NCBI GenBank assembly: GCA_030524545.1
Contig: JAUNGM010000017.1
Span: forward strand, 1-64,000
Length of the DNA: 64,000 nucleotides
DNA from: Eubacteriales bacterium
GTDB lineage: Bacteria; Bacillota; Clostridia; Lachnospirales; Lachnospiraceae
Direction: 5' to 3'
Notes under the pieces: model-generated
What the model was told of the DNA's origin: nothing
Database searches by the model: none
Seen by the model: only the letters and a program-made list of their open reading frames with translations
In this document: in pieces, positions 1-64,000 of the stretch
How the letters are laid out: each line of letters starts with the position of its first letter
Position numbering within the stretch: position 1 is the first letter of the stretch
Position numbers and translations under genes: made by a program

Positions 1-90
1 ATCCTGCATTCTTTTTTAGTGTATATCTCAGCAGTAGCTGTGAATGGTAACAAATAAATAGAAATAAGAAAAAAATATTCCATTAATCTC

Positions 91-118
91 TTGACAATAT
101 AAGGAAATGGAGTATAAT
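91..118 (+). promoter_or_regulatory. promoter of the eda-kdgK operon
   Basis: TTGACA at 91-96 and TATAAT at 113-118 are separated by 16 bases. Both hexamers match the vegetative sigma-factor consensus. Transcription would start near 125, leaving a leader of about 170 nt before the KDPG aldolase start at 298. The 90 bases before the -35 show no gene. Confidence 0.75.
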
Positions 119-132
119 CAAAAACATAGAAG

Positions 133-166
133 TTCATAATATGAAATTGAGTTCCATAATATGAAA
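133..166. promoter_or_regulatory. tandem palindromic operator candidate just downstream of the eda promoter
   Basis: TTCATAATATGAA at 133-145 is a perfect inverted repeat around a central A. A second copy, TTCCATAATATGAAA at 152-166, follows with its centre about 20 bp (two helical turns) away. Both lie just after the predicted transcription start, where a bound repressor would block elongation or promoter clearance. The form (TTCCATAATATGRAA) resembles operators of IclR-family sugar-acid regulators, but no IclR gene lies in the window, so the binding protein is unknown. Confidence 0.5.
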
Positions 167-297
167 TGATTAAGCGGAATAAAATTCTCATACGAAATGA
201 ACAATAAAAGACCGAAACATCAGGGCCGGGCAGAAGACAAGAAAAAGGTGTAATTTGTAACAAAAACAAAAAATGTTAAGGAAAGCAGGGTTAAAAA

Positions 298-942
298 ATG
301 AACGAAGTATTGAAAAAAATTCAGGAAATCGGAATTGTACCGGTAGTTGTTTTAAATGATGTCAAGGATGCTGCTCCTCTGGCAAAGGCACTTTGCGAAG
401 GCGGACTTCCATGTGCGGAAGTAACCTTCCGTACCGCAGCAGCAGAGGAATCCATCCGTATTATGAGCGAGCAGTATCCGGAAATGCTGGTAGGTGCAGG
501 AACTGTTCTGACCACCGAGCAGGTAGACAGTGCAGTGGCAGCAGGTGCTAAATTTATCGTAAGCCCGGGTCTGAATCCGAAAGTAGTAAAATACTGTGTA
601 GATAAAGGAATTCCGGTAACTCCGGGAACATGTACGCCAAGCGAAGTAGAGCAGGCTATCGAACTGGGCCTGGAGGTTGTAAAATTCTTCCCTGCAGAAC
701 CTGCAGGCGGCCTGGACATGATCAAGGCTATGGCAGCACCGTACGTAGGAATGAAATTCATGCCGACCGGCGGAATCAACCCGAAAAATGTAAAAGAATA
801 CCTTGCATACGACAGAATCCTTGCATGCGGCGGAAGCTGGATGGTAAAGGGAAGCCTGGTAGATGCAGGAGAATTTGACAAAATTAAAGAACTGACACAG
901 GAAGCAGTAGAAATCGTAAAAGAAAGCAGAGGAAACAAATAA
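298..942 (+). CDS. eda: 2-dehydro-3-deoxyphosphogluconate (KDPG) aldolase / 4-hydroxy-2-oxoglutarate aldolase
   Basis: This cytosolic class I aldolase splits KDPG into pyruvate and glyceraldehyde 3-phosphate, the last step of the Entner-Doudoroff route. The 214-residue length and single (beta/alpha)8 barrel are typical. Visible family features are the AEVTFRT segment (Glu41, Arg45), VGAGTVL near residue 65, SPGLNP near 89, and the Schiff-base lysine in VVKFFPAEP (Lys129). MPTGGI further on is the phosphate-binding segment. The gene follows a clear promoter and a tandem palindrome. Its stop overlaps the next start (TAATG), implying translational coupling to the KDG kinase. Assignment to the family is secure; which hexonate or uronate feeds it is not shown. 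Confidence 0.93.
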   Translation: MNEVLKKIQEIGIVPVVVLNDVKDAAPLAKALCEGGLPCAEVTFRTAAAEESIRIMSEQYPEMLVGAGTVLTTEQVDSAVAAGAKFIVSPGLNPKVVKYCVDKGIPVTPGTCTPSEVEQAIELGLEVVKFFPAEPAGGLDMIKAMAAPYVGMKFMPTGGINPKNVKEYLAYDRILACGGSWMVKGSLVDAGEFDKIKELTQEAVEIVKESRGNK

Positions 943-1967
943 TGAGTAAAAAAGTCGTTACATTCGGAGAAATTATGTTGAGACTTGCACCGGAAGGATA
1001 CTACCGTTTCGTGCAGGCAGAAAAGTTAGGAGCAACCTTCGGCGGCGGCGAAGCCAACGTAGCCGTTTCACTTGCCAACTATGGCTTTGATGCATCTTTT
1101 GTAACCAAGCTTCCGACCCATGAGATCGGACAGGCAGCAATCAACTCTCTGAGAAGATATGGTGTAGATACCACCCGTATTGCCCGCGGCGGAGACCGTG
1201 TAGGAATCTACTACCTGGAAAAAGGTGCATCCCAGAGACCTTCCAAGGTTATTTATGACCGTGCAGGATCCTCCATCTATACTGCATCCTCTGAAGATTT
1301 TAACTGGAAGGAAATTCTGGACGGCGCTGAATGGTTCCATTTTACCGGCATTACCCCTGCACTGAATGATGATGTGGCAGCCATCTGCCTGGAAGCCTGC
1401 AAAGCAGCCAAAGAACTTGGTGTGAAGGTTTCCTGCGACCTGAACTACAGAAATAAGCTGTGGAGCAAGGAAAAGGCCGGACAGGTCATGGGCGAGCTCT
1501 GCAAATATGTAGATGTCTGCATCGCCAATGAAGAAGATGCGGCTGACGTATTTGGAATTAAGGCAGCCGATACGGATGTTACGGCAGGAACCGTAAACCA
1601 TGAGGGATACAAGGATGTTGCAAAACAGCTTGCCGATCGTTTTGGATTTGAAAAGGTTGCCATTACCCTTCGTGAGTCTATTTCCGCAAATGACAACAAC
1701 TGGTCTGCAATGTTATATGACGGAACAGACTACTACTTCAGCAAAAAATACAAAATGCACATCGTTGACCGCGTAGGCGGCGGCGACAGCTTCGGCGGCG
1801 GATTGATCGCTGCAGCATTAAGCGGATATGATTCCCAGGCGATCATCGAGTTTGCCGTAGCAGCATCCTGTCTGAAACACTCCATCGAGGGTGACTTTAA
1901 TATGGTATCCATGGACGAAGTTGCAAAACTTGCCGGAGGAGACGCTTCCGGCCGTGTCCAGAGATAA
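942..1967 (+). CDS. kdgK: 2-dehydro-3-deoxygluconokinase (KDG kinase), PfkB family
   Basis: Predicted ATP-dependent kinase making KDPG from 2-keto-3-deoxygluconate for the aldolase encoded just upstream. At 341 residues it is a full-length PfkB/ribokinase fold. The N-terminal substrate-side glycine motif GGGEANVAVSLANYG lies at about residues 34-48. The C-terminal PfkB signature VDRVGGGDSFGGG carries the catalytic Asp and the anion hole. The start overlaps the eda stop by one base, so the two are co-translated. KDG kinase rather than fructokinase is inferred from the eda context and the sequence style (FGEIMLRLAPEGYYRF). The 2-keto-3-deoxygalactonate isomer is also possible as substrate. Confidence 0.85.
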   Translation: MSKKVVTFGEIMLRLAPEGYYRFVQAEKLGATFGGGEANVAVSLANYGFDASFVTKLPTHEIGQAAINSLRRYGVDTTRIARGGDRVGIYYLEKGASQRPSKVIYDRAGSSIYTASSEDFNWKEILDGAEWFHFTGITPALNDDVAAICLEACKAAKELGVKVSCDLNYRNKLWSKEKAGQVMGELCKYVDVCIANEEDAADVFGIKAADTDVTAGTVNHEGYKDVAKQLADRFGFEKVAITLRESISANDNNWSAMLYDGTDYYFSKKYKMHIVDRVGGGDSFGGGLIAAALSGYDSQAIIEFAVAASCLKHSIEGDFNMVSMDEVAKLAGGDASGRVQR

Positions 1968-2067
1968 TAAACATCATTACCTGCTTCCGGCGGGGTGATG
2001 TACTCCTTAACCTATTGTAACTGTAATACACTGGCAGTTACGACCATTTTACACTTTACGCCATGTG

Positions 2068-2105
2068 AAAAAGGACGGTTCTTCTGAAAAGAGGCCGTCC
2101 TTTTT
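2068..2105 (+). terminator. Rho-independent terminator after eda-kdgK
   Basis: AAAAAGGACGG pairs with CCGTCCTTTTT across a 16-base loop and ends in a T-run, 100 bases after the kdgK stop. It separates the eda-kdgK unit from the second kinase. Confidence 0.8.
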
Positions 2106-2120
2106 CAGAAATAGGAATCA

Positions 2121-2149
2121 TTACGGAAATGATAGAGAATACTTAGAAT
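2121..2149 (+). promoter_or_regulatory. probable promoter of the second PfkB kinase
   Basis: TTACGG (2121-2126) and TAGAAT (2144-2149) are spaced by 17 bases, 20 bases before the kinase start. The -35 is poor, so the call is tentative. Confidence 0.4.
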
Positions 2150-2168
2150 AGAAAAAAGGAGAACAGGT

Positions 2169-3194
2169 ATGAGTGGAAAAGAATTTGATCTTTTGTCCCT
2201 GGGGGAAATTTTATTGAGACTGTCACCGCCGAATAATGAGCGGATCGTGAGAGGAGATCTTTTTGAGAAACAGGTAGGAGGAGCTGAGCTGAACGTGGCA
2301 TCCGGCGTTTCCCTGATGGGGCTGCGCTCGGGGATCATTTCCAGGATTCCGGACAGCAGCATCGGGATTTTTGCAAAAAATAAGATCCGTTTCTGTGGGG
2401 TCAGCGACGATTATCTGATCTATGATAAGGGCAGGGATGCCAGATTGGGGATTTATTACTATGAAAACGGCGCATATCCAAGAAAACCGGGTGTTGTCTA
2501 TGACCGCCAGAATTCTTCCATGACAAGAATCGATATTGACGAATTTGACAGCAGTATTTATCAGTCAGCACGCTGTTTTCATACCTCGGGAATTACTCTG
2601 GCGCTCAGTGAGGCGTGCAGGAAGACCGGAGTGGAGATGATCAAACGATTTAAAGAAGCGGGCGCATTGATCTCCTTTGATGTGAATTTCCGTCTGAATC
2701 TCTGGTCAGGGGAAGAAGCCCGGAAGTGTATTGAAGGAATTCTGCCGTACGTAGATATTTTCTTCTGTTCTGAAGATACGGCACGTCTGACGTTTGGCAA
2801 GGAAGGAGATCTGAAGGAAATTATGGAAAGCTTTGCCGGCGAGTATCCCATTTCTGTTATGGCTTCTACCCAGAGAACGGTTCACAGCCCGAAGGTGCAT
2901 AGTTTTACATCAGTCATCTATGATGCGAAGGCGAAAGTATTCCATGAAGAAAAGCCATATGAAAATATTGAAGTAGTAGACCGGATCGGCAGCGGAGACG
3001 CCTATGTGGCTGGTGCTCTTTACGGGCTGCTGAGTGAGGACGGCTGCTGCGAAAAGGCCCTGAAATACGGCAATGCCAGCAGTGCGGCCAAGAATACCAT
3101 TCCGGGAGATATGCCGTCTTTGAATAGGGGCGAGATTGAAAATATTATCTGTGATCATGCCAATACGGGGTATAAGAGTGAAATGAACCGATAA
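2169..3194 (+). CDS. second PfkB-family sugar (acid) kinase
   Basis: A 341-residue PfkB carbohydrate kinase, the same length as kdgK upstream but clearly diverged. It keeps the VGGAELNVASGVSLMG motif near residue 37 and the catalytic signature VDRIGSGDAYVAGAL near residue 270. It begins with LLSLGEILLRLSPP, as KDG kinases do, and is probably a paralogue for a related acid such as 2-keto-3-deoxygalactonate or 2-keto-3-deoxyribonate. It is separated from kdgK by a terminator and has a good ribosome site (AAAAAGGAGAACAG), so it is expressed independently. The GntR regulator follows about 150 bases later. The exact substrate cannot be read from the sequence. Confidence 0.8.
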   Translation: MSGKEFDLLSLGEILLRLSPPNNERIVRGDLFEKQVGGAELNVASGVSLMGLRSGIISRIPDSSIGIFAKNKIRFCGVSDDYLIYDKGRDARLGIYYYENGAYPRKPGVVYDRQNSSMTRIDIDEFDSSIYQSARCFHTSGITLALSEACRKTGVEMIKRFKEAGALISFDVNFRLNLWSGEEARKCIEGILPYVDIFFCSEDTARLTFGKEGDLKEIMESFAGEYPISVMASTQRTVHSPKVHSFTSVIYDAKAKVFHEEKPYENIEVVDRIGSGDAYVAGALYGLLSEDGCCEKALKYGNASSAAKNTIPGDMPSLNRGEIENIICDHANTGYKSEMNR

Positions 3195-3274
3195 GCGGCT
3201 CATAAGGAACCTTCCAAAAGTTGGGAATATGTCAGACGAATTTGAAATGCATAGTGGTAAATTCTCCCCTGATA

Positions 3275-3283
3275 TGCTAAAAT
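3275..3283 (+). promoter_or_regulatory. extended -10 promoter candidate for the GntR regulator
   Basis: TATGCTAAAAT gives a TGn extension before TAAAAT (3278-3283), about 60 bases upstream of the regulator start. No good -35 is seen. The segment TATGTCAGAC nearby (about 3229) is a degraded match to the regulator's presumed operator. Confidence 0.35.
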
Positions 3284-3344
3284 AGAGCAGTACAATCTTG
3301 GGGTATGCGGGATTGTTCAGCAATAGCAGGAGCGGAGAATTGGA

Positions 3345-4094
3345 ATGTATCAGTTTGAAAAGGTAAATAAAAAGTTACTGGGCTCACAGGTGGAAGATGA
3401 GCTGATGAATTTTATATTGGAGGAACCGCTGGAGGTGGGGCAGAAAATCCCAAATGAATTCGAACTGGCGGAGAAATTCGGCGTAGGCAGGAGTACCATA
3501 CGCGAAGCAGTGAAGGGTCTGGTATCCAAGGGAATCCTGGAAGTGCGCAGAGGTTCGGGAACCTATGTGATCAGCACCAGCTCTCTGGAGGAGGATCCTC
3601 TGGGATTGTCCAGATTTCAGGATAAATATAAGCTGGCCCTGGAATTGTTTGAGGTGCGCCTGATGCTGGAACCGGAGATTGCCTCCCTGGCTGCGGAATA
3701 TGCAACTAAGGAAGAAGGAGAGCAGCTTAAAGTATTGTGTGACGAGGTGGAGCGGCTCTACAGAGAAGGAAAGAACCATACGAAAAAGGATATCGAATTT
3801 CACACATGTATTGCCAGATGCAGCAAGAACCGGGTGGTGGAAACGCTGATTCCGGTGATCAATACAGCGGTCCTGACCTTTGCAAAGCTGACACACAGGA
3901 CTCTTATGCAGGAAACGATCGAAACCCACAGAGAAATTACAAATGCTATTTTGAACAGAGATTCGGTGGGAGCCAAATGTGCCATGGTCATGCATCTGAC
4001 CTATAACAGACAGGCACTTATGAAAGAACTGCAGGAACATCAGGAAAAGTCAAAGAAAAAGGGAAATACATCAGATGTATCAGGGGCGATCTGA
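3345..4094 (+). CDS. FadR-subfamily GntR transcriptional regulator
   Basis: A 249-residue DNA-binding regulator. Residues about 12-75 form the winged helix-turn-helix typical of GntR proteins, with EFELAEKFGVGRSTIREAVK as the recognition region and VRRGSGTYV as the wing. The remainder (from about 95) is an all-helical FCD effector domain with FEVRLMLEPEIASLAA, a run of Asp/His residues (EFHTCIARCSKN) and ETHREI, which in this family hold a metal and a carboxylate ligand. It sits directly upstream of a GntP permease and sugar-acid dehydratase, so it most likely senses an aldonate or a 2-keto-3-deoxy acid. Palindromes ACATCAGATGT in its own 3' end and around the next promoter are the likely operators. 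Confidence 0.88.
   Translation: MYQFEKVNKKLLGSQVEDELMNFILEEPLEVGQKIPNEFELAEKFGVGRSTIREAVKGLVSKGILEVRRGSGTYVISTSSLEEDPLGLSRFQDKYKLALELFEVRLMLEPEIASLAAEYATKEEGEQLKVLCDEVERLYREGKNHTKKDIEFHTCIARCSKNRVVETLIPVINTAVLTFAKLTHRTLMQETIETHREITNAILNRDSVGAKCAMVMHLTYNRQALMKELQEHQEKSKKKGNTSDVSGAI
4066..4080. promoter_or_regulatory. 15-nt perfect palindrome at the 3' end of the GntR gene
   Basis: ATACATCAGATGTAT is a perfect inverted repeat centred on A4073, inside the last codons of the regulator gene. Its core ACATCAGATGT recurs at 4208-4218 and nearly at 4268-4278 around the gntP promoter, which suggests one regulator binding all three. Confidence 0.6.
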
Positions 4095-4146
4095 GAAGGC
4101 TGAAAAGCTGCGGATGGAACGGATATAGTAAAATTAAACAAAAAAG

Positions 4147-4180
4147 GCGGGTTTACAGATAGGTAATCCGCTCTTTTTTT
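4147..4180 (+). terminator. terminator after the GntR gene
   Basis: GCGGGTTTAC and GTAATCCGC form a stem around a short loop, followed by seven T's (4174-4180). It insulates the regulator from the gntP-dehydratase unit. Confidence 0.7.
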
Positions 4181-4207
4181 GTGCGAAAAGTAGAAAAGAA
4201 GGAAAAG

Positions 4208-4278
4208 ACATCAGATGTATTGACTTTATATAGGTGAATATATATAATAAAACCAAGATAACATAAGACGTCAGATGT
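4208..4278 (+). promoter_or_regulatory. gntP promoter flanked by two GntR-type operators
   Basis: TTGACT (4220-4225) and TATAAT (4243-4248) are separated by exactly 17 bases. The palindrome ACATCAGATGT (4208-4218) ends one base before the -35. A near copy ACGTCAGATGT (4268-4278) lies just beyond the predicted start point. The two centres are 60 bp apart, close to a whole number of helical turns. The arrangement suits repression by occupancy at both ends of the promoter, or by looping. Confidence 0.65.
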
Positions 4279-4359
4279 TATAAAGAACAAAGAAAAACGT
4301 ATGAAAGGAACATGGTTTTTACAAAAAAATTGTGTGTTCAGGATGAAGGAGGTACAATT

Positions 4360-5721
4360 ATGGCTGCAGAAACAACTGCAACTTTGGACCCGACGAGATT
4401 GATCGTGGCTGCTGTGGTGGGTCTTGTGTTATTATTGGTGTTGATCATTAAATTTAAGGTTCAGGCGATGGTTGCTATTTTGGTGGGAGCTATTGCAATC
4501 GGGCTGATTTCCGGGATGCCTTTCGAGAATATCGTGACAGCGGTGAATGATGGTATCGGAAACACGCTGAAGGGTATTGCACTTCTGGTAGGGCTTGGTT
4601 CCATGTTCGGTGCGATACTGGAAGTGTCGGGCGGTGCACAGACTCTGGCCGTTACTATGGTAAAGTGGTTTGGAGACAAAAAGGCCGCATGGGCTTTGGG
4701 TATTACAGGTCTTGTTATTGCAATGCCGGTATTCTTTGATGCAGGATTGATTATCCTGATTCCGCTGGCATTCTCACTTGCAAAAAGAACCAACCGGTCT
4801 TCCCTGTTTTATGCAATCCCCCTTCTGGCAGGACTGGCAGTCGGACATGCATTTATCCCTCCGACACCAGGCCCGGTACTGGTAAGTACGATGCTGAATG
4901 TAGATCTTGGCTGGGTAATTATGGTAGGTATTGGCTGCGGTGTTGTTGCCATGATCGTGGCAGGCCCGGTCTGGGGTTCTATCTGCGGTAAGAAATTCAT
5001 GATTCCTGTTCCGGAGCATGTGGCAAATCAGGCAGAAATTGATGAATCCAAGCTTCCGAATTTCTGGACCATTGTTGGAATTATTCTGATTCCTCTTGTA
5101 CTGATCATCCTGGATTCCTTTGCAGGGGTAATTCCGGCGCTGGCACCGGTGCAGCCGATTCTTGGCTTCCTTGGCGAGCCGTTTGTGGCACTGCTGATCG
5201 CAACCATTGCGGCTATGGTGATTCTGGGAATCAAACATGGATACAAAATGGATGAGCTGGAAAAAATCATGACAAAATCCCTGGAGCCGACCGGACTGAT
5301 CCTTCTGGTAACTGCCTGCGGCGGCGTACTCCGCTACATGCTGCAGTATTCCGGCCTTGGTGATGTAATCGGAAATGCCGTTTCCTCAGCAAATCTTCCG
5401 ATCGTAGTAGTAGCGTTTATCGTAGCAGCACTTGTAAGAATCTGCGTAGGATCCTCCACTGTGGCTATGACCATGGCAGCAGGAATTATTGCGGCAATGC
5501 CGGAAATCGCCAGTCTTTCTCCTCTGTATCTGGCCTGCACTACAGCAGCCATTGCAGGAGGCGCTACCGTATGCTCCCACTTTAATGACTCCGGCTTCTG
5601 GCTGGTAAAATCCCTGGTGGGAATGGACGAAAAGACAACCTTAAAAACCTGGACGATTATGGAAACGCTTGTTGGCGGAACCGGATTTATCGTTGCATTG
5701 ATCATCTCCTTCTTTGCATAA
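4360..5721 (+). CDS. GntP-family gluconate/aldonate:H+ symporter
   Basis: A polytopic inner-membrane permease of about 453 residues, the usual GntP length, with a dozen or so hydrophobic helices. Family segments visible are HAFIPPTPGPVLVSTMLNVD, VRICVGSSTVAMTMAAGII and GGATVCSHFNDSGFWLVKS near the C terminus. The start at 4360 is chosen because AAGGAGG precedes it at ideal spacing; the upstream in-frame ATG at 4312 has no comparable site. It probably imports gluconate, galactonate or a related sugar acid by proton symport and feeds the dehydratase 52 bases downstream. Expression should be controlled by the adjacent GntR protein through the operators at 4208-4278. Confidence 0.9.
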   Translation: MAAETTATLDPTRLIVAAVVGLVLLLVLIIKFKVQAMVAILVGAIAIGLISGMPFENIVTAVNDGIGNTLKGIALLVGLGSMFGAILEVSGGAQTLAVTMVKWFGDKKAAWALGITGLVIAMPVFFDAGLIILIPLAFSLAKRTNRSSLFYAIPLLAGLAVGHAFIPPTPGPVLVSTMLNVDLGWVIMVGIGCGVVAMIVAGPVWGSICGKKFMIPVPEHVANQAEIDESKLPNFWTIVGIILIPLVLIILDSFAGVIPALAPVQPILGFLGEPFVALLIATIAAMVILGIKHGYKMDELEKIMTKSLEPTGLILLVTACGGVLRYMLQYSGLGDVIGNAVSSANLPIVVVAFIVAALVRICVGSSTVAMTMAAGIIAAMPEIASLSPLYLACTTAAIAGGATVCSHFNDSGFWLVKSLVGMDEKTTLKTWTIMETLVGGTGFIVALIISFFA

Positions 5722-5773
5722 AGAAGTGGATTTAAAAAGAAAATATAAAAAAGATAATTGGAAAGGGGCATGA

Positions 5774-7528
5774 ATGATGGAATTAGTAAGTCAGAAAATG
5801 CGTGAACTGGCACCGGAGCTGGATCCGCTCCGTATCGGAACCGGATGGAAGCCGGAGGATTTATCAAAACCGCAGATTTTTATTGAGAGTACGTTTGGAG
5901 ACAGCCATCCGGGCAGCGGACACCTGGATATCCTGGTGGAAGAGGTACGAAAAGGTGCAGAAGAGGCAGGCGGACACGGCGCAAGATATCACTGTACCGA
6001 TATCTGTGACGGAGAAAGCCAGGGCACGGACGGAATCAACTTCAGCCTTGTAAGCCGTGAGATGATCGCCAACATGATTGAAATTCATGCCAATGCCACT
6101 CCCTTTGATGCAGGTGTTTACCTTGCAAGCTGTGATAAAGGTCTTCCCGGAAATCTGATGGGCCTGGCCCGCGTGAACATTCCGGCTCTTGTAGTGCCGG
6201 GCGGTACCATGAATGCAGGACCGGAAATGCTGACTCTGGAGCAGCTTGGCATGTACAGTGCCAAATACCAGAGAGGGGAAATTGATGAAGAGAAGCTGAA
6301 CTGGGCAAAATGCAATGCCTGCCCAAGCTGCGGCGCATGTTCCTTCATCGGAACTGCCTCTACCATGCAGATCATGGCGGAAGCACTGGGACTGGCTTTG
6401 CCTGGAAGCGCCCTGATGCCTGCCACCAGCCCTGACCTTCTTGCTTTTGCAAGAGAAGCTGGAAAACGTGCGGTAGAACTGGCTCATGAGCCGGATATGC
6501 GTCCCGGTGATATCGTAACCATAAAGAGCTTTGAAAATGCAATTCTGGTACATGCGGCTGTTTCCGGAAGCACCAACTGCCTGCTGCATCTGCCTGCCAT
6601 TGCCCATGAATTTGGAATTGAAATTACAGGCGATACCTTTGACCGTCTTCACAGAAATGCCCGCTATCTTCTGGATGTACGTCCTGCAGGACGCTGGCCT
6701 GCAGAATGCTTCTACTATGCAGGCGGTGTTCCGGCTATTATGGAGGAGATTAAGGATTATCTCCATCTGGATGTAATGACTGTGACAGGAAAGACGCTGG
6801 GAGAAAACCTGGAGGAGTTAAAGAAAAACGGTTTCTACGAGAGATGTGAGAAATGGCTGCAGGATTTCAACGAAAGATACGGTGTTTCCCTGAAGAAAGA
6901 GGACATCATTCGGCCATATGATAAGGCAATCGGCACGGATGGAAGTATTGCAATCTTGAGAGGGAACCTGGCGCCAGAGGGGGCTGTCATCAAGCATACG
7001 GCATGCCCGAAAGAGATGTTTAAAGCGGTTCTGAATGCAAGGCCGTTTGACAGTGAGGAAGAGTGCCTGGATGCCGTCCTGAAGCATAAAGTACAGAAAG
7101 GGGATGCGGTATTTATCCGCTATGAAGGCCCCAGGGCAAGCGGAATGCCGGAGATGTTCTATACCTCTGAGGCGATCAGCAGCGATAAAGAGCTTGGACG
7201 GAGCATTGCCCTGATTACAGACGGACGTTTTTCCGGTGCTTCCACAGGCCCGGTGATCGGACACTGCAGCCCGGAAGCCGCAGACGGCGGCCCTATCGCA
7301 CTGGTAGAAGAAGGGGATCTCATTGAGATTGATGTAGTGGAGCGCAAACTGAATATCATCGGCATCCGCGGCGAGGAGAAAACACCGGAGGAAATCGATG
7401 CAGTTCTTGCAGAGCGCAGGAAAAACTGGAAACCAAGAGAACGAAAATATAAAAAGGGTGTACTCAGATTATTCAGTGAGCATGCGGCAAGTCCGATGAA
7501 AGGCGCCTATCTGGAATATGAGGATTAA
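5774..7528 (+). CDS. IlvD/Edd-family sugar-acid dehydratase
   Basis: A 584-residue iron-sulfur dehydratase predicted to convert an aldonate (gluconate, galactonate or xylonate) to its 2-keto-3-deoxy acid. Visible motifs are CTDICDGESQGTDG and ASCDKGLPGNLMG (cluster and Mg ligands), CNACPSCGACSFIGTASTMQ (cysteine-rich cluster segment) and ITDGRFSGASTGPVIGHCSP near the C terminus. True dihydroxyacid dehydratase for branched-chain amino acids is less likely: there are no ilv neighbours, and the gene lies behind a GntP permease near KDG kinase and KDPG aldolase. ATG 5774 is used; ATG 5777 is equally possible. A strong terminator follows. Confidence 0.85.
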   Translation: MMELVSQKMRELAPELDPLRIGTGWKPEDLSKPQIFIESTFGDSHPGSGHLDILVEEVRKGAEEAGGHGARYHCTDICDGESQGTDGINFSLVSREMIANMIEIHANATPFDAGVYLASCDKGLPGNLMGLARVNIPALVVPGGTMNAGPEMLTLEQLGMYSAKYQRGEIDEEKLNWAKCNACPSCGACSFIGTASTMQIMAEALGLALPGSALMPATSPDLLAFAREAGKRAVELAHEPDMRPGDIVTIKSFENAILVHAAVSGSTNCLLHLPAIAHEFGIEITGDTFDRLHRNARYLLDVRPAGRWPAECFYYAGGVPAIMEEIKDYLHLDVMTVTGKTLGENLEELKKNGFYERCEKWLQDFNERYGVSLKKEDIIRPYDKAIGTDGSIAILRGNLAPEGAVIKHTACPKEMFKAVLNARPFDSEEECLDAVLKHKVQKGDAVFIRYEGPRASGMPEMFYTSEAISSDKELGRSIALITDGRFSGASTGPVIGHCSPEAADGGPIALVEEGDLIEIDVVERKLNIIGIRGEEKTPEEIDAVLAERRKNWKPRERKYKKGVLRLFSEHAASPMKGAYLEYED

Positions 7529-7594
7529 ATGATTACCGGGGAGAGCGGCAGGAACTTCTTTTGGAATGATAAAGATGAAATGATAATGAAAGAG

Positions 7595-7631
7595 CACCGC
7601 AGAATCGGATGAAGATTCTGCGGTGATTTTT
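7595..7631 (+). terminator. terminator after the dehydratase
   Basis: A perfect 12-bp stem CACCGCAGAATC / GATTCTGCGGTG (7595-7606 with 7614-7625) is followed by TTTTT. Confidence 0.9.
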
Positions 7632-7685
7632 CATAGCATGAGAAAATGGCAAGACCATTTCTGTGAGTCGTGGGTTTTTGCTGTA

Positions 7686-8270
7686 TCATAGTTTTATTAG
7701 AATGGGTCGTACCGGGGAACCGTCCAGGCCATCCATTTTAAGGGGCTGGGATGCAAGGAAATAGGTTCCGGGCTTTGTCTGGCTCAGATCCAGGCCTTCC
7801 AGGATTACAATTTCGGCTTCAAGCAGGGTGCAATGAATGATCTGCTGAGTACCGTCAGCGCCAACCGTCTGTCCTTCCACACCGATCAGTTCCAGTCCTT
7901 TGGAAGCCATCATATCTGCAGCTTCCGGGGTTATAAGGATTTCTCCTTTGATCAGAAGCTTGCTGGTGCCGTCAAAGAGCCATTCTGCGGTCTGTTCCGG
8001 AGAAACCGGGCCGACTGCTTCCACCACTTTGCACATCCCAATCACCTTGGAGAGCGGGATTTCAGAAACACCTGCTCCATCGGGGACAAAGTGCTTCGGA
8101 GCATCCAGATGGGTTCCGCAGTGGCTGCCCATGGAAAGATGAGTCAGATTGCAGGAATCGCCGTCTGCGATTGATTTAAAAGGTTTTTTCTCAGGCACCG
8201 GATCGCCGGGATATACGGGACTGGAAAACAATTCTTTTGCAATATCAAAATATTCAAACTTATGAGCCAT
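7686..8270 (-). CDS. cyclase-family metal-dependent hydrolase (kynurenine formamidase-like)
   Basis: A 194-residue protein of the PF04199 cyclase family, which includes arylformamidases and isatin hydrolase-type enzymes. The hallmark HCGTHLDAPKHF supplies the His/Asp metal ligands, and SSPVYPGDPVPE near the N terminus is the usual opening motif. The start at 8270 is chosen because AGGAGG lies directly upstream; a longer frame reaching 8336 has no ribosome site and overlaps the promoter. No tryptophan-degradation neighbours are present, so the substrate is unknown. Being next to the sugar-acid genes, it could hydrolyse a small cyclic or amide compound. It reads towards the dehydratase terminator. 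Confidence 0.75.
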   Translation of the reverse strand: MAHKFEYFDIAKELFSSPVYPGDPVPEKKPFKSIADGDSCNLTHLSMGSHCGTHLDAPKHFVPDGAGVSEIPLSKVIGMCKVVEAVGPVSPEQTAEWLFDGTSKLLIKGEILITPEAADMMASKGLELIGVEGQTVGADGTQQIIHCTLLEAEIVILEGLDLSQTKPGTYFLASQPLKMDGLDGSPVRPILIKL

Positions 8271-8307
8271 AAAATCCTCCTGTATGGGTTCGTATTCTGT
8301 TAATGTC

Positions 8308-8336
8308 AGGGTAGCGGAAGGATTCTGGTTTGTCAA
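8308..8336 (-). promoter_or_regulatory. promoter of the cyclase-family gene
   Basis: On the minus strand TTGACA (8336-8331) and TACCCT (8313-8308) are 17 bases apart, about 40 bases before the start at 8270. The rest of 8337-8440 shows no recognisable feature. Confidence 0.55.
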
Positions 8337-8440
8337 GAAAAATCCGCGGAGGGATACGGACAGTAGGCATAATGCACAAATTATATAGGATGCTGTTTTG
8401 CACTATTTTCACAAACTTGTTTAAAAGTAAAACTTTTCTT

Positions 8441-8469
8441 TTGCAGAACAAGCAAAAAAATGATAAAAT
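8441..8469 (+). promoter_or_regulatory. promoter of the CarD-type gene
   Basis: TTGCAG (8441-8446) and TAAAAT (8464-8469) are 17 bases apart. Initiation would be near 8476, giving a leader of about 100 nt that contains the hairpin at 8494-8529. Confidence 0.6.
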
Positions 8470-8493
8470 GATAACAGAAAATATGCAGCTTTG

Positions 8494-8529
8494 AACTCCT
8501 TGTATCAGGTATCTGTTGTACAGGGAGTT
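8494..8529 (+). promoter_or_regulatory. leader hairpin before the CarD-type gene (possible attenuator)
   Basis: AACTCCTTGTA pairs with TACAGGGAGTT over 11 bp (one G-T), then TTTATTGT. It resembles a weak intrinsic terminator inside the 5' leader. The T-run is imperfect, so regulatory use is only a possibility. Confidence 0.35.
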
Positions 8530-8574
8530 TTATTGTAGAAGCTGCTGCGGCTTGTCTGGAAAGGATGTGGAAAT

Positions 8575-9078
8575 ATGTTTGAAACAGGAGATTATATCGT
8601 TTATGGAAACACAGGAATTTGCCAGGTAATGGGTGTCACTACCATGAATATGGATGGAATCCCTAAAGATCGTTTGTATTATATCCTTCGTCCGGATGGA
8701 CAGATTGAGGGAAAGATTTTCACCCCTGTAGAGAACGGAAAACTGGTCATGCGCCGTGTAATGACAAAGAAGGATGCGGAAGACCTGATCACGGAAATCC
8801 CGGAGATTGAGACTTTGGATATTGCGGATGACAAGCTGCGGGAAGAAAAATATAAAGAATGCCTCAGAAGCTGTGAATCCAGAGAAATGATCCGGATCAT
8901 CAAGACCATTTATATCCGTAAAAAAGAGCGTTTTGCCAAAGGAAAAAAGGTAACCGCTACGGATGAGCGGTATCTGAAACAGGCAGAGGACAATCTTTAC
9001 TCAGAGTTATCCATGCTCCTTGGAGTACCCAAGAATAAGATGGAGAGCTATATTACTGCAAGAATTAACAGGAAGTAG
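8575..9078 (+). CDS. CarD/CdnL-type transcription regulator
   Basis: A 167-residue protein whose first about 65 residues (FETGDYIVYGNTGICQVMGV onward) match the CarD/TRCF RNA-polymerase-interacting domain; the rest is a helical domain rich in Lys/Arg and Glu. Known members bind the RNAP beta subunit and stabilise or tune open complexes at housekeeping promoters. Clostridial genomes often carry several short paralogues, so a global rather than local role is expected. It is monocistronic, with its own promoter, a leader hairpin and a strong terminator. The start follows a reasonable AAAGGATG ribosome site. Confidence 0.82.
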   Translation: MFETGDYIVYGNTGICQVMGVTTMNMDGIPKDRLYYILRPDGQIEGKIFTPVENGKLVMRRVMTKKDAEDLITEIPEIETLDIADDKLREEKYKECLRSCESREMIRIIKTIYIRKKERFAKGKKVTATDERYLKQAEDNLYSELSMLLGVPKNKMESYITARINRK

Positions 9079-9098
9079 AAGGAGAATGAATATGGCAC

Positions 9099-9136
9099 CG
9101 GGAAAGGTTCGTATGGAGGCTTTCCCGTTTTTTTTA
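9099..9136 (+). terminator. terminator after the CarD-type gene
   Basis: CGGGAAAG (9099-9106) and CTTTCCCG (9120-9127) form a perfect stem followed by a nine-base T-run. Confidence 0.85.
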
Positions 9137-9326
9137 TATTATAGAAATTTCCTATAATATCAATCAAAAAAAGTCTTGGAGGTGCAGATGTGATTCAGTA
9201 CGGATTTTTACCAGAAGAAGTCCGGTAGCCGTCAGGGCTTTCAGTTGGATGTTCTGGGAAATGGTAGTCGGCTTGACCATTTTTTATGTAAGAAAACAAA
9301 TGATTCTTATAAAATTAAATTTCCTA
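9136..9326. other. unassigned intergenic block with a palindrome and possible gene remnant
   Basis: Perfect 9-bp arms ATATTATAG (9136-9144) and CTATAATAT (9152-9160) form an operator-like palindrome that contains a TATAAT. A strong ribosome site, GGAGGTG, lies at about 9179, but the GTG at 9190 opens only a 12-codon frame, and the nearby ATG meets TGA at once. On the minus strand 9280-9164 encodes 38 residues beginning MVKPTTISQNIQ, faintly like a MarR recognition helix. Open frames on both strands make any coding claim weak. A decayed regulator gene upstream of the fab operon is the best guess. Confidence 0.25.
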
Positions 9327-9368
9327 TTGACAAATACTGTGAAATGATTTATTTTGATAATCAAAATA
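9327..9368 (+). promoter_or_regulatory. fab operon promoter with FabT-like operator
   Basis: TTGACA (9327-9332) and TATTTT (9350-9355) are 17 bases apart. A 19-nt perfect palindrome, TATTTTGATAATCAAAATA (9350-9368), covers the -10 and start region. Its core TTTGATAATCAAA matches the known operator style of the MarR-type fatty-acid repressor FabT. Binding there would directly block RNA polymerase. No fabT gene is seen in the window. Confidence 0.7.
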
Positions 9369-9418
9369 CTTTAAAATCAAAATAATTAATTCATCAACAA
9401 GAATAACAGGAAAAAATT

Positions 9419-10384
9419 ATGACAGGAAAAATTTGCGGAACTGGTTCCTGTGTTCCGAAAGCGGTATGGGATAACCGGAAGCTTGCGGAGCTGGTGGACA
9501 CCAGTGATGAGTGGATAAGAGAGAGAACCGGGGTTGCCAGGCGGCATATTGCAGCGGAACAAGAAACCACAGCGTATCTTGCCTCAAATGCCGCGCAGGC
9601 TGCCCTGCAAAACGCCGGAATAGAGGCGGAAGAACTGGAACTGATCATTACAGCAACAATTTCGCCGGGGGATATCATGCCGGGTACCTCCTGCGAGGTG
9701 CAGAAGCTTATCGGTGCAGTCAATGCCACATGCTTCGATCTGAATGCTGCATGTACCGGCTTTCTGTTTGCGCTGAATACGGCACAGGCCTATATTGCGC
9801 AGGGGATTTACCGGACGGTTCTGGTCATAGGTGCGGAAACACTTTCCAACCTGACCAACTGGCAGGATCGGTCTACCTGCATTCTGTTCGGAGATGGAGC
9901 AGGAGCGGTTGTCTTACGGACAGAAGAAACAGGGAGGTTTGCACAGGTTACCCATTCCATAGGGGAAAAAGGCGGTGTACTTACCTGTACCAGCAGAAAC
10001 CAGAAGAAATACGAAGGCAGCCCGACAGCACCGGAAACTTACATGCAGATGGACGGCAAGGAGGTATTTAAATTTGCTGTGTCAAAGGTACCGGAAGCCA
10101 TTGAAGAGCTTTTGAAAAGGGAGCAGATGGATACCAGCCAGATCGATCATTTTGTTCTTCATCAGGCAAACGAACGAATTGTCCGTTCCGTTGCCAAAAG
10201 GCTGAAGGAAGATATGAAGAAATTCCCGGTAAACATGGAAGAGTATGGAAATACCTCTTCCGCCAGCATCCCCATCCTGCTGGATGAACTGAACCGCAGG
10301 GAAATGTTGAAACGTGGGGAATATCTGGTCCTCTCCGGCTTCGGTGCAGGGCTTTCCTACGGTGCAAGCCTGATGGAGTGGTAA
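9419..10384 (+). CDS. fabH: beta-ketoacyl-ACP synthase III
   Basis: Condenses acetyl-CoA (or a branched primer) with malonyl-ACP to begin fatty-acid synthesis in the cytosol. The 321-residue length is typical. The catalytic triad is visible: Cys112 in LNAACTGF, His248 in FVLHQAN and Asn278 in EEYGNTSSAS. The C-terminal SGFGAGLSYGA loop is also present. It is the first gene of a ten-gene operon behind a FabT-like operator; the ribosome site (AACAGGAAAAAA) is modest. Primer preference cannot be judged by eye. Confidence 0.95.
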   Translation: MTGKICGTGSCVPKAVWDNRKLAELVDTSDEWIRERTGVARRHIAAEQETTAYLASNAAQAALQNAGIEAEELELIITATISPGDIMPGTSCEVQKLIGAVNATCFDLNAACTGFLFALNTAQAYIAQGIYRTVLVIGAETLSNLTNWQDRSTCILFGDGAGAVVLRTEETGRFAQVTHSIGEKGGVLTCTSRNQKKYEGSPTAPETYMQMDGKEVFKFAVSKVPEAIEELLKREQMDTSQIDHFVLHQANERIVRSVAKRLKEDMKKFPVNMEEYGNTSSASIPILLDELNRREMLKRGEYLVLSGFGAGLSYGASLMEW

Positions 10385-10473
10385 AAAAAGAAAACGGCAG
10401 AGAAGCAGAAAAAGGCCACTGCCGCAGTCATAGATTTGAAAAACAGATAAAAAAAAGAAAAGGAGAACAAATC

Positions 10474-10698
10474 ATGTTAGAAAGAATCAAAGAAATCACA
10501 GCAGAAGAATTAGGAGCAGACATCAGCACAATGACAGCAGAGACATCCTTTAAAGAGGATCTGGGAGCAGATTCCCTGGATTTATTCGAGCTTGTTATGG
10601 CATTAGAAGAGGAATACGGCATCGAGATTCCCTCCGAGGATCTGGAAAATATCATTACCCTTGGAGATGTGGAAGCCTATATCCGGAAAATGAAATAA
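10474..10698 (+). CDS. acpP: acyl carrier protein
   Basis: A 74-residue acidic four-helix protein that carries growing acyl chains on a phosphopantetheine arm. The attachment serine is Ser34 in GADSLDLFELV, and the EEYGIEIPSEDLE helix III is characteristic. The start at 10474 is preceded by AAGGAGAACAAATC; an in-frame upstream ATG at 10378 would overlap the fabH end and add a non-homologous tail, so it is rejected. Position between fabH and fabK is typical of clostridial fab operons. Confidence 0.95.
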   Translation: MLERIKEITAEELGADISTMTAETSFKEDLGADSLDLFELVMALEEEYGIEIPSEDLENIITLGDVEAYIRKMK

Positions 10699-10728
10699 GA
10701 GCTTTAAAGATTGTGAGGAAAGAACCTT

Positions 10729-11667
10729 ATGAAAACAGAAATAACCCAATTACTTGGAACGGAATATCCCATTATTCAGGGAGGGATGGCATGGGTAGCG
10801 GAATACCACTTGGCAGCCGCTGTATCAGAGGCAGGCGGCCTTGGAATCATCGGGGCGGCAAACGCTCCTGCGGACTGGGTGCGCCAGCAGATCCGAGAAG
10901 CGAAAAAACTGACGGAGAAGCCTTTTGGAGTGAACATCATGCTTATGAGTCCCTATGCGGATGAAGTGGCAAAGGTGGCTGCGGAGGAAGGCGTAAAAGT
11001 GGTCACCACAGGTGCCGGAAGCCCGGAAAAATACATGAAAATGTGGAAAGACGCAGGAATCAAGGTGATTCCTGTGGTGGCATCCGTAGCACTGGCCAGG
11101 CGTATGGAGCGCTGCGGCGCGGATGCTGTGATTGCGGAAGGAACCGAATCCGGCGGCCATATCGGTGAAACCACCACGATGGTGCTGGTTCCCCAGGTGG
11201 CAGATGCGGTAAATGTTCCGGTCATTGCAGCGGGCGGCATTGCAGACGGAAGAGGAATCGCAGCGGCCTTTATGCTGGGTGCACAAGGCGTTCAGATGGG
11301 AACTCATTTCATTGTCACAGAAGAATGCCAGGTACATGAAAATTATAAAGATATGATTATCAAGGCAAGAGATATTGATACCAGAGTAACAGGACGGACC
11401 ACAGGCCATCCGGTACGTGCACTCCGCAACCGGATGACAGGGGAATACCTGAAAAAGGAAGCGGAGGGAGCCACCTTTGAAGAACTGGAGCTGCTGACTT
11501 TGGGCGGTCTGCGCAAAGCTGTGGTGGACGGCGATGTAAAGACCGGAAGTGTCATGTCCGGCCAGAGCGCAGGCCTTGTAAAAGAAAAGCTGACATGCAA
11601 AGCGCTGATTCAGAAGCTGGTAACGGAGACAGAAGAACTGCTGAAAGGAACCTTCCTCTATGAGTAA
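10729..11667 (+). CDS. fabK: enoyl-ACP reductase II (FMN-dependent)
   Basis: A 312-residue TIM-barrel flavoprotein of the nitronate monooxygenase/FabK family that reduces the trans-2-enoyl-ACP double bond with NAD(P)H. Motifs seen are IIQGGMAWVAEYHLAAAVSE at the N terminus (flavin site), the GTESGGHIGETTTMVLVPQV loop with the catalytic-region His, and AAGGIADGRGIAAAFMLGA (phosphate-binding). It replaces FabI, which is absent here; organisms with FabK are intrinsically insensitive to triclosan-type FabI inhibitors. It overlaps fabD by 8 bases, implying coupling. Confidence 0.93.
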   Translation: MKTEITQLLGTEYPIIQGGMAWVAEYHLAAAVSEAGGLGIIGAANAPADWVRQQIREAKKLTEKPFGVNIMLMSPYADEVAKVAAEEGVKVVTTGAGSPEKYMKMWKDAGIKVIPVVASVALARRMERCGADAVIAEGTESGGHIGETTTMVLVPQVADAVNVPVIAAGGIADGRGIAAAFMLGAQGVQMGTHFIVTEECQVHENYKDMIIKARDIDTRVTGRTTGHPVRALRNRMTGEYLKKEAEGATFEELELLTLGGLRKAVVDGDVKTGSVMSGQSAGLVKEKLTCKALIQKLVTETEELLKGTFLYE

Positions 11668-12595
11668 AACAGCATTTATTTTTCCCGGACAGGGCGCGCA
11701 AAAAGCCGGAATGGGAAAGGATTTTTATGAAACATATGAAACAGCAAGACAGGTTTATGACCAGGCATCCCGGTGGCTTGGATTGGATATGAAAGCACTA
11801 TGTTTTGAAGAAAATGGCAGGCTGGATCTGACGGAATATACCCAGGCCGCCCTTGTGACAACCTGCCTTGCCATGGAAAAAGTTGTGGAAGAACAGGGAC
11901 TTTATCCTGACGTAACGGCAGGACTGAGCCTTGGAGAATACTGTGCCATTGAGACAGCAGGAGGAATGAGTCTGGAGGATGCCGTTACGATCGTTCGTAA
12001 AAGAGGAATTCTTATGGAACAGGCCGTTCCTGCAGGACAGGGAAGTATGGCTGTGGTCCTTGGCATGGAAGCAGATACCATTGAGAAGATCACGGATATC
12101 ATTGAGGGCGTTTCCATTGCTAATTATAACTGCCCGGGACAGATCGTGATCTCCGGTAAAAAAAATGAGGTTTCTTTGGCATCAGAAAGGCTGAAGGAAG
12201 CCGGTGCAAAGCGTGTGCTGCCCCTGAATGTCAGCGGCCCGTTCCATTCTGCCATGCTTACGGAGGCGGGGAAGGAGCTTGGAAAAGTTCTGGAAAAAGC
12301 GGAGCTTTCCCCTCTGAAAATCCCTTATGTTACAAATGTAACCGCACAATATATAAACAGCATCAATGAGACAAAGGCTCTTTTGGAAAAGCAGATTTCC
12401 TGTTCAGTCAGATGGCAGCAGAGTATGGAAGCTATGATTGCAGACGGCGTTGACACGTTCGTTGAGATCGGTCCGGGAAAGACCCTGACTGGCTTCCTGC
12501 GCAAGATTGACAGAACTGTACAGATATATAATATCCAGACTGTGGAGGATCTGGAAAAGGTGGTAAAAGCAGTGAAACAATCACAAATTTCCTGA
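11660..12595 (+). CDS. fabD: malonyl-CoA:ACP transacylase
   Basis: Transfers malonyl from CoA to ACP, supplying FabH and FabF. In 311 residues it shows FIFPGQGAQKAGMGK at the N terminus, the nucleophile Ser90 in GLSLGEY, and GPFHSAM with the catalytic His near residue 198. VEIGPGKTLTG lies near the C terminus. The start lies inside the last codons of fabK. It is intact and typical in length. Confidence 0.95.
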   Translation: MSKTAFIFPGQGAQKAGMGKDFYETYETARQVYDQASRWLGLDMKALCFEENGRLDLTEYTQAALVTTCLAMEKVVEEQGLYPDVTAGLSLGEYCAIETAGGMSLEDAVTIVRKRGILMEQAVPAGQGSMAVVLGMEADTIEKITDIIEGVSIANYNCPGQIVISGKKNEVSLASERLKEAGAKRVLPLNVSGPFHSAMLTEAGKELGKVLEKAELSPLKIPYVTNVTAQYINSINETKALLEKQISCSVRWQQSMEAMIADGVDTFVEIGPGKTLTGFLRKIDRTVQIYNIQTVEDLEKVVKAVKQSQIS

Positions 12596-12618
12596 TAGAT
12601 AGAAAGCAGAGGCATGGA

Positions 12619-13359
12619 ATGACAGAGAAAAAAGTAGCAGTTGTGACAGGCGCAGCCAAAGGAATCGGCAGGGCCATTGCCCTGGAACTTGCAAGGACAG
12701 GCGCCTTTGTCATTATTAATTATAACGGCTCCGCAGAAAAAGCGGAGGAGGTAAAGAAGCAGATTGAGGCAGAGGGCGGCGAAGCTGCTGTGTATCAGTG
12801 CAATGTTGCGGATTTTGCTGCATGCGGAGAGTTTTTTAAGGCCATTGTGAAGGAGTACGGACGGGTGGATATCCTGGTAAATAATGCAGGGATCACCAAA
12901 GACGGACTTTTGATGGGCATGAGTGAGGAGGATTTTTCCGGAGTCGTAGATGTGAATTTAAAGGGAACCTTCCACTGCATCCGCCATGTTTCCAGGCAGA
13001 TGTTAAAGCAGAGAAGCGGAAGGATCATCAGCCTTGCTTCCGTGGTAGGAATCAGCGGAAATGCCGGACAGGCAAACTATGCGGCTTCCAAAGCAGGCAT
13101 CATCGGTCTGACAAAATCCGCAGCTAAGGAGCTGGCAAGCCGGGGCATTACCGTAAACGCCATTGCGCCCGGATTTATACAGACGGACATGACGAAGGTA
13201 CTGCCGGACAAAGTGAAAGAAGCAGCAGAGGGCATGATCCCCATGGGGACCTTCGGCAATCCTGAGGATGTGGCAAAAGCGGCAGCTTTTCTGGCTTCCG
13301 ACGGAGCGCGCTACATCACAGGCCAGGTTCTTTGTGTTGACGGCGGCATGGCTATGTAA
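12619..13359 (+). CDS. fabG: 3-oxoacyl-ACP reductase
   Basis: NADPH-dependent short-chain dehydrogenase for the first reduction of each elongation cycle. The 246-residue Rossmann protein has the dinucleotide motif TGAAKGIGRAIA, NNAG near residue 90, the catalytic Ser in IISLASVVG, and the YAASK Tyr-Lys pair. The C-terminal GQVLCVDGGMAM ending is characteristic of FabG. It sits 23 bases after fabD. Confidence 0.95.
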   Translation: MTEKKVAVVTGAAKGIGRAIALELARTGAFVIINYNGSAEKAEEVKKQIEAEGGEAAVYQCNVADFAACGEFFKAIVKEYGRVDILVNNAGITKDGLLMGMSEEDFSGVVDVNLKGTFHCIRHVSRQMLKQRSGRIISLASVVGISGNAGQANYAASKAGIIGLTKSAAKELASRGITVNAIAPGFIQTDMTKVLPDKVKEAAEGMIPMGTFGNPEDVAKAAAFLASDGARYITGQVLCVDGGMAM

Positions 13360-13380
13360 TCTTATTTTTTGGAGGTAAGA

Positions 13381-14619
13381 ATGAAACGAAGAGTGGTAGT
13401 GACAGGGCTTGGGGCAGTCACCCCCATCGGAAATGATGTGGAATCCTTCTGGAAAGGAATCAAAGAAGGGAAAGTGGGCATCGGACCGATCACCAGATTT
13501 GACACCACAGACTATAAAGTAAAGTTGGCTGCAGAGGTAAAGGATTTTGTTGCCAAAGACCGTATGGATGCAAAAGCTGCCAGGAGGATGGAGCTTTTTT
13601 CCCGGTATGCAGTTGCTGCTGCTTTGGAAGCAGAGAAACATGCGGGGCTGGATATGGGAAGGGAAGACCCGTTCCGTGTAGGGGTCATCGTAGGCTCCGG
13701 TATCGGAAGCCTTCAGACTGCGGAAGCGGCAGTGAAGAGAATTGAGGAAAAAGGGCCTGCAAAAGTAGATCCGCTGATCGTTCCCAAAATGATTTCCAAT
13801 ATGGCAGCAGGAAATATTTCCATTGCCACGGGAGCAAGGGGAAAATGTACAAACGTAGTAACGGCATGTGCCACCGGAACCCACTGCATCGGAGATGCTT
13901 ACCGGGCAATCCAATACGGAGATGCGGATGTGATGTTTGCCGGAGGAACAGAAGGGGCTGTCTGCCCTGTTGCAGTGGCAGGCTTTACGAATCTGACTGC
14001 ACTGACCACAAGTACAGATCCCCTGCGGGCCTCCATTCCTTTTGACAAAGACAGAAACGGTTTTGTCCTGGGAGAGGGTGCAGGAATCGTTGTTCTTGAG
14101 GAACTGGAGCATGCCAGGGCCAGGGGAGCGGAGATTCTGGCGGAGGTAGTGGGATACGGCGCGACTGCGGATGCATTCCACATTACTTCTCCCATTGAAG
14201 ACGGCAGCGGAGCAGCAAGAGCTATGACAGATGCCATGAACGAGGCGGGAATAAAGCCTGAGAATGTGGATTATATCAATGCACACGGAACAAGCACCCA
14301 TCATAACGATCTTTTTGAAACGAGAGCAATTAAGGCGGCATTTGGCGAGGCTGCAAAAGAGGTAAAGATCAACTCCACAAAATCCATGGTGGGACACCTT
14401 CTTGGAGCAGCAGGCGGCGTGGAATTTATCGTTTGTGTCAAGAGTATCCTGGACGGATTTATTCATCAGACTGTGGGAACTCTTCATTGCGAAGAAGAGC
14501 TGGATCTGAACTATATGCTTGGTGGATCTGCAGAACAGGAAGTACACTATGCCATGAGCAATTCCCTTGGATTCGGCGGCCATAACGGCAGTATTCTTGT
14601 AAAAAAATATGCAGATTAG
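13381..14619 (+). CDS. fabF: beta-ketoacyl-ACP synthase II
   Basis: Elongating condensing enzyme, 412 residues. The nucleophile is Cys163 in VTACATGTHCIGDA. The two histidines lie in NAHGTSTHHND and in KSMVGHLLGAAG, and NSLGFGGHN closes the protein. The ATG at 13381 is preceded by TTGGAGGTAAG; a TTG four codons upstream is part of that ribosome site and is rejected as start. It is the only elongating KAS in this operon; no fabB-type or fabA/fabM-type gene for unsaturated chains is seen here. Confidence 0.95.
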   Translation: MKRRVVVTGLGAVTPIGNDVESFWKGIKEGKVGIGPITRFDTTDYKVKLAAEVKDFVAKDRMDAKAARRMELFSRYAVAAALEAEKHAGLDMGREDPFRVGVIVGSGIGSLQTAEAAVKRIEEKGPAKVDPLIVPKMISNMAAGNISIATGARGKCTNVVTACATGTHCIGDAYRAIQYGDADVMFAGGTEGAVCPVAVAGFTNLTALTTSTDPLRASIPFDKDRNGFVLGEGAGIVVLEELEHARARGAEILAEVVGYGATADAFHITSPIEDGSGAARAMTDAMNEAGIKPENVDYINAHGTSTHHNDLFETRAIKAAFGEAAKEVKINSTKSMVGHLLGAAGGVEFIVCVKSILDGFIHQTVGTLHCEEELDLNYMLGGSAEQEVHYAMSNSLGFGGHNGSILVKKYAD

Positions 14620-14669
14620 AGGCCGCTGGAAGAAGACAGGAATTGCTCTGATGATGGAGGAAACAGAAA

Positions 14670-15095
14670 ATGGAATTTGAGCAGATATTACAGATCATAG
14701 ACCATGTATCCGATTCAAAGCTGACGTCCTTTGAGTATGAAGGCGACAATGTAAAACTGTCTATGAAATGTGGAAAAAAGACAAAAATCATTGCAGATGG
14801 TGTGGATAAAAATGGCGGAGATCAGGATGGGAAGTCCGCAGGAAAACCGGCCGTACAGGAAGGAAATCTGGTGAAATCTCCGCTGGTGGGAACTTTCTAT
14901 GCAGCGCCGGCCGAGGACGCAGTGGCTTTTGTAACCGTGGGTGATCAGGTGAAAAAAGGCCAGATCCTTGCCATTGTGGAAGCAATGAAGCTGATGAATG
15001 ATATTGAAAGCGAGTTTGACGGCCGAATCGCAGAAATCTATGTGGAAAACGGCCAGTCTGTAGAATACGGGCAGCCCTTATTCCGGATTGAATAA
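14670..15095 (+). CDS. accB: biotin carboxyl carrier protein of acetyl-CoA carboxylase
   Basis: A 141-residue carrier. The N-terminal part (about 1-35) is a helical/beta region, followed by a Gly/Lys-rich linker (about 45-65) and the C-terminal biotinyl domain from about residue 68. The biotin-accepting lysine is Lys107 in VEAMKLMND. It moves carboxyl groups between AccC and the AccDA fusion encoded downstream. The order accB-fabZ-accC-accDA is the usual clostridial arrangement. Confidence 0.93.
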   Translation: MEFEQILQIIDHVSDSKLTSFEYEGDNVKLSMKCGKKTKIIADGVDKNGGDQDGKSAGKPAVQEGNLVKSPLVGTFYAAPAEDAVAFVTVGDQVKKGQILAIVEAMKLMNDIESEFDGRIAEIYVENGQSVEYGQPLFRIE

Positions 15096-15119
15096 GGCAG
15101 GTGCAGAGGAGGATTGGAA

Positions 15120-15548
15120 ATGAACAGTTTAAACGTCAAACAGATCGAGGAGATTCTTCCTCACCGCCATCCCTTTTTGCTGGTGGATTATATTGAAGAT
15201 TATGAGCCGGGCATATTTGCCGTTGGATATAAATGTGTGACCTACCGGGAGGATTTTTTCCGCGGACATTTTCCGCAGGAGCCGGTAATGCCGGGAGTCC
15301 TGATCGTGGAAGCACTGGCACAGACAGGTGCGGTAGCCATCCTTTCCAGGGAGGAAAATAAGGGAAAAATCGCATATTTCGGAGGCATTGATAAGTGCCG
15401 TTTTAAACATAAGGTAGTTCCGGGAGACAGGCTCCGTCTGGAGACAAGGATCATCAGGCAGAAAGGGCCTGTGGGAATCGGTGAGGCAACTGCCACCGTT
15501 GACGGCAAACTTGCAGTAAAAGCAGAGCTGACATTTATGATTGGATAA
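15120..15548 (+). CDS. fabZ: 3-hydroxyacyl-ACP dehydratase
   Basis: A 142-residue hot-dog-fold dehydratase that removes water from 3-hydroxyacyl-ACP. [11 protein letters not shown] opens the protein, and the catalytic pair is His50 and Glu64 within [23 protein letters not shown] 15120 follows GAGGAGGATTGG; an in-frame TTG two codons earlier lies in the ribosome site. It overlaps slightly with a possible earlier start of accC, consistent with tight coupling. Confidence 0.94.
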
Positions 15549-15558
15549 AGGTGTGGTT

Positions 15559-16902
15559 ATGATTCGAAAGTTATTGATTGCCAATCGGGGCGAGATCGCA
15601 GTGCGGATCATCCGGGCATGCAGGGAGATGGGGATTGAGACAGTCGCTGTTTATTCGGAGGCGGACAGGGAAAGCCTTCATGCGCAGCTTGCGGATGAGG
15701 CCATCTGCATAGGACCCGGCCCCTCGGCAGAAAGCTATCTGAATATGGAACGCATCATGAGTGCGACGATGGTATCCGGTGCGGATGCTATTCATCCGGG
15801 ATTTGGTTTCCTGTCGGAGAACGCAAAATTTGCTGCCTTTTGTGAGCAGTGCGGAGTGACTTTTGTAGGGCCTGATTCAGAGGTGATCCGTAATCTCGGA
15901 AATAAGCAGATCGCAAGAAATACAATGGCAGCCGCCGGCGTTCCGGTCATTCCCGGGACAGATCATCCGGTAGAGGATGTGGAAACCGGAAGACAGGATG
16001 CCATGAAAATCGGCTATCCCGTAATCATCAAAGCAGCTCTCGGAGGCGGGGGAAAAGGGATGCGCACGGCTTATCAGCCGGAGGAATTCGACCTTGCCTT
16101 TCAGACAGCACAAAAAGAGGCCCGGATGGCCTTTGGGGATGGGACGATGTACATTGAACATTATGTAGAGCATCCGCGCCATATTGAATTTCAGATTCTG
16201 GCAGACAGCCGGGGGAATGTGATTCATCTGGGAGAACGTGACTGTTCCATCCAGAGAAACCATCAGAAAATGATCGAGGAATCCCCGTCTGCGGCAGTTT
16301 CTCCGGCCCTTCGGGAACGAATGGGAATGGCTGCTGTGAAAGCTGCAAAAGCCGCCCATTATGTCAATGCAGGAACTATCGAATTCCTCCTGGAAAAGGA
16401 TGAAAGGTTTTATTTTATGGAAATGAATACCAGGATTCAGGTAGAACATCCTGTGACGGAATGGGTGACAGGAATTGACCTTGTGAAGGAACAGATCCTG
16501 ATTGCGTCAGGAGAGCCGCTGAGTATACGCCAGGAGGATGTGAATATCCGGGGCCATGCCATTGAATGCCGCATCAATGCGGAAAATCCGGAGAAGAATT
16601 TCCGCCCCTGCCCCGGAACTATTACAGATCTGCACCTTCCCGGAGGGCAGGGAATCCGGGTCGATACGGACATTTATCCAGGCTATACCATTCCGCCGTA
16701 CTATGATTCCATGGCAGCAAAATTAATAGTTCATGGGGAAACCAGGGAAGAAGCAATCGCTAAAATGCAGAGTGCCCTGGGAGAATTGATCATTGAGGGA
16801 ATTGACACAAATGTGGATTATCAGTTTGAGATCATCAATGACCCGGATTATCAGGCGGGGAATTTTGACATAGAGTTTCTCAGCAGTTTCAGGCAGAAAT
16901 GA
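15559..16902 (+). CDS. accC: biotin carboxylase subunit of acetyl-CoA carboxylase
   Basis: ATP-grasp enzyme of 447 residues that carboxylates biotin on AccB. Visible are MIRKLLIANRGEIAVRI at the start, HPGFGFLSENAKFA, the glycine-rich ATP loop AALGGGGKGMR, ERDCSIQRNHQK and EMNTRIQVEHPVTEWVTG with the catalytic Glu/Arg residues. The start at 15559 has AAAGGTG upstream; a TTG at 15541 overlapping fabZ is less likely. The length equals single-domain AccC, so it is not a pyruvate carboxylase. Confidence 0.95.
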   Translation: MIRKLLIANRGEIAVRIIRACREMGIETVAVYSEADRESLHAQLADEAICIGPGPSAESYLNMERIMSATMVSGADAIHPGFGFLSENAKFAAFCEQCGVTFVGPDSEVIRNLGNKQIARNTMAAAGVPVIPGTDHPVEDVETGRQDAMKIGYPVIIKAALGGGGKGMRTAYQPEEFDLAFQTAQKEARMAFGDGTMYIEHYVEHPRHIEFQILADSRGNVIHLGERDCSIQRNHQKMIEESPSAAVSPALRERMGMAAVKAAKAAHYVNAGTIEFLLEKDERFYFMEMNTRIQVEHPVTEWVTGIDLVKEQILIASGEPLSIRQEDVNIRGHAIECRINAENPEKNFRPCPGTITDLHLPGGQGIRVDTDIYPGYTIPPYYDSMAAKLIVHGETREEAIAKMQSALGELIIEGIDTNVDYQFEIINDPDYQAGNFDIEFLSSFRQK

Positions 16903-16966
16903 GCCGTCCGGAAGGAAGGTTTTTCCTGCGGAGTAAGTTTTTATGCGATGGTAGGAGTGAATTTTC

Positions 16967-18679
16967 ATGAAGTTTCAGCATATGTTTAAAAGAACGGTAA
17001 AAGAACCGCCGAAATCCCCGGTCTTTGAACGGCCGGAGATACCGGACGGGCTTTTAAAAAAATGCAATGCATGCAAGTCGGCCGTTTTTGTGGAAGAGGT
17101 AAAGAAAAACAATTATATCTGTCCTCACTGCCGGAATTATTTCCGTGTACATGCCCGCCGCAGGGTGGAAATGATCGCGGACAGGGACAGCTTTGAAGAG
17201 TGGGACAGTGAGGTGGTATCCGGGAATCCGCTGAAGTTTCGCGGCTACGAGGACAAGCTTGCTGCGCTTCAGGAAAAAACAGGGCTTCCGGAGGCAATTC
17301 TTACAGGGAAGGCATTGATTGAAGGGCTTCCGGCAGTGCTGGGAATCTGCGACGGGCGTTTCCTTATGGCAAGCATGGGAGAAGCTGTTGGAGAAAAGAT
17401 CACAAGGGCAGTGGAACGTGCCACGGAAGAAAGGCTTCCTGTCATTCTCTACGCCTGTTCCGGCGGGGCAAGAATGCAGGAGGGAATCGTTTCTTTGATG
17501 CAGATGGCAAAAACAGCCGCTGCAATTAAGCGCCACAGTGATGCAGGGCTTCTGTTTATCAGCGTACTTACCGATCCTACCACAGGAGGCGTTACAGCAA
17601 GCTTTGCCATGCTGGGTGATATTATCCTGGCAGAACCCGGGGCTCTGATCGGATTTGCAGGCCCTAGGGTCATTGAACAGACCATCGGGCAAAAGCTTCC
17701 CAAAGGCTTCCAGAGAGCGGAATTTCTTTTGGAGCATGGTTTTATTGATGGGATTGTGGAGAGAGAACAGCAGAGAGAGACACTGGCACTTCTTGTAAAA
17801 ATGCATCAGCCCGTTTCGGGCAAAAGGAATCTTCTGACAGGGGAAGACCAGGATGCCCTTTGGGAGAATAGTTTCGGGCAGGAACTGCCGTTTACGGAGA
17901 TGGATGCCTGGGAGCATGTACAGCTTGCAAGGGATAAGGAACGGCCTGTGGGAACGGATTATATCGAGCGCCTTTTTACGGACTTTGTGGAGATGCACGG
18001 AGACCGCTGTTACGGAGATGACAGGGCAGTGACCGGCGGCGTTGCATTGTTTAACGGGAACCCGGTGACTGTCATTGTCCAGGAAAAGGGACACGGAACG
18101 AAAGAAAATATCACGCATAACTTCGGGATGGTCTCTCCGGAAGGATACCGTAAATCCCTGCGCCTTATGAAGCAGGCAGAGAAATTCGGCCGTCCGGTCA
18201 TCTGTTTTGTAGATACGCCCGGTGCATTCTGCGGCCTGGAAGCTGAGGAACGCGGTCAGGGGGAGGCGATTGCCAGAAACCTTTATGAGATGTCGAATCT
18301 GAAAGTTCCGATTTTGTCTATTGTCATCGGTGAGGGAGGCAGCGGCGGTGCCCTGGCTCTTGCTGTGGCAGATGAAGTTTGGATGATGGAGCATGCGATT
18401 TATTCCATTTTGTCTCCGGAGGGGTTTGCCTCTATTTTGTGGAAGGACAGCAAAAAAGCCATGGAAGCTGCCAGAGTGATGCGTTTGACTGCCTGGGATC
18501 TGAAGAAACTGGGAATCATAGAACAGGTGATCCGTGAGGAGGTTCGCCTTTCCGCGGAAAACATGGAACCGGTGGTCAGGAAGCTTCAAACTGGAATCCG
18601 TGCCTTTTTGAAAAAATACCAGTCCTTAGATACAGCAGCCCTGACGGAACGCCGTTATACCCGTTTCCGCAATATGTAA
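16967..18679 (+). CDS. accDA: fused acetyl-CoA carboxylase carboxyltransferase, beta-alpha (AccD-AccA)
   Basis: A single 570-residue chain joins the two carboxyltransferase subunits that are separate proteins in E. coli. The AccD half begins with a four-cysteine zinc finger (Cys33, Cys36, Cys52, Cys55), followed by the crotonase-like fold with YACSGGARMQEG and SVLTDPTTGGVTASFAML. From about residue 310 the AccA half follows, with IERLFTDFVEMHGDRCYGDD, FVDTPGAFCGLEAEERGQGE and IVIGEGGSGGALALAVADEV. The linker between halves is short and the AccA N-terminal helix region is reduced. The frame is continuous, so this is a true fusion. It is the last gene of the operon and is followed by a strong terminator. 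Confidence 0.93.
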   Translation: MKFQHMFKRTVKEPPKSPVFERPEIPDGLLKKCNACKSAVFVEEVKKNNYICPHCRNYFRVHARRRVEMIADRDSFEEWDSEVVSGNPLKFRGYEDKLAALQEKTGLPEAILTGKALIEGLPAVLGICDGRFLMASMGEAVGEKITRAVERATEERLPVILYACSGGARMQEGIVSLMQMAKTAAAIKRHSDAGLLFISVLTDPTTGGVTASFAMLGDIILAEPGALIGFAGPRVIEQTIGQKLPKGFQRAEFLLEHGFIDGIVEREQQRETLALLVKMHQPVSGKRNLLTGEDQDALWENSFGQELPFTEMDAWEHVQLARDKERPVGTDYIERLFTDFVEMHGDRCYGDDRAVTGGVALFNGNPVTVIVQEKGHGTKENITHNFGMVSPEGYRKSLRLMKQAEKFGRPVICFVDTPGAFCGLEAEERGQGEAIARNLYEMSNLKVPILSIVIGEGGSGGALALAVADEVWMMEHAIYSILSPEGFASILWKDSKKAMEAARVMRLTAWDLKKLGIIEQVIREEVRLSAENMEPVVRKLQTGIRAFLKKYQSLDTAALTERRYTRFRNM

Positions 18680-18745
18680 GCGAAAGCATATGGAATCCTG
18701 CAGATACTGCAGGATGAGACTTCGAAATCTGAATAGAAAAAACTT

Positions 18746-18784
18746 TCCGGCCGTATGGAGTAAAATCCGTACGGCCGGATTTTT
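18746..18784 (+). terminator. terminator of the fab-acc operon
   Basis: TCCGGCCGTATGGA pairs with TCCGTACGGCCGGA around a short loop, followed by TTTTT. Confidence 0.88.
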
Positions 18785-18842
18785 GCTGTCTTGCATAGAT
18801 AAAAACGGGTCGGTGAAATATAAAAAATGTTAATATATTAAA

Positions 18843-18885
18843 GGAAAATAATTTATTTTTTATTATAAAATGACTATGTTATACT
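18843..18885 (+). promoter_or_regulatory. pxp operon promoter with shared AT-rich element (copy 1)
   Basis: An extended -10, TATGTTATACT (-10 hexamer 18880-18885), is preceded by an AT-rich element at 18843-18871. The element reads GAAAATAATTTATTTTTT and then TTATAAAAT, and is shared with the promoters at 22683 and 26599. One extra base relative to the other two copies lies between the element and the -10. It is the likely target of the LysR protein encoded at 26539-25553. The leader to pxpB is about 135 nt and contains the hairpin of the repeat at 18945. Confidence 0.6.
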
Positions 18886-18944
18886 TTATACTATAAAACT
18901 ACAAGGCATGTCAAGAAGAAGATTGAACGTAAGGAAGCAAGGTG

Positions 18945-19010
18945 TTACTGTTTACGCCTTCGGAGTGAACAGTAACAGCAATGTAAACTGAAAAACAGCA
19001 GATGTTATCT
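18945..19010. repeat. dispersed palindromic element, copy A
   Basis: TTACTGTTTACGC, a short loop, then GAACAGTAAC form a hairpin, followed about 30 bases on by AGCAGATGTTATC. A second copy with the same order and spacing is at 33238-33303. It lies in the transcribed leader of the pxp operon. Confidence 0.45.
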
Positions 19011-19027
19011 GGAAAGGAGGCAGCAAA

Positions 19028-19756
19028 ATGGCTGTGAGATTTCTAGTAGCCGGAGACAAGGCGGTGTCCGTAGAATTCGGAAGCGAGATCAGCCTGGAAC
19101 TGAACGCGCGGGTTCGTATGCTCCAGAAGGAATTACAGGATAACCCCTTGCCGGGTGTTACGGAAACCGTACCAACCTATTCCTCACTGATCGTACATTA
19201 CCGTCCGGAAATGATCCGTTACCGTGAGCTGGTGAAGGAGCTGGAAAAGCGTATGGAGCGTATGGCCGGCGTGACCGTGGGTACAGAGTATATTAAGGAG
19301 GTACCGGTTCTTTATGGAGGGACATTGGGCCCGGATCTGGAGTATTGTGCGGAACTGGAGCATGTATCCACAGAGGAACTGATCCGGATGCATTCCGAAC
19401 ATGACTATTATGTGTACATGCTGGGATTTGCACCGGGACATCCGTATATGGCAAGATTCGAAGAACCGTTTCATTTTAAAAGAAGAGAATCTCCAAGGGT
19501 CAGGATTCCGGGAAGGTCTATCGTAGTACAGCAGAATCTTTCGGATCTGATTCCCTTTGAACAGCCCTGCGGATGGAATATCATAGGTTCTACTCCGCTG
19601 GATATCTGTAATTTTGCCAAAGAAGACCCGTTTTTGCTTCAGGCGGGTGACTGGGTAAAACATATTCCCATCACGGAGAAGGAATATGAGCTGATCCGCA
19701 GAGATGTGGAAAACGGCACTTACCGCGTAAAAACATATGAAAAGGCGGTGCAATAG
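19028..19756 (+). CDS. pxpB: 5-oxoprolinase subunit B (KipI-like)
   Basis: A 242-residue allophanate-hydrolase-subunit-1-type protein. In the PxpABC complex it helps the ATP-dependent opening of 5-oxoproline (pyroglutamate) to glutamate. Seen are GDKAVSVEFGSEI near the N terminus and YVYMLGFAPGHPYMARFEE at about residues 133-151. RIPGRSIVV and CGWNIIGSTPLDICN close to the C terminus are typical of the family. The start follows GGAAAGGAGG. It is followed after one base by pxpC. The older name KipI (inhibitor of sporulation kinase A) refers to the Bacillus homologue; the presence of pxpA makes the enzymatic role more likely here. Confidence 0.88.
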   Translation: MAVRFLVAGDKAVSVEFGSEISLELNARVRMLQKELQDNPLPGVTETVPTYSSLIVHYRPEMIRYRELVKELEKRMERMAGVTVGTEYIKEVPVLYGGTLGPDLEYCAELEHVSTEELIRMHSEHDYYVYMLGFAPGHPYMARFEEPFHFKRRESPRVRIPGRSIVVQQNLSDLIPFEQPCGWNIIGSTPLDICNFAKEDPFLLQAGDWVKHIPITEKEYELIRRDVENGTYRVKTYEKAVQ

Positions 19757-19757
19757 T

Positions 19758-20705
19758 ATGGGTATTTTTGTAGAAGACGGCGGCATTCTGACTACCGTAC
19801 AGGATGAAGGACGTTTTGGCTATCAGCAGTACGGCGTATCTCCTGCAGGCCCAATGGACAGCAGGTCATTCTATCTTGCCAATATCCTGGCAGGAAATGA
19901 TAAGGGAGAAGGTGCACTGGAGATTTCCTTTATGGGCCCGAAGCTCCGCTTCCGGAAAGGAAATGTCATTGCCATTACAGGAGGAGATTTATCTCCGAGG
20001 ATCAACGGGGCAGAGATCCCCATGTATCAGGCAGTCGCAGTGGAAGAGGGCGACGTGCTTTCTTTCGGCGGAATGAAAAACGGATGCAGGGGCTATATCG
20101 CGTTTGCAGGCGGACTGGATGTTCCGGTAATCATGGGAAGCAAATCTACGCTTCTCAGGAATAAACTTGGAGGAATCGAGGGAAGGAAGCTCCGGCAGGG
20201 AGATGTGATCGGTTTTACAGATCCCAGGCCTGTTCTTCCGGATATGGAAAAGAGAAAGATTCCTCAGGAGATTTTTCCAACAAAAGAAGTTGTGCTACGT
20301 GTTGTGACAGGCCCGCAGGATGATGAATTTACAGAGCGGGGCCTGAAGAACTTTTTCTGGCACAGCGGTGTGATCAGCAATGAATATGACCGTATGGGCT
20401 GCAGAGTGGAATGCGACCCCATTGAACATAAAGGAGACGGAAACATTAACACGGACGGTATCTCTCTTGGATCTATCCAGGTGCCGACCAACGGAAAACC
20501 AATCATCATGCTGGCAGACCGCCAGAGTACCGGCGGATATGCAAAGATCGGAACGGTTGTGACTGTGGATCTTCCGCTGCTGACACAGAGCATGCCGGGC
20601 ATGAAGATTCGTTTTATCAGAGTGAGCCTGGATCTGGCTCAGGATTTATATATCAGACAATTGAACATGCTGAAAGCGTTAGAAGAAAAATTAGGACAGA
20701 ATTAG
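19758..20705 (+). CDS. pxpC: 5-oxoprolinase subunit C (KipA-like)
   Basis: A 315-residue protein of the biotin-dependent carboxyltransferase/allophanate hydrolase subunit 2 family, partner of PxpB. Visible are TVQDEGRFGYQQYGVSPAGP near the start (family hallmark), GGDLSPRINGAEIPMYQAV, and RQSTGGYAKIGTVVTVDLP near residue 255. The start is set at 19758, one base after the pxpB stop; an in-frame ATG at 19737 would overlap pxpB. It is intact. Confidence 0.88.
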   Translation: MGIFVEDGGILTTVQDEGRFGYQQYGVSPAGPMDSRSFYLANILAGNDKGEGALEISFMGPKLRFRKGNVIAITGGDLSPRINGAEIPMYQAVAVEEGDVLSFGGMKNGCRGYIAFAGGLDVPVIMGSKSTLLRNKLGGIEGRKLRQGDVIGFTDPRPVLPDMEKRKIPQEIFPTKEVVLRVVTGPQDDEFTERGLKNFFWHSGVISNEYDRMGCRVECDPIEHKGDGNINTDGISLGSIQVPTNGKPIIMLADRQSTGGYAKIGTVVTVDLPLLTQSMPGMKIRFIRVSLDLAQDLYIRQLNMLKALEEKLGQN

Positions 20706-20763
20706 TACATAAAAACTGGGACAAACCAGAATAAATCTAAAAAAATCAGGAGGAAACAGCAAA

Positions 20764-21729
20764 ATGAAAATTGTAGTACTGGATGGTTACACCGAAAATC
20801 CCGGTGATTTAAGCTGGGAAGCACTGGAAGCATTAGGAGATGTTACCGTATATGACAGAACCTCCTATGTAGAGTCAGATTTGATCGCAGAGCGTATCGG
20901 AGATGCTGGGATCGTGGTAATGAATAAGACTCCGATTTCCAAAGCAACGATTGACAAATGCCCGAATATTAAGCTGATCGCCGTACTGGCTACAGGTTAT
21001 AATGTCATTGATTATAACTATGCAAAAGAAAAAGGAATTCCGGTTGTCAATGTTCCTACTTACGGAACACAGATCGTAGGACAGTATGCACTTGGACTTC
21101 TTCTGGAAATCTGTTCCCATTACGGACACCATGACCGGACCGTAAAAGAAGGCAAATGGGAAAGCAATGCAGACTGGTGCTACTGGGATTATCCAATGAT
21201 CGAGCTGTACGGAAAAACCGCAGGTATCATCGGACTTGGCCGTATCGGCCAGGCGACAGCCAGGCTTCTGAACGCACTGGATATGAATGTGATCGCTTAT
21301 GATGCATATGAGAGCGAGGCCGGAAAAAAACTGGCAGAGTATGTATCCCTGGATGAGCTGTTTGCAAAATCTGATGTGATCTTCCTTCACTGCCCGCTGT
21401 TCCCGGAAACCGAGGGAATCATCAATAAAGAAAATATTGCAAAGATGAAGGACGGCGTGATCCTTATCAATAACAGCCGAGGACAGCTTGTAGTGGAACA
21501 GGATCTTGCAGATGCACTGAACAGCGGTAAAGTTTATGCAGCAGGCCTTGACGTGGTATCTACGGAGCCGATTAAGGGAGATAACCCGCTGCTGAAAGCA
21601 AAGAACTGCCTGATCACTCCTCATATTTCCTGGGCAGCTCAGGCATCCCGTCAGAGAATTATGGATATTACTGCTTCTAATATCAGGGCATTTCTGGACG
21701 GAGAACCAGTAAACGTTGTAAATAAATAA
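20764..21729 (+). CDS. NAD-dependent D-2-hydroxyacid dehydrogenase
   Basis: A 321-residue member of the D-isomer-specific 2-hydroxyacid dehydrogenase family. The Rossmann motif GLGRIGQATARLLNALDM is followed by the acidic YDAYES end of beta-2, which favours NAD. The substrate-binding Arg lies in INNSRGQLV, Glu in VSTEP and the catalytic His in CLITPHISWA. Its sequence style is near glycerate/hydroxypyruvate and 2-oxoacid reductases. Sitting between pxpC and pxpA, it probably acts on a 2-oxo acid made in this pathway, such as 2-oxoglutarate, oxaloacetate or pyruvate. The substrate cannot be set from the sequence. Confidence 0.82.
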   Translation: MKIVVLDGYTENPGDLSWEALEALGDVTVYDRTSYVESDLIAERIGDAGIVVMNKTPISKATIDKCPNIKLIAVLATGYNVIDYNYAKEKGIPVVNVPTYGTQIVGQYALGLLLEICSHYGHHDRTVKEGKWESNADWCYWDYPMIELYGKTAGIIGLGRIGQATARLLNALDMNVIAYDAYESEAGKKLAEYVSLDELFAKSDVIFLHCPLFPETEGIINKENIAKMKDGVILINNSRGQLVVEQDLADALNSGKVYAAGLDVVSTEPIKGDNPLLKAKNCLITPHISWAAQASRQRIMDITASNIRAFLDGEPVNVVNK

Positions 21730-21837
21730 GGAACTGTCCTGCAGGCAGTATCCGGCAAAGTGCTTTTACACATTGGCATGTATCTGTGGAGGGAAGGAAC
21801 AGATACAGCAATAATAAAAAATGGGAGGAATTTACAC

Positions 21838-22599
21838 ATGTACCAGATCGATTTAAACAGTGACATGGGAGAAAGCTTCGGCGCCTACAAACTGGGAGGA
21901 GACGAAGAACTGATCAAGTATGTAACATCCACGAATGTTGCCTGCGGTTATCATGCAGGTGATCCGATGGTCATGGAGAAGGTCGTAAGAATGGCAAAAG
22001 AGCGTGGCGTTGCCGTAGGGGCTCATCCGGGATACCCGGATCTTATGGGGTTTGGCCGCAGAAAGATGGTTCTGAGCTTTGATGAAGTAAAGAATTACAT
22101 GAAGTACCAGATCGGCGCACTGATGGCCTTTACCACAAGCCAGGGACTGAAGTTGCAGCATGTGGCACCCCACGGCGCACTGGGGAACCTCTGCCAGTAT
22201 GACAGAGATACTTCCAGGGCAATCTGCGAGGCAGTTTATGAAATTGATCCATCCATTATGATCTTCTACTGTGCAGGCGCGGTTCTTGGAGAAGAAGCAG
22301 AGAAGATGGGCCTGAAGACTGCATCCGAGATCTTTGTAGACAGAGCTTACATGGATGATCTGTCCCTGGTTCCGCGTAAGATGGAAGGCTCCATGATCAC
22401 GGATGAGGATTTTGCGATCGAGCGCTGCATCCGCATGGTAAAAGAAGGAAAAGTAACTTCGATTAACGGCAAAGAACTGGAAATCAAAGGCGATACTCTC
22501 TGTGTACATGGTGACGGCCCGAAAGCCTTCGCTTTTGTAAAGAGAATCCGTGAAGCATTTGAACAGGAAGGAATCGCTGTCAGAAATTTCGGCGTATAA
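21838..22599 (+). CDS. pxpA: 5-oxoprolinase subunit A (LamB/YcsF family)
   Basis: A 253-residue protein of the YcsF family, the subunit of 5-oxoprolinase that is most diagnostic of the complex. Visible are DLNSDMGESFGAYKLGGDEE at the N terminus, TSTNVACGYHAGDP with His/Asp residues, GVAVGAHPGYPD and HVAPHGALGN. A VHGDGPKA motif lies near the C terminus. The start at 21838 is preceded by GGGAGGAATTTACAC; the earlier in-frame ATG at 21760 lacks a ribosome site. The order pxpB-pxpC-dehydrogenase-pxpA is unusual in having the dehydrogenase inserted. No clear terminator follows. Confidence 0.88.
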   Translation: MYQIDLNSDMGESFGAYKLGGDEELIKYVTSTNVACGYHAGDPMVMEKVVRMAKERGVAVGAHPGYPDLMGFGRRKMVLSFDEVKNYMKYQIGALMAFTTSQGLKLQHVAPHGALGNLCQYDRDTSRAICEAVYEIDPSIMIFYCAGAVLGEEAEKMGLKTASEIFVDRAYMDDLSLVPRKMEGSMITDEDFAIERCIRMVKEGKVTSINGKELEIKGDTLCVHGDGPKAFAFVKRIREAFEQEGIAVRNFGV

Positions 22600-22682
22600 A
22601 ACTGTGGAAAATGCTGAAAAAAAAATGAGCCTCCGCATTTGGATTTGGCAAAGAAATATAAAAATTATTGATTTTACATGAA

Positions 22683-22723
22683 GAAATTATTCATTTTTCT
22701 TAATAAGATTTGTATGCTATATT
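22683..22723 (+). promoter_or_regulatory. symporter-aminotransferase promoter with shared element (copy 2)
   Basis: An extended -10, TATGCTATATT (hexamer 22718-22723), is preceded by GAAATTATTCATTTTTC and then TTAATAAGAT. The sequence and spacing match the element at 26599, with 30 bases from the element's first G to TATG in both. Confidence 0.65.
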
Positions 22724-22793
22724 GAAATCGCAAAATAAAATTCGGCTTGTAAGTATTCAAAAGAATCCTTACAAAAGAGGAGCGGAGGTCACA

Positions 22794-24128
22794 ATGAAAG
22801 AAAAGAAAGAAATGACAGTAGTCAAAAAGATGATGATCGCCCTTGTGGGCGGTCTCGCAGTCGGATTGCTTTTCCTGTTCCTGAGGGAAAACGTAATCTC
22901 TGAAGAGGGCTGGGTAACAGTCAACAAACTTCTCTTCCAGGATATTACTGTGGCAGAGGGGGTTGGAGCCATCGGTATTTTTTACATAATCGGACAGATT
23001 TTCATGAAAGGTCTGCAGATGGCGATCGTACCGCTGGTTTTAGTATCTTTAAGCCTTGCAATGTGCAGTATTTCCAATTCCACAAAGCTTGGACGTATTG
23101 CAGGACGTACCTTATTAGGATTCTTCGGATTCTATGTATGCGGTGCGGCTTTAGGATGCTTAGTTGCATTCGGTGTAAAGTCTCTTGGGCTTTTCAATGT
23201 TACACTTCCAAGTGAAGGTATTGCGGAAGCGGCAACGATTGACGCATTTAACCCGCTTGCCGTTGTTGTTAATGCGGTTCCGTCCAATATTGTAAGTGCA
23301 GCCAGCACCAACAACAGCATTCTTGCAATCGTAGTAGTAGCTATTATCCTTGGCCTGTGCCTGAACCAGATGGGCGAAAAGGCAGCACCGCTGAAGAACG
23401 TATTGGAAAACCTGAGCGATGTGATCAATATGTACCTGTCATTCCTGATCAATAAAGTAGGACCGATTGCAATCTTTTGCCTGATTTCCAGAACATTTGC
23501 AATTTATGGTGTAGAGTATCTGGCTCCGGTAGCAGCTTATGTGGTATCTGCAATGCTGACACTGTTTGCCTTAGTTGTGACGCTGTATCCGCTTGGCATC
23601 TGGATCACCACCGGACTGAATCCGGTGAAGTTCTTAAAGAAGATCGCAAAAGTCGGCGTATTCGGATTTTCCACCAACTCTTCCGCAGCCTGCCTGCCGC
23701 TGAATACAAGAACATGTCTTGATGAACTTGGATGCAGCAAGGAAATCACAAGCTTTGTACTTCCTACAGGTATGACGATCAACATGAACGGCACAACCGT
23801 TATGCATATGTTTGCAGTTACCTTTATTGCAACAAGTGCAGGAATTGAGGTTACACCGGCGAATATGATCGTTATGGCATTCTTATCCATCTGTGCGGCA
23901 GCAGGAACACCGGCAATCCCGATCGCAGGAACGACTATGATCTTTACCGTATTATCCGGTATGGGCTGGACAACAGAAGCCTGCCTGATTGGTTATGCAC
24001 TGATCGTTGCGATCAACCGTCCGGTTGAGATGGCGCTGCTTCCTCTGAATGTTATCGGAGATGCTGCTGTTAACGTTATCGTAAATGCAAAAGAAGGCGA
24101 ACTGAATAAGAAAATGTATAACAGCTGA
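22794..24128 (+). CDS. dicarboxylate/amino acid:cation symporter (DAACS family)
   Basis: A 444-residue integral membrane transporter related to GltP/DctA/SstT. It begins with two hydrophobic helices and later has the conserved FSTNSSAACLPLNTR serine-rich hairpin and LPTGMTINMNGTTVMHMFAV (the NMxGT cation site). GTPAIPIAGTTMIF forms the second re-entrant loop. The start at 22794 follows GGAGCGGAGGTCACA. The genome context suggests import of glutamate, pyroglutamate or a substituted dicarboxylate. The aminotransferase follows about 100 bases later with a GGCCGG/CCGGCC stem in the gap. Confidence 0.88.
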   Translation: MKEKKEMTVVKKMMIALVGGLAVGLLFLFLRENVISEEGWVTVNKLLFQDITVAEGVGAIGIFYIIGQIFMKGLQMAIVPLVLVSLSLAMCSISNSTKLGRIAGRTLLGFFGFYVCGAALGCLVAFGVKSLGLFNVTLPSEGIAEAATIDAFNPLAVVVNAVPSNIVSAASTNNSILAIVVVAIILGLCLNQMGEKAAPLKNVLENLSDVINMYLSFLINKVGPIAIFCLISRTFAIYGVEYLAPVAAYVVSAMLTLFALVVTLYPLGIWITTGLNPVKFLKKIAKVGVFGFSTNSSAACLPLNTRTCLDELGCSKEITSFVLPTGMTINMNGTTVMHMFAVTFIATSAGIEVTPANMIVMAFLSICAAAGTPAIPIAGTTMIFTVLSGMGWTTEACLIGYALIVAINRPVEMALLPLNVIGDAAVNVIVNAKEGELNKKMYNS

Positions 24129-24224
24129 TAGCTGAAATTAATAACTGTGAAATTCATAACTGAATGAAAAGCGGCCGGAATTTAACCGGCCGCAGAAGTT
24201 TATTTATCTCAGGAGGAAATCGAT

Positions 24225-25403
24225 ATGAATTATACCCCAGCAAAACGAATGGACTCTCTTCCGTTTTCCGGTATCAGAGCCGTAATGGAAAAAGCTACAA
24301 AAATGCAGCAGGCCGGAGAAAAAGTCATCCATATGGAGATCGGCCGTCCGGATTTTGATACACCGGAGAAAATCAAAGCAGCAGCAAATGAGAGCCTTGC
24401 AAAAGGAAATGTTTTCTATACCTCAAACTATGGGACACCGCAGCTTCGTCAGACCATCGCAGAGTTTGAAAAAGCGAAAAACAATATTGACTATGACCCG
24501 TCAGAAGTTCTGGTTACCGTTGGTGTTGGTGAGGGTACCTATGCTGCCATGGCTGCATTCCTCAATGAAGGCGATGAAATCCTGGTACCGAATCCTGTAT
24601 GGCTGAACTACATTCATGTACCGAGTTCCCTTGGTGCGGTTCCTGTAACCTACAGCCTGAGAGAAGTGAACAATTATCAGATTGATTTTGAGGAGCTGGA
24701 AAGCAAGATCACAGAAAAAACAAAGATGATCGTGATCGTTGACCCAAGCAACCCCACAGGCGGTGTATTCTCCAGGGAAACCCTGGAAAAGCTGGCTGAT
24801 ATTGCCGTCCGCAATGACCTTCTGGTTTTGTCTGATGAAATCTACGAGCAGCTTGTTTATGACGGAGAGAAGCATGTAAGCATTGCATCCCTGCCGGGCA
24901 TGAAAGAAAGAACGATCAAATTAAGCGGTATGTCAAAAGCATACTCCATGACCGGATGGAGACTTGGTTACATGTGCGCACCGAAGGAAATTATTTCCGC
25001 ATGTGTACGTGTACATCAGTACACCATTACCTGTGCTTCTTCTTTCGTACAGGAAGCATCCGTTACAGCCCTGAAGGACTGCGACGAAGATGTGGAAGCA
25101 ATGAGAAAAGAATATGAGCGCAGAAAAAATTATGTAGTCAAAGCCCTGAACGCCATTGACGGCATCAGCTGCAATGATCCGAAAGGTGCTTTCTATATCT
25201 TTGTAAATATTAAGAGTCTTGGAATGTCTTCTATGGAAGTGGCAGAGTATCTGCTGGAGAATGCCAAGGTTGCAATGGTTCCCGGTTCCGCTTTTGGTTC
25301 CGAGGGAGAAGGATATCTCCGTCTTTCCTATGCATGCAGCTATGAAGATCTGGTAGAAGCATGCGGCCGCATCAAAGAGGCTGTGGAAGCATTAAGAAAA
25401 TAA
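24225..25403 (+). CDS. PLP-dependent class I/II aminotransferase
   Basis: A 392-residue fold-type I aminotransferase of the aspartate/aromatic subgroup. MEIGRPDFDTPEKIKAAA near residue 43 is the N-terminal substrate segment. IVDPSNPTGGVFSRE holds the Asn for the cofactor, SDEIYEQLVYDG the Asp/Tyr, and SGMSKAYSMTGWRLGYM the Schiff-base Lys and Arg. It is co-transcribed with the DAACS symporter and starts behind AGGAGGAAATCGAT. It may deaminate the imported or pxp-derived amino acid to a 2-oxo acid. The specific substrate is unknown. Confidence 0.88.
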   Translation: MNYTPAKRMDSLPFSGIRAVMEKATKMQQAGEKVIHMEIGRPDFDTPEKIKAAANESLAKGNVFYTSNYGTPQLRQTIAEFEKAKNNIDYDPSEVLVTVGVGEGTYAAMAAFLNEGDEILVPNPVWLNYIHVPSSLGAVPVTYSLREVNNYQIDFEELESKITEKTKMIVIVDPSNPTGGVFSRETLEKLADIAVRNDLLVLSDEIYEQLVYDGEKHVSIASLPGMKERTIKLSGMSKAYSMTGWRLGYMCAPKEIISACVRVHQYTITCASSFVQEASVTALKDCDEDVEAMRKEYERRKNYVVKALNAIDGISCNDPKGAFYIFVNIKSLGMSSMEVAEYLLENAKVAMVPGSAFGSEGEGYLRLSYACSYEDLVEACGRIKEAVEALRK

Positions 25404-25448
25404 TACGATATCAATTACTATTTCTTTGATAGATTTACCCCTCGATCG

Positions 25449-25528
25449 ACATACCCTGACGGTGAGGTTCCGGGCAACAGGTGAAAGGATACCGAAAATA
25501 TTGCCCGGAACCTGCCGCCGGGGTATGT
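25449..25528. terminator. large hairpin between convergent aminotransferase and LysR genes
   Basis: ACATACCC (25449-25456) pairs with GGGTATGT (25521-25528), and inside it AGGTTCCGGGCAA (25465-25477) pairs with TTGCCCGGAACCT (25501-25513). The stem exceeds 25 bp with a loop of about 23 bases. Its place between convergent genes suits a bidirectional terminator, although T-runs on either side are weak. Confidence 0.5.
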
Positions 25529-25552
25529 TGTTTATTCCTGTAAAGCAAGCGT

Positions 25553-26539
25553 TTAGATAGCGTCGATCTCTTCAAAAGCAGTTTCCCCGGATTGGGAGGA
25601 AAGAGAATCTTTGTAAAACAGGCTCTTTCCGAAGACCTGGCCGATGGGAATCCGGATATCCCGGTTTGATAAAAACTCATCAAGCAATGTTTCAAACAGA
25701 GATACTGCGCGTTCGCTTGTAAGCTTGGGATATCTGTGGGTGATCTTATAGCAGACGCGGTTGGGTGGCTGGTTTTTCAGCCTGCTGACATAAATCGGGC
25801 GGTAATGGGAAAGCTCGATCACAGCCGACTCGGGAGCAATGATCCAGTTGGTGGGATCCTGCCAGAGCCGGTTCATCAAAGTGATGGTGTCAACAGCGAT
25901 GTGAGGCCGCGAGGATGCTGCAAGCCATCGGTCATGCCAGATCTGGAAGTTGTTGTCCCAGCTTAAAAACAATTCCCTGGAAGCATCCAGCTCGTCCGTA
26001 TGTACCAGAGGCCTGGCAATGGCCGGACGGTCAGATTGTACCAGATAGAGCTTTTCTTCATACATACGTTCCGAGATGATATTTTTATAATGGAGATGAT
26101 GATAAACAAATCCAATATCAATGTCGTGATTATTAAGAAGATTATAAAGCTCTGAGGACTGATGGGTGCGGATGTTCAGATCCATCCGGTAGTCCTTCCG
26201 GAGAATCTGGCGGTACAGCGGAGCCAGCAGGGCGGTATTCAGACTGTCCGTACAGCCTACGATAAGAAACATCTGCTCCTGATTAAGCTGCAGTGTCTGT
26301 GTCTCTTTCCACAGAGAGATCCAGCGCTCTGCAAGAGTAATAAACTCCGTGCCCTTTGTCGTCAGTTCGACCTGTTTGTGCCCCTTTTTACGGATGATCA
26401 GGGGAAAACCAAGCTCGTCTTCCAGAGAGCGCAGCCTGTGGCTGACCGTAGGCTGGGACAGAAAGAGAAGCTCTGCGGTTTTGGTGATACTCTTGGTATT
26501 TACAATGGTCAGAAAGGTTTCAATCTCAGAAAGATTCAT
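25553..26539 (-). CDS. LysR-family transcriptional regulator
   Basis: A 328-residue regulator. Residues 1-60 are the LysR helix-turn-helix with TAELLFLSQPTVSHRLRSLE, followed by the linker helix and a periplasmic-binding-like effector domain (about 90-300). It is transcribed divergently from the RraA-type gene and lies between it and the symporter-aminotransferase operon. The AT-rich element found in three nearby promoters (18843, 22683, 26599) is the best candidate binding site. The copy at 26599 lies in its own upstream region, so autoregulation is likely. The inducer may be a 2-oxo or amino dicarboxylate. Confidence 0.88.
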   Translation of the reverse strand: MNLSEIETFLTIVNTKSITKTAELLFLSQPTVSHRLRSLEDELGFPLIIRKKGHKQVELTTKGTEFITLAERWISLWKETQTLQLNQEQMFLIVGCTDSLNTALLAPLYRQILRKDYRMDLNIRTHQSSELYNLLNNHDIDIGFVYHHLHYKNIISERMYEEKLYLVQSDRPAIARPLVHTDELDASRELFLSWDNNFQIWHDRWLAASSRPHIAVDTITLMNRLWQDPTNWIIAPESAVIELSHYRPIYVSRLKNQPPNRVCYKITHRYPKLTSERAVSLFETLLDEFLSNRDIRIPIGQVFGKSLFYKDSLSSQSGETAFEEIDAI

Positions 26540-26598
26540 AAGCAGCCCCTCCAGGTTTATCGGTGTATTAATTATAAAAGTTATTTATATTATACAGA

Positions 26599-26639
26599 GA
26601 AATTATTCGTTTTTCAATTATAAAATTATATGGTATGAT
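26599..26639 (+). promoter_or_regulatory. RraA-gene promoter with shared element (copy 3)
   Basis: GAAATTATTCGTTTTTC and then AATTATAAAAT precede the extended -10 TATGGTATGAT (hexamer 26634-26639). It occupies the divergent region between lysR and the RraA-type gene. Confidence 0.65.
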
Positions 26640-26716
26640 GCAATCAGAAAAAAATAAATGGATGATTTTCATGAAAGTTCAGGAAACATGAAAAAAATAA
26701 AAGAGAGGTATTCGTT

Positions 26717-27397
26717 ATGGCAGTTGGATGTAGAATCAGAAGAAATTTTGAAAGACCGGCAAAAGAATTAGTGGAAGCTTTCCGCGGAATTCCGGTAGCA
26801 AACATTGATGACAATATGGGAAGAATCGCAGCAGTAGACCAGAGCATTTTCCCGCTGAATCCTGATGCACGTATTCTCGGAACCGCATTTACCGTGAATG
26901 CCCCGGCAGGAGACAACCTTTTGTTCCATGCAGCACTTGATATGGCAGAGCCCGGTGATGTGATCGTTCTGGCTAACAAGGGAAGCCTGAGCCGTTCCCT
27001 TTGCGGAGAGATCATGAGCAACTATGCAAAGAGCAGAGGCCTTGCAGGAATTATCATTGACGGATGTGTTCGTGACAGCCGCGGACTTCGTACTATGGAT
27101 TTCCCGGTATATGCAAAAGGCGTTACACCAAACGGCCCGTACAAAAACGGCCCCGGGGAAATGAATTTCCCGGTATCCTTTGCAGGAATCGTGATCAATC
27201 CCGGTGATATCATTGTCGGAGACTCCGACGGCCTTCTCGTGATCGATCCGAAATATGCAGCAGAGATCGCAGAAAAAGCAAAGGCAACAAACATAAGCGA
27301 AGAAGGGCAGCTGAACGGCATTCTTACAGGCAAGGGCTGGCCGCGTCCATGGGTACAGGACAAATTAAAAGAAGTTGGCTTTGAATTCGTAGACTAA
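26717..27397 (+). CDS. RraA-family protein, probable 4-hydroxy-4-methyl-2-oxoglutarate aldolase/oxaloacetate decarboxylase
   Basis: A 226-residue member of the RraA/HMG-CHA aldolase family. The family core ILGTAFTVNAPAGDN is followed by the metal/substrate site GIIIDGCVRDSRGLRTMDFP (Arg-Asp pair). GDIIVGDSDGLLVIDPKYA lies near residue 160. Members with this Asp/Arg site are divalent-metal aldolases that cleave 4-hydroxy-4-methyl-2-oxoglutarate or 4-carboxy-4-hydroxy-2-oxoadipate to pyruvate plus a second acid, and many decarboxylate oxaloacetate. The RNase E inhibitor role of E. coli RraA is unlikely to apply. It is probably in the LysR regulon and is followed by its own terminator. Confidence 0.8.
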   Translation: MAVGCRIRRNFERPAKELVEAFRGIPVANIDDNMGRIAAVDQSIFPLNPDARILGTAFTVNAPAGDNLLFHAALDMAEPGDVIVLANKGSLSRSLCGEIMSNYAKSRGLAGIIIDGCVRDSRGLRTMDFPVYAKGVTPNGPYKNGPGEMNFPVSFAGIVINPGDIIVGDSDGLLVIDPKYAAEIAEKAKATNISEEGQLNGILTGKGWPRPWVQDKLKEVGFEFVD

Positions 27398-27412
27398 TCC
27401 ATATATACATAA

Positions 27413-27486
27413 AAAATATAAGAAACGCTCGGTTTTATCGTATCGTCCATAAATGATTTGTATCAGAGTGTTTCTTATATTTTTAC
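27413..27486 (+). terminator. terminator after the RraA-type gene
   Basis: AATATAAGAAACGCTC pairs with GAGTGTTTCTTATATT (one G-T pair), followed by TTTA. It closes the RraA transcription unit before glutamate dehydrogenase. Confidence 0.7.
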
Positions 27487-27560
27487 TCCATAATATAGAA
27501 AATATAAATAAAATAACTATATAAAATAAAAACAATTTATAAATGGAAGGGGAAATTACA

Positions 27561-28832
27561 ATGGGAAACAAAGCTTACAATCCGTATGAAAACATGCTGA
27601 GTGTATTGGATCAGGCAGCAGGAAAGCTTGGACTGGCAAGAAGCGACTACGAAACACTCCGCTATCCGGAGAGGGAACTGACCGTATCCATACCGGTGAA
27701 GATGGACAATGGAGAGATCAAAGTATTCGAGGGCTATCGTGTACAGCACAACAGCTCCAGAGGACCTTACAAGGGCGGTATCCGGTATCATCAGGATTCC
27801 AACCTGGATGAAGTAAAGGCATTATCCGCATGGATGTCCTTCAAATGTGCGGTCGTAAACATTCCTTACGGCGGCGCCAAGGGCGGCATCAAGGTTGATC
27901 CGAGAGAGCTTTCCCGTGATGAACTGATTCGCCTCACAAGAAGATACACCACCAGAATCCTTCCGATCATCGGACCGGATCAGGATATCCCGGCTCCTGA
28001 TGTGAATACAAACGGTGAGGTTATGGGCTGGATCATGGACACCTACAGTATGTTCAAGGGACATTCCGTTCCGGGCGTTGTTACAGGCAAGCCTCTGGAA
28101 ATCGGCGGTTCTATCGGAAGACCGGAAGCGACCGGACGCGGTGTGACAATCATCACACTTCAGTGCCTGAAGAACATGGGACTGGATGCTGATGCCCAGA
28201 CATATGCAATCCAGGGTATGGGTAATGTAGGCGGTACCGCAGCAAGTATTTTCTATGAGACAGGAAAGAAGATCGTTGCGGTAGGTGATTACTCCGGCGG
28301 CGTATACAAAGAAGACGGACTGAATATTCCTGAAATCCTGGCTTTCCTTTCCGACAGAAAGAACTGCCTGAAGGACTATCAGGCAGAGGGCGTAGCCCAC
28401 ATTACCAACGATGAGCTGCTTACCTGCAAATGCGATGTACTGATTCCGGCAGCCCTTGAAAACCAGATCACAGAGGAGAATGCAGACCGTATCCAGGCAA
28501 AGGTGATCGTTGAAGCTGCCAACGGACCGACAACCGTAGAAGCTGACGAGATCCTGAATAAAAAGGGAATCATCGTAGTACCGGATATCCTGGCAAATGC
28601 CGGAGGTGTAGTTGTATCCTATTTTGAATGGGTACAGAATATCCAGAGTATGGCCTGGGATCTGGATGAAGTAAACAAAACGCTTGAGAAAATCATGCTG
28701 AAAGCCTATAATGATGTAGACAATATGGCAAAAGAGAAGAACAGCACAATGCGTATGGGTGCTTATATGGTAGCGATCAACAGAATTGTTACTGCAGGAA
28801 AGATGCGCGGCGGCCCGATCTCTATGGCATAA
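27561..28832 (+). CDS. glutamate dehydrogenase (Glu/Leu/Phe/Val dehydrogenase family)
   Basis: A 423-residue hexameric-type dehydrogenase that interconverts glutamate and 2-oxoglutarate plus ammonia. Visible are VQHNSSRGPYKGGIRYHQ and KCAVVNIPYGGAKGGI with the catalytic lysines. PDQDIPAPDVNTN holds the catalytic Asp, and IQGMGNVGGTAAS is the Rossmann glycine motif. The start at 27561 follows GGAAGGGGAAATTACA. Glutamate rather than a branched-chain substrate is suggested by length and by the pxp genes that deliver glutamate. It is a separate unit behind a terminator. Confidence 0.88.
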   Translation: MGNKAYNPYENMLSVLDQAAGKLGLARSDYETLRYPERELTVSIPVKMDNGEIKVFEGYRVQHNSSRGPYKGGIRYHQDSNLDEVKALSAWMSFKCAVVNIPYGGAKGGIKVDPRELSRDELIRLTRRYTTRILPIIGPDQDIPAPDVNTNGEVMGWIMDTYSMFKGHSVPGVVTGKPLEIGGSIGRPEATGRGVTIITLQCLKNMGLDADAQTYAIQGMGNVGGTAASIFYETGKKIVAVGDYSGGVYKEDGLNIPEILAFLSDRKNCLKDYQAEGVAHITNDELLTCKCDVLIPAALENQITEENADRIQAKVIVEAANGPTTVEADEILNKKGIIVVPDILANAGGVVVSYFEWVQNIQSMAWDLDEVNKTLEKIMLKAYNDVDNMAKEKNSTMRMGAYMVAINRIVTAGKMRGGPISMA

Positions 28833-28944
28833 TCAATCGGAAGAACCGGGGTGGAGGTTCGGCCTTCACTTAGGGATACCTGCAGGGCAGGCACCGGATT
28901 ATGGCAGATTGTGCTGAAAGAAAACAGAACCGGAGGAAATATGA

Positions 28945-29751
28945 ATGAAGGAAACACTGATTATACTTGGAACCGGTAATGCTACCGTGACAAAATGCTA
29001 TAATACCTGCTTTGCAGTGAAAAAAGAGGACGAATACTTTCTGGTGGATACCGGCGGCGGCAACGGCATACTGGCCCAACTGGAAAAAGCGGAGATTCCG
29101 ATGGAGAAGATCCATAACATCTTTATCAGTCATGAACACACGGATCATATCCTTGGTCTTGTGTGGCTGATCCGCATGATCGCAACCCGTATGAAAAACG
29201 GAAAATACGAAGGAAATCTTGATATTTACTGCCATGAAGAATTGAAAGAGACGATTCTGACCATCGTGCGTCTGACTGTTCAGAGCAAATTTTATAATAT
29301 GATCGGACAGCGTATTTTCTTCCATACGGTTGCGGACGGCGAGGAACGGGATATCATGGGATACCATCTGACATTCTTTGATATCCGCTCCACAAAAGCC
29401 AAACAGTTTGGTTTCACCACGACCCTTGCCAACGGGAAGAAATTCACCTTTATCGGAGATGAAAATTATCAGGAGCATGAAGCGCCTTATGTAGAAGGGG
29501 CAGACTGGTTCCTGCATGAAGCTTTTTGCCTGTATGAGCAGCGTGATATCTTCAAACCATATGAGAAACATCACGCAACGGTCAAAGAGGCCTGTGAGGT
29601 GGGAGAGCGTTTCGGCGTGAAGAACCTGATCCTGTATCATACGGAAGATAAGAACATCAGCAAACGGAAGGAACTGTATACAGCGGAAGGCAGACAGTAT
29701 TATTCCGGAAACCTGCTGATTCCGGACGATCTGGAGACATTTGAACTGTAA
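28945..29751 (+). CDS. metallo-beta-lactamase-fold hydrolase
   Basis: A 268-residue MBL-fold protein. The zinc motif is HEHTDH (His63, His65, Asp67, His68), with FIGDENYQEHE supplying the bridging Asp region and a late LYHTEDKN His. The opening LGTGNATVTKCYNTCF and long helical insertion are like RNase Z/arylsulfatase-type members. It may be a phosphodiesterase or esterase rather than a genuine tRNase Z, because the family's exosite is not evident. Its start follows GGAGGAAATATGA. No functional hint comes from neighbours. Confidence 0.7.
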   Translation: MKETLIILGTGNATVTKCYNTCFAVKKEDEYFLVDTGGGNGILAQLEKAEIPMEKIHNIFISHEHTDHILGLVWLIRMIATRMKNGKYEGNLDIYCHEELKETILTIVRLTVQSKFYNMIGQRIFFHTVADGEERDIMGYHLTFFDIRSTKAKQFGFTTTLANGKKFTFIGDENYQEHEAPYVEGADWFLHEAFCLYEQRDIFKPYEKHHATVKEACEVGERFGVKNLILYHTEDKNISKRKELYTAEGRQYYSGNLLIPDDLETFEL

Positions 29752-29804
29752 AGGATATGGTATGGCCGGAGAGGGTCTGATGGATTCTCGGTCCGTGTAC
29801 GGTA

Positions 29805-29850
29805 AGGTGCCTGTAATGCGACGGGTTAAGCATTACAGGCACCTTTTTTA
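29805..29850 (+). terminator. terminator between the convergent MBL and dihydroorotase genes
   Basis: A perfect 15-bp stem, AGGTGCCTGTAATGC with GCATTACAGGCACCT, is followed by six T's on the plus strand. Confidence 0.9.
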
Positions 29851-29860
29851 CAGGAAACAA

Positions 29861-31120
29861 TTAAGCGGAATAAACGATCTTGCCGCCGCAGATCGTATAC
29901 GCAATCTTTCCCTGCAGTTTCATTCCCTTAAACGGGGTATTGGAGGATTTGGAAACAAAGGTTTCCGGAATCCATTCTTCGTCAGGATCAAAGATAACAA
30001 AATCTGCAGGAGCGTTTACTTCGATCGTTCCGCCTGGCAGATGATAAAGCTCTGCAGGATTCGAGGTCATTTTTTCTAATAACTGCATCAGCGTTAAATG
30101 TCCCGGTTTTACCAGGGAGGTGATGCCCAGGCTGAACGCCGTTTCCAGGCCGATAATGCCGCTTGGTGCAGAAGTGACAGGGCGGGATTTTTCCTCTTCG
30201 CTGTGCGGCGCATGGTCTGTGGCAATCAGGTCAATGGTGCCGTCCGCCAGTCCTTCAATGATCGCCTGACGATCCTTTTCCGTACGGAGAGGAGGGTTCA
30301 TTTTGGCAAGGGTGCCGTGAACAAGGACGGCTTCGTCCGTCAGAGTGAAATGATGAGGGGTTGCCTCCGCATGGATGTTGGCACCGAGAGCCTTTGCCAT
30401 GCGGACAAGGGCTACGGAATTCCCGGAACTGATATGCTGGATTACCGTATGCGCACCTGCATGAAGGGCAAGCATACAGTCACGGGCAACCAGTACCTCC
30501 TCTGCCACAGCAGGAGATCCGCCGATTCCCAAAGCCTCGGAAACCTTTCCGCGGTTGATTCCGTTATTGGTGATAAAAGCAGGATCTTCTTCATGAAGGC
30601 TGATGGGAAGGTCCAGGGAAGCAGCCATTTCCATTGCTTCACTGCAGAGCTTTGCGTCCTTTAAGGGAATGCCGTCATCCGTAAAACCGCAGGCTCCCGA
30701 TGCCTTTAATTCTTCCATAGCAGTGAGGGATTCTCCTTTCAGCCCGTGGGAAACGGAAGCGGTCTGGTAAATGCGGATATTCTCTTCTTTGGCACGTTCC
30801 AGAATATCCTTCAGCACAGGAACACAGTCCACAACAGGAGAAGTATTTGCCATACAGATGACGGAAGTAAAGCCGCCCCTGGCTGCAGCGAGGGAGCCTG
30901 TATGCAGATCCTCCTTATAGGTAAATCCAGGATCGCGGAAATGCACATGGGTATCGATCAGCCCCGGTGCAATGGTGAGCCCCCGGATATCCAGGATCTC
31001 TTCACCGGCCATGGCCGTAAGTTCCCCGATTTCCCGGATGATACCGTCAGAAATGCGGATATCTGCCTGTTTTGTTTCGTTTGTGCGTGGATTTACGATA
31101 AGTCCGTTTTTGATGATCAT
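29861..31120 (-). CDS. pyrC: dihydroorotase
   Basis: A 419-residue amidohydrolase for the third step of pyrimidine synthesis, interconverting carbamoyl-aspartate and dihydroorotate. It shows GLIDTHVHFRDPGFTYKED (first zinc His pair and substrate Arg), ANTSPVVD, the FTDDGIPL segment typical of class I enzymes, LHEEDP (His), QHISS (His) and IATDHAPHSEEEK (catalytic Asp). These favour dihydroorotase over allantoinase or hydantoinase. It stands alone, away from other pyr genes, and reads convergently with the MBL gene. The start follows AAGGAGACTTCAT on the minus strand. Confidence 0.88.
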   Translation of the reverse strand: MIIKNGLIVNPRTNETKQADIRISDGIIREIGELTAMAGEEILDIRGLTIAPGLIDTHVHFRDPGFTYKEDLHTGSLAAARGGFTSVICMANTSPVVDCVPVLKDILERAKEENIRIYQTASVSHGLKGESLTAMEELKASGACGFTDDGIPLKDAKLCSEAMEMAASLDLPISLHEEDPAFITNNGINRGKVSEALGIGGSPAVAEEVLVARDCMLALHAGAHTVIQHISSGNSVALVRMAKALGANIHAEATPHHFTLTDEAVLVHGTLAKMNPPLRTEKDRQAIIEGLADGTIDLIATDHAPHSEEEKSRPVTSAPSGIIGLETAFSLGITSLVKPGHLTLMQLLEKMTSNPAELYHLPGGTIEVNAPADFVIFDPDEEWIPETFVSKSSNTPFKGMKLQGKIAYTICGGKIVYSA

Positions 31121-31312
31121 ATATGAAGTCTCCTTAATATAAATGATGATGATTCCTTTGTGAAAATAATTTAAGAATGAATAGCCTGTTTATGATTAAA
31201 ACCAGTATAGGGAATCCGGGAACAGGATGTCAAGGGAAAAATTGGGCAAAATGCCGGAGCAGCGGAAATGCCCTGAGAATGATATGGAAACGGCCTGAAA
31301 AATAGAAAATGA

Positions 31313-31341
31313 TTGACAAACGCAGCTTTGTATCTTACAAT
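31313..31341 (+). promoter_or_regulatory. strong promoter of the ABC-F leader
   Basis: A consensus TTGACA (31313-31318) and TACAAT (31336-31341) are exactly 17 bases apart. Transcription should start near 31348, only about 10 bases before the leader ORF's ribosome site, giving a leader of about 300 nt before the ABC-F start. Confidence 0.8.
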
Positions 31342-31357
31342 AAGTCCAGATTTTATG

Positions 31358-31489
31358 AGAGGGGTGGAAAGATGAGGAGATAATCTGCTTTTGAAAACAT
31401 GAAGCTTATTTGTTGCAGTATGATCGTGGAATGATACTGCTTAGTCATGTTGCCAAAAGTGGATTATGTTCTCATAACCCCTCTTTTTT
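31358..31489 (+). promoter_or_regulatory. ribosome-sensing attenuator leader of the ABC-F gene
   Basis: AGAGGGGT (31358-31365), the ribosome site of the three-codon leader ORF, is exactly complementary to ACCCCTCT (31477-31484), which runs into TTTTTT (31484-31489). Between them AACATGA/TCATGTT and GCAGTAT/ATACTGC form a nested hairpin, so the whole leader folds into a terminator closed by the ribosome site. A ribosome held on the leader ORF would cover the 5' arm and let transcription continue. An alternative local pairing, TTATG-TTCT-CATAA (31464-31477), competes near the end. Confidence 0.6.
31372..31383 (+). CDS. three-codon leader ORF (Met-Arg-Arg-stop)
   Basis: ATGAGGAGATAA follows AGAGGGGTGGAAAG, a ribosome site with good strength and spacing. 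The three-residue peptide MRR ends in TAA. Very short leader ORFs in front of antibiotic-resistance ABC-F genes are known to sense drug-stalled ribosomes; arginine-rich leaders are common among macrolide-type sensors. The function here is inferred from the pairing of its ribosome site with the terminator 3' arm. Confidence 0.5.
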   Translation: MRR

Positions 31490-31644
31490 GATGCGCAAAA
31501 CAGGATGCGGCCATAACGCTGTGAAGCAATGGTTTATGTGCGTTCCTGCAGAAAACAGATGTAAGGTTTGGGTACACGATTCGGGATCATTTGGCAGCAG
31601 ATGGTTCCTTTTTTATGGAACCGGTCAAAGAGAGGATGAGGAAT

Positions 31645-33234
31645 ATGGCACAGATCTGTGTATCGGATCTTACATTTTATTATGAAAACAGTTTTGACAA
31701 CATTTTTGAGAAGGTATCTTTTTCTATTGATACGGACTGGAAGCTGGGATTGATCGGGAGAAACGGGAAAGGGAAAACAACTTTTCTGAACCTGCTGCTG
31801 GGAAAATATGAGTATCAGGGAAGTATCAGCACTTCGACAGTTTTTGATTATTTTCCGTATTCGGTTTTACCGGAGGATTACGGGAAATGTGCGGTGGAAT
31901 TTTATGAGGAACTGAAGGCAGGAAGTGAATTCTGGCGGATTTTATGTGAATTGGAGAAGCTTGAGGCAGACGCGGAGATTTTGTACCGGCCGTTTGAAAC
32001 CCTGAGCCACGGGGAGAGGACGAAGGTGATGCTGGCCGTATTGTTTTCCGGGGAAAATGAATTTCTTCTGATCGATGAGCCTACCAATCACCTGGACCAG
32101 GCTTCCAGGGAAATTGTAAAGAGGTATCTTGGAGGAAAAAGGGGATTCATTCTTGTATCTCATGACAGGGATCTTCTGGATGCCTGTGTGGATCATGTAC
32201 TGGTATTAAACCGGAATTCCATTGAGGTGCAGAGCGGAAATTTTTCAAGCTGGTGGGAGAATAAAAACCGGAAGGATGCCTTTTCCCAGAGAGAAAATGA
32301 AAAGCATAAAAAGGAGATCGTGAAGCTGAAAAAAGCATCTGAAAGGACAAAACAGTGGGCGGACAAAAACGAGGGAACCAAGATCGGATTTGACCCTGTA
32401 AAAGAGCATGACCGCTGTATTGCAACAAGGTCTTTTATCGGTGCAAAGACGAAAAAGATGCAGAGCCGTGTAAAGCAGATGGAATACCGGATCGACAGGG
32501 AGATTGAGGAAAAGGAAGGGCTTCTGAAGGATATCGAAACGCCTGCGGAGCTGAAGCTTTCTCCTTTGGAGCATTATAAAAATGTGCTTATTTCCGCAAA
32601 AGAATACGGGCTGAAATACCAGGATGCAGAAACTCCTGTTTTTGAAAATCTGAATCTGGAGGTGCAGCAGGGGGAACGGATCTTCCTCAATGGGAAAAAC
32701 GGCTGCGGGAAGTCAAGCCTGATCAAAGCAATTCTGGCAAATGCAGCAGGAAATGCAGCAGGAAATACAGTGGAAAATGCAGCAGGAAATGCTGCGGAAG
32801 ATGCAAAGTGCGGGCAGAAGCCGGTGAATCCGGCGGCAGAGACGGGAACACTCCGCATTGCTCCGAACCTGGTGATATCGTACATTAACCAGGATACCTC
32901 CTTCTTAAAAGGAGATATCAGGCATTTCTGCAGGATACGGAATCTGGAGGAAAGCCTGTTTTGTGCGATTCTTCGCCAATTGGATATGGGACGGGAGCAA
33001 TTCGCAAAGAATATGAAGGAATTTTCGGAAGGACAGAAGAAAAAGGTTCTGATCGCCGCCAGCTTAATGACACCTGCACATCTGTATATCTGGGACGAAC
33101 CGCTGAATTATATCGATGTATTTTCCAGAATGCAGCTTGAAAAATTAATACTGGCCTATCACCCCACCATGCTGGTGGTGGAGCATGATGTACGGTTCCG
33201 TGAGCAGATCGCTACCAGAGTGATTGAAATGTGA
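31645..33234 (+). CDS. ABC-F family ATPase, probable ribosome-protection antibiotic-resistance protein (Lsa/Vga-like)
   Basis: A 529-residue soluble protein with two ABC domains and no membrane span. Domain 1 has Walker A GRNGKGKTT (38-46), signature LSHGERTKV and Walker B FLLIDEPTNHLD. Domain 2 has GKNGCGKSS, FSEGQKKKV and LYIWDEPLNYID. The inter-domain linker (about 220-300, with IATRSFIGAKTKKMQSR) matches the arm of Lsa/Vga/Sal-type factors that reach the ribosomal E and P sites and displace lincosamides, streptogramin A or pleuromutilins. Residues 366-385 contain five tandem four-residue repeats just after the second Walker A. The start 31645 follows GAGGATGAGGAAT. The drug spectrum is not readable from sequence. 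Confidence 0.82.
   Translation: MAQICVSDLTFYYENSFDNIFEKVSFSIDTDWKLGLIGRNGKGKTTFLNLLLGKYEYQGSISTSTVFDYFPYSVLPEDYGKCAVEFYEELKAGSEFWRILCELEKLEADAEILYRPFETLSHGERTKVMLAVLFSGENEFLLIDEPTNHLDQASREIVKRYLGGKRGFILVSHDRDLLDACVDHVLVLNRNSIEVQSGNFSSWWENKNRKDAFSQRENEKHKKEIVKLKKASERTKQWADKNEGTKIGFDPVKEHDRCIATRSFIGAKTKKMQSRVKQMEYRIDREIEEKEGLLKDIETPAELKLSPLEHYKNVLISAKEYGLKYQDAETPVFENLNLEVQQGERIFLNGKNGCGKSSLIKAILANAAGNAAGNTVENAAGNAAEDAKCGQKPVNPAAETGTLRIAPNLVISYINQDTSFLKGDIRHFCRIRNLEESLFCAILRQLDMGREQFAKNMKEFSEGQKKKVLIAASLMTPAHLYIWDEPLNYIDVFSRMQLEKLILAYHPTMLVVEHDVRFREQIATRVIEM
32740..32799 (+). repeat. five 12-nt tandem repeats inside the ABC-F gene
   Basis: Five in-frame copies of a 12-base unit (type AATGCAGCAGGA) encode NAAG, NAAG, NTVE, NAAG and NAAE. 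Unit number could change by slippage without a frameshift. Confidence 0.8.
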
Positions 33235-33237
33235 GGC

Positions 33238-33303
33238 TTACTGTTTATGCTGAAGGCATGAACAGATAACATGTGGGGAAATGATGCGGGCATCAGATGT
33301 TAC
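33238..33303. repeat. dispersed palindromic element, copy B
   Basis: TTACTGTTTATGC, a short loop and CATGAACAG, then GCATCAGATGTTACA about 30 bases on, match copy A at 18945-19010 in order and spacing. It lies right after the ABC-F stop. Its end includes 10 of 11 bases of the GntR-type palindrome ACATCAGATGT, probably by coincidence. Confidence 0.4.
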
Positions 33304-33385
33304 AAAAGAATATGCACACCGGACAAAACGTGCTAAAATAGAAATACAGCGTAATGCGAAACTTCAGTTAAGAAGGAGAATATTT

Positions 33386-33940
33386 ATGTATACAATAACA
33401 GCACATAAAGCCACTATTTCTGTTCCGGAATTTATAGAGAAGTTTGTGGATGTTCCTACATTTCTTGAGGCATGTAAGGCATGTCCGAATTATGGTCACA
33501 TCTGGTCCTGCCCGCCCTATGATTTTGACGTGATGGAATACTGGAAACGCTTCAGAACCCTGGAGCTTCAGGCAGTAAGGATCTTATTTGACAAAGAGGT
33601 TACGGAAAGATCTTATACAAAAGAAGAGCTGGATTCCATCATCAATCAGGTGATTCCCGCTGAAAAACAAAAGCTGACGGATCAGCTCCTTGCCATGGAA
33701 AAGGAGCATCCCGGCAGTATCAGCCTTTCCGCAGGAAGCTGCAGTACATGCAGAAACGGATGTACCAGGCCCTGCGGCGCTCCATGTCGGTATCCGGAGG
33801 GGATGCGTTATTCCATCGAATCCCTTGGCGGAAATGTGGGACTGACGATCGAAAAGCTTCTCGGGCTGCACCTGGAATGGATGGAAGAGAACCGCCTGCC
33901 GCACCACTTTGTGCTTGTCTGCGGACTGCTGCTGCCGTAA
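33386..33940 (+). CDS. DUF2284 metal-binding protein
   Basis: A 184-residue protein of unknown function with two cysteine clusters typical of DUF2284: CKACPNYGHIWSCPPYDFD near residue 30 and CSTCRNGCTRPCGAPCRYPE near residue 130. The spacing suggests binding of an iron-sulfur cluster or zinc. The family is common in anaerobic clostridia. The start at 33386 has AAGAAGGAGAATATTT upstream; the frame is open further back but without a ribosome site. The neighbours give no functional clue. Confidence 0.8.
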   Translation: MYTITAHKATISVPEFIEKFVDVPTFLEACKACPNYGHIWSCPPYDFDVMEYWKRFRTLELQAVRILFDKEVTERSYTKEELDSIINQVIPAEKQKLTDQLLAMEKEHPGSISLSAGSCSTCRNGCTRPCGAPCRYPEGMRYSIESLGGNVGLTIEKLLGLHLEWMEENRLPHHFVLVCGLLLP

Positions 33941-34035
33941 AATACGGTAATACGGCGGTTGGCTCCCATAAAATACGGAGGTTCGCAGCCATAAATACGA
34001 TTACGAAGTAAAAGGAAAAACGGAGAACATACCAT

Positions 34036-34857
34036 ATGAAGATCAAGCTCATAGCCAGCGACCTGGACGGAACGTTTTTGACAGACAAAAAAGAGATCAC
34101 CCCTTTGACAAAAGAAATCATTGAAAGAGCAGGAAGGGAAGGTATCCGGTTCGTCCCTGCCACAGGACGGGCATTTAGTGCCGTACCAAAAGAGGTTCTG
34201 GCACTTCCCCATACGGAATATGTGATCACGTCAAATGGAGCAGCCATTTATTCCATATCAGAAAAGAGAAGAGTTTATCAGTGCCTTCTGGACGGAGAAT
34301 CCGTAAGGGCCGTACTTGATCTGGAAATGCCGTCCGGGATTGCGATGGAAGCCTTCCTGGACGGAGTTCCTTATTCAGAAGAACGGTACATATCCCATGC
34401 AAAAGACTACGGCGCTACGGAGTATGGTGCGGTTTATGTGAAAAATACGCGCCGGCCTGTAAAAGATATCCGTGCTTTTATCAGGGAACACTTTGAAGAA
34501 CTGGACAGCATTTCCTTCCTTTGTGCAGATGCAGAAAAACGAAATGCACTGCGCGAATGCCTGGAAACGCAGATTCCGGGAATCTACGTAACCTCGTCTG
34601 TTTCCCATATGCTGGAGATCGGCAATGCACACGCAGGAAAAGGAAAAACGCTGCTGTACCTGCTGAAACTTCTTGATATTTCCCCGGAGGAAGCCATGGC
34701 ATTCGGGGACGCGGACAATGATGTGGATATGCTTCAGGCAGTGAAATACGGGATCGCCATGAAAAACGGTACGGAGAACTGCAAAAAAGCTGCCTTTGCC
34801 ATCACGGACAGCAATCATGAGGATGGCGTTGCAAAAGGGATTCAACGGTTTTTATAA
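34036..34857 (+). CDS. HAD-superfamily Cof-type phosphatase
   Basis: A 273-residue HAD hydrolase of the Cof/IIB group. Motif I LIASDLDGTFLTD holds the nucleophile Asp10, FVPATGRAF the motif II Thr, Lys209 precedes motif IV, and AFGDADNDVDML binds magnesium. A cap domain is inserted between motifs II and III (about residues 85-190). Such proteins dephosphorylate sugar phosphates, flavin or PLP precursors; the substrate here is unknown. It is followed by a strong terminator. Confidence 0.85.
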   Translation: MKIKLIASDLDGTFLTDKKEITPLTKEIIERAGREGIRFVPATGRAFSAVPKEVLALPHTEYVITSNGAAIYSISEKRRVYQCLLDGESVRAVLDLEMPSGIAMEAFLDGVPYSEERYISHAKDYGATEYGAVYVKNTRRPVKDIRAFIREHFEELDSISFLCADAEKRNALRECLETQIPGIYVTSSVSHMLEIGNAHAGKGKTLLYLLKLLDISPEEAMAFGDADNDVDMLQAVKYGIAMKNGTENCKKAAFAITDSNHEDGVAKGIQRFL

Positions 34858-34883
34858 AATAGTATTATAGAAGAGATGGAAGA

Positions 34884-34920
34884 AGACGGCATCCGGAATT
34901 CCCGGTGCCGTCTTTTTTTT
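34884..34920 (+). terminator. terminator after the HAD phosphatase
   Basis: AGACGGCATCCGG pairs with CCCGGTGCCGTCT and is followed by eight T's. Confidence 0.85.
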
Positions 34921-35091
34921 ATGATATAGGAAAGTTCTCACTTTCCTATATCATAAAAAAGCACTTCGTGCAATGATGCGCACTCGCACGAGAGGAAAAT
35001 ATTGCTTTGCAATCGTGCTCGGCGCGGCAAAAATGTGCTTCTTTGGAAGAAATGGAAACCGCGAGGATGTGCGAAGCACATTTTTGTTCCG
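34915..35091. repeat. cluster of nested palindromes (structured intergenic element)
   Basis: A 20-bp perfect hairpin (34915-34934 with 34941-34960, six-base loop) is followed by GCACTTCGTGC (34961-34971). Then come GCACGA...TCGTGC enclosing TTGCTTTGCAA, and AAAAATGTGCTT paired with AAGCACATTTTT at the right end. No coding frame is credible. The dense palindromes suggest a dispersed intergenic repeat or a structured RNA. Confidence 0.5.
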
Positions 35092-35102
35092 TTCAGGTCA
35101 TC

Positions 35103-35158
35103 AATCTGACATTTTTACAATGAATCTGATTTCTCTTTCCGTGCATTTCAGGTAACAT
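35103..35158 (+). promoter_or_regulatory. GH94 operon promoter with AraC-type direct repeats
   Basis: AATCTGA (35103-35109) and AATCTGA (35123-35129) are direct repeats 20 bp apart, separated by CATTTTTACAATG. TAACAT (35153-35158) starts exactly 30 bases after the second repeat and serves as the -10; there is no good -35, as expected for an activator-dependent promoter. The same arrangement occurs at 41273-41328. Confidence 0.65.
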
Positions 35159-35212
35159 GTGGGCATAGCAGGCAAGTGCTGTATCTTTTATTAAATTCAG
35201 GAGGATAGTTTT

Positions 35213-37930
35213 ATGGAAAAGATACATTACATGGAAAAAATACATTTCATGGATGAGAGCGGAACTTTTTCAATAAAAAACCCGGAAAATTATAGTGCCC
35301 TGTACTTTCCCATTGCGGGCGAAAGCGGCCTGAAAAGCTCTGTGACGCCGAACCTGGGCGGCGACAGCAAGCTTGATCAGGAAACCTTTTTGCTGGAACC
35401 GGTCAGTGTAGAAAATCTGCACAACAACCGATCTACCAGAAATTTCTGGTGCTGTGTGGAGAACCTGGGATGCTGGTCAGCAACAGGGGCTTCCGCAGAA
35501 GAAGAGTCAAAAAAATTTACGGACGGGCAGGATGTAAGTGAACTGACCGCAGGCTTTATGTGGCACACCATAAGAAGGGAGTCCGTGAAATATCAGCTTG
35601 CATCTGAAGTGACTTCGTTTGTTCCTGTCCGGGAAAATGTGGAGATCATGCGCATCAGGATCCGAAATACGGCGGAGAAGCCTCAGAAGATCACACCTGT
35701 GGCTGCAGTTCCGATTTATGGAAGAAGTGCGGACAATATCCGTGATCACAGAAACGTGACCTCTATGCTTCATAGAATACACACGGACAGGTATGGTGTC
35801 CTGGTGAAGCCTACCATGTCCTTTGATGAAAAAGGGCACAGAAGGAACCATCAGATTTATTTTGTGGAAGGAATGACAGGAAACGGGGAGGCACCGGTTT
35901 CCTTTTATCCCACAGTGGATTCGTTTCTTGGGGAGGGCGGAACCTTTACCCACCCGAAAGCTGTTTACAGGAATCTTCCGGGGGCATCTGAGGGAACGGA
36001 AGCAGCAGGAAAGGAAGCCATGGGCGGAATCCGGTTTGAAACGATCGTCCTCGGGCCGGATGAAACAGCGGAATATCTGATTTTCGCAGGTATCACGGAA
36101 CAGGAAGAACAGGCAGGGAGAATCCTTTCCCTTTATGGTTCTTCCGAAAAGACGGAGCAGGCGCTGGAAGAGGTGAAGGAATACTGGCAGAAAAAAGTGA
36201 ATGTGGCCTACCATACCGGTGATGAACGATTTGACCTCTTTATGCGCTGGGTCAGCTTCCAGCCATTGTTAAGACGGATTTACGGATGTTCCTTCCTGCC
36301 GCATCATGATTACGGAAGAGGAGGAAGAGGATGGAGAGATCTGTGGCAGGACTGTCTGTCGCTCCTTTTGATGGATCCCGGTGATGTGCGGAAAATGCTT
36401 CTTGCCAATTACGGCGGCGTACGGATAGACGGGACAAATGCGACGATCATCGGACATGAGCCCGGAACCTTTGTGGCAGACAGGAAAGGAATCAGCCGTG
36501 TCTGGATGGATCATGCCGTATGGCCTTTTATGACGACCAGGCTTTACATAGACCAGACCGGGGACATCGGAATCCTGACAGAAAAGGCATCTTATTTTAA
36601 AGATTCCCAGGCCATGCGGGGAACGGATACGGACAATGCGTGGAATGAAGCGTATGGAATGCAGCAGAAAACGGCCGATGGCAGTATTTATCACGGAAGC
36701 ATTCTGGAACATCTGCTGATTGAACATCTCACTGCATTTTATGAGGTGGGAGAACACAATGAAATGCTTCTGCGCGGAGCAGACTGGAATGATGCCCTGG
36801 ATATGGCATCTGATCACGGGGAAAGTGTGGCTTTTACCTGCGCATATGCAGGAAATATGAAGGAACTGGCACTCTGCATTGCACTGCTGCGGGATAAGCT
36901 GTCCTGTACGGAAATCGAGCTTCCGGAAGAAACCGCACTCCTTCTGAAGGATGACAGGGAGCTTTATGAGAATATACAGGCAAAGCATGAGACACTGCGG
37001 GAGTATCTGACTGCCTGCAGACATGAAATCAGCGGAAAGATGATTCGTGTATCTGCGGATGAGCTGATCGGCAATCTGAATCACAAAGCTGACTGGATGA
37101 TGGAGCATATCCGCAAAGAGGAATGGATCAGCGGTGAAAACCGGGAAGGCTGGTTTAACAGCTACTATGACGATCATAAAAATGCAGTGGAAGGATTTTT
37201 TGAAAAAGGCGTCCGGATGATGCTTACAGGCCAGGTATTTGCTGTGATGAGCGGTACGGCCACAGAGGAACAGGTTACCGGAATATGCAGAAGTGCGGAA
37301 CATTATCTCTACGATCCGGCAGTTGGCGGTTACCGCCTGAATACGGACTTTCAGGAACTGAAGTTTGACATGGGAAGGATGTTCGGGTTTGCGTACGGAG
37401 AAAAGGAAAACGGTGCGGTATTTTCCCATATGACGGTCATGTATGCCAATGCTCTTTACAAGAGAGGCTTTGTCAGGGAGGGATATCAGGCATTAAGAAC
37501 CCTGGCGGACACTGCACTGGATTTTGAAACCAGCAGGATCTATCCCGGAATTCCGGAATATTTTAACAGCGAAGGAAGAGGCATGTATCACTATCTGACA
37601 GGTGCGGCAAGCTGGTACATGATGACAATGATCACAGAGGTGTTCGGTGTGCGCGGCGCAGCGGGAAACCTTACAGTTCACCCGAAGCTGTTGAAATCTC
37701 AGTTTGACAAAGACAAAAAAGCAGGAATCTGCCTGACCTTTGCCGGGAAGGAATTTGAAGTAATCTTCCATAATGAAGTATTGCTGGAATACGGTGCATA
37801 CCGGATCGGCCGGGCAGATTGTGACGGAGTCCCGATGAAGCACACAGATCGTGAGGCAGTTATGGACAGAGCGGCTGTAGAAGCCCTGGGAGAGGGCCTG
37901 CATCAGATTCATGTAAGCCTTGTTCCATGA
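35213..37930 (+). CDS. GH94-family beta-glucoside phosphorylase (laminaribiose/beta-1,3-oligoglucan type likely)
   Basis: A 905-residue intracellular phosphorylase of the GH94 (former GT36) family: N-terminal beta-sandwich (about 1-300), linker, then an (alpha/alpha)6 barrel. The catalytic acid lies in LLRGADWNDALDMA; RGGRGWRDLWQDCLSLL and the C-terminal RIYPGIPEYFN and YHYLTGAASWYMM segments are family marks. It would convert a beta-linked disaccharide plus phosphate to glucose 1-phosphate. It is longer than cellobiose phosphorylase, and with a GH16 endoglucanase in the locus a beta-1,3-glucoside substrate is the best guess. No signal peptide. The start follows AGGAGGATAGTTTT. Confidence 0.82.
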   Translation: MEKIHYMEKIHFMDESGTFSIKNPENYSALYFPIAGESGLKSSVTPNLGGDSKLDQETFLLEPVSVENLHNNRSTRNFWCCVENLGCWSATGASAEEESKKFTDGQDVSELTAGFMWHTIRRESVKYQLASEVTSFVPVRENVEIMRIRIRNTAEKPQKITPVAAVPIYGRSADNIRDHRNVTSMLHRIHTDRYGVLVKPTMSFDEKGHRRNHQIYFVEGMTGNGEAPVSFYPTVDSFLGEGGTFTHPKAVYRNLPGASEGTEAAGKEAMGGIRFETIVLGPDETAEYLIFAGITEQEEQAGRILSLYGSSEKTEQALEEVKEYWQKKVNVAYHTGDERFDLFMRWVSFQPLLRRIYGCSFLPHHDYGRGGRGWRDLWQDCLSLLLMDPGDVRKMLLANYGGVRIDGTNATIIGHEPGTFVADRKGISRVWMDHAVWPFMTTRLYIDQTGDIGILTEKASYFKDSQAMRGTDTDNAWNEAYGMQQKTADGSIYHGSILEHLLIEHLTAFYEVGEHNEMLLRGADWNDALDMASDHGESVAFTCAYAGNMKELALCIALLRDKLSCTEIELPEETALLLKDDRELYENIQAKHETLREYLTACRHEISGKMIRVSADELIGNLNHKADWMMEHIRKEEWISGENREGWFNSYYDDHKNAVEGFFEKGVRMMLTGQVFAVMSGTATEEQVTGICRSAEHYLYDPAVGGYRLNTDFQELKFDMGRMFGFAYGEKENGAVFSHMTVMYANALYKRGFVREGYQALRTLADTALDFETSRIYPGIPEYFNSEGRGMYHYLTGAASWYMMTMITEVFGVRGAAGNLTVHPKLLKSQFDKDKKAGICLTFAGKEFEVIFHNEVLLEYGAYRIGRADCDGVPMKHTDREAVMDRAAVEALGEGLHQIHVSLVP

Positions 37931-37958
37931 AAGAATGTGTCAGAGAGGAGAAGAAAAA

Positions 37959-40373
37959 ATGCAGTATGGCTATTTTGATGATGAAAACCAGGAATATGTG
38001 ATCACCAGGCCTGATACGCCTGCTCCCTGGGCCAACTATCTGGGTTCACCGGAATACGGCGCTGTGATCTCAAATAATGCGGGAGGATACAGCTTTGCAA
38101 AGTCCGGCGCAAACGGACGTATTATCCGGTATGTGTTTAACAGCTTTGACCAGCCGGGGCGGTATCTGTATATCCGTGATAACGAGCAGAAAGACTACTG
38201 GTCTGCCTCCTGGCAGCCGGTTGGCAAGGATCTGGAAAACTACAAAAGCGAATGCCGCCATGGAACAGGTTATACCAGAATGGCTGCGGATTACAGCGGC
38301 ATCCATTCGGAAGCCCTGTATTATGTTCCGATGGAGAAGGAATATGAGGTCTGGAACCTGAAGGTGACGAACCTATCCGAAACAGCAAGAAGCTTAACGA
38401 TCACCGGGTATGCGGAATTTACCAACAACAGCAACTATGAACAGGATCAGGTAAATCTCCAGTATTCCCAGTTTATTACAAGGACATTATTTGAGAAGAA
38501 CCGCATCCGCCATCTGGTTCACGGCAATCTGGACGGGCTGGAAGAAGGCAAGGATGTGGATGATAAAATCGTGACTGAGCGCTTTTTCGGCCTTGCAGGA
38601 GCAGAGGTTTCTTCTTACTGCGGCGACAGGGAGAAATTCCTCGGAAGATATCATGGATATGGAAATCCGGCAGGTGTGGAGAGCGGCTGTCTCGGCAATG
38701 AGTCAGGCTATAACGAAAACGGGTGCGGGGCACTGGCCTGCGAAATACTGCTGGCACCGGGTGAAACCAGGCATGTGGTATTTGTTCTCGGCATGAAGTC
38801 CGGCGCAGAATCGGAACTGATCCTGGGAAGCTATGAAAATCCGGAGAAACAGTGCGAAAAAGAGCTGGGAGAGATTATTTCCTATTGGCACGGCAAACTG
38901 TCGCATTTCCGGATCAGGACACCAAGCCCGGAATTTAACACCATGATCAATACCTGGAATGCCTATAACTGCTTTATGACCTTTATCTGGTCCCGGGCTG
39001 CATCCTTTATCTACTGCGGCCTGCGCAACGGATACGGGTACCGCGATACCGTTCAGGACATTCAGGGAATCATTCATCTTGCCCCGGAAATGGCTGTGGA
39101 GAAAATACGCTTCATGCTGTCTGCGCAGGTGGACAACGGAGGCGGCCTGCCCCTTGTGAAATTCACGCACAATGCAGGACACGAGGATACCCCGGATGAT
39201 GCATCCTATGTAAAAGAGACGGGACACCCGGCTTACCGGGCGGATGATGCGTTATGGCTGTTCCCCACGGTTTATAAGTATGTTTCCGAGTCGGGAAATC
39301 TGGCCTTTATAGATGAGGTGATTCCCTTTGCAAATAAGGATGAGGGGACTGTCTATGAGCATCTGAAGAGAGCCATTGATTTCTCCATGAATCATCTGGG
39401 AATCCATGGAATGCCTGCCGGCCTGTATGCAGACTGGAATGACTGCCTAAGACTGGGAAAGGACGGAGAGTCTACCTTCGTGGCGCTTCAGTTCTACCTG
39501 GCAATGACGATCCTGAAGAAATTTGCAGAGTATAAAAAGGATGAAGCCTATATCCGGTATCTGGAGGACAGCCAGGAGAAGCTGGGCGGAATTATCCAGG
39601 AACTGTGCTGGAATGAGGATCGTTTTATCCGTGGCTTTACCGAAAAGGGTGAGGTTATCGGAAAACGTACGGATCCGGAAGCAAATATCTGGCTGAATCC
39701 CCAGAGCTGGGCAGTGATCAGCGGCCTGGCTTCAAAAGAGCAGGCGGACAAGGCTCTGGATACGGTCTATGAGAGACTAAACACAGAATACGGTGCGATC
39801 CTGATGGATCCGCCCTATCATGAACATGCCTTTGACGGGGCGCTGGCTGTGATTTACAATGCGGGAACCAAGGAAAATGCAGGAATCTTTTCCCAGTCTC
39901 AGGGATGGATCATTCTGGCAGAAGCACTGCGCGGACATGGAGACAGGGCGTTTACCTATTTTATGGAAAATGCGCCTGCAGCACAGAACGACCGTGCGGA
40001 GATCCGGAAACTGGAGCCGTACTGCTATGGACAGTTCACAGAAGGAAAGGCAAGCCCGCATTTCGGACGTTCCCATGTACACTGGCTCACCGGAACGGCG
40101 TCTACGGTAATGGTTGGCTGCGTAGAAGGAATTCTTGGAATGCGTCCTGATTTCCACGGCCTGCGGATCGCTCCGTCCATACCGAAGGAATGGGATGGAT
40201 TTGAAATCGAAAAGGATTTCCGGGGATGTCATCTGCACATTTCCGTTTCCAATCCGGGACATGCGGAATCCGGATGCCGGAAGCTTTTGGTAAACGGAAA
40301 GGAAATGGAAGGAGATTATATTCCGGCAGAACTTTTAACGGAGCAGACGGAGATCCAACTGCAGATGTCATGA
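37959..40373 (+). CDS. GH94-family cellobiose phosphorylase-like enzyme
   Basis: An 804-residue GH94 enzyme of the length and style of cellobiose phosphorylase. It has GYFDDENQEYVITRPDTPAP and WANYLGSPEYGAVISNN at the start, NGYGYRDTVQDIQGI, the catalytic acid in YADWNDCLRLG, and PYCYGQFTEGKASPHFGRSH near the C terminus. It lacks a signal peptide and so acts on imported disaccharides, yielding glucose 1-phosphate and glucose. The gene begins 28 bases after the other GH94 gene. Two GH94 types side by side suggest mixed-linkage (beta-1,3/1,4) glucan breakdown. The start is set by GAGAGGAGAAGAAAAA; an upstream in-frame start is weaker. Confidence 0.85.
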   Translation: MQYGYFDDENQEYVITRPDTPAPWANYLGSPEYGAVISNNAGGYSFAKSGANGRIIRYVFNSFDQPGRYLYIRDNEQKDYWSASWQPVGKDLENYKSECRHGTGYTRMAADYSGIHSEALYYVPMEKEYEVWNLKVTNLSETARSLTITGYAEFTNNSNYEQDQVNLQYSQFITRTLFEKNRIRHLVHGNLDGLEEGKDVDDKIVTERFFGLAGAEVSSYCGDREKFLGRYHGYGNPAGVESGCLGNESGYNENGCGALACEILLAPGETRHVVFVLGMKSGAESELILGSYENPEKQCEKELGEIISYWHGKLSHFRIRTPSPEFNTMINTWNAYNCFMTFIWSRAASFIYCGLRNGYGYRDTVQDIQGIIHLAPEMAVEKIRFMLSAQVDNGGGLPLVKFTHNAGHEDTPDDASYVKETGHPAYRADDALWLFPTVYKYVSESGNLAFIDEVIPFANKDEGTVYEHLKRAIDFSMNHLGIHGMPAGLYADWNDCLRLGKDGESTFVALQFYLAMTILKKFAEYKKDEAYIRYLEDSQEKLGGIIQELCWNEDRFIRGFTEKGEVIGKRTDPEANIWLNPQSWAVISGLASKEQADKALDTVYERLNTEYGAILMDPPYHEHAFDGALAVIYNAGTKENAGIFSQSQGWIILAEALRGHGDRAFTYFMENAPAAQNDRAEIRKLEPYCYGQFTEGKASPHFGRSHVHWLTGTASTVMVGCVEGILGMRPDFHGLRIAPSIPKEWDGFEIEKDFRGCHLHISVSNPGHAESGCRKLLVNGKEMEGDYIPAELLTEQTEIQLQMS

Positions 40374-40416
40374 TTTTTATATAGAGAATGAAAGAAAGAG
40401 AGTTTTCATAAGAGAA

Positions 40417-40452
40417 AACCGGGCATCCATTATGCCTCGGTGGTGCCCGGTT
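40417..40452 (-). terminator. terminator overlapping the end of the AraC gene
   Basis: AACCGGGCA (40417-40425) pairs with TGCCCGGTT (40444-40452). On the minus strand it is followed by TTTTCTCTT, so it ends araC transcription; the stop codon lies in the loop. It could also slow reading from GH94. Confidence 0.6.
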
Positions 40453-41209
40453 TATCAGGAATTGTAACTGTCCAGCCTGTGCAGTAATACAGGTCGCGGT
40501 ATTTCTTCGGAGTCATTCCCACAAGCTTTTTAAAAATCTGGATGAAATGGCTCTGGGAGGAAAAGGAGAGATAATTGGCAATCTCAATCAGGCTGTAATC
40601 ACAGAATTTCAGAAGATTCTGCGCCTTTTCAATTTTTTTCTCCCGGATGTAGTCACTGACGGAAATACCGACCTCTTCTTTGAACAGGCGGGAAAGGTAA
40701 CTGGTGCAGAGGCCCGTGTGCGCAGCGAGATCCTCGATGGTGATCCGCTCCTTAATATGGGCATAAATGTAGTCGATACAGGCAGTGACGGGCTTGGAGG
40801 TTCCGGCATTTTTCTTAAGAAGCCGCATTTTTCCGGTAAAATCAAGAACCATGCGGTCATGAAGGCGGGCGACCTCCTGGATGGAGTGCAGCGGATCCAG
40901 CTTCAGGATATAAAAGTCACTGAGACGGAAGGCCTGCTCCATTTCCATTCCGGCCTCCACACAGAGCCTCGTGATCAGGGCTGTGGTGATCACAAAATGA
41001 TACTTCAGGTTTGTCACCGGGTTCCGGGAAAGGATTCCCACACCTTCCGATTCGGTAAAGCGGTTCTGTTCGCAGTTATGGCGTACTGCGTCAATATCGC
41101 CGGAGCTGACGGCCTGATAAAAGGCAATTTCTTCATTTTGGGGACGGTGTGTGCGTTCTTCCTCATTGTTTATTGTTTCGTGGACGTACCAATCCTGCAG
41201 CAATCCCAT
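40430..41209 (-). CDS. AraC-family transcriptional regulator
   Basis: A 259-residue regulator. The C-terminal 100 residues are an AraC DNA-binding domain with two helix-turn-helices (IEDLAAHTGLCTSYLSRLFK and LIEIANYLSFSSQSHFIQIF, then KKLVGMTPKKYRD). The N-terminal part is helical with little similarity to sugar-binding cupins. It lies between the GH94 pair and the ABC genes and is transcribed against them. Direct repeats with identical geometry in both flanking promoters are its likely sites, making it the activator of the beta-glucan locus. Its own promoter overlaps the right-hand site. Confidence 0.85.
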   Translation of the reverse strand: MGLLQDWYVHETINNEEERTHRPQNEEIAFYQAVSSGDIDAVRHNCEQNRFTESEGVGILSRNPVTNLKYHFVITTALITRLCVEAGMEMEQAFRLSDFYILKLDPLHSIQEVARLHDRMVLDFTGKMRLLKKNAGTSKPVTACIDYIYAHIKERITIEDLAAHTGLCTSYLSRLFKEEVGISVSDYIREKKIEKAQNLLKFCDYSLIEIANYLSFSSQSHFIQIFKKLVGMTPKKYRDLYYCTGWTVTIPDKPGTTEA

Positions 41210-41261
41210 ATGAAAACTCCTTTCCTGCCATATTTTGTGGGGCAGATAAAAAATTTTGTAT

Positions 41262-41290
41262 ATTATATCATGAATTTGATATTTTTACAA
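41262..41290 (-). promoter_or_regulatory. promoter of the AraC gene
   Basis: On the minus strand TTGTAA (41290-41285) and TATAAT (41267-41262) are 17 bases apart. The -35 falls between the two direct repeats at 41273-41299, so activator binding there should repress araC. Confidence 0.6.
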
Positions 41291-41328
41291 TTAATCTAAT
41301 ATATTTCCAGACAGGGAAAAGATAGAAT
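41273..41328 (+). promoter_or_regulatory. binding-protein operon promoter with AraC-type direct repeats
   Basis: AATTTGA (41273-41279) and AATCTAA (41293-41299) repeat at 20-bp spacing around TATTTTTACAATT. The -10 TAGAAT (41323-41328) starts exactly 30 bases after the second repeat. Sequence and spacing match 35103-35158. Confidence 0.65.
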
Positions 41329-41397
41329 ATAGCCATCAACGGGACAACAGGAAACCCGTTAAAAAGAATAAAAAAGATAAAACAGGAGGAAACAGGT

Positions 41398-42753
41398 ATG
41401 AAGAAAAAGTTACTTGTGATGCTGCTTGCAGCAGCCGTAACAACCGGAACTATGGCAGGAAGCGTGTACGCAGGGGATGAAGGAAAGGTGATCAACATCT
41501 ATTCATGGAATAACGAGTTCCGTGAGCGTGTAGAAGCCGTATATTCCGAAGTAGAGAAAACTTCAGATGACGGTACGGTAACCACGTTAAAGGATGGTAC
41601 GGAGATTCACTGGATCATCAATCCGAACCAGGACGGCGTTTACCAGCAGAAGCTTGATGAGGCACTGCTGAGACAGGCAGATGTTTCTGATGATGAAAAA
41701 GTGGATATTTTCCTGTCAGAGACAGACTATGTAAATAAATATACGGATGCAGACGCAGGCGTTGCAATGCCGCTTACGGATCTTGGCATTGATCCGGAGA
41801 CAGATCTGGCAGACCAGTACAGCTTTACCAAGACAACCGCATCCGACCAGGACGGCGTTCAGAGAGGCTCCACATGGCAGTGCTGCCCGGGACTTCTGGT
41901 ATATCGCCGCGACATCGCAATGGATGTATTCGGCACAGACGATCCGGAAGCTGTCGGAGAAAAGGTAAAAGACTGGGATACCATCAAAGCAACTGCTGAA
42001 GAACTGAAGGCAAAAGGATATTACACATTCTCCTCTTATGCAGACACCTTCCGTCTGTACGGCAACAGCATTGAGGAGTCCTGGGTTGCTCCGGGAGAGA
42101 CAACCTTAAAGGTTGACCAGAAGATCATGGATTGGGTAAAGGATTCCAAGGAATGGCTGGATGCAGGCTATTTTGACAAGACTGTAAAAGGTCAGTGGAA
42201 TGATGACTGGAACAAATCCATGGGTTCTGCATCTAAGGTGTTCGGTTTCCTTCTTCCGGCATGGGGAATCGACTTCGTGTTATCCAAAAACTGGGACGGC
42301 GACGAAGGTGCATGGGCTGTTACAAACCCGCCGCAGGAATATAACTGGGGAGGCTCCTATGTACATGCCTGCGAAGGTACGGACAATCCGGAGCATGTAA
42401 AAGATATTATCCTTGCTTTAACTGCTGATAAAGAAAACCTGTTAAAGATTTCCCGGGAAAAATCAGACTTTACGAACACTCTGAGCGGCATGCAGGAGGC
42501 TGCATCTGATGATGAGAACTTCTCCTCCGCATTCCTTGGCGGACAGAATCCGTTCAAATATTTTGCTCCTGTTGCAGAAAACATTAAGATCGCACCTCTT
42601 TCTGCTTACGACCAGGGCTGCGTAGAGCTGATTCAGAATACATTTGGGGACTATTTACAGGATAAGGTTGATTTCGATACCGCAAAAGCAAACTTTGAAA
42701 CAGCAATCATAGAGCGTTATCCGGACATCACCGAAATTCAGTGGGCAGAATAA
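41398..42753 (+). CDS. ABC transporter extracellular sugar-binding protein (beta-glucan locus)
   Basis: A 451-residue family 1 solute-binding protein. Residues 1-25 are a secretion signal (MKKKLLVMLLAAAVTTGTMA then GSVYA), after which the mature part starts INIYSWNNEF. No lipobox cysteine is present, which is odd for a Gram-positive binding protein that must be held at the membrane. It is the first gene of a binding protein-permease-permease-GH16 operon and probably binds beta-gluco-oligosaccharides. A stem-loop separates it from the permeases. It starts behind AGGAGGAAACAGGT. Confidence 0.88.
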   Translation: MKKKLLVMLLAAAVTTGTMAGSVYAGDEGKVINIYSWNNEFRERVEAVYSEVEKTSDDGTVTTLKDGTEIHWIINPNQDGVYQQKLDEALLRQADVSDDEKVDIFLSETDYVNKYTDADAGVAMPLTDLGIDPETDLADQYSFTKTTASDQDGVQRGSTWQCCPGLLVYRRDIAMDVFGTDDPEAVGEKVKDWDTIKATAEELKAKGYYTFSSYADTFRLYGNSIEESWVAPGETTLKVDQKIMDWVKDSKEWLDAGYFDKTVKGQWNDDWNKSMGSASKVFGFLLPAWGIDFVLSKNWDGDEGAWAVTNPPQEYNWGGSYVHACEGTDNPEHVKDIILALTADKENLLKISREKSDFTNTLSGMQEAASDDENFSSAFLGGQNPFKYFAPVAENIKIAPLSAYDQGCVELIQNTFGDYLQDKVDFDTAKANFETAIIERYPDITEIQWAE

Positions 42754-42764
42754 TCAGGTACCGT

Positions 42765-42790
42765 CTGCGGGGCATGGCTATGTCCCGCAG
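42765..42790 (+). terminator. intercistronic stem-loop between binding protein and permease
   Basis: CTGCGGGGCA pairs with TGTCCCGCAG around a six-base loop. There is no real T-run, so it more likely protects the upstream mRNA and lowers permease output than stops transcription fully. Confidence 0.5.
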
Positions 42791-42814
42791 TGTTATGGAA
42801 AGGGATGAGATCTT

Positions 42815-43774
42815 ATGACGAAAAAACGAAAAAGTATCAGCTATGCAAAATGGGGCTATATTTTTATTCTTCCGTTTTTTTTATGCTATTTCATTTTTTC
42901 TTTGATTCCTCTGGCAGATACGATCAGGTACAGCTTTTTTGAATACTATCGTTCTGGAATCAAGGAAATCGGACCTAATTTTATCGGCATGGAAAACTAT
43001 GCCAGCCTTCTGCAGTCAGATATGCTGAAATATGGAATCAATACCCTGATCCTGTGGGTGATCGGGTTTATTCCCCAGATCGTTGTGGCTTTGCTTCTTG
43101 CCGTATGGTTTACCGATATCCGCCTGAAGATTCATGGGAAACAGTTCTTTAAGGTAGTCATTTACCTGCCGAACCTGATCATGGCCTCTGCATTTGCCAT
43201 GCTGTTCTTTACCATGTTTTCCACCAACGGTCCGATCAATTCCATCCTGATGGGAGCAGGGATTATTAAGGAACGGATCGATTTTATGGGAACGGCATTC
43301 GGTACAAGATCGCTGGTCGGCTTTATGAATTTCCTGATGTGGTTTGGAAATACAACGATCATGCTGATGGCAGCCATTATGGGCATCAGTGTGGATATCT
43401 TTGAGGCTTCCGAGCTGGACGGCTGCAACAGTCTCAAGAGATTCTACTATATTATACTGCCTCTGATCCGTCCGATCCTTGCCTATACATTGATCACAGC
43501 GATCATCGGCGGACTTCAGATGTTTGATGTTCCTCAGATCCTGACAAACGGACAGGGTAACCCGAACCGTACATCCATGACCCTGATCATGTTCCTGAAT
43601 AACCATCTGAAGAGCAAGAACTACGGTATGGCAGGCGCCTTATCTGTTTACCTGTTTATTGTCAGCGGTATCCTGTGCTTCTTTGTATACAGAATGACAA
43701 ATGACAATGACCCGGATGGCTCCAAGGCGGCTGCAAAAAGGAAAGCAAAAGAAGAAAGAAGAAGGAGGAGATAA
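42815..43774 (+). CDS. CUT1 sugar ABC transporter permease (MalF/UgpA type)
   Basis: A 319-residue membrane protein with six hydrophobic helices. The EAA loop lies at ISVDIFEASELDGCNSLKRF, followed by YYIILPLIRPIL, which contacts the ATPase. The first helix begins WGYIFILPFFLCYFIFS. It pairs with the next gene to form the channel for the sugar bound by the upstream protein. No ATP-binding subunit is encoded in this locus. The basic C-terminal tail (KRKAKEERRRRR) is cytoplasmic. Confidence 0.92.
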   Translation: MTKKRKSISYAKWGYIFILPFFLCYFIFSLIPLADTIRYSFFEYYRSGIKEIGPNFIGMENYASLLQSDMLKYGINTLILWVIGFIPQIVVALLLAVWFTDIRLKIHGKQFFKVVIYLPNLIMASAFAMLFFTMFSTNGPINSILMGAGIIKERIDFMGTAFGTRSLVGFMNFLMWFGNTTIMLMAAIMGISVDIFEASELDGCNSLKRFYYIILPLIRPILAYTLITAIIGGLQMFDVPQILTNGQGNPNRTSMTLIMFLNNHLKSKNYGMAGALSVYLFIVSGILCFFVYRMTNDNDPDGSKAAAKRKAKEERRRRR

Positions 43775-43777
43775 CTT

Positions 43778-44623
43778 ATGAAATCGAAAAAGCCAAATCG
43801 CGTGCAGAGCATCGTTGCGCATATCGTGCTGATTTTGTTATCGTTTATGTGCCTGTTCTTCTTCTATATTCTGATCGTGAACTCCACCCGTTCGCATGCG
43901 GACCTGCAGAAGGGATTTTCGGCACTGCCGGGAAAATATTTCCTGCAGAACCTGAAAAATGTTGCAAATGACGGTACTTTCCCGATGTTCCGGGGCATTT
44001 TAAACAGTCTGATTGTATCCGGCTGTACTGCGGCAATCTGTACTTATTTTTCGTCACTGACTGCTTACGGCATTTATGCGTATGACTTTAAAATGAAAAA
44101 AGCCGCATTTACGTTTATTATGGCAATTCTCGTAATGCCGACACAGGTTACGGCAATGGGCTTTCTGCGTTTGATCACCAAAATGGGAATGTATGATTCC
44201 CTGCTTCCCCTGATCATTCCGTCCATTGCATCCCCGGCTGTATTCTATTTTATGTACAGTTATCTGCAGTCCTCCCTGCCGCTGTCTCTGGTGGAAGCTG
44301 CGAGAATTGACGGCTGCGGAGAGTTCAGAACCTTCAACCAGATCGTGCTGCCGATCATGAAGCCGGCGATTGCGGTACAGGCAATCTTTACCTTCGTCGG
44401 TTCCTGGAACAATTACTTCGTTCCTGCACTGGTCATTCAGTCCAAGGATAAGATGACGGTGCCGATCCTGATCGCAACACTGCGAGGCGCGGACTATATG
44501 AACTTTGACAGCGCCAAGATCTATATGATGATCACTGTGGCAATTGTTCCGATTATTATCGTATATCTGCTCTTGTCAAAGTACATTATCGCAGGTATTA
44601 CCCTTGGCGGTGTAAAGGAATAA
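43778..44623 (+). CDS. CUT1 sugar ABC transporter permease (MalG/UgpE type)
   Basis: A 281-residue permease with six helices. The EAA loop is LSLVEAARIDGCGEFRTFNQ and the C terminus KYIIAGITLGGVKE is typical of the MalG group. It begins three bases after the partner permease stop with GGAGGAGATAACTT as ribosome site. The following terminator-like hairpin separates it from the GH16 gene. Confidence 0.92.
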   Translation: MKSKKPNRVQSIVAHIVLILLSFMCLFFFYILIVNSTRSHADLQKGFSALPGKYFLQNLKNVANDGTFPMFRGILNSLIVSGCTAAICTYFSSLTAYGIYAYDFKMKKAAFTFIMAILVMPTQVTAMGFLRLITKMGMYDSLLPLIIPSIASPAVFYFMYSYLQSSLPLSLVEAARIDGCGEFRTFNQIVLPIMKPAIAVQAIFTFVGSWNNYFVPALVIQSKDKMTVPILIATLRGADYMNFDSAKIYMMITVAIVPIIIVYLLLSKYIIAGITLGGVKE

Positions 44624-44651
44624 ATGTGCGTTGCTCTTTTGTTATGAGAGT

Positions 44652-44691
44652 GTTCCTGCTCTGGGAAAATATGGTTTTCTTCGGGGCAGGA
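44652..44691 (+). terminator. terminator or attenuator before GH16
   Basis: GTTCCTGC pairs with GCAGGAAC and is followed by eight T's, which run directly into the GH16 ribosome site TGGAGGGG. It should lower, but not abolish, GH16 transcription from the operon. Confidence 0.75.
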
Positions 44692-44713
44692 ACTTTTTTT
44701 TGGAGGGGTATCT

Positions 44714-46132
44714 ATGAAATATGGAAAGATATTGTCTTTTGCTATGCTTGCAGCGGTTTTGTCCGCAGCTGTATCCGGGACGGAAGTATGTGCGGCAGAA
44801 GAAGAGACACAGGAGGCTGTTGTTGAAGATATGATAGGAGAAGATATCAGTATACCGGAAGGTTATCATCTTGTATGGGAAGATAATTTTGACGGAGATT
44901 CTCTGAATGAGAATGACTGGAATTATGAATGCCATGAGCCCGGCTGGGTGAATAACGAGCTTCAGGAATATGTAGAGAGTACGGAAAATGCCTATGTAAA
45001 GGATGGAGAGCTTGTGATCCAGCCAATCAAGCTGGTGGATGAAAACGGCCGGGTCAGCTACACGTCGGGAAGAGTGAACACACAGAACAAGCAGGGCTTT
45101 CAGTATGGAAGGTTTGAAGCCAGAATCAAGGTTCCCAAGGGACAGGGATTTCTTCCGGCTTTTTGGATGATGCCGGTAGATGAAGGGTTTTACGGACAGT
45201 GGCCCAAGTGCGGAGAAATTGACATTATGGAGGTCCTTGGAAATCAGACGGACTGCCAGTACGGGACGCTGCATTACGGAGAGCCGCACATGCAGCAGCA
45301 GGGCTCCTATAAGCTTGAGGATGGTGATTTTGCGGAAGAATACCATGTGTTTGCCTGCGAATGGGAACCTGAACCTGGCGAGTTTCGGTTTTATGTAGAT
45401 GATGAACATTATTATACGGTAAATGACTGGTTTACCAAAAAGGAAGGCTGTGAGGAGGAACCATATCCGGCACCCTTTAACCAGCCGTTTTATATCATCC
45501 TGAATGTTGCAGTGGGCGGCAACTGGCCGGGCAACCCGGATGAAACCACCGCTTTTGATGAAACCGCGGCAATGAAGGTGGATTATGTCAGAGTTTACCA
45601 GAAGGACAGCTATGATGAAAATGTGAAAAAACCGGAAAAGGTTCTGGAATTACGGGATGCGGATGCCACAGGAAATTATATCATGAACGGAGATTTTGCT
45701 GAGGCAGAGGATCTTTCCGATGAAGATGGCTGGGTATTTCTTCTTGCAGGTCAGGGAGCGGCAGAAGCACAGATCGCTGAGAATGAGCTGTACATTGCAA
45801 CAGAGAACTGCGGTGAGCTGGACTACAGCGTACAGTTTGTCCAGGCAGGGCTTCCCATGATACAGGGGGACAAATACAAAATCTCCTTTGATGCGTATGC
45901 AGATGAGGACAGAACTGTGATCGTAACGGTTTCCGCACCGGATGTAGGCTGGATCCGGTATTTTGCGGACACGAAGGTAGAGCTTAAAAAGGAAAAACAA
46001 TCTTTTGTCTTTGAATTTGATATGACAGAAGAAAGTGATGACAACGGACGGCTGGAATTCAATCTCGGAAACCAGAATTCTGCGGCAGGAGTTCATATCA
46101 GCAATGTGCGGGTGGAAAAGGTTACGGACTAA
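44714..46132 (+). CDS. secreted GH16 endo-beta-glucanase (laminarinase/lichenase type)
   Basis: A 472-residue secreted glycoside hydrolase. Residues 1-28 are a signal peptide ending near EVCAA; the lone cysteine does not fit a lipobox. Residues about 45-300 are the GH16 jelly roll with the catalytic motif EIDIME (nucleophile Glu168, acid/base Glu173) in the long form typical of beta-1,3- or mixed-linkage glucanases. Residues about 315-470 form a second beta-sandwich resembling a CBM4/9-type binding module. It would cut beta-glucan outside the cell and feed the upstream ABC system and the GH94 phosphorylases. Confidence 0.88.
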   Translation: MKYGKILSFAMLAAVLSAAVSGTEVCAAEEETQEAVVEDMIGEDISIPEGYHLVWEDNFDGDSLNENDWNYECHEPGWVNNELQEYVESTENAYVKDGELVIQPIKLVDENGRVSYTSGRVNTQNKQGFQYGRFEARIKVPKGQGFLPAFWMMPVDEGFYGQWPKCGEIDIMEVLGNQTDCQYGTLHYGEPHMQQQGSYKLEDGDFAEEYHVFACEWEPEPGEFRFYVDDEHYYTVNDWFTKKEGCEEEPYPAPFNQPFYIILNVAVGGNWPGNPDETTAFDETAAMKVDYVRVYQKDSYDENVKKPEKVLELRDADATGNYIMNGDFAEAEDLSDEDGWVFLLAGQGAAEAQIAENELYIATENCGELDYSVQFVQAGLPMIQGDKYKISFDAYADEDRTVIVTVSAPDVGWIRYFADTKVELKKEKQSFVFEFDMTEESDDNGRLEFNLGNQNSAAGVHISNVRVEKVTD

Positions 46133-46214
46133 AAGGAAGAGAAGAAAAAGGCTGTAAAAGAAAAAGGTTATAAGAGAAAAAGATTATTATAAAAGAATAA
46201 AGCGTTTGCCGGTA

Positions 46215-46249
46215 AAACATCTGCCTGAATGATTCGGGCAGATGTTTTT
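46215..46249 (+). terminator. terminator after GH16
   Basis: AAACATCTGCC pairs with GGCAGATGTTT, followed by TT. It ends the beta-glucan operon. The remaining 120 bases before the esterase hold a possible TAGAAT -10 at 46328-46333 and nothing else clear. Confidence 0.8.
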
Positions 46250-46371
46250 GGAAGTTGCTGCAAAAAAACAATAATTTGTCCCTGAATCTTCCATATTTTC
46301 CCTATATATTTGCCGGAACAGGAAGATTAGAATGATAGGATAAGAAACAATAGAAAAGGAGAAGCACAGAA

Positions 46372-48297
46372 ATGATTCGGTTATCATCGTTGATCAGTGA
46401 CGGGATGGTATTGCAGAGGAATGTAAAGAACCGCATCTGGGGATATGGCGTACCGGGCAGAACCATAGAATTATTTTTTAAAAGTTTTACGGCTAAGTAT
46501 GAGATTGGCAAGGATAGATATTTTGAATTTGAGTTACCGGAGGAACCTGCGGGAGGACCGTGGGGGATGCTGCTGTGTGACGGAGAAGATTCGGTGGTGA
46601 TTCGTGATATCCTTTTTGGAGATGTATTTCTTCTGGGCGGGCAGTCCAATATGGAGCTTCCCATCGAACGGGTCATGGAACGGTATGGTGATGAGATCCT
46701 GCAGACCTCAGAGGATGAGATCCGTATGTTTGAGGTTCCGAAGGAATATGTTTTCGGCGGAAAAAGACAGGAGCTGGAAAAAGGCTTCTGGACAAAGGCG
46801 AGGGGTGAGGAACTGCAGCTTTTCAGTGCTGCAGGCTATTTTGCTGCAAAAGAACTGCACGACCGGGAAGGAATTCCTGTGGGGCTTCTGCAGACGGCTG
46901 TGGGCGGAACTCCCGTTAAAGCATGGTGCAGTGAAGAAACCATTGTCCGCCTTGGCTATGACACAGAAGAAATTGCCGAGTGCAGACAAAAGGGTTATCC
47001 GGAAAAGACGATAAAGGCGGAAGAGGAACGGGATCTTCTCTGGCGCAGGGAAGCATTAACCATGGATGCGGGCGGTGAGGAAACAGAGAAAGGAAGCTTC
47101 CGTGTCCCGGGTTTTTTTGAGGGAACCGAACTGGAGCATGTTTACGGCGGAGTGCGTTTTGCGAAAACCATTACGCTGGCACAGGAGGATGAGCCGGAGA
47201 AGGGAGAGGCCCTGCTTTATCTCGGCGCAATTGTGGATGCGGATATGGTATGGGTTAATGGGAAACAGATCGGGGAGACACCATACCGTTACCCGCCCAG
47301 AATCTACCGGATACCGGAAGGAATTCTTCATGCAGGGGAAAATGTGATTGAAGTGAAGGTTCTGATATTTGGAGAAGGCGGCGGCTTTGTGCCGGGAAAA
47401 GCGTATGAGCTTTGCTATGGAAAAAATAAGGAGAAGAAAGCAGTGCTTGCCGGAGAATGGGATTACGAAATCATACACAGGATGGAGGAACTCCCGCAGA
47501 TGACCTTCTTCCAGTTTAAGGCATGCGGGCTTTATCAGGGAATGCTTTACCCGATCCGTAAATGGAAAATAAAAGGCTGCTTTTTTTATCAGGGAGAATC
47601 CAACACCGGAAGGCCGGAAACCTATGAGGAGGAATTCCGGGCAATGATCGAAGAGTGGAGAGAACTCTGGGAAATGCCGGAAATGCCTGTAATCTTTGTT
47701 CAGCTTGCGGGATTTTCCGATGGAAAGCTGCATACAGAAGGAACAAACTGGGCTGTTCTGCGTGAGGCACAGAGAAAAACAGCGGAAATGCCACATACCA
47801 TGATGGTACAGGCATACGACCTGGGAGAATATAATGACCTTCATCCCACAGACAAGAAGACCGTGGGAATCCGTGCGGCGCTTGCGGCGGAGAAGATGAT
47901 TTACGGCAGGGAGGTTTTCTGTCAGAATCCGGAGCTTACGGAGATGGTGCGAAGCGGAAACCATGTACAGCTTACCTTTGGCCCGTCATGTATCGTGCTG
48001 CATACGGAAAAAAGAACGCCTGACTTAAAAGAAGTGCCCGGAATTTGCCTGAAGGAGGAAGGCGCATCAGTCAGAGGATTTGAAATTGTACACAGGGACG
48101 GAAGCCGTACCGCTGCAGAGGGAAGACTCACAGGTGCACGTACCGTAGAAATAGCAATGCCTGAGGACGCTGATGGAATTTCCTATGCATGGAATGACTG
48201 TCCGTGGGAAGCAAATCTTTACAGTGCTGAGGAGCTTCCGGCAGTACCCTTTACAGTTGCCGTACATTCGGAGGGAACAGGGAGCATCAGGTTTTAG
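46372..48297 (+). CDS. sialate O-acetylesterase-like (SGNH) carbohydrate esterase
   Basis: A 641-residue intracellular protein of the SASA/CE20-like group. GGQSNMELPIER carries the nucleophile Ser, GCFFYQGESNTGRP the oxyanion-hole and conserved Glu/Asn, and NDLHPTDKKTVGIR the catalytic Asp-His dyad. A beta-sandwich is inserted at about residues 230-320. No signal peptide. Next to GH115 and xylan genes it most likely removes acetyl groups from imported xylo-oligosaccharides rather than from sialic acid, for which no genes are seen. The start follows AAAAGGAGAAGCACAGA. Confidence 0.82.
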   Translation: MIRLSSLISDGMVLQRNVKNRIWGYGVPGRTIELFFKSFTAKYEIGKDRYFEFELPEEPAGGPWGMLLCDGEDSVVIRDILFGDVFLLGGQSNMELPIERVMERYGDEILQTSEDEIRMFEVPKEYVFGGKRQELEKGFWTKARGEELQLFSAAGYFAAKELHDREGIPVGLLQTAVGGTPVKAWCSEETIVRLGYDTEEIAECRQKGYPEKTIKAEEERDLLWRREALTMDAGGEETEKGSFRVPGFFEGTELEHVYGGVRFAKTITLAQEDEPEKGEALLYLGAIVDADMVWVNGKQIGETPYRYPPRIYRIPEGILHAGENVIEVKVLIFGEGGGFVPGKAYELCYGKNKEKKAVLAGEWDYEIIHRMEELPQMTFFQFKACGLYQGMLYPIRKWKIKGCFFYQGESNTGRPETYEEEFRAMIEEWRELWEMPEMPVIFVQLAGFSDGKLHTEGTNWAVLREAQRKTAEMPHTMMVQAYDLGEYNDLHPTDKKTVGIRAALAAEKMIYGREVFCQNPELTEMVRSGNHVQLTFGPSCIVLHTEKRTPDLKEVPGICLKEEGASVRGFEIVHRDGSRTAAEGRLTGARTVEIAMPEDADGISYAWNDCPWEANLYSAEELPAVPFTVAVHSEGTGSIRF

Positions 48298-48328
48298 AAA
48301 CAATGTTTTGGGAGAAACGGAGCAGGTT

Positions 48329-51223
48329 ATGAGAATATTCGGCAATGGAAAAGCAGTTCCTCTTTTTGTGGAAAAAGATGCCTTTGAAGGAGTCCGGAGA
48401 ATTGCCCGGAAGGTAGCAGGAGATATAAAGCTGGTATCCGGTACAGAACCCCTGGTCTTATCCGAAGGCGGAAAAGAAATCAGGGAGCTGATCCTTTTTG
48501 CCACGGTGGGCAGGAGTAATCTTCTGGAAGAATTAGAAAGCAGAGGAAGGATTCAGACAAAAGTAATAGAAGGAAAGCGGGAGGTATTCGGTATCCGGCT
48601 TCTGGAAGGGAAACACTGCCTTGGAGATTCGGAAGAATTTGCAGGAGTGGAACAGGCGCTTGTTATTTACGGAAGTGATAAGAGGGGAACCATTTACGGC
48701 ATGTTCCGCCTCTCCGAGATGATGGGAGTCAGTCCGCTGGTATTCTGGGGCGATGCGGTGCCGGTGCACAGAGAAGTTATGGAGCTGGATGGTTCTGTGG
48801 AAATGGTCTCCAAAGAGCCGTCCGTACGCTATCGGGGCTTTTTTATCAATGATGAATGGCCCTGCTTCGGAAAATGGACATTTCATCATTACGGCGGTTT
48901 TACGGCAGAAATGTATGATCAGGTGTTTGAACTTCTGCTCCGCCTGAAAGGAAATTATCTCTGGCCTGCGATGTGGACCTCTTCCTTTGCTCTGGACGGA
49001 CCCGGGCAGGCAAACGAAGAACTCGCAGATATTTACGGAGTGATCATGGGAAACTCTCATCATGAGCCTTGTCTGAGGGCAAGCGAGGAGTGGGACATTT
49101 ACCGGGGAGAGGACAGCATTTATGGAAATGCCTGGAACTATGTAAAAAATAAAGAAGGACTTCTGCACTACTGGGAGGACGGACTGAAGCGGAGCGGAAA
49201 GTTTGAAAATATCATCACTATCGGCATGCGCGGGGAGCGGGACAGTACTATGGAAGGCCCCCAGACCACCGAGGAGCATATTGCACTTTTGAAAGACATT
49301 ATTACGGAGCAGAAACGCCTGATCAGACACTGTATAAAAAGAGAAAACGGTGATGTTCCCATGCTGCTTGCCGTTTATAAAGAAGTGGAACATTATTTTT
49401 ATGGTGAGGAAGGAATTCCGGGGCTTAAGGATTGGGACGGCCTTTCTGATGTGATCCTCATGTTCTGTGAGGATAATTTCGGCCATATGCGGTATCTTCC
49501 GGATGAAAGGATGAGGGCGCATCAGGGCGGCTTCGGCATGTATTATCATCTGGATTATCATGGGAGTCCCATTTCTTATGAGTGGATCAACAGTACACGG
49601 CTTACGGCAATCTGGGAGCAGATGACTCTTGCCTATGAATACGGGATTCGTGATGTATGGATGGTGAATGTGGGGGATTTAAAGGGAAATGAATTCCCTT
49701 TGTCCTATTTTATGGAGTTAGCCTATGATTTTGGTACGTGGGGAAGCCTTGCACCGAATCGGACAGGGAAATTTACGGAAAGATGGATCGAGACTCAGTT
49801 CGGAAGCCGTATTACGGAGAAACAGAAGAAGAAACTAACCGAAATCCTTACGGAGGGAACGGCGCTGATTGCAAGACGCAGGCCGGAGGCCCTGAGAGAG
49901 GATACCTACCACCCGGTTCATTACGGCGAGTCAGACAGAGTGCTGGAGGAAATCCGGTGTGTGACGGAAAAAATGACAGAACTGGAGCAGGAGCTTCCCG
50001 GGGAGAGCCTGCCGGCATTTTACAGCATGATCTATGACGATCTGAGGAAGGGCCTGAATCTGATCTGTATGCAGATTTATGCAGGAAAAAACCGGCACTA
50101 TGCAAGGCAGGGCAAAAAGATTGCCAATCTTTACGGTGAGAAAACGGCAGAATGCATTGCCGGGGACAGAAGCCTGGTGAAGCAGGCTATGGAACGTATG
50201 AACGGAAAATGGTACGGTATGGGGACAGGGAGTCATGTGGGGTTCCGGAAATGGAATGAGGATGGCTGCCGTTATCCTGTCAGAATGTATGTGGAGCCTT
50301 TTGAAAAGCCCCGCCTGACTGTTTCCAGAGAAGACGTGGAGCGTATTCTGGTAAAAAATTACGGTACCTGTGAATCCATGGAAATCCGTGATTTTCTTTA
50401 TGCAGGAAATCATGAGGTCAGGATAGAGATCGCCAATGACGGAATCGGAAGCTTTCACTGTGAGACAGAGGCAGAGCCCTGTAAGTGGCTGAGGCTGGAA
50501 ATGGCGGACAGGGAGATAAAAAACCAGGAAATCCTTCGTCTGATCTGCTGCCGGAATGAGCTTCCGGAGGAGGAAGAAATCTGCAGGGTACGGATTTCTG
50601 ACGGAGACGCGTCGGTGGAACTGAAGGTTCACGGAAAAAAAGTAAGGACAGAGCAGGTACCAAAAGGTACTTTTTTTGAACGTAACGGTGTCATTTCTGT
50701 TTTAGCAGAGCATTTTGCAAAAAAGCAGACGGGTACAGGACAGAAAGCAGAAGGAAGAATCCAGATTCTGAAGGATCATGGGCTTTGCGGAAGCGGCATC
50801 CGGGCAGTTCCGTCAGATCTGAATTGCGGATGTGAAGAAGGACCGTCCGTCTCTTATCTTGTTATGGCAGAAGAAGAAGGAATCTATACGGCGGAAGTAT
50901 GGACGGCTCCCTGCAATCCTGCCGCACCGGGAGATCGTCTGTGCTTCGCTGTACGGAGTATGTCTTCAGAGGAAAGCTGGAAAACCGTGTGTACGGTTCC
51001 AAAGGGATACCGGGCCGGAGAGCCGGAGGATGCCTTTTGGTCTGCCGGCGTGGTGGAGCAGATTCATAAAGCCAGGGTGCCGCTGTTTTTCCGAAAGGGG
51101 GTAAATGAGGTACAGTTAGGCTTTTTAAACGGCATTCTTGTCGTGGAAAAGCTTCTTTTTTACAGGGAAGGTGCGGCATTAAAAAAATCCTGCATGGGGC
51201 CGGAGGAAAGCTGGCGTAAATAA
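48329..51223 (+). CDS. GH115 xylan alpha-1,2-glucuronidase
   Basis: A 964-residue cytosolic enzyme expected to remove (4-O-methyl-)glucuronic acid side chains from xylo-oligosaccharides. The GH115 core is visible from the N-terminal alpha/beta region through the barrel, with GTIYGMFRLSEMMGVSPLVF, FFINDEWPCFGKW, LLRLKGNYLWPAMWTSSFAL and VNVGDLKGNEFPLSYFMELA. A C-terminal beta-sandwich (about 780-960) completes the usual domain set. No signal peptide. The start at 48329, 31 bases after the esterase, is chosen by GGAGCAGGTT; the frame is open well upstream but overlaps the esterase. Confidence 0.88.
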   Translation: MRIFGNGKAVPLFVEKDAFEGVRRIARKVAGDIKLVSGTEPLVLSEGGKEIRELILFATVGRSNLLEELESRGRIQTKVIEGKREVFGIRLLEGKHCLGDSEEFAGVEQALVIYGSDKRGTIYGMFRLSEMMGVSPLVFWGDAVPVHREVMELDGSVEMVSKEPSVRYRGFFINDEWPCFGKWTFHHYGGFTAEMYDQVFELLLRLKGNYLWPAMWTSSFALDGPGQANEELADIYGVIMGNSHHEPCLRASEEWDIYRGEDSIYGNAWNYVKNKEGLLHYWEDGLKRSGKFENIITIGMRGERDSTMEGPQTTEEHIALLKDIITEQKRLIRHCIKRENGDVPMLLAVYKEVEHYFYGEEGIPGLKDWDGLSDVILMFCEDNFGHMRYLPDERMRAHQGGFGMYYHLDYHGSPISYEWINSTRLTAIWEQMTLAYEYGIRDVWMVNVGDLKGNEFPLSYFMELAYDFGTWGSLAPNRTGKFTERWIETQFGSRITEKQKKKLTEILTEGTALIARRRPEALREDTYHPVHYGESDRVLEEIRCVTEKMTELEQELPGESLPAFYSMIYDDLRKGLNLICMQIYAGKNRHYARQGKKIANLYGEKTAECIAGDRSLVKQAMERMNGKWYGMGTGSHVGFRKWNEDGCRYPVRMYVEPFEKPRLTVSREDVERILVKNYGTCESMEIRDFLYAGNHEVRIEIANDGIGSFHCETEAEPCKWLRLEMADREIKNQEILRLICCRNELPEEEEICRVRISDGDASVELKVHGKKVRTEQVPKGTFFERNGVISVLAEHFAKKQTGTGQKAEGRIQILKDHGLCGSGIRAVPSDLNCGCEEGPSVSYLVMAEEEGIYTAEVWTAPCNPAAPGDRLCFAVRSMSSEESWKTVCTVPKGYRAGEPEDAFWSAGVVEQIHKARVPLFFRKGVNEVQLGFLNGILVVEKLLFYREGAALKKSCMGPEESWRK

Positions 51224-51285
51224 ACCGCCAAAGGGATGCGGGAGCTGTGAGATTGGAGAGATATCGGAGACAGGAGGAAGATGTT

Positions 51286-53082
51286 ATGCACAGATTCATG
51301 CAGGTATTGGAAAGCAGGATGAACAACTACAATCTGAAGAAAAAACTTCATATTCTATATATCTTCTGTATGCTGATTCCTCTTATTATAACGGACAGTG
51401 TGATCATATATATTGTGGTTCATTCCGAGCAGGTGAAGCAGCAGCATGTGATGGAAAATGCCGCCAGCGCCGTACAGTACAGTCTTTCCGAAAACGTGGA
51501 AACTGCGGCGTCAAAGGCCAAGAATATTTATATGAATGAGTTCATAGATGATTTTTTGAACCGGCAGTATGAAAGACCGCTGGATTATGTGGAGGGATAT
51601 CAGACTTTTTTAAAGGACTCCCTGTTTGAAACCAGCATGGGAGTGGATAATACTCTGGTCACTATTTACGCAGACAATGAGACCATCATCAATGGGGGAT
51701 ATTTCTGCCGTATTTCGGAGATACGGGAAACAGAATGGTACAGGTACCTTCAGGAATCCGGCAAGGACGCAGTATTGTATTTTTATTATGATGATTGGAA
51801 AAGCCCGGCAGTACAGCCAAGACGGAAAGCGGCTTTTATCCGGAAGATGAATTTTTTCGGCCGGAAGGGCAGCGAAAAAGTTGTAAAGGTTGAGATGGAT
51901 TACAGCAGCCTTGTGCGTGACCTGGATAATCTGAATTATGAATCTTTCATCTGCATCTGCAGGGACGAAAAGGTTCTGATTTCCAATAATGGACTGAATT
52001 ATGTGGGACAGCCGTTTCAGGAACTGGGCGAGAAACGCCGGCCGGGATATCAGAAGGAGATCAATGCCTATGGGGAGAATCTGCAGATTCTTGTTTACCC
52101 GGCGGATACAGGGGCCTGGCCGCAGATCCGGGAGCACATGCCGCTGATTCTTCTGCTTGTACTGGTGAACGCTGTGATGCCCTGGATTTTGATGAGGCAG
52201 ATCAACTGTTCTTTTACTGCCCGTGTGGAAGAACTGAGCAGGGCATTTGACAATGTGGATGAAGAGCGGCTTCAGGAAATTGACTGTGTACGGGGAAGGG
52301 ATGAGATCGGCCGGCTGATGCAGAACTATAACCGTATGGCAGTAAGGCTGAATGAGCTGATTCAGACTGTGTATAAAGACCGGCTACGGGAGCAGGAGAT
52401 GGATATCGCCAGGCAGAATGCGGAGCTTTTGGCTCTTCAGAGCCAGGTGAATCCCCATTTTCTCTTTAATGCTCTGGAAAGTATCCGGATGCACAGTATC
52501 CTGAAGCAGGAATATGAGACTGCGGATATGGTGGGCAGGCTGGCGGTCATGGAACGGCAGAATGTGGACTGGAGCACGGATCTTGTAGAGGTCAGCAGGG
52601 AGATGGAGTTTGTGGAAGCATATCTGGGGCTTCAGAAATACCGGTTTGGTGACAGGCTGTCTTATGAACTGGATATTGAACCGGATTGCAGCGGGCTTAA
52701 GATTCCGCGGCTGACGATGGTGACTTTTGTGGAAAATGCCTGCGTGCACGGAATTGAAAAGAAGGCGGTGCCCTGCTGGATCTTTGTGCGGGTCTATCGG
52801 GAAAATAGTCATATATGCATTGAGGTGGAGGACACAGGCTGCGGAATGGCTGCGGAAAAAATTGCGGAGCTTAAGGAAAAAATGGAGAATGCCAGTATTG
52901 AAAAGCTGAGGAGAAAAGGACGTGTAGGAATCGTCAATGCATGTCTGAGGCTGAAGATGGTAACAGATGGCCGGGTACGCTTTTTCATAGAGAGTGAAGA
53001 AGGGGTGGGAACTACCATACAGATACTGATACCGACGGATGCTCTTAGTGGAAAGAGGGAACTGGAATTACAGGAGAAATAA
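51286..53082 (+). CDS. YesM-like sensor histidine kinase
   Basis: A 598-residue membrane sensor. One transmembrane helix lies at about residues 20-43, an extracellular sensing domain at about 44-285, and a second helix (LILLLVLVNAVMPWIL) near 290-310. A HAMP segment and a His_kinase (PF06580) domain follow, with the phospho-accepting His in QVNPHFLFNALESI, and a HATPase C domain with N box FVENACVHGIEKK and G boxes DTGCGMAAEK and GRVGIVNAC. This class usually senses oligosaccharides and works with an AraC-type response regulator such as the next gene. The start 51286 follows CAGGAGGAAGATGTT. Confidence 0.88.
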   Translation: MHRFMQVLESRMNNYNLKKKLHILYIFCMLIPLIITDSVIIYIVVHSEQVKQQHVMENAASAVQYSLSENVETAASKAKNIYMNEFIDDFLNRQYERPLDYVEGYQTFLKDSLFETSMGVDNTLVTIYADNETIINGGYFCRISEIRETEWYRYLQESGKDAVLYFYYDDWKSPAVQPRRKAAFIRKMNFFGRKGSEKVVKVEMDYSSLVRDLDNLNYESFICICRDEKVLISNNGLNYVGQPFQELGEKRRPGYQKEINAYGENLQILVYPADTGAWPQIREHMPLILLLVLVNAVMPWILMRQINCSFTARVEELSRAFDNVDEERLQEIDCVRGRDEIGRLMQNYNRMAVRLNELIQTVYKDRLREQEMDIARQNAELLALQSQVNPHFLFNALESIRMHSILKQEYETADMVGRLAVMERQNVDWSTDLVEVSREMEFVEAYLGLQKYRFGDRLSYELDIEPDCSGLKIPRLTMVTFVENACVHGIEKKAVPCWIFVRVYRENSHICIEVEDTGCGMAAEKIAELKEKMENASIEKLRRKGRVGIVNACLRLKMVTDGRVRFFIESEEGVGTTIQILIPTDALSGKRELELQEK

Positions 53083-53105
53083 GAGAGGCAAAGGAGAAGA
53101 AAAAG

Positions 53106-54704
53106 ATGCTGCGGGTTTTGCTTGTGGATGATGAGCCGTTTATTGTACAGGGGCTTATGGTGTTTATTGACTGGAAACAGGAGGGCTATGAAATTGTATC
53201 CATTGCCTCCGACGGAGCGGAAGCTCTCGATTATCTGAAAGAAAACGAAGTGGATCTGATCATCGCAGATATCAAAATGCCGGTTATGAGCGGGCTGGAG
53301 CTTCTGGAAAAGATCCGTACGGAGAAACTGTCAGAAGCATACTTTGTAATCCTGAGCGGATACAGTGATTTTTCCTATGCGCAGCAGGCCATCCGCTTTG
53401 CCTGTATGGACTATGTGCTGAAGCCTGTGGAAAAAGAGGAACTGCTGCGGGTTCTGAGGAAAGTGGCAAAAATATCTGAACACGCAAGGGAAGATGAGCA
53501 GAACAAGCAGAAGCTGGAGCATGCATTTCTGGCCAGGAATCTGATCTCCCTGCTTTGCGGAAAATATGACGAGGTAAATCTGGAATATGTAAATAGCCAT
53601 ATGCGCCTCTCAAAGGGTGTCCGGTATATTTATCTGGAATCATGTGAGTCAGAGGAAGTACAGGAGCATGAGGAAGGGGAGCTGCGTAAGCTGCAGCGAA
53701 GGCTGTATCAGGCGTGCCTGGATTTTCTTAAGGAAGACAGTACCCACTGCATCTTAGATGTATCACTGAATGAAAAAAACTATGACATTGGCTTTATTTA
53801 CTGTGATTACATGGCAGCAGATATGAGCTGTACGGAAACAGAGTATCTGAGCAATCTTCAAAAACAGTTGGAAACGGCTATCCAGCATTCAGTCAGAATG
53901 CTGGTCGGCAAGAAGGTGGCGGATATTTCCGCATTGGCAAAGTCTTATAGTACGGCCTGTGTGCTGAACTCCCTGGAGGCATTCCGTACGAAAAAGAAGA
54001 TGTATTTCTATGAGGAAGAGGTACAGATTCATCAGGGGGGGATCCTCCTGTGCAAGCAGAGTCTGGATGCTCTGATCGCGGCGATTGAACAAAATGACAA
54101 AGTCCATATTCGGAAAAGCGTCGAACATCTTTACGAGGAGATGCAGCAGACGGGGCTTGCAGGAGATACGGTGAAGCTGAACATCAATTATCTTTTATTT
54201 CAATTGATTCATCTTGCCACGGAGCAGGATGACTGTGTGAATCAGGAGGAAATCCTTCATTACATTGGAGAGAGTACGTTTGAAGAGGGAACGATCAGAG
54301 GAAGCAGTGTGCATCTTATCCATTTTGCCATGGAATATGCGGAGTATATGGCACAGCTCCGCAAAAATATTTCCAGAGGAGGCATTCTTTCGGATATTGA
54401 AAAGGAGATCAGGGAAAATTATGCGGAAAATCTTACTCTTCGGGAACTGAGCCGGAAATACTTTATCAACAGCGCCTACCTGGGACAGCTTTTTCGGAAA
54501 AAATACGGACAGTCTTTTAAGGATTATCTGAATAATTACCGAATGGAGCAGGCTGCCCAGCGGCTTCTGCGTACTGATGATAAGATCTGTCAGATCGCCC
54601 AGGATGTGGGCTATAAGGACTGCGATTATTTTATCAACCGGTTTATTTCTGCCAAAGGCTGTACTCCTGCCAAATTTCGAAGGCGGGGGGGGGTATTTGA
54701 ATAA
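53106..54704 (+). CDS. YesN-like response regulator with AraC DNA-binding domain
   Basis: A 532-residue regulator. Residues 1-120 are a receiver domain with VDDEP acidic pocket and phosphorylated Asp55 in IIADIKMPVMSG. Residues about 150-410 form a helical linker, and the last 100 residues are an AraC domain with two helix-turn-helices (LRELSRKYFINSAYLGQLFR and ICQIAQDVGYKDCDYFINRF). It is paired with the kinase and lies directly upstream of the xylo-oligosaccharide transporter operon, its likely target. A run of nine G's near the stop is a potential slippage site affecting only the last residues. Confidence 0.88.
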   Translation: MLRVLLVDDEPFIVQGLMVFIDWKQEGYEIVSIASDGAEALDYLKENEVDLIIADIKMPVMSGLELLEKIRTEKLSEAYFVILSGYSDFSYAQQAIRFACMDYVLKPVEKEELLRVLRKVAKISEHAREDEQNKQKLEHAFLARNLISLLCGKYDEVNLEYVNSHMRLSKGVRYIYLESCESEEVQEHEEGELRKLQRRLYQACLDFLKEDSTHCILDVSLNEKNYDIGFIYCDYMAADMSCTETEYLSNLQKQLETAIQHSVRMLVGKKVADISALAKSYSTACVLNSLEAFRTKKKMYFYEEEVQIHQGGILLCKQSLDALIAAIEQNDKVHIRKSVEHLYEEMQQTGLAGDTVKLNINYLLFQLIHLATEQDDCVNQEEILHYIGESTFEEGTIRGSSVHLIHFAMEYAEYMAQLRKNISRGGILSDIEKEIRENYAENLTLRELSRKYFINSAYLGQLFRKKYGQSFKDYLNNYRMEQAAQRLLRTDDKICQIAQDVGYKDCDYFINRFISAKGCTPAKFRRRGGVFE

Positions 54705-54714
54705 GAAAAAAATA

Positions 54715-54760
54715 AAAAACAGGATCAATTATAGAAGATTCTATAGTTTGTCCTGTTTTT
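54715..54760 (+). terminator. terminator after the two-component genes
   Basis: AAAAACAGGA pairs with TCCTGTTTTT, with an inner TTATAGA/TCTATA stem. It ends in a T-run and is symmetric enough to act in both directions. Confidence 0.8.
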
Positions 54761-54863
54761 ATATATTCTTTCTCCGGTTGAGGATATCTTCAGATACGGT
54801 AAAATAAAAGCATCTAATAAATCTTTGCAGAGATGAGGAAAAAGAAAAAGGAGGACGGGGTTC

Positions 54864-56516
54864 GTGAAGAGAAAAAAATTCGTATCCCTGCTGCTTTTGG
54901 CAGCAATGACAACGGCGCTGGCCGGAACACAGAGCGTAAAGGCTGATGATGAAATTAAGGAGTTTACTGCATTCTTTGCAGTTCCTGGTGCGGAGATCAA
55001 TGATGACAATGAAATCCAGCAGATGATTGCAGAGATCACCGGAGCAAAATGTAAAGAGACATGGCTTACCGGTCAGACTGCACAGGAGGCTGTGGGAACT
55101 CTGATCGCAGGCGGTGAGTATCCGGACTTTATTGAAGGAAATGAAGGAACCACACAGCTTTATGATGCAGGTGCACTGGTTGCACTGGATGATTATATTG
55201 ACAATTATCCCAATATTAAAGAATTCCTGACAGAAGAGGAATGGGACAAGCTTCGCCAGGATGACGGCCATATTTACTGGATCCCTCAGTTCAGCAATAT
55301 CTATGGAGAAGAAAAAGCAACTACACATAATGATGAAGCATTCTGGATTCAGACCCGTGTTCTTGAATGGGCGGATTATCCGGAAATCCATACTATGGAT
55401 CAGTACTTTGACCTGATTGAGAAATATAATGAGGCAAATCCTGAAATGGAAGACGGAACTGCGAATATTCCTTACACAATTCTCTGTGACGATTGGCGTT
55501 ATTTCTGTCTGGAAAATGCATCACAGTTCCTGGACGGATATCCCAACGACGGCTGTGTTATGGTAGATCCGGAAACTTTAGAGGTTATTGACTACAATAC
55601 CACACCGACTGCAAAGGCATATTTCGGAAAGCTGAATGAAGAATTCAAGAAAGGGATCGTAGACCCGGAATCCTTTACACAGACTTATGATGAGTACATT
55701 GCAAAACTTTCCACAGGACGTGTGCTGGGTATGATCGACCAGTGGTGGGATTTTGCTTATACTGTAAATGATGCATTAAAGCAGCAGGGACTGGACAAGC
55801 AGGGATGCAACTATGTTCCCCTCCCCATTACCATTGAAGAAGGTATGAAAAACCAGTGGCATAACTCCGGCGGTGTCCTGAATGTTTCCAGCGGCCTTGC
55901 GATCACCACAAGCTGTGAAGACGTGGAAGGCGCGCTTCAGTTTGTAAACGATCTTCTTTCCCAGGAAGTGCTTGACCTTCGCTACTGGGGCGTGGAAGGC
56001 GTAGATTACGAAGTAGATGAAAACGGCGAATACTACCGTACGGAAGAGATGAGAATGACTGCAGCCGATACTGCTTACAAAGCATCTCATATCTGCAATT
56101 ACTCCTATTTCCCGCAGTATTCCGGAACAAGCCGCGACGGCATCAATGCAATGCAGCCGCAGTTCCAGCCAAAGGAATTTTATGACAGCTTATGTGATGA
56201 TGTGAAGAAATGCTTTGCCGCATACGGCGCAGAGACATATGTAGATATGCTTGGCACAAGTGAGGCTCCTGGCCCATGGTATCCAATGTGGTCTTACTCC
56301 GGCACTATGACAACAAATACACCTGGCGGTATGGCAAGACTGAAGATCGATGAGATCAAGCATGAGTACCTGCCGAAAGTGGTTATGGCTGATGATTTCG
56401 ACAGCGCATGGGAAGAGTACATGGGCGTTTATGATAGCTGTGACCCGCAGTCCTTCCTGGATGAAATTCAGGCAGAGGTAAACCGCAGAGTGGAAGAAGC
56501 CGCAAAATATCAGTAA
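54864..56516 (+). CDS. ABC transporter extracellular solute-binding protein (xylan locus)
   Basis: A 550-residue binding protein of the LplA-type family 1 group, starting at GTG behind AAAAGGAGGACGG. Residues 1-28 form a signal peptide (KRKKFVSLLLLAAMTTALAG) with cleavage near SVKADDE. Like the beta-glucan binding protein it has no lipobox cysteine. It is likely to bind decorated xylo-oligosaccharides, because GH8, GH43, GH115 and esterase genes surround it. A strong stem-loop separates it from the two permeases. Confidence 0.87.
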   Translation: MKRKKFVSLLLLAAMTTALAGTQSVKADDEIKEFTAFFAVPGAEINDDNEIQQMIAEITGAKCKETWLTGQTAQEAVGTLIAGGEYPDFIEGNEGTTQLYDAGALVALDDYIDNYPNIKEFLTEEEWDKLRQDDGHIYWIPQFSNIYGEEKATTHNDEAFWIQTRVLEWADYPEIHTMDQYFDLIEKYNEANPEMEDGTANIPYTILCDDWRYFCLENASQFLDGYPNDGCVMVDPETLEVIDYNTTPTAKAYFGKLNEEFKKGIVDPESFTQTYDEYIAKLSTGRVLGMIDQWWDFAYTVNDALKQQGLDKQGCNYVPLPITIEEGMKNQWHNSGGVLNVSSGLAITTSCEDVEGALQFVNDLLSQEVLDLRYWGVEGVDYEVDENGEYYRTEEMRMTAADTAYKASHICNYSYFPQYSGTSRDGINAMQPQFQPKEFYDSLCDDVKKCFAAYGAETYVDMLGTSEAPGPWYPMWSYSGTMTTNTPGGMARLKIDEIKHEYLPKVVMADDFDSAWEEYMGVYDSCDPQSFLDEIQAEVNRRVEEAAKYQ

Positions 56517-56533
56517 AACATAAAGAAATCTAA

Positions 56534-56593
56534 GGCAGGCAGATGTCAGTCCATGTAGTGCATGACAGACTGGCAATCTGCCTGCCGCTTTTT
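56534..56593 (+). terminator. intercistronic stem-loop between binding protein and permease
   Basis: GGCAGGCAGAT pairs with ATCTGCCTGCC, followed by GCTTTTT just before the permease ribosome site TAGGAGGG. It probably reduces permease expression relative to the binding protein. Confidence 0.75.
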
Positions 56594-56603
56594 AGGAGGG
56601 ACT

Positions 56604-57560
56604 ATGGCTGCTATAGCAAAAAGGAAAAAAGAAAAAATTACGGAGCCGAAGGTAAAAATCACCTGGAAAGAAGTAAAAAGCCAGAAAACACTGCTGATCT
56701 GGTCGGCATTTATTGTACTGTATGGAATTATTTTCTGTTATCTGCCTTTGGGAGGATGGCTGATGGGCTTTCAGAACTACCGGCCGAAAGACGGGCTTCT
56801 CCATTCTCAGTTTGTAGGATTGGCAAAATTCCGTCAACTGTTTTCGGACGCGACCTTCCTCCGTGTTATCCGGAATACGCTGGCCATGGGCGTGATCAAT
56901 CTGGCTGCTACTTTTTTCATGGCAATTTTATTTGCAATTCTGCTCAATGATATAAAATCCAAGGGCGGAAAGAAGGTTGTGCAGACGATTTCCTATCTGC
57001 CTCATTTCCTTTCCTGGATCATTGTAACCGGTATTCTTCATGATGCCCTTTCCGGAACCGGTATTGTCAATGAACTCCTTTTGAAATTTGGTGTTCTGGA
57101 TCAGCCTCTGAATTTCTTTGCCCATCCCAAATATTTCTGGCCGATCGTAGCATTTGCCAATGTATGGAAGGAAACAGGCTGGAATGCGATTATCTATCTT
57201 TCTGCGATTACCTCGATCGATCCGTCTCTTTATGAAGCTGCCAGCATTGACGGTGCAGGAAGATGGGCAAAAATCAAGTACATTACATTGCCCGGAATCA
57301 GGCCGACCATTATGATCCTTCTTCTCATGAACGTGGGAAATGTCCTGAATGCAGGCTTTGAAATCCAGTATCTGCTTGGCAACGGACTGGTACAGAGTGT
57401 TTCTCAGACAATTGATATCTATGTATTGAAATGGGGTATCAGCCAGAATGACTTTGCAATCGGTACTGCGGCGGGTATCTTCAAGAGCTTTGTCAGCATT
57501 GTGCTGATCGTTATTGCAAACGAGATTGCAAAACGATACGGCGAAGAACGGCTGTTTTAG
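56604..57560 (+). CDS. ABC transporter permease (LplB/YteP type)
   Basis: A 318-residue permease with six helices after a basic N-terminal region. The EAA loop is DPSLYEAASIDGAGRWAKI followed by YITLPGIRPTIMILLLMN. The style (GWLMGFQNYRPKDG, NDFAIGTAAGIFKS) is of the LplB group that serves large oligosaccharides. The start at 56604 is set by TTAGGAGGGACT. It pairs with the next gene. Confidence 0.9.
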   Translation: MAAIAKRKKEKITEPKVKITWKEVKSQKTLLIWSAFIVLYGIIFCYLPLGGWLMGFQNYRPKDGLLHSQFVGLAKFRQLFSDATFLRVIRNTLAMGVINLAATFFMAILFAILLNDIKSKGGKKVVQTISYLPHFLSWIIVTGILHDALSGTGIVNELLLKFGVLDQPLNFFAHPKYFWPIVAFANVWKETGWNAIIYLSAITSIDPSLYEAASIDGAGRWAKIKYITLPGIRPTIMILLLMNVGNVLNAGFEIQYLLGNGLVQSVSQTIDIYVLKWGISQNDFAIGTAAGIFKSFVSIVLIVIANEIAKRYGEERLF

Positions 57561-57578
57561 GAAGGGAGAGATCAGATT

Positions 57579-58478
57579 ATGCAACTGTTTCACAAAAAGA
57601 AAAAAACATCAGTCGGGGATACCATTTTTGTTGTATGCAACACGTTGTTTATGATATGCTTTGTATTGATCACACTGTATCCGATACTGAACACGTTAGC
57701 CATTTCGTTCAATGATGGAACGGATGCACTGCGCGGTGGAATTTATCTGTGGCCGAGAAAATTCACCCTGAAGAATTATATTACGGTTCTTCAGAAGGAT
57801 AACCTGGTTACAGGCGCTTACATTTCCGTGGCAAGAACTGTGATTGGAACCCTGCTCAGCCTGGCATGCAATGCGGTCCTGGCATTCATTGTCAGCAGAA
57901 AACGCTTTATGTTTAAAAAACAGTTATCCTTATTCTGGGTGATCACCATGTATGTAAACGGCGGTATGATTCCTACTTTCCTGTTGTACAAGAATCTGGG
58001 ACTGACCAACAGCTTCTGGGTATATGTCATTCCGGGTATGTTCAGCGCTTTTAATATGCTGGTCATCCGTACTTATATGAACGGTATTCCGGAAAGCCTT
58101 GAAGAATCCGCACAGCTTGATGGTGCAGGCTATACGACTGTTTTCTTAAAAATCATTTCTCCCCTTTGCAAACCGGTATATGCCACCGTTGCTTTGTTCG
58201 TAGCAGTGGGACAGTGGAACTCCTGGTTTGATGCGATGCTTTACAATCGTATGAGCAGCAACCTGACGACACTGCAGTATGAGCTGATGAAGCTCCTGTC
58301 TTCTGTTACCAATCAGGGTAATTCCGTGGAGGCTATGAAAAATGCCGCAGGTGCAGTGACACCTACCTCAGTCCGTGCGGCAGCCACGGTACTTACCATG
58401 CTTCCCATCGTCTGCCTGTATCCGTTCCTGCAGAGATACTTTGTAACAGGACTTACCATCGGCGGCGTAAAAGAGTGA
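57579..58478 (+). CDS. ABC transporter permease (LplC/YtcP type)
   Basis: A 299-residue membrane permease with FVLITLYPILNTLAISFND at the first helix, the EAA loop IPESLEESAQLDGAGYTTVF, and the closing motif QRYFVTGLTIGGVKE. It starts 18 bases after its partner with GGAAGGGAGAGATC. No ATPase gene follows, so a shared MsmK-type ATPase elsewhere must power the system. Confidence 0.9.
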   Translation: MQLFHKKKKTSVGDTIFVVCNTLFMICFVLITLYPILNTLAISFNDGTDALRGGIYLWPRKFTLKNYITVLQKDNLVTGAYISVARTVIGTLLSLACNAVLAFIVSRKRFMFKKQLSLFWVITMYVNGGMIPTFLLYKNLGLTNSFWVYVIPGMFSAFNMLVIRTYMNGIPESLEESAQLDGAGYTTVFLKIISPLCKPVYATVALFVAVGQWNSWFDAMLYNRMSSNLTTLQYELMKLLSSVTNQGNSVEAMKNAAGAVTPTSVRAAATVLTMLPIVCLYPFLQRYFVTGLTIGGVKE

Positions 58479-58485
58479 TAAGATT

Positions 58486-59634
58486 ATGAAAAAAGGAGCG
58501 TTTTATACAGGAATCTATCCCAATCTATTTGCACTTGCCGGATATCCGCAGGAGGAAATCGAAAAGAGGAAGGAAGAGATTTTTCAGACTCTTTTTTATG
58601 GAACGGATGAAGAGCGGATTTATCATCCTGCAGAAGACGATATGGGGTACATGGAGGATACAGGTAATCTTGATGTACGTACGGAAGGGATGTCTTATGG
58701 CATGATGATGTGCGTGCAGATGGACAAAAAAGAAGAATTCGACAGAATCTGGAAATGGGCAAGAACGTATATGTATATGGAGGAAGGCGATAATGCCGGA
58801 TACTTTGCCTGGTCCTGCGGGACGGACGGTACGAAAAATGCTTATGGCCCGGCACCGGACGGGGAGGAATTTTTTGCCATGGCCCTGTTTTTTGCTTCAC
58901 ACCGCTGGGGTGACGGAGACGGAATTTTTGCATACGGTGAAGAGGCAAAAAAACTGCTGTACACCTGTATCCATAAAGGGGAAAATGGAGAACCCGGACG
59001 TGCAATGTGGGATTCCGGGAATAAGCTGATCCGTTTTATTACGGAGGTGGATTTTTCCGATCCTTCCTACCATCTGCCGCATTTCTACGAACTGTTTGCA
59101 AGATGGACCTGTGAGAAAGAACGTTCTTTCTGGGCGGAAGCCGCCTGTGCGAGCAGGGAATATCTGAAAAAAGCATGCCATCCGGTGACAGGTCTCTGTG
59201 CGGAGTATGCGGAATATGACGGTACTCCCTGTACGCAGGGACAGGATATCTGGGGAAAACACGACTGGTATTATAGTGATGCCTACCGTACCATTGCGAA
59301 TATTGCTTTGGATGCTTCCTGGTTTGGGGTGGATGAATGGAAAGCAGAAGAGGGAAAACGCTTCCTGAAGTTCTTTTGCGAAACTGCAGGGGAAGAGCAT
59401 CAGGACGGGATTTTTGCCATTGACGGAACGGTACTGCCGGGAAAAGCACTTCATCCTGTGGCGATGACGGCGGTAAATGCCCAGGCTGCCCTTCTTGTAT
59501 GGAATGAACATGCACGTTCCTGTATCCGGAAATTCTGGGATACCCCGCTTCGTACAGGAAAAAGGAGATATTACGATAACTGTCTGTATTTCTTTGCATT
59601 TCTGGCATTAAGCGGAAATTATAAAATTTATTAA
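58486..59634 (+). CDS. GH8 reducing-end xylose-releasing exo-oligoxylanase
   Basis: A 382-residue intracellular (alpha/alpha)6 glycoside hydrolase. The catalytic acid lies in NLDVRTEGMSYGMMMCV and the base region in PDGEEFFAMALFFA; a QDIWGKHDWYYSDAYRT segment is characteristic of the Rex subgroup that trims xylose from the reducing end of xylo-oligosaccharides. Absence of a signal peptide and the neighbours (xylosidase, glucuronidase, transporter) support this over cellulase or chitosanase. It starts seven bases after the permease stop. Confidence 0.85.
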   Translation: MKKGAFYTGIYPNLFALAGYPQEEIEKRKEEIFQTLFYGTDEERIYHPAEDDMGYMEDTGNLDVRTEGMSYGMMMCVQMDKKEEFDRIWKWARTYMYMEEGDNAGYFAWSCGTDGTKNAYGPAPDGEEFFAMALFFASHRWGDGDGIFAYGEEAKKLLYTCIHKGENGEPGRAMWDSGNKLIRFITEVDFSDPSYHLPHFYELFARWTCEKERSFWAEAACASREYLKKACHPVTGLCAEYAEYDGTPCTQGQDIWGKHDWYYSDAYRTIANIALDASWFGVDEWKAEEGKRFLKFFCETAGEEHQDGIFAIDGTVLPGKALHPVAMTAVNAQAALLVWNEHARSCIRKFWDTPLRTGKRRYYDNCLYFFAFLALSGNYKIY

Positions 59635-59685
59635 AGATTTATGAATGATTTATGGATGAATGATTTATGAATGGGAGACAATAGT

Positions 59686-61248
59686 ATGTATTTTGCAAAA
59701 AATCCGATTCTTCCGGGCTTTCGTCCGGATCCTTCCATCTGCAGAGTGGGAGAAGACTATTATATTGTAACATCAAGCTTTGCTTATTTTCCGGGTATAC
59801 CTGTTTATCACTGCAGAGATCTGGCGCATTGGGAGCAGATTGGAAATGTTCTTACAAGGCAATCCCAGCTTCCTCTTGAGAATGCCGGGCATTCGAGGGG
59901 AATCTATGCGCCGACACTGCGTTATCATCAGGGAATCTTCTACATGATTACGACCAATGTTTCTCATGGAGGCAACTTTATTGTAACAGCCGAGAAACCG
60001 GAGGGACCATGGTCAGAGCCGTATTATCTTGGAGACGAAGCCGAGGGGATCGATCCAAGCCTGTTCTTTGATGAAGATGAGGACGGAACCGTTCATTGTT
60101 ACTATACAGGGACAAGGCCTAATCATAAGCATGGGGTGCGCTATAACGGAGACTGGGAAATCTGGGTTCAGGAGATTGACCTGAAGACCATGAAGCTGAC
60201 AGGAGAAAGCAGGAAAATCTGGAAGGGCGCCATGCACCATGTTATTTGGCCGGAGGGTCCGCATCTGTACAAGAAAAACGGGTATTACTATTTGATGAAT
60301 GCGGAGGGCGGTACAGGATCGAACCACAGCATTACGATTTCCAGAAGCAGAAGTGTATGGGGACCATATGAAGGAAATCCCAATAATCCGATTCTGACGC
60401 ACAGGCATCTGGGAAACGCTTACCCTGTAACAGCAGTAGGCCACGGCGATCTGGTGGATGACGGTCACGGAAACTGGTATGTGGTAATGCTGGGTTCCAG
60501 AAAATGCGAAGGCTATGTGAACACGGGGCGGGATACATTCCTGGCAAAAGTGACCTGGGAAGATGACTGGCCGATAGTGAATCCGGGGGTTGGAATGCTG
60601 GAGCCTGCGGTGGAGCTTCCGGGAAACCCGGAGGAAGTAAGTCCAAAGAGCCGGGTTTACCATTTCTTTGAGAAAAAGCTTCCGGCAGACTGTATGACGC
60701 TTCGGGAACCTCTTTGGGAAAAGTATGACCTTTTTGAGAGAGAGGGATATCTGAGGCTGCCTGCCCTGCCGCAAACTCTCCGTGAAAAAGCATGTCCGGC
60801 TTTTGTGGCCGTGCGGCAGGAGGAATATGGTTATCTGGCATCTGCAGGAATGGAATTTCAGCCCTGTGAAGAAGGGGAAGAGGCGGGACTTGCCATCTTA
60901 TGTGATGAGGATCACCAGATTCGTTTTTCCAGGGTGTTCTGCGACGGTAAGGTGCAGATGGTTCTTTGCCGGTGTCTTGGGGCTGAAGAAGAAATCATCG
61001 GAAAAGAGGAAGCGGAGGAAGGACGGATCTCTCTGGAAATCCGGGGAAGAGGGCAGAAAGCGGATTTCTATTATAAAGTAAATGGAAAGGAAAGAAAGCT
61101 TCTGGCTGCTGATGTGGATATGTCCGGACTGAGTACGGAGCTTGCAGGAGGGTTTACCGGATGCTGTATCGGAATGTATGCTTCCTCCAACGGGAAGGAC
61201 TCGGCAAACTATGCAGATTTTGCCTGGTTTTCTCTGGAAAATTACTGA
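59686..61248 (+). CDS. GH43 beta-xylosidase
   Basis: A 520-residue intracellular enzyme. The five-bladed propeller (about 1-310) shows the catalytic base Asp in NPILPGFRPDPSICRVG, the pKa-modulating Asp in GIDPSLFFDEDEDG and the acid Glu in VIWPEGPHLYKKNGYYYLM. A C-terminal beta-sandwich (about 320-520) matches the domain found in GH43 xylosidases of the XynB3 type. It would cut xylobiose and longer xylo-oligosaccharides to xylose after GH8 and GH115 action. The start 59686 is preceded by ATGGGAGACAATAGT; the ATG at 59671 lies in that site. Confidence 0.88.
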   Translation: MYFAKNPILPGFRPDPSICRVGEDYYIVTSSFAYFPGIPVYHCRDLAHWEQIGNVLTRQSQLPLENAGHSRGIYAPTLRYHQGIFYMITTNVSHGGNFIVTAEKPEGPWSEPYYLGDEAEGIDPSLFFDEDEDGTVHCYYTGTRPNHKHGVRYNGDWEIWVQEIDLKTMKLTGESRKIWKGAMHHVIWPEGPHLYKKNGYYYLMNAEGGTGSNHSITISRSRSVWGPYEGNPNNPILTHRHLGNAYPVTAVGHGDLVDDGHGNWYVVMLGSRKCEGYVNTGRDTFLAKVTWEDDWPIVNPGVGMLEPAVELPGNPEEVSPKSRVYHFFEKKLPADCMTLREPLWEKYDLFEREGYLRLPALPQTLREKACPAFVAVRQEEYGYLASAGMEFQPCEEGEEAGLAILCDEDHQIRFSRVFCDGKVQMVLCRCLGAEEEIIGKEEAEEGRISLEIRGRGQKADFYYKVNGKERKLLAADVDMSGLSTELAGGFTGCCIGMYASSNGKDSANYADFAWFSLENY

Positions 61249-61314
61249 GATCATTCATGATCATAGTCATATAGCGTTGTATAAATAAAAAAGCATTTTG
61301 GTCTGTTCGTGTCT

Positions 61315-61342
61315 GGAAATTCGGGAGGGAATTTTCAGACAC
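61315..61342 (+). terminator. weak stem-loop after GH43
   Basis: GTGTCTGGAAATTC and GAATTTTCAGACAC pair around GGGAGG at about 61308-61341, followed only by GATTTTAT. It is possibly the operon terminator, but the T-run is poor. Confidence 0.4.
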
Positions 61343-61506
61343 GATTTTATGTATAAAAAGGAATATCTGAGAGGGAATATCGATTTAATATCGATTGCCT
61401 GCAATTTCCGGCAGAATAGGCATTGAATTCCTGGTTTTGATGGATTATAATAAATACCATAGACGGATAGAGTCTGAAAAACATATGATAAAGGACGGTG
61501 AACAGA

Positions 61507-61611
61507 ATGGACAGTTGTGATAGTCGTAGTCGAAGTAGATGCAGAAAAACAGAAATAAACGAAGCATTCAAAGGGACTGACGGCAGGAAACGGCTGGATG
61601 TTCTGTTTTGA
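61507..61611 (+). CDS. possible 34-residue leader ORF upstream of mgtE
   Basis: An ATG behind AAAGGACGGTGAACAG opens a 34-residue frame beginning MDSCDSRSRSRCRK. It lies in a 568-base gap (61249-61817) that otherwise shows only scattered small hairpins, including GAAC-GTT-GTTC at about 61736. It could be a leader peptide for the magnesium transporter, but the ribosome site is mediocre and the basic Ser/Arg sequence may be chance. Confidence 0.2.
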   Translation: MDSCDSRSRSRCRKTEINEAFKGTDGRKRLDVLF

Positions 61612-61817
61612 TCTGACAGACTGTATAGTGGCTTTCTTTCGCATTTCTGTTTTTTTCCCAAACCTGAAGGAAACGGTACTGTGAGTAAGTACGGTTTCAT
61701 TATTGCTGTTTTTGAAGATAAAAAGGTTTCCGTGGAGAACGTTGTTCTGCATCTTTTTTTGATGTGCATTTCCTGCTGTTTATGGCTGCGGCAAAAAAAG
61801 ATAAGGAGGTTCGAGAA

Positions 61818-63257
61818 ATGGAGAAAGAATTACAGAAGATGGAAGCTTCCCAGGCAGACGTAATGACTGCCCTGAAGCCGGATTACAAAAGCGAGATCCT
61901 GGCGATTATCCGGAGCAATGCTTCCCCGAAGGTTATGTGCAGTAAGCTGGATGATTACCACGAAAATGATCTTGCGGAGGTTCTGCCGGATCTGACTTCG
62001 GCGGAGCGGCGAAAGCTCTACAGAATTCTGGATATGGACATGCTGTCCGGTATTTTTGAGTATACGGAAGAACTGGAAGCGGGGCAGTATCTTGGAGAAA
62101 TGGATCTGAAGAAAGCAGCGGCAGTGCTTTCCAGTATGGAAGCAGATTCCGCAGTGGAAGTGCTGCGGAAGATCGAAAAAGACAAACGGATGCTGCTTAT
62201 TGAATTGATGGATGAGACTGTGCGGGGGAATATTGCGCTGATCGCATCTTTTGATGAGGACGAGATCGGAAGCCGGATGACGACTAACTACATCGTGATT
62301 CCGAGGAATCTGACTGTGAAACAGGCAATGAGTGAGCTGGTGGAACAGGCCTCCAGGAATGACAATATTTCTACGATATTTGTTGTGGATGAAAATGAAA
62401 CCTTCTACGGTGCCATGGATCTGAAGGAGCTGATCATTGCCAGACAGAGCGACTGCCTTGAAGAACGGGTAATGACTTCTTACCCTTATGTCTACGGACA
62501 GGAAACCATTGACGACTGTATCGAAAAACTCAAGGATTATTCGGAAAATTCCATTCCGGTGCTGGATAACAACAATCATCTTCAGGGTGTGATCACATCT
62601 CAGAACATCATTCAGCTGATCGATGATGAGCTGGGAGAAGACTATGCGATGCTGGCCGGCCTGACAGCGGAGGAAGATCTGAAGGAGCCCCTGAAGGAGA
62701 GCATGAAAAAGAGGCTGCCGTGGCTTTTGATTCTGCTGGGGCTTGGGATGGTGGTGTCCTCGGTAGTGGGAATCTTTGAAAGGGTGGTATCTCAATTGAC
62801 TCTGATCATGTGCTTCCAGTCTCTGATTCTGGACATGGCGGGAAATGTGGGCACCCAGTCTCTGGCAGTGACGATCCGTGTGCTGATGGATGAAACCCTG
62901 ACAGCCCGGCAGAAGCTTGGGCTTGTTGGGAAAGAGGTTCGGATCGGCGCATGTAACGGAATCATCCTGGGGATTCTTTCCTTCGGGGCGATCGGCTGCT
63001 ATATCTGGTTTTTTAAAGAAAAAACGCCTGCATTTGCATTTGCTGTATCCGGCTGCATCGGAGCGGCACTGATCCTTGCAATGGTAGTTTCCAGCATTGT
63101 GGGAACCTGTATCCCGCTGTTTTTTAAGAAGATTCATGTAGACCCTGCTGTTGCATCCGGCCCGCTGATCACGACGGTAAACGACCTGGTTGCCGTAATC
63201 TCCTATTATGGGTTAAGCTGGATGCTTCTGATCCGGGTGATGGGGCTGGCAGGATAG
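61818..63257 (+). CDS. mgtE: MgtE magnesium transporter
   Basis: A 479-residue Mg2+ channel/transporter. An N-terminal superhelical MgtE_N domain (about 30-140) is followed by two CBS domains (about 145-275) that sense cytosolic magnesium. A plug helix and five transmembrane helices follow from about 310, including the pore segment AGNVGTQSLAVTIRV and GPLITTVNDLVAVISYYG with the conserved Asp. The ATG at 61818 is preceded by a full AAGGAGGT; the frame is open upstream without such a site. I could not find the conserved M-box magnesium riboswitch motifs in the long leader. Confidence 0.92.
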   Translation: MEKELQKMEASQADVMTALKPDYKSEILAIIRSNASPKVMCSKLDDYHENDLAEVLPDLTSAERRKLYRILDMDMLSGIFEYTEELEAGQYLGEMDLKKAAAVLSSMEADSAVEVLRKIEKDKRMLLIELMDETVRGNIALIASFDEDEIGSRMTTNYIVIPRNLTVKQAMSELVEQASRNDNISTIFVVDENETFYGAMDLKELIIARQSDCLEERVMTSYPYVYGQETIDDCIEKLKDYSENSIPVLDNNNHLQGVITSQNIIQLIDDELGEDYAMLAGLTAEEDLKEPLKESMKKRLPWLLILLGLGMVVSSVVGIFERVVSQLTLIMCFQSLILDMAGNVGTQSLAVTIRVLMDETLTARQKLGLVGKEVRIGACNGIILGILSFGAIGCYIWFFKEKTPAFAFAVSGCIGAALILAMVVSSIVGTCIPLFFKKIHVDPAVASGPLITTVNDLVAVISYYGLSWMLLIRVMGLAG

Positions 63258-63317
63258 AGCTGCGGCAGTTCCGGGTATTGGTTCTATTCTTAAAAATTCA
63301 TAAATTTCAAGTAGAAA

Positions 63318-63347
63318 TTACAACTTCCCGGAAAAGTATGCTATAAT
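63318..63347 (+). promoter_or_regulatory. promoter of the DUF1002-type gene
   Basis: TTACAA (63318-63323) and TATAAT (63342-63347) are 18 bases apart, about 48 bases before the start at 63395. Confidence 0.6.
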
Positions 63348-63394
63348 GTAGAAACTTAGGAAACAAAACAATAGACATAATGGAGGAAGCAGTT

Positions 63395-64000
63395 ATGAAA
63401 AAAAGAAACATGATCAGTGCTATCGTATGCAGTGTCTGCCTGGTAGCTGCGAATGTGGTTCCGGCCATGGCAGATGCCGTGAAGGTAGTTACCCTCGGCG
63501 CTGATCTGACCGACGATCAGAAGAATACAATGATGAGATATTTTAAGGTGGACAGCAGCCAGGTGCAGATCCTGACGATCACCAATCAGGATGAGAGGGA
63601 TCATTTAAGCGCGTACGTTCCGCTGGAACAGATCGGAAGCAGAACCGTGAGCTGTGCTTATGTAAAGCCAACCCAGTCCGGCGGCATCAAGGTCCGTACA
63701 GCGAATCTGAACTGGGTAACCTGCAATATGATCGCAACGACACTTTCCACATCCGGTGTGACGAACTGTGAAGTTGTAGCCGCCTGCCCGTTTGAAGTAT
63801 CCGGTACGGGCGCCTTGACAGGAATCCTGATGGCATATGAGACAGCCAGCGGGGAAAAGCTTGATACCACGAAGAAGGAGCTTGCTACCCAGGAAATGGT
63901 AGTGACCGGCAATCTTGCCCAGGACGTTGGCCAGGATGATGCCACGAGTATTATCAATGAAGCCAAAATGCAGATCCTTTCCGGCAACGTTCAGAATGCA
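63395..64000 (+). CDS. secreted DUF1002-family protein, partial (runs off the window)
   Basis: The first 202 residues of a secreted protein; no stop is reached before the window ends. Residues 1-26 are a signal peptide ending at PAMADA with a likely cut after ALA/AMA. The mature part begins VKVVTLGADLTDDQKNTMMR and contains GVTNCEVVAACPFEVSGTGA and GILMAYETASG, a pattern I recognise from clostridial DUF1002 proteins (YpuA-like) of unknown function. The ribosome site is GGAGGAAGCAGTT. Function cannot be proposed from the sequence; a cell-envelope location is implied. Confidence 0.75.
   Translation, partial: MKKRNMISAIVCSVCLVAANVVPAMADAVKVVTLGADLTDDQKNTMMRYFKVDSSQVQILTITNQDERDHLSAYVPLEQIGSRTVSCAYVKPTQSGGIKVRTANLNWVTCNMIATTLSTSGVTNCEVVAACPFEVSGTGALTGILMAYETASGEKLDTTKKELATQEMVVTGNLAQDVGQDDATSIINEAKMQILSGNVQNA

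Follow-up and report, generated by a model that had tools for sequence, protein, structure and literature searches.

Three-codon upstream open reading frames (uORFs) have been described ahead of several ABC-F genes. According to the accessible passages of two papers, they read MIN for VmlR, MR[I/M] for CplR and MK[L/Q] for VmlR2 (PMC9226507, PMC10201436). In the case of are5sc, the excerpted text of PMC12421871 reports that MLV is translated in toeprints and that an additional MRS is not translated. Drug-induced stalling on three-codon uORFs of ABC-F genes is also described in passages of these papers (PMC9226507, PMC10201436, PMC12421871).

The locus analysed here lies in a stretch of 64,000 nucleotides from a Lachnospiraceae bacterium, and the whole stretch is called the window below. 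Like the ARE ABC-F attenuators, its leader carries a short uORF, preceded by a ribosome site and close to the 5' end of the transcript. The Bacillus subtilis vmlR leader shares with it a three-codon uORF, an anti-antiterminator hairpin over the uORF, an intrinsic terminator, a ribosome-site hairpin and an ABC-F gene (PMC9226507, accessible passages). However, the uORF ribosome site of vmlR is single-stranded and lies before the hairpin SL-1, whereas the site in the window is the basal stem that closes the uORF hairpin, termed hairpin 1 (vmlR from the same passages). The accessible part of PMC9226507 does not present SL-1 as a terminator, whereas hairpin 1 is followed by a T run. The Clostridioides difficile cplR leader (MRI) has in common with the window an MR[I/M] uORF, a 5' hairpin over the uORF and a terminator hiding the ribosome site of the gene; it differs by two separate hairpins with one terminator and by its ABC-F subfamily. 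Enterococcal lsaA shares an Lsa-type ABC-F gene and a conserved short uORF, but the uORF has the four-codon consensus MAGN (cplR and lsaA from the accessible passages of PMC10201436). A passage of PMC4335068 refers to erm(K), whose drug-responsive leader likewise has two terminators side by side, but the gene behind it is a methylase gene. In the msrD leader (MYLIFM), a stalled ribosome directly prevents terminator formation as proposed here; in contrast, a six-residue peptide senses macrolides there and the msrDL attenuator has a single terminator (PMC10314930, accessible passages). The leader in the window is most likely a variant of ribosome-mediated attenuation and not a new kind. In the literature covered (titles, abstract starts and some passages, with many subscription papers outside it), neither a description of the leader in Lachnospiraceae nor a terminator doubling as an anti-antiterminator was recognised.

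Hairpin 1 and the three-codon uORF

The features of the locus are collected in Table 1. A preliminary description of this DNA had reported the consensus promoter, the MRR-stop frame with its strong ribosome site, and an ABC-F gene downstream. All of them were recovered, and the gene proved to be Lsa-type by structure and family matches.

Table 1. Features of the leader and the gene behind it, in coordinates of the window
Feature	Coordinates	Strand	Basis
Promoter, TTGACA-17-TACAAT	31313..31341	+	11 of 12 consensus matches (consensus scan)
uORF Shine-Dalgarno AGAGGGGTGGAAAG, also 5' arm of predicted terminator T1	31357..31365	+	fold, pair probabilities, pair covariation
Hairpin 1, encloses the uORF; predicted terminator T1 and anti-antiterminator	31357..31485	+	z –6.5; pairing and covariation in 52 sequences
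Three-codon uORF Met-Arg-Arg-stop, ATG AGG AGA TAA, ATGAGGAGATAA	31372..31383	+	sequence; 57 of the 61 leaders have an intact three-codon uORF
Sensor strand TGTTGCCAAA, 5' half of antiterminator, in 3' half of hairpin 1	31448..31457	+	complementary to 31590-31599; covariation in relatives
T1 3' arm and T run (T run 31484-31489)	31477..31489	+	sequence
Predicted second intrinsic terminator T2, 11-bp stem and T6, GGGATCATTTGGCAGCAGATGGTTCC-T6	31583..31614	+	scanner (stem 31583-31608); T2 arms covary
Switch element TTTGGCAGCA, 3' half of antiterminator, within T2 hairpin	31590..31599	+	complementarity, folding, covariation
Ribosome binding region of ABC-F gene	31630..31641	+	sequence
Lsa-type ABC-F ribosome-protection gene, 529 aa	31645..33234	+	structure and family matches

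The region 31340-31500 folds as a single long hairpin of –57.8 kcal/mol. None of 200 dinucleotide shuffles was equally stable (mean –34.1, sd 3.7). Hairpin 1 itself is 129 nt long, and the pair probabilities of its basal stem (31357-31365 with 31477-31485) are 0.80-0.95. Within this stem, the uORF ribosome site at 31358-31365 pairs with ACCCCTCT at 31477-31484 beside a run of six T's, at the very positions given in the preliminary description. The sequence ACCCCTCTTTTTT lies 93 bases past the uORF ATGAGGAGATAA. T1 is absent from the list of the simple terminator scanner because its loop exceeds the scanner limit of 8 nt. An intrinsic terminator between the uORF and the gene is predicted from the sequence both as T1 (fold and conserved T run) and as T2 (scanner). 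A TTATTT occurs at 31406-31411 in the apical part of hairpin 1 and fits the NusG-type pause motif (TTNTTT), looked for as a trait of vmlR-type leaders. TTNTTT is present in 15 of the 57 apical regions; by shuffling, 9.1 would be expected.

Relatives of the ABC-F protein were searched in genome contigs, which gave 13 loci, including one with no more than 25% identity, and in genomes of the family, where 127 of 299 contained relatives at E up to 1e-60. Upstream of many relatives stands AGAGAGGTGAAAAG-ATG-two codons-stop, followed by a T run about 110 nt on. An alignment was made of 26 distinct leaders from loci that the protein searches had yielded. The structure derived from the window is formed in 94.8% of the cells of this alignment, and 11 of 37 pairs carry double-sided changes. 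Paired percentage, double changes and covariation score were matched by 0 of 500 shuffles and the number of pair types by 1 of 500. When the structure was slid out of register, only 44-61% paired. A covariance model then matched 39 of the 299 family genomes at E up to 0.001. At the same threshold it matched 52 of 397 genomes in a second, overlapping draw from the same family (Lachnospiraceae), and 3 of 391 in a class-wide draw, namely the genome of the window itself, one genome of the same family and one weak match in another family. In 52 model-aligned copies, 95.0% of the pair cells are standard and 16 of 37 pairs are double-changed (0 of 500 shuffles), although this alignment leans to the structure it was fitted to, and many of its rows had already gone into the model. 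The two arms covary in related genomes, a check that the preliminary description had suggested. Compensated changes in both arms of relatives include AGAGAGG/CCTCTCT to AGAGGGG/CCCCTCT, as in the window. Hairpin 1 is a real and conserved feature.

For the counts below, 64 places were parsed and three weak ones (L082, L102 and L103) were dropped throughout, which left 61 leaders. Promoter-like hexamer pairs precede 43 of the 61, and in 30 of those 43 the –10 end lies 15 or 16 nt ahead of the leader's fifth base. A T run of at least five lies near the leader 3' end in 54 of the 61. In the search against Rfam 15, the window had no match at the gathering score (best sub-threshold score 19.7 of 60 bits), and nothing credible appeared at E up to 10. 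A blastn search of the leader against plasmids and phages gave no match at E up to 0.01, and the covariance model gave none in one lsa(E) plasmid stretch and one Priestia Lsa plasmid stretch.

The peptides of the 57 intact uORFs are MRR (21), MRK (16), MRI (7), MKR (5), MSR (2) and six singletons, and their stop codons are TAA in 54 and TAG in 3. The Arg-Arg sensor suggested in the preliminary description is thus not strictly conserved. Its other suggestion, that a three-residue leader is among the smallest known, has to give way to the three-codon leaders already published (MIN, MRI and MLV). The first base of codon 2 changed at least seven times on a quick ABC-F tree of 52 rows; five of these changes, read by eye off the drawn tree, are A to C and keep Arg. 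At the level of sequence, the Arg-keeping changes may be taken as modest evidence for uORF coding. On the other hand, the start, the codons and the stop of the uORF all occupy paired positions of hairpin 1. Therefore, conservation of the start and stop is not a clean proof of translation.

This pairing, together with the loose conservation of MRR itself, is what could be expected if hairpin 1 were only a structural RNA, either a leader that binds a protein or a ligand, or a small RNA, with the MRR frame as a by-product of pairing. We regard this explanation as highly improbable. A Shine-Dalgarno sequence and an unpaired linker precede the uORF AUG, and the exact three-codon frame is kept in 57 of the 61 leaders. 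The mostly Arg-preserving changes in codon 2 and the lack of a matching Rfam family also argue against it.

The proposed second lock and antiterminator pairing

Downstream of hairpin 1, T2 folds alone with –12.8 kcal/mol. The complementarity between the sensor strand and the switch element in the window has p 0.005 against shuffles. A sensor motif was recognisable in 57 of the 61 leaders, and the best downstream complement of each was tested against dinucleotide shuffles. It beat them at p up to 0.05 in 43 of the 57 and at p up to 0.01 in 35. Since this set was judged by complementarity, the switch was picked by motif, position and platform for the covariation test. The assignment by motif and platform gave a T2-type terminator in 26 of the 61 leaders, a ribosome-site hairpin in 23 and neither in 12; by eye, it looks wrong for L056, L088, L020, L016, L095 and L096 (ribosome-site type) and L099 (T2), and the pattern missed T2-like elements in L065, L067 and L072. 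The seven dubious rows were kept in the sensor-switch statistics, L099 was left out of the T2-arm test, and all seven were left out of the second-helix test. In the relatives, the switch element thus belongs to one of two structures, T2 or a hairpin that conceals the ribosome site of the gene. The type of the second lock switches at least three times on the ABC-F tree, in which three rows were set to T2 by hand and five dubious rows were set to unknown.

Across 48 distinct rows, 9 cells of the sensor-switch helix are double-changed, a count matched in 1 of 1000 row permutations, and 88.1% of its cells are paired, which 4 of 1000 permutations matched. Two of the four measures in this test were not significant, namely how many pairs carry a double change (77 of 1000) and how many pair types occur (434 of 1000). 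Compensation is seen, for example, between GTCGCC and GGCGGC in L105 and between CCAGA and TCTGG in L074. The T2 arms were tested in 25 T2-type rows including the window. They are 96.0% paired (0 of 1000 permutations). Double-changed cells number 17, where permutation gives a mean of 3.6 (0 of 1000), and 5 pairs carry a double change (28 of 1000). Pairing and covariation across the leaders support an antiterminator that is mutually exclusive with the locked structures; folding of the window favours it only as long as T2 is incomplete.

A second antiterminator helix can be formed when the T1 3' arm ATAACCTC pairs with GAGGTTAT, which lies 16 nt before the switch. At this fixed position, at least 8 of 9 bases are paired in 10 of 23 T2-type leaders; among leaders of the ribosome-site type, this holds for 3 of 15. 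In the T2 type, the leaders' own partners did better than permuted ones (7 of 2000), but in the ribosome-site type they did not (265 of 2000). In shuffles of single leaders, p 0.05 was reached by 12 of 43 leaders and p 0.01 by 3 of 43. The second helix is weak in the window, with 4 of 9 pairs.

Seven further Lsa-type loci carry a leader of another class, referred to as class 2, in which a hairpin lies over a four-codon uORF candidate. They are L033 (MYLK), L037 (MLSR), L040 (MRIR), L041 (MEIR), L044 (MINR), L048 (MKNR) and L049 (MINR). In all seven, the sensor GTGTACGC or GTGTATGCCGAA pairs with a downstream element at p 0.03 or less (mononucleotide shuffles). No T run of five occurs in the 75 nt from the sensor on in four of the seven. 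The idea that all class-2 leaders are without a T run after the uORF hairpin was rejected, as this is true of those four only. In L049, a T run stands right behind a basal stem, which may be T1-like. The class-2 leaders resemble the vmlR arrangement. We infer that the class of the window turned an anti-antiterminator into a terminator, or the reverse.

Predicted effect of a ribosome on the uORF

In our judgement, the leader is probably a ribosome-mediated attenuator with two locks, both gated by the ribosome. Transcription would start a few bases ahead of the uORF ribosome site. When drug is absent, the ribosome would read MRR and depart, and hairpin 1 would close over the uORF. Because its basal stem abuts the U tract, hairpin 1 would itself end transcription (T1). 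It would also bury the sensor strand, so that the second lock could form in read-through transcripts; this lock would be T2 in the window and the ribosome-site hairpin in some relatives. A drug such as a lincosamide, a pleuromutilin or a streptogramin A would hold the ribosome at the uORF start, where it covers the 5' arm, and T1 could not form. The freed 3' half would then pair with the switch element as the latter exits the polymerase, which gives the antiterminator. The polymerase would consequently pass T2 as well, and the ABC-F gene would be made. Termination at T1 and T2, translation of the uORF and drug stalling as the signal are predicted steps of this scheme, and the inducing drug classes are suggested by analogy, from the relationship to Lsa and from the published work on VmlR, CplR and ARE5.

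The ribosome was mimicked by forbidding pairing in its uORF footprint. Blocking 31356-31387 in the fold of the window reduced the T1 stem from about 0.95 to 0. The masking mechanism of the preliminary description is thus plausible as far as T1 is concerned; it was incomplete, as it had missed the antiterminator and T2 or the ribosome-site hairpin. The same simulation was applied to the 47 leaders in which the uORF is intact and the platform had been assigned, including those whose assignment is dubious. With the RNA ending just past the switch, the antiterminator exceeded 0.5 in 0 of 47 unmasked leaders and in 40, 41 and 41 with the ribosome at codon 1, 2 and 3, respectively. With the second hairpin complete, the corresponding numbers were 0 unmasked and 12, 24 and 26 masked. 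In the window, the antiterminator rose from 0.00 unmasked to 0.91 masked at the AUG when the RNA ended just past the switch. Once T2 was complete, it reached 0.00, 0.20 or 0.16 depending on the position of the masking ribosome, and 0 to 0.02 when the RNA was folded from the start site with the uORF masked. When the RNA of the window ended at T2, T2 stayed at 0.95-1.0 whatever the ribosome did. The equilibrium fold favours the complete T2 even under masking, and therefore the switch must be kinetic in the window. What the analysis shows is the anatomy of hairpin 1, T2 and the antiterminator, how they recur and covary, and how masking is predicted to affect them.

Masking of the uORF had another effect in the window. 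By the masked fold, the freed T1 3' arm would pair with the ribosome site of the ABC-F gene at about 0.5-0.99 per base, against 0.00 unmasked. Such a pairing, if formed as modelled, would hinder translation when the gene should be on. In the relatives, the second helix could occupy the freed T1 arm.

A simpler explanation is that the leader attenuates at T1 only, with the ribosome blocking the T1 arm and the downstream hairpin being independent and unregulated. Masking alone does abolish T1, and the indifference of the window's T2 to the ribosome fits this explanation. Nevertheless, we hold it to be unlikely. Switch and sensor are complementary in 43 of 57 leaders, the switch varies in part together with the sensor, and it is found in either of two different second locks. 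Besides, the seven class-2 leaders keep the pairing between sensor and downstream element with other sequences, four of them without a T run of five. Our confidence in the attenuator with two locks was slightly trimmed, and that in control at T1 only was slightly raised, because of the strong pairing of the freed T1 arm with the ribosome site and the weaker class-2 contrast.

Genes behind the leader

The best solved relative of the 529-aa protein is Lsa(A) (7nhk, E 8.9e-109), and plasmid Lsa(E) is about 50% identical to it. The protein scores above the cut-off of NCBIfam NF000355 (ribosomal protection-like ABC-F). Its best-scoring family is NF000167 (Lsa), yet the 612 bits obtained are below the curated 750, and therefore the gene is named Lsa-type and not Lsa. 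A small internal repeat rich in alanine, asparagine and glycine lies at 32740-32810 of the window, in the second ATPase domain, and the matches of many relatives end nearby.

An Lsa-type gene comes next after the leader in 33 of the 39 genomes that the model matched (299 searched) and stands behind 54 of the 61 leaders; two more (L108 and L099) precede another ABC-F gene. This bears on the view that the leader senses the supply of ribosomes, in which any initiating ribosome opens the hairpin and the leader reads initiation capacity instead of drug stalling. A strong ribosome site is the terminator arm, and so occupancy should block T1 without drug as well. We consider this view very unlikely, as most of the genes that follow the leader encode ABC-F ribosome-protection proteins and the published three-codon uORFs of ABC-F genes answer to drugs that hold the initiating ribosome.

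Other genes follow the remaining leaders. A GNAT acetyltransferase gene stands behind L105 and a P-loop/GNAT fusion gene behind L107 (374-1867), for which Pfam lists GNAT only and the P-loop part is our own reading; T2 is present in both. In L085, a truncated Lsa-type frame is followed by a relative of the fusion gene of L107. In L087, a short Lsa-type stub is followed by a MATE efflux gene, as if this gene had replaced the ABC-F gene. In L106, a metallophosphatase gene lies 340 nt downstream of the leader. L085, L087 and L106 look like remodelled loci. The GNAT gene, alone or fused (L105, L107 and L085), is a candidate drug-response gene.

Tentatively, the proposal may be taken further. One uORF hairpin might serve as the sensor, as a terminator and as the anti-antiterminator of an exchangeable second lock, which is either a terminator or a ribosome-site hairpin. 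The leader might then represent a new RNA family and a portable drug sensor, driving Lsa-type and other ABC-F genes as well as the GNAT acetyltransferase and P-loop/GNAT fusion genes as candidate new resistance genes. This wider reading is possible rather than probable. The leader would add a widespread RNA family that is absent from Rfam 15 and by which ribosome-protection genes would be controlled in a major family of the gut. Its architecture would be compact, with the uORF ribosome site, the terminator and the anti-antiterminator held in one stem. With the two exchangeable second locks, it would become possible to test how transcriptional as against translational attenuation evolves, and the leader could be used as a tag for finding unknown drug-response genes.

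The leaders of L058 and L085 are identical over 133 bases, and their genomes are assigned to different genera. Judged from the sequences, this identity points to recent transfer or close kinship.
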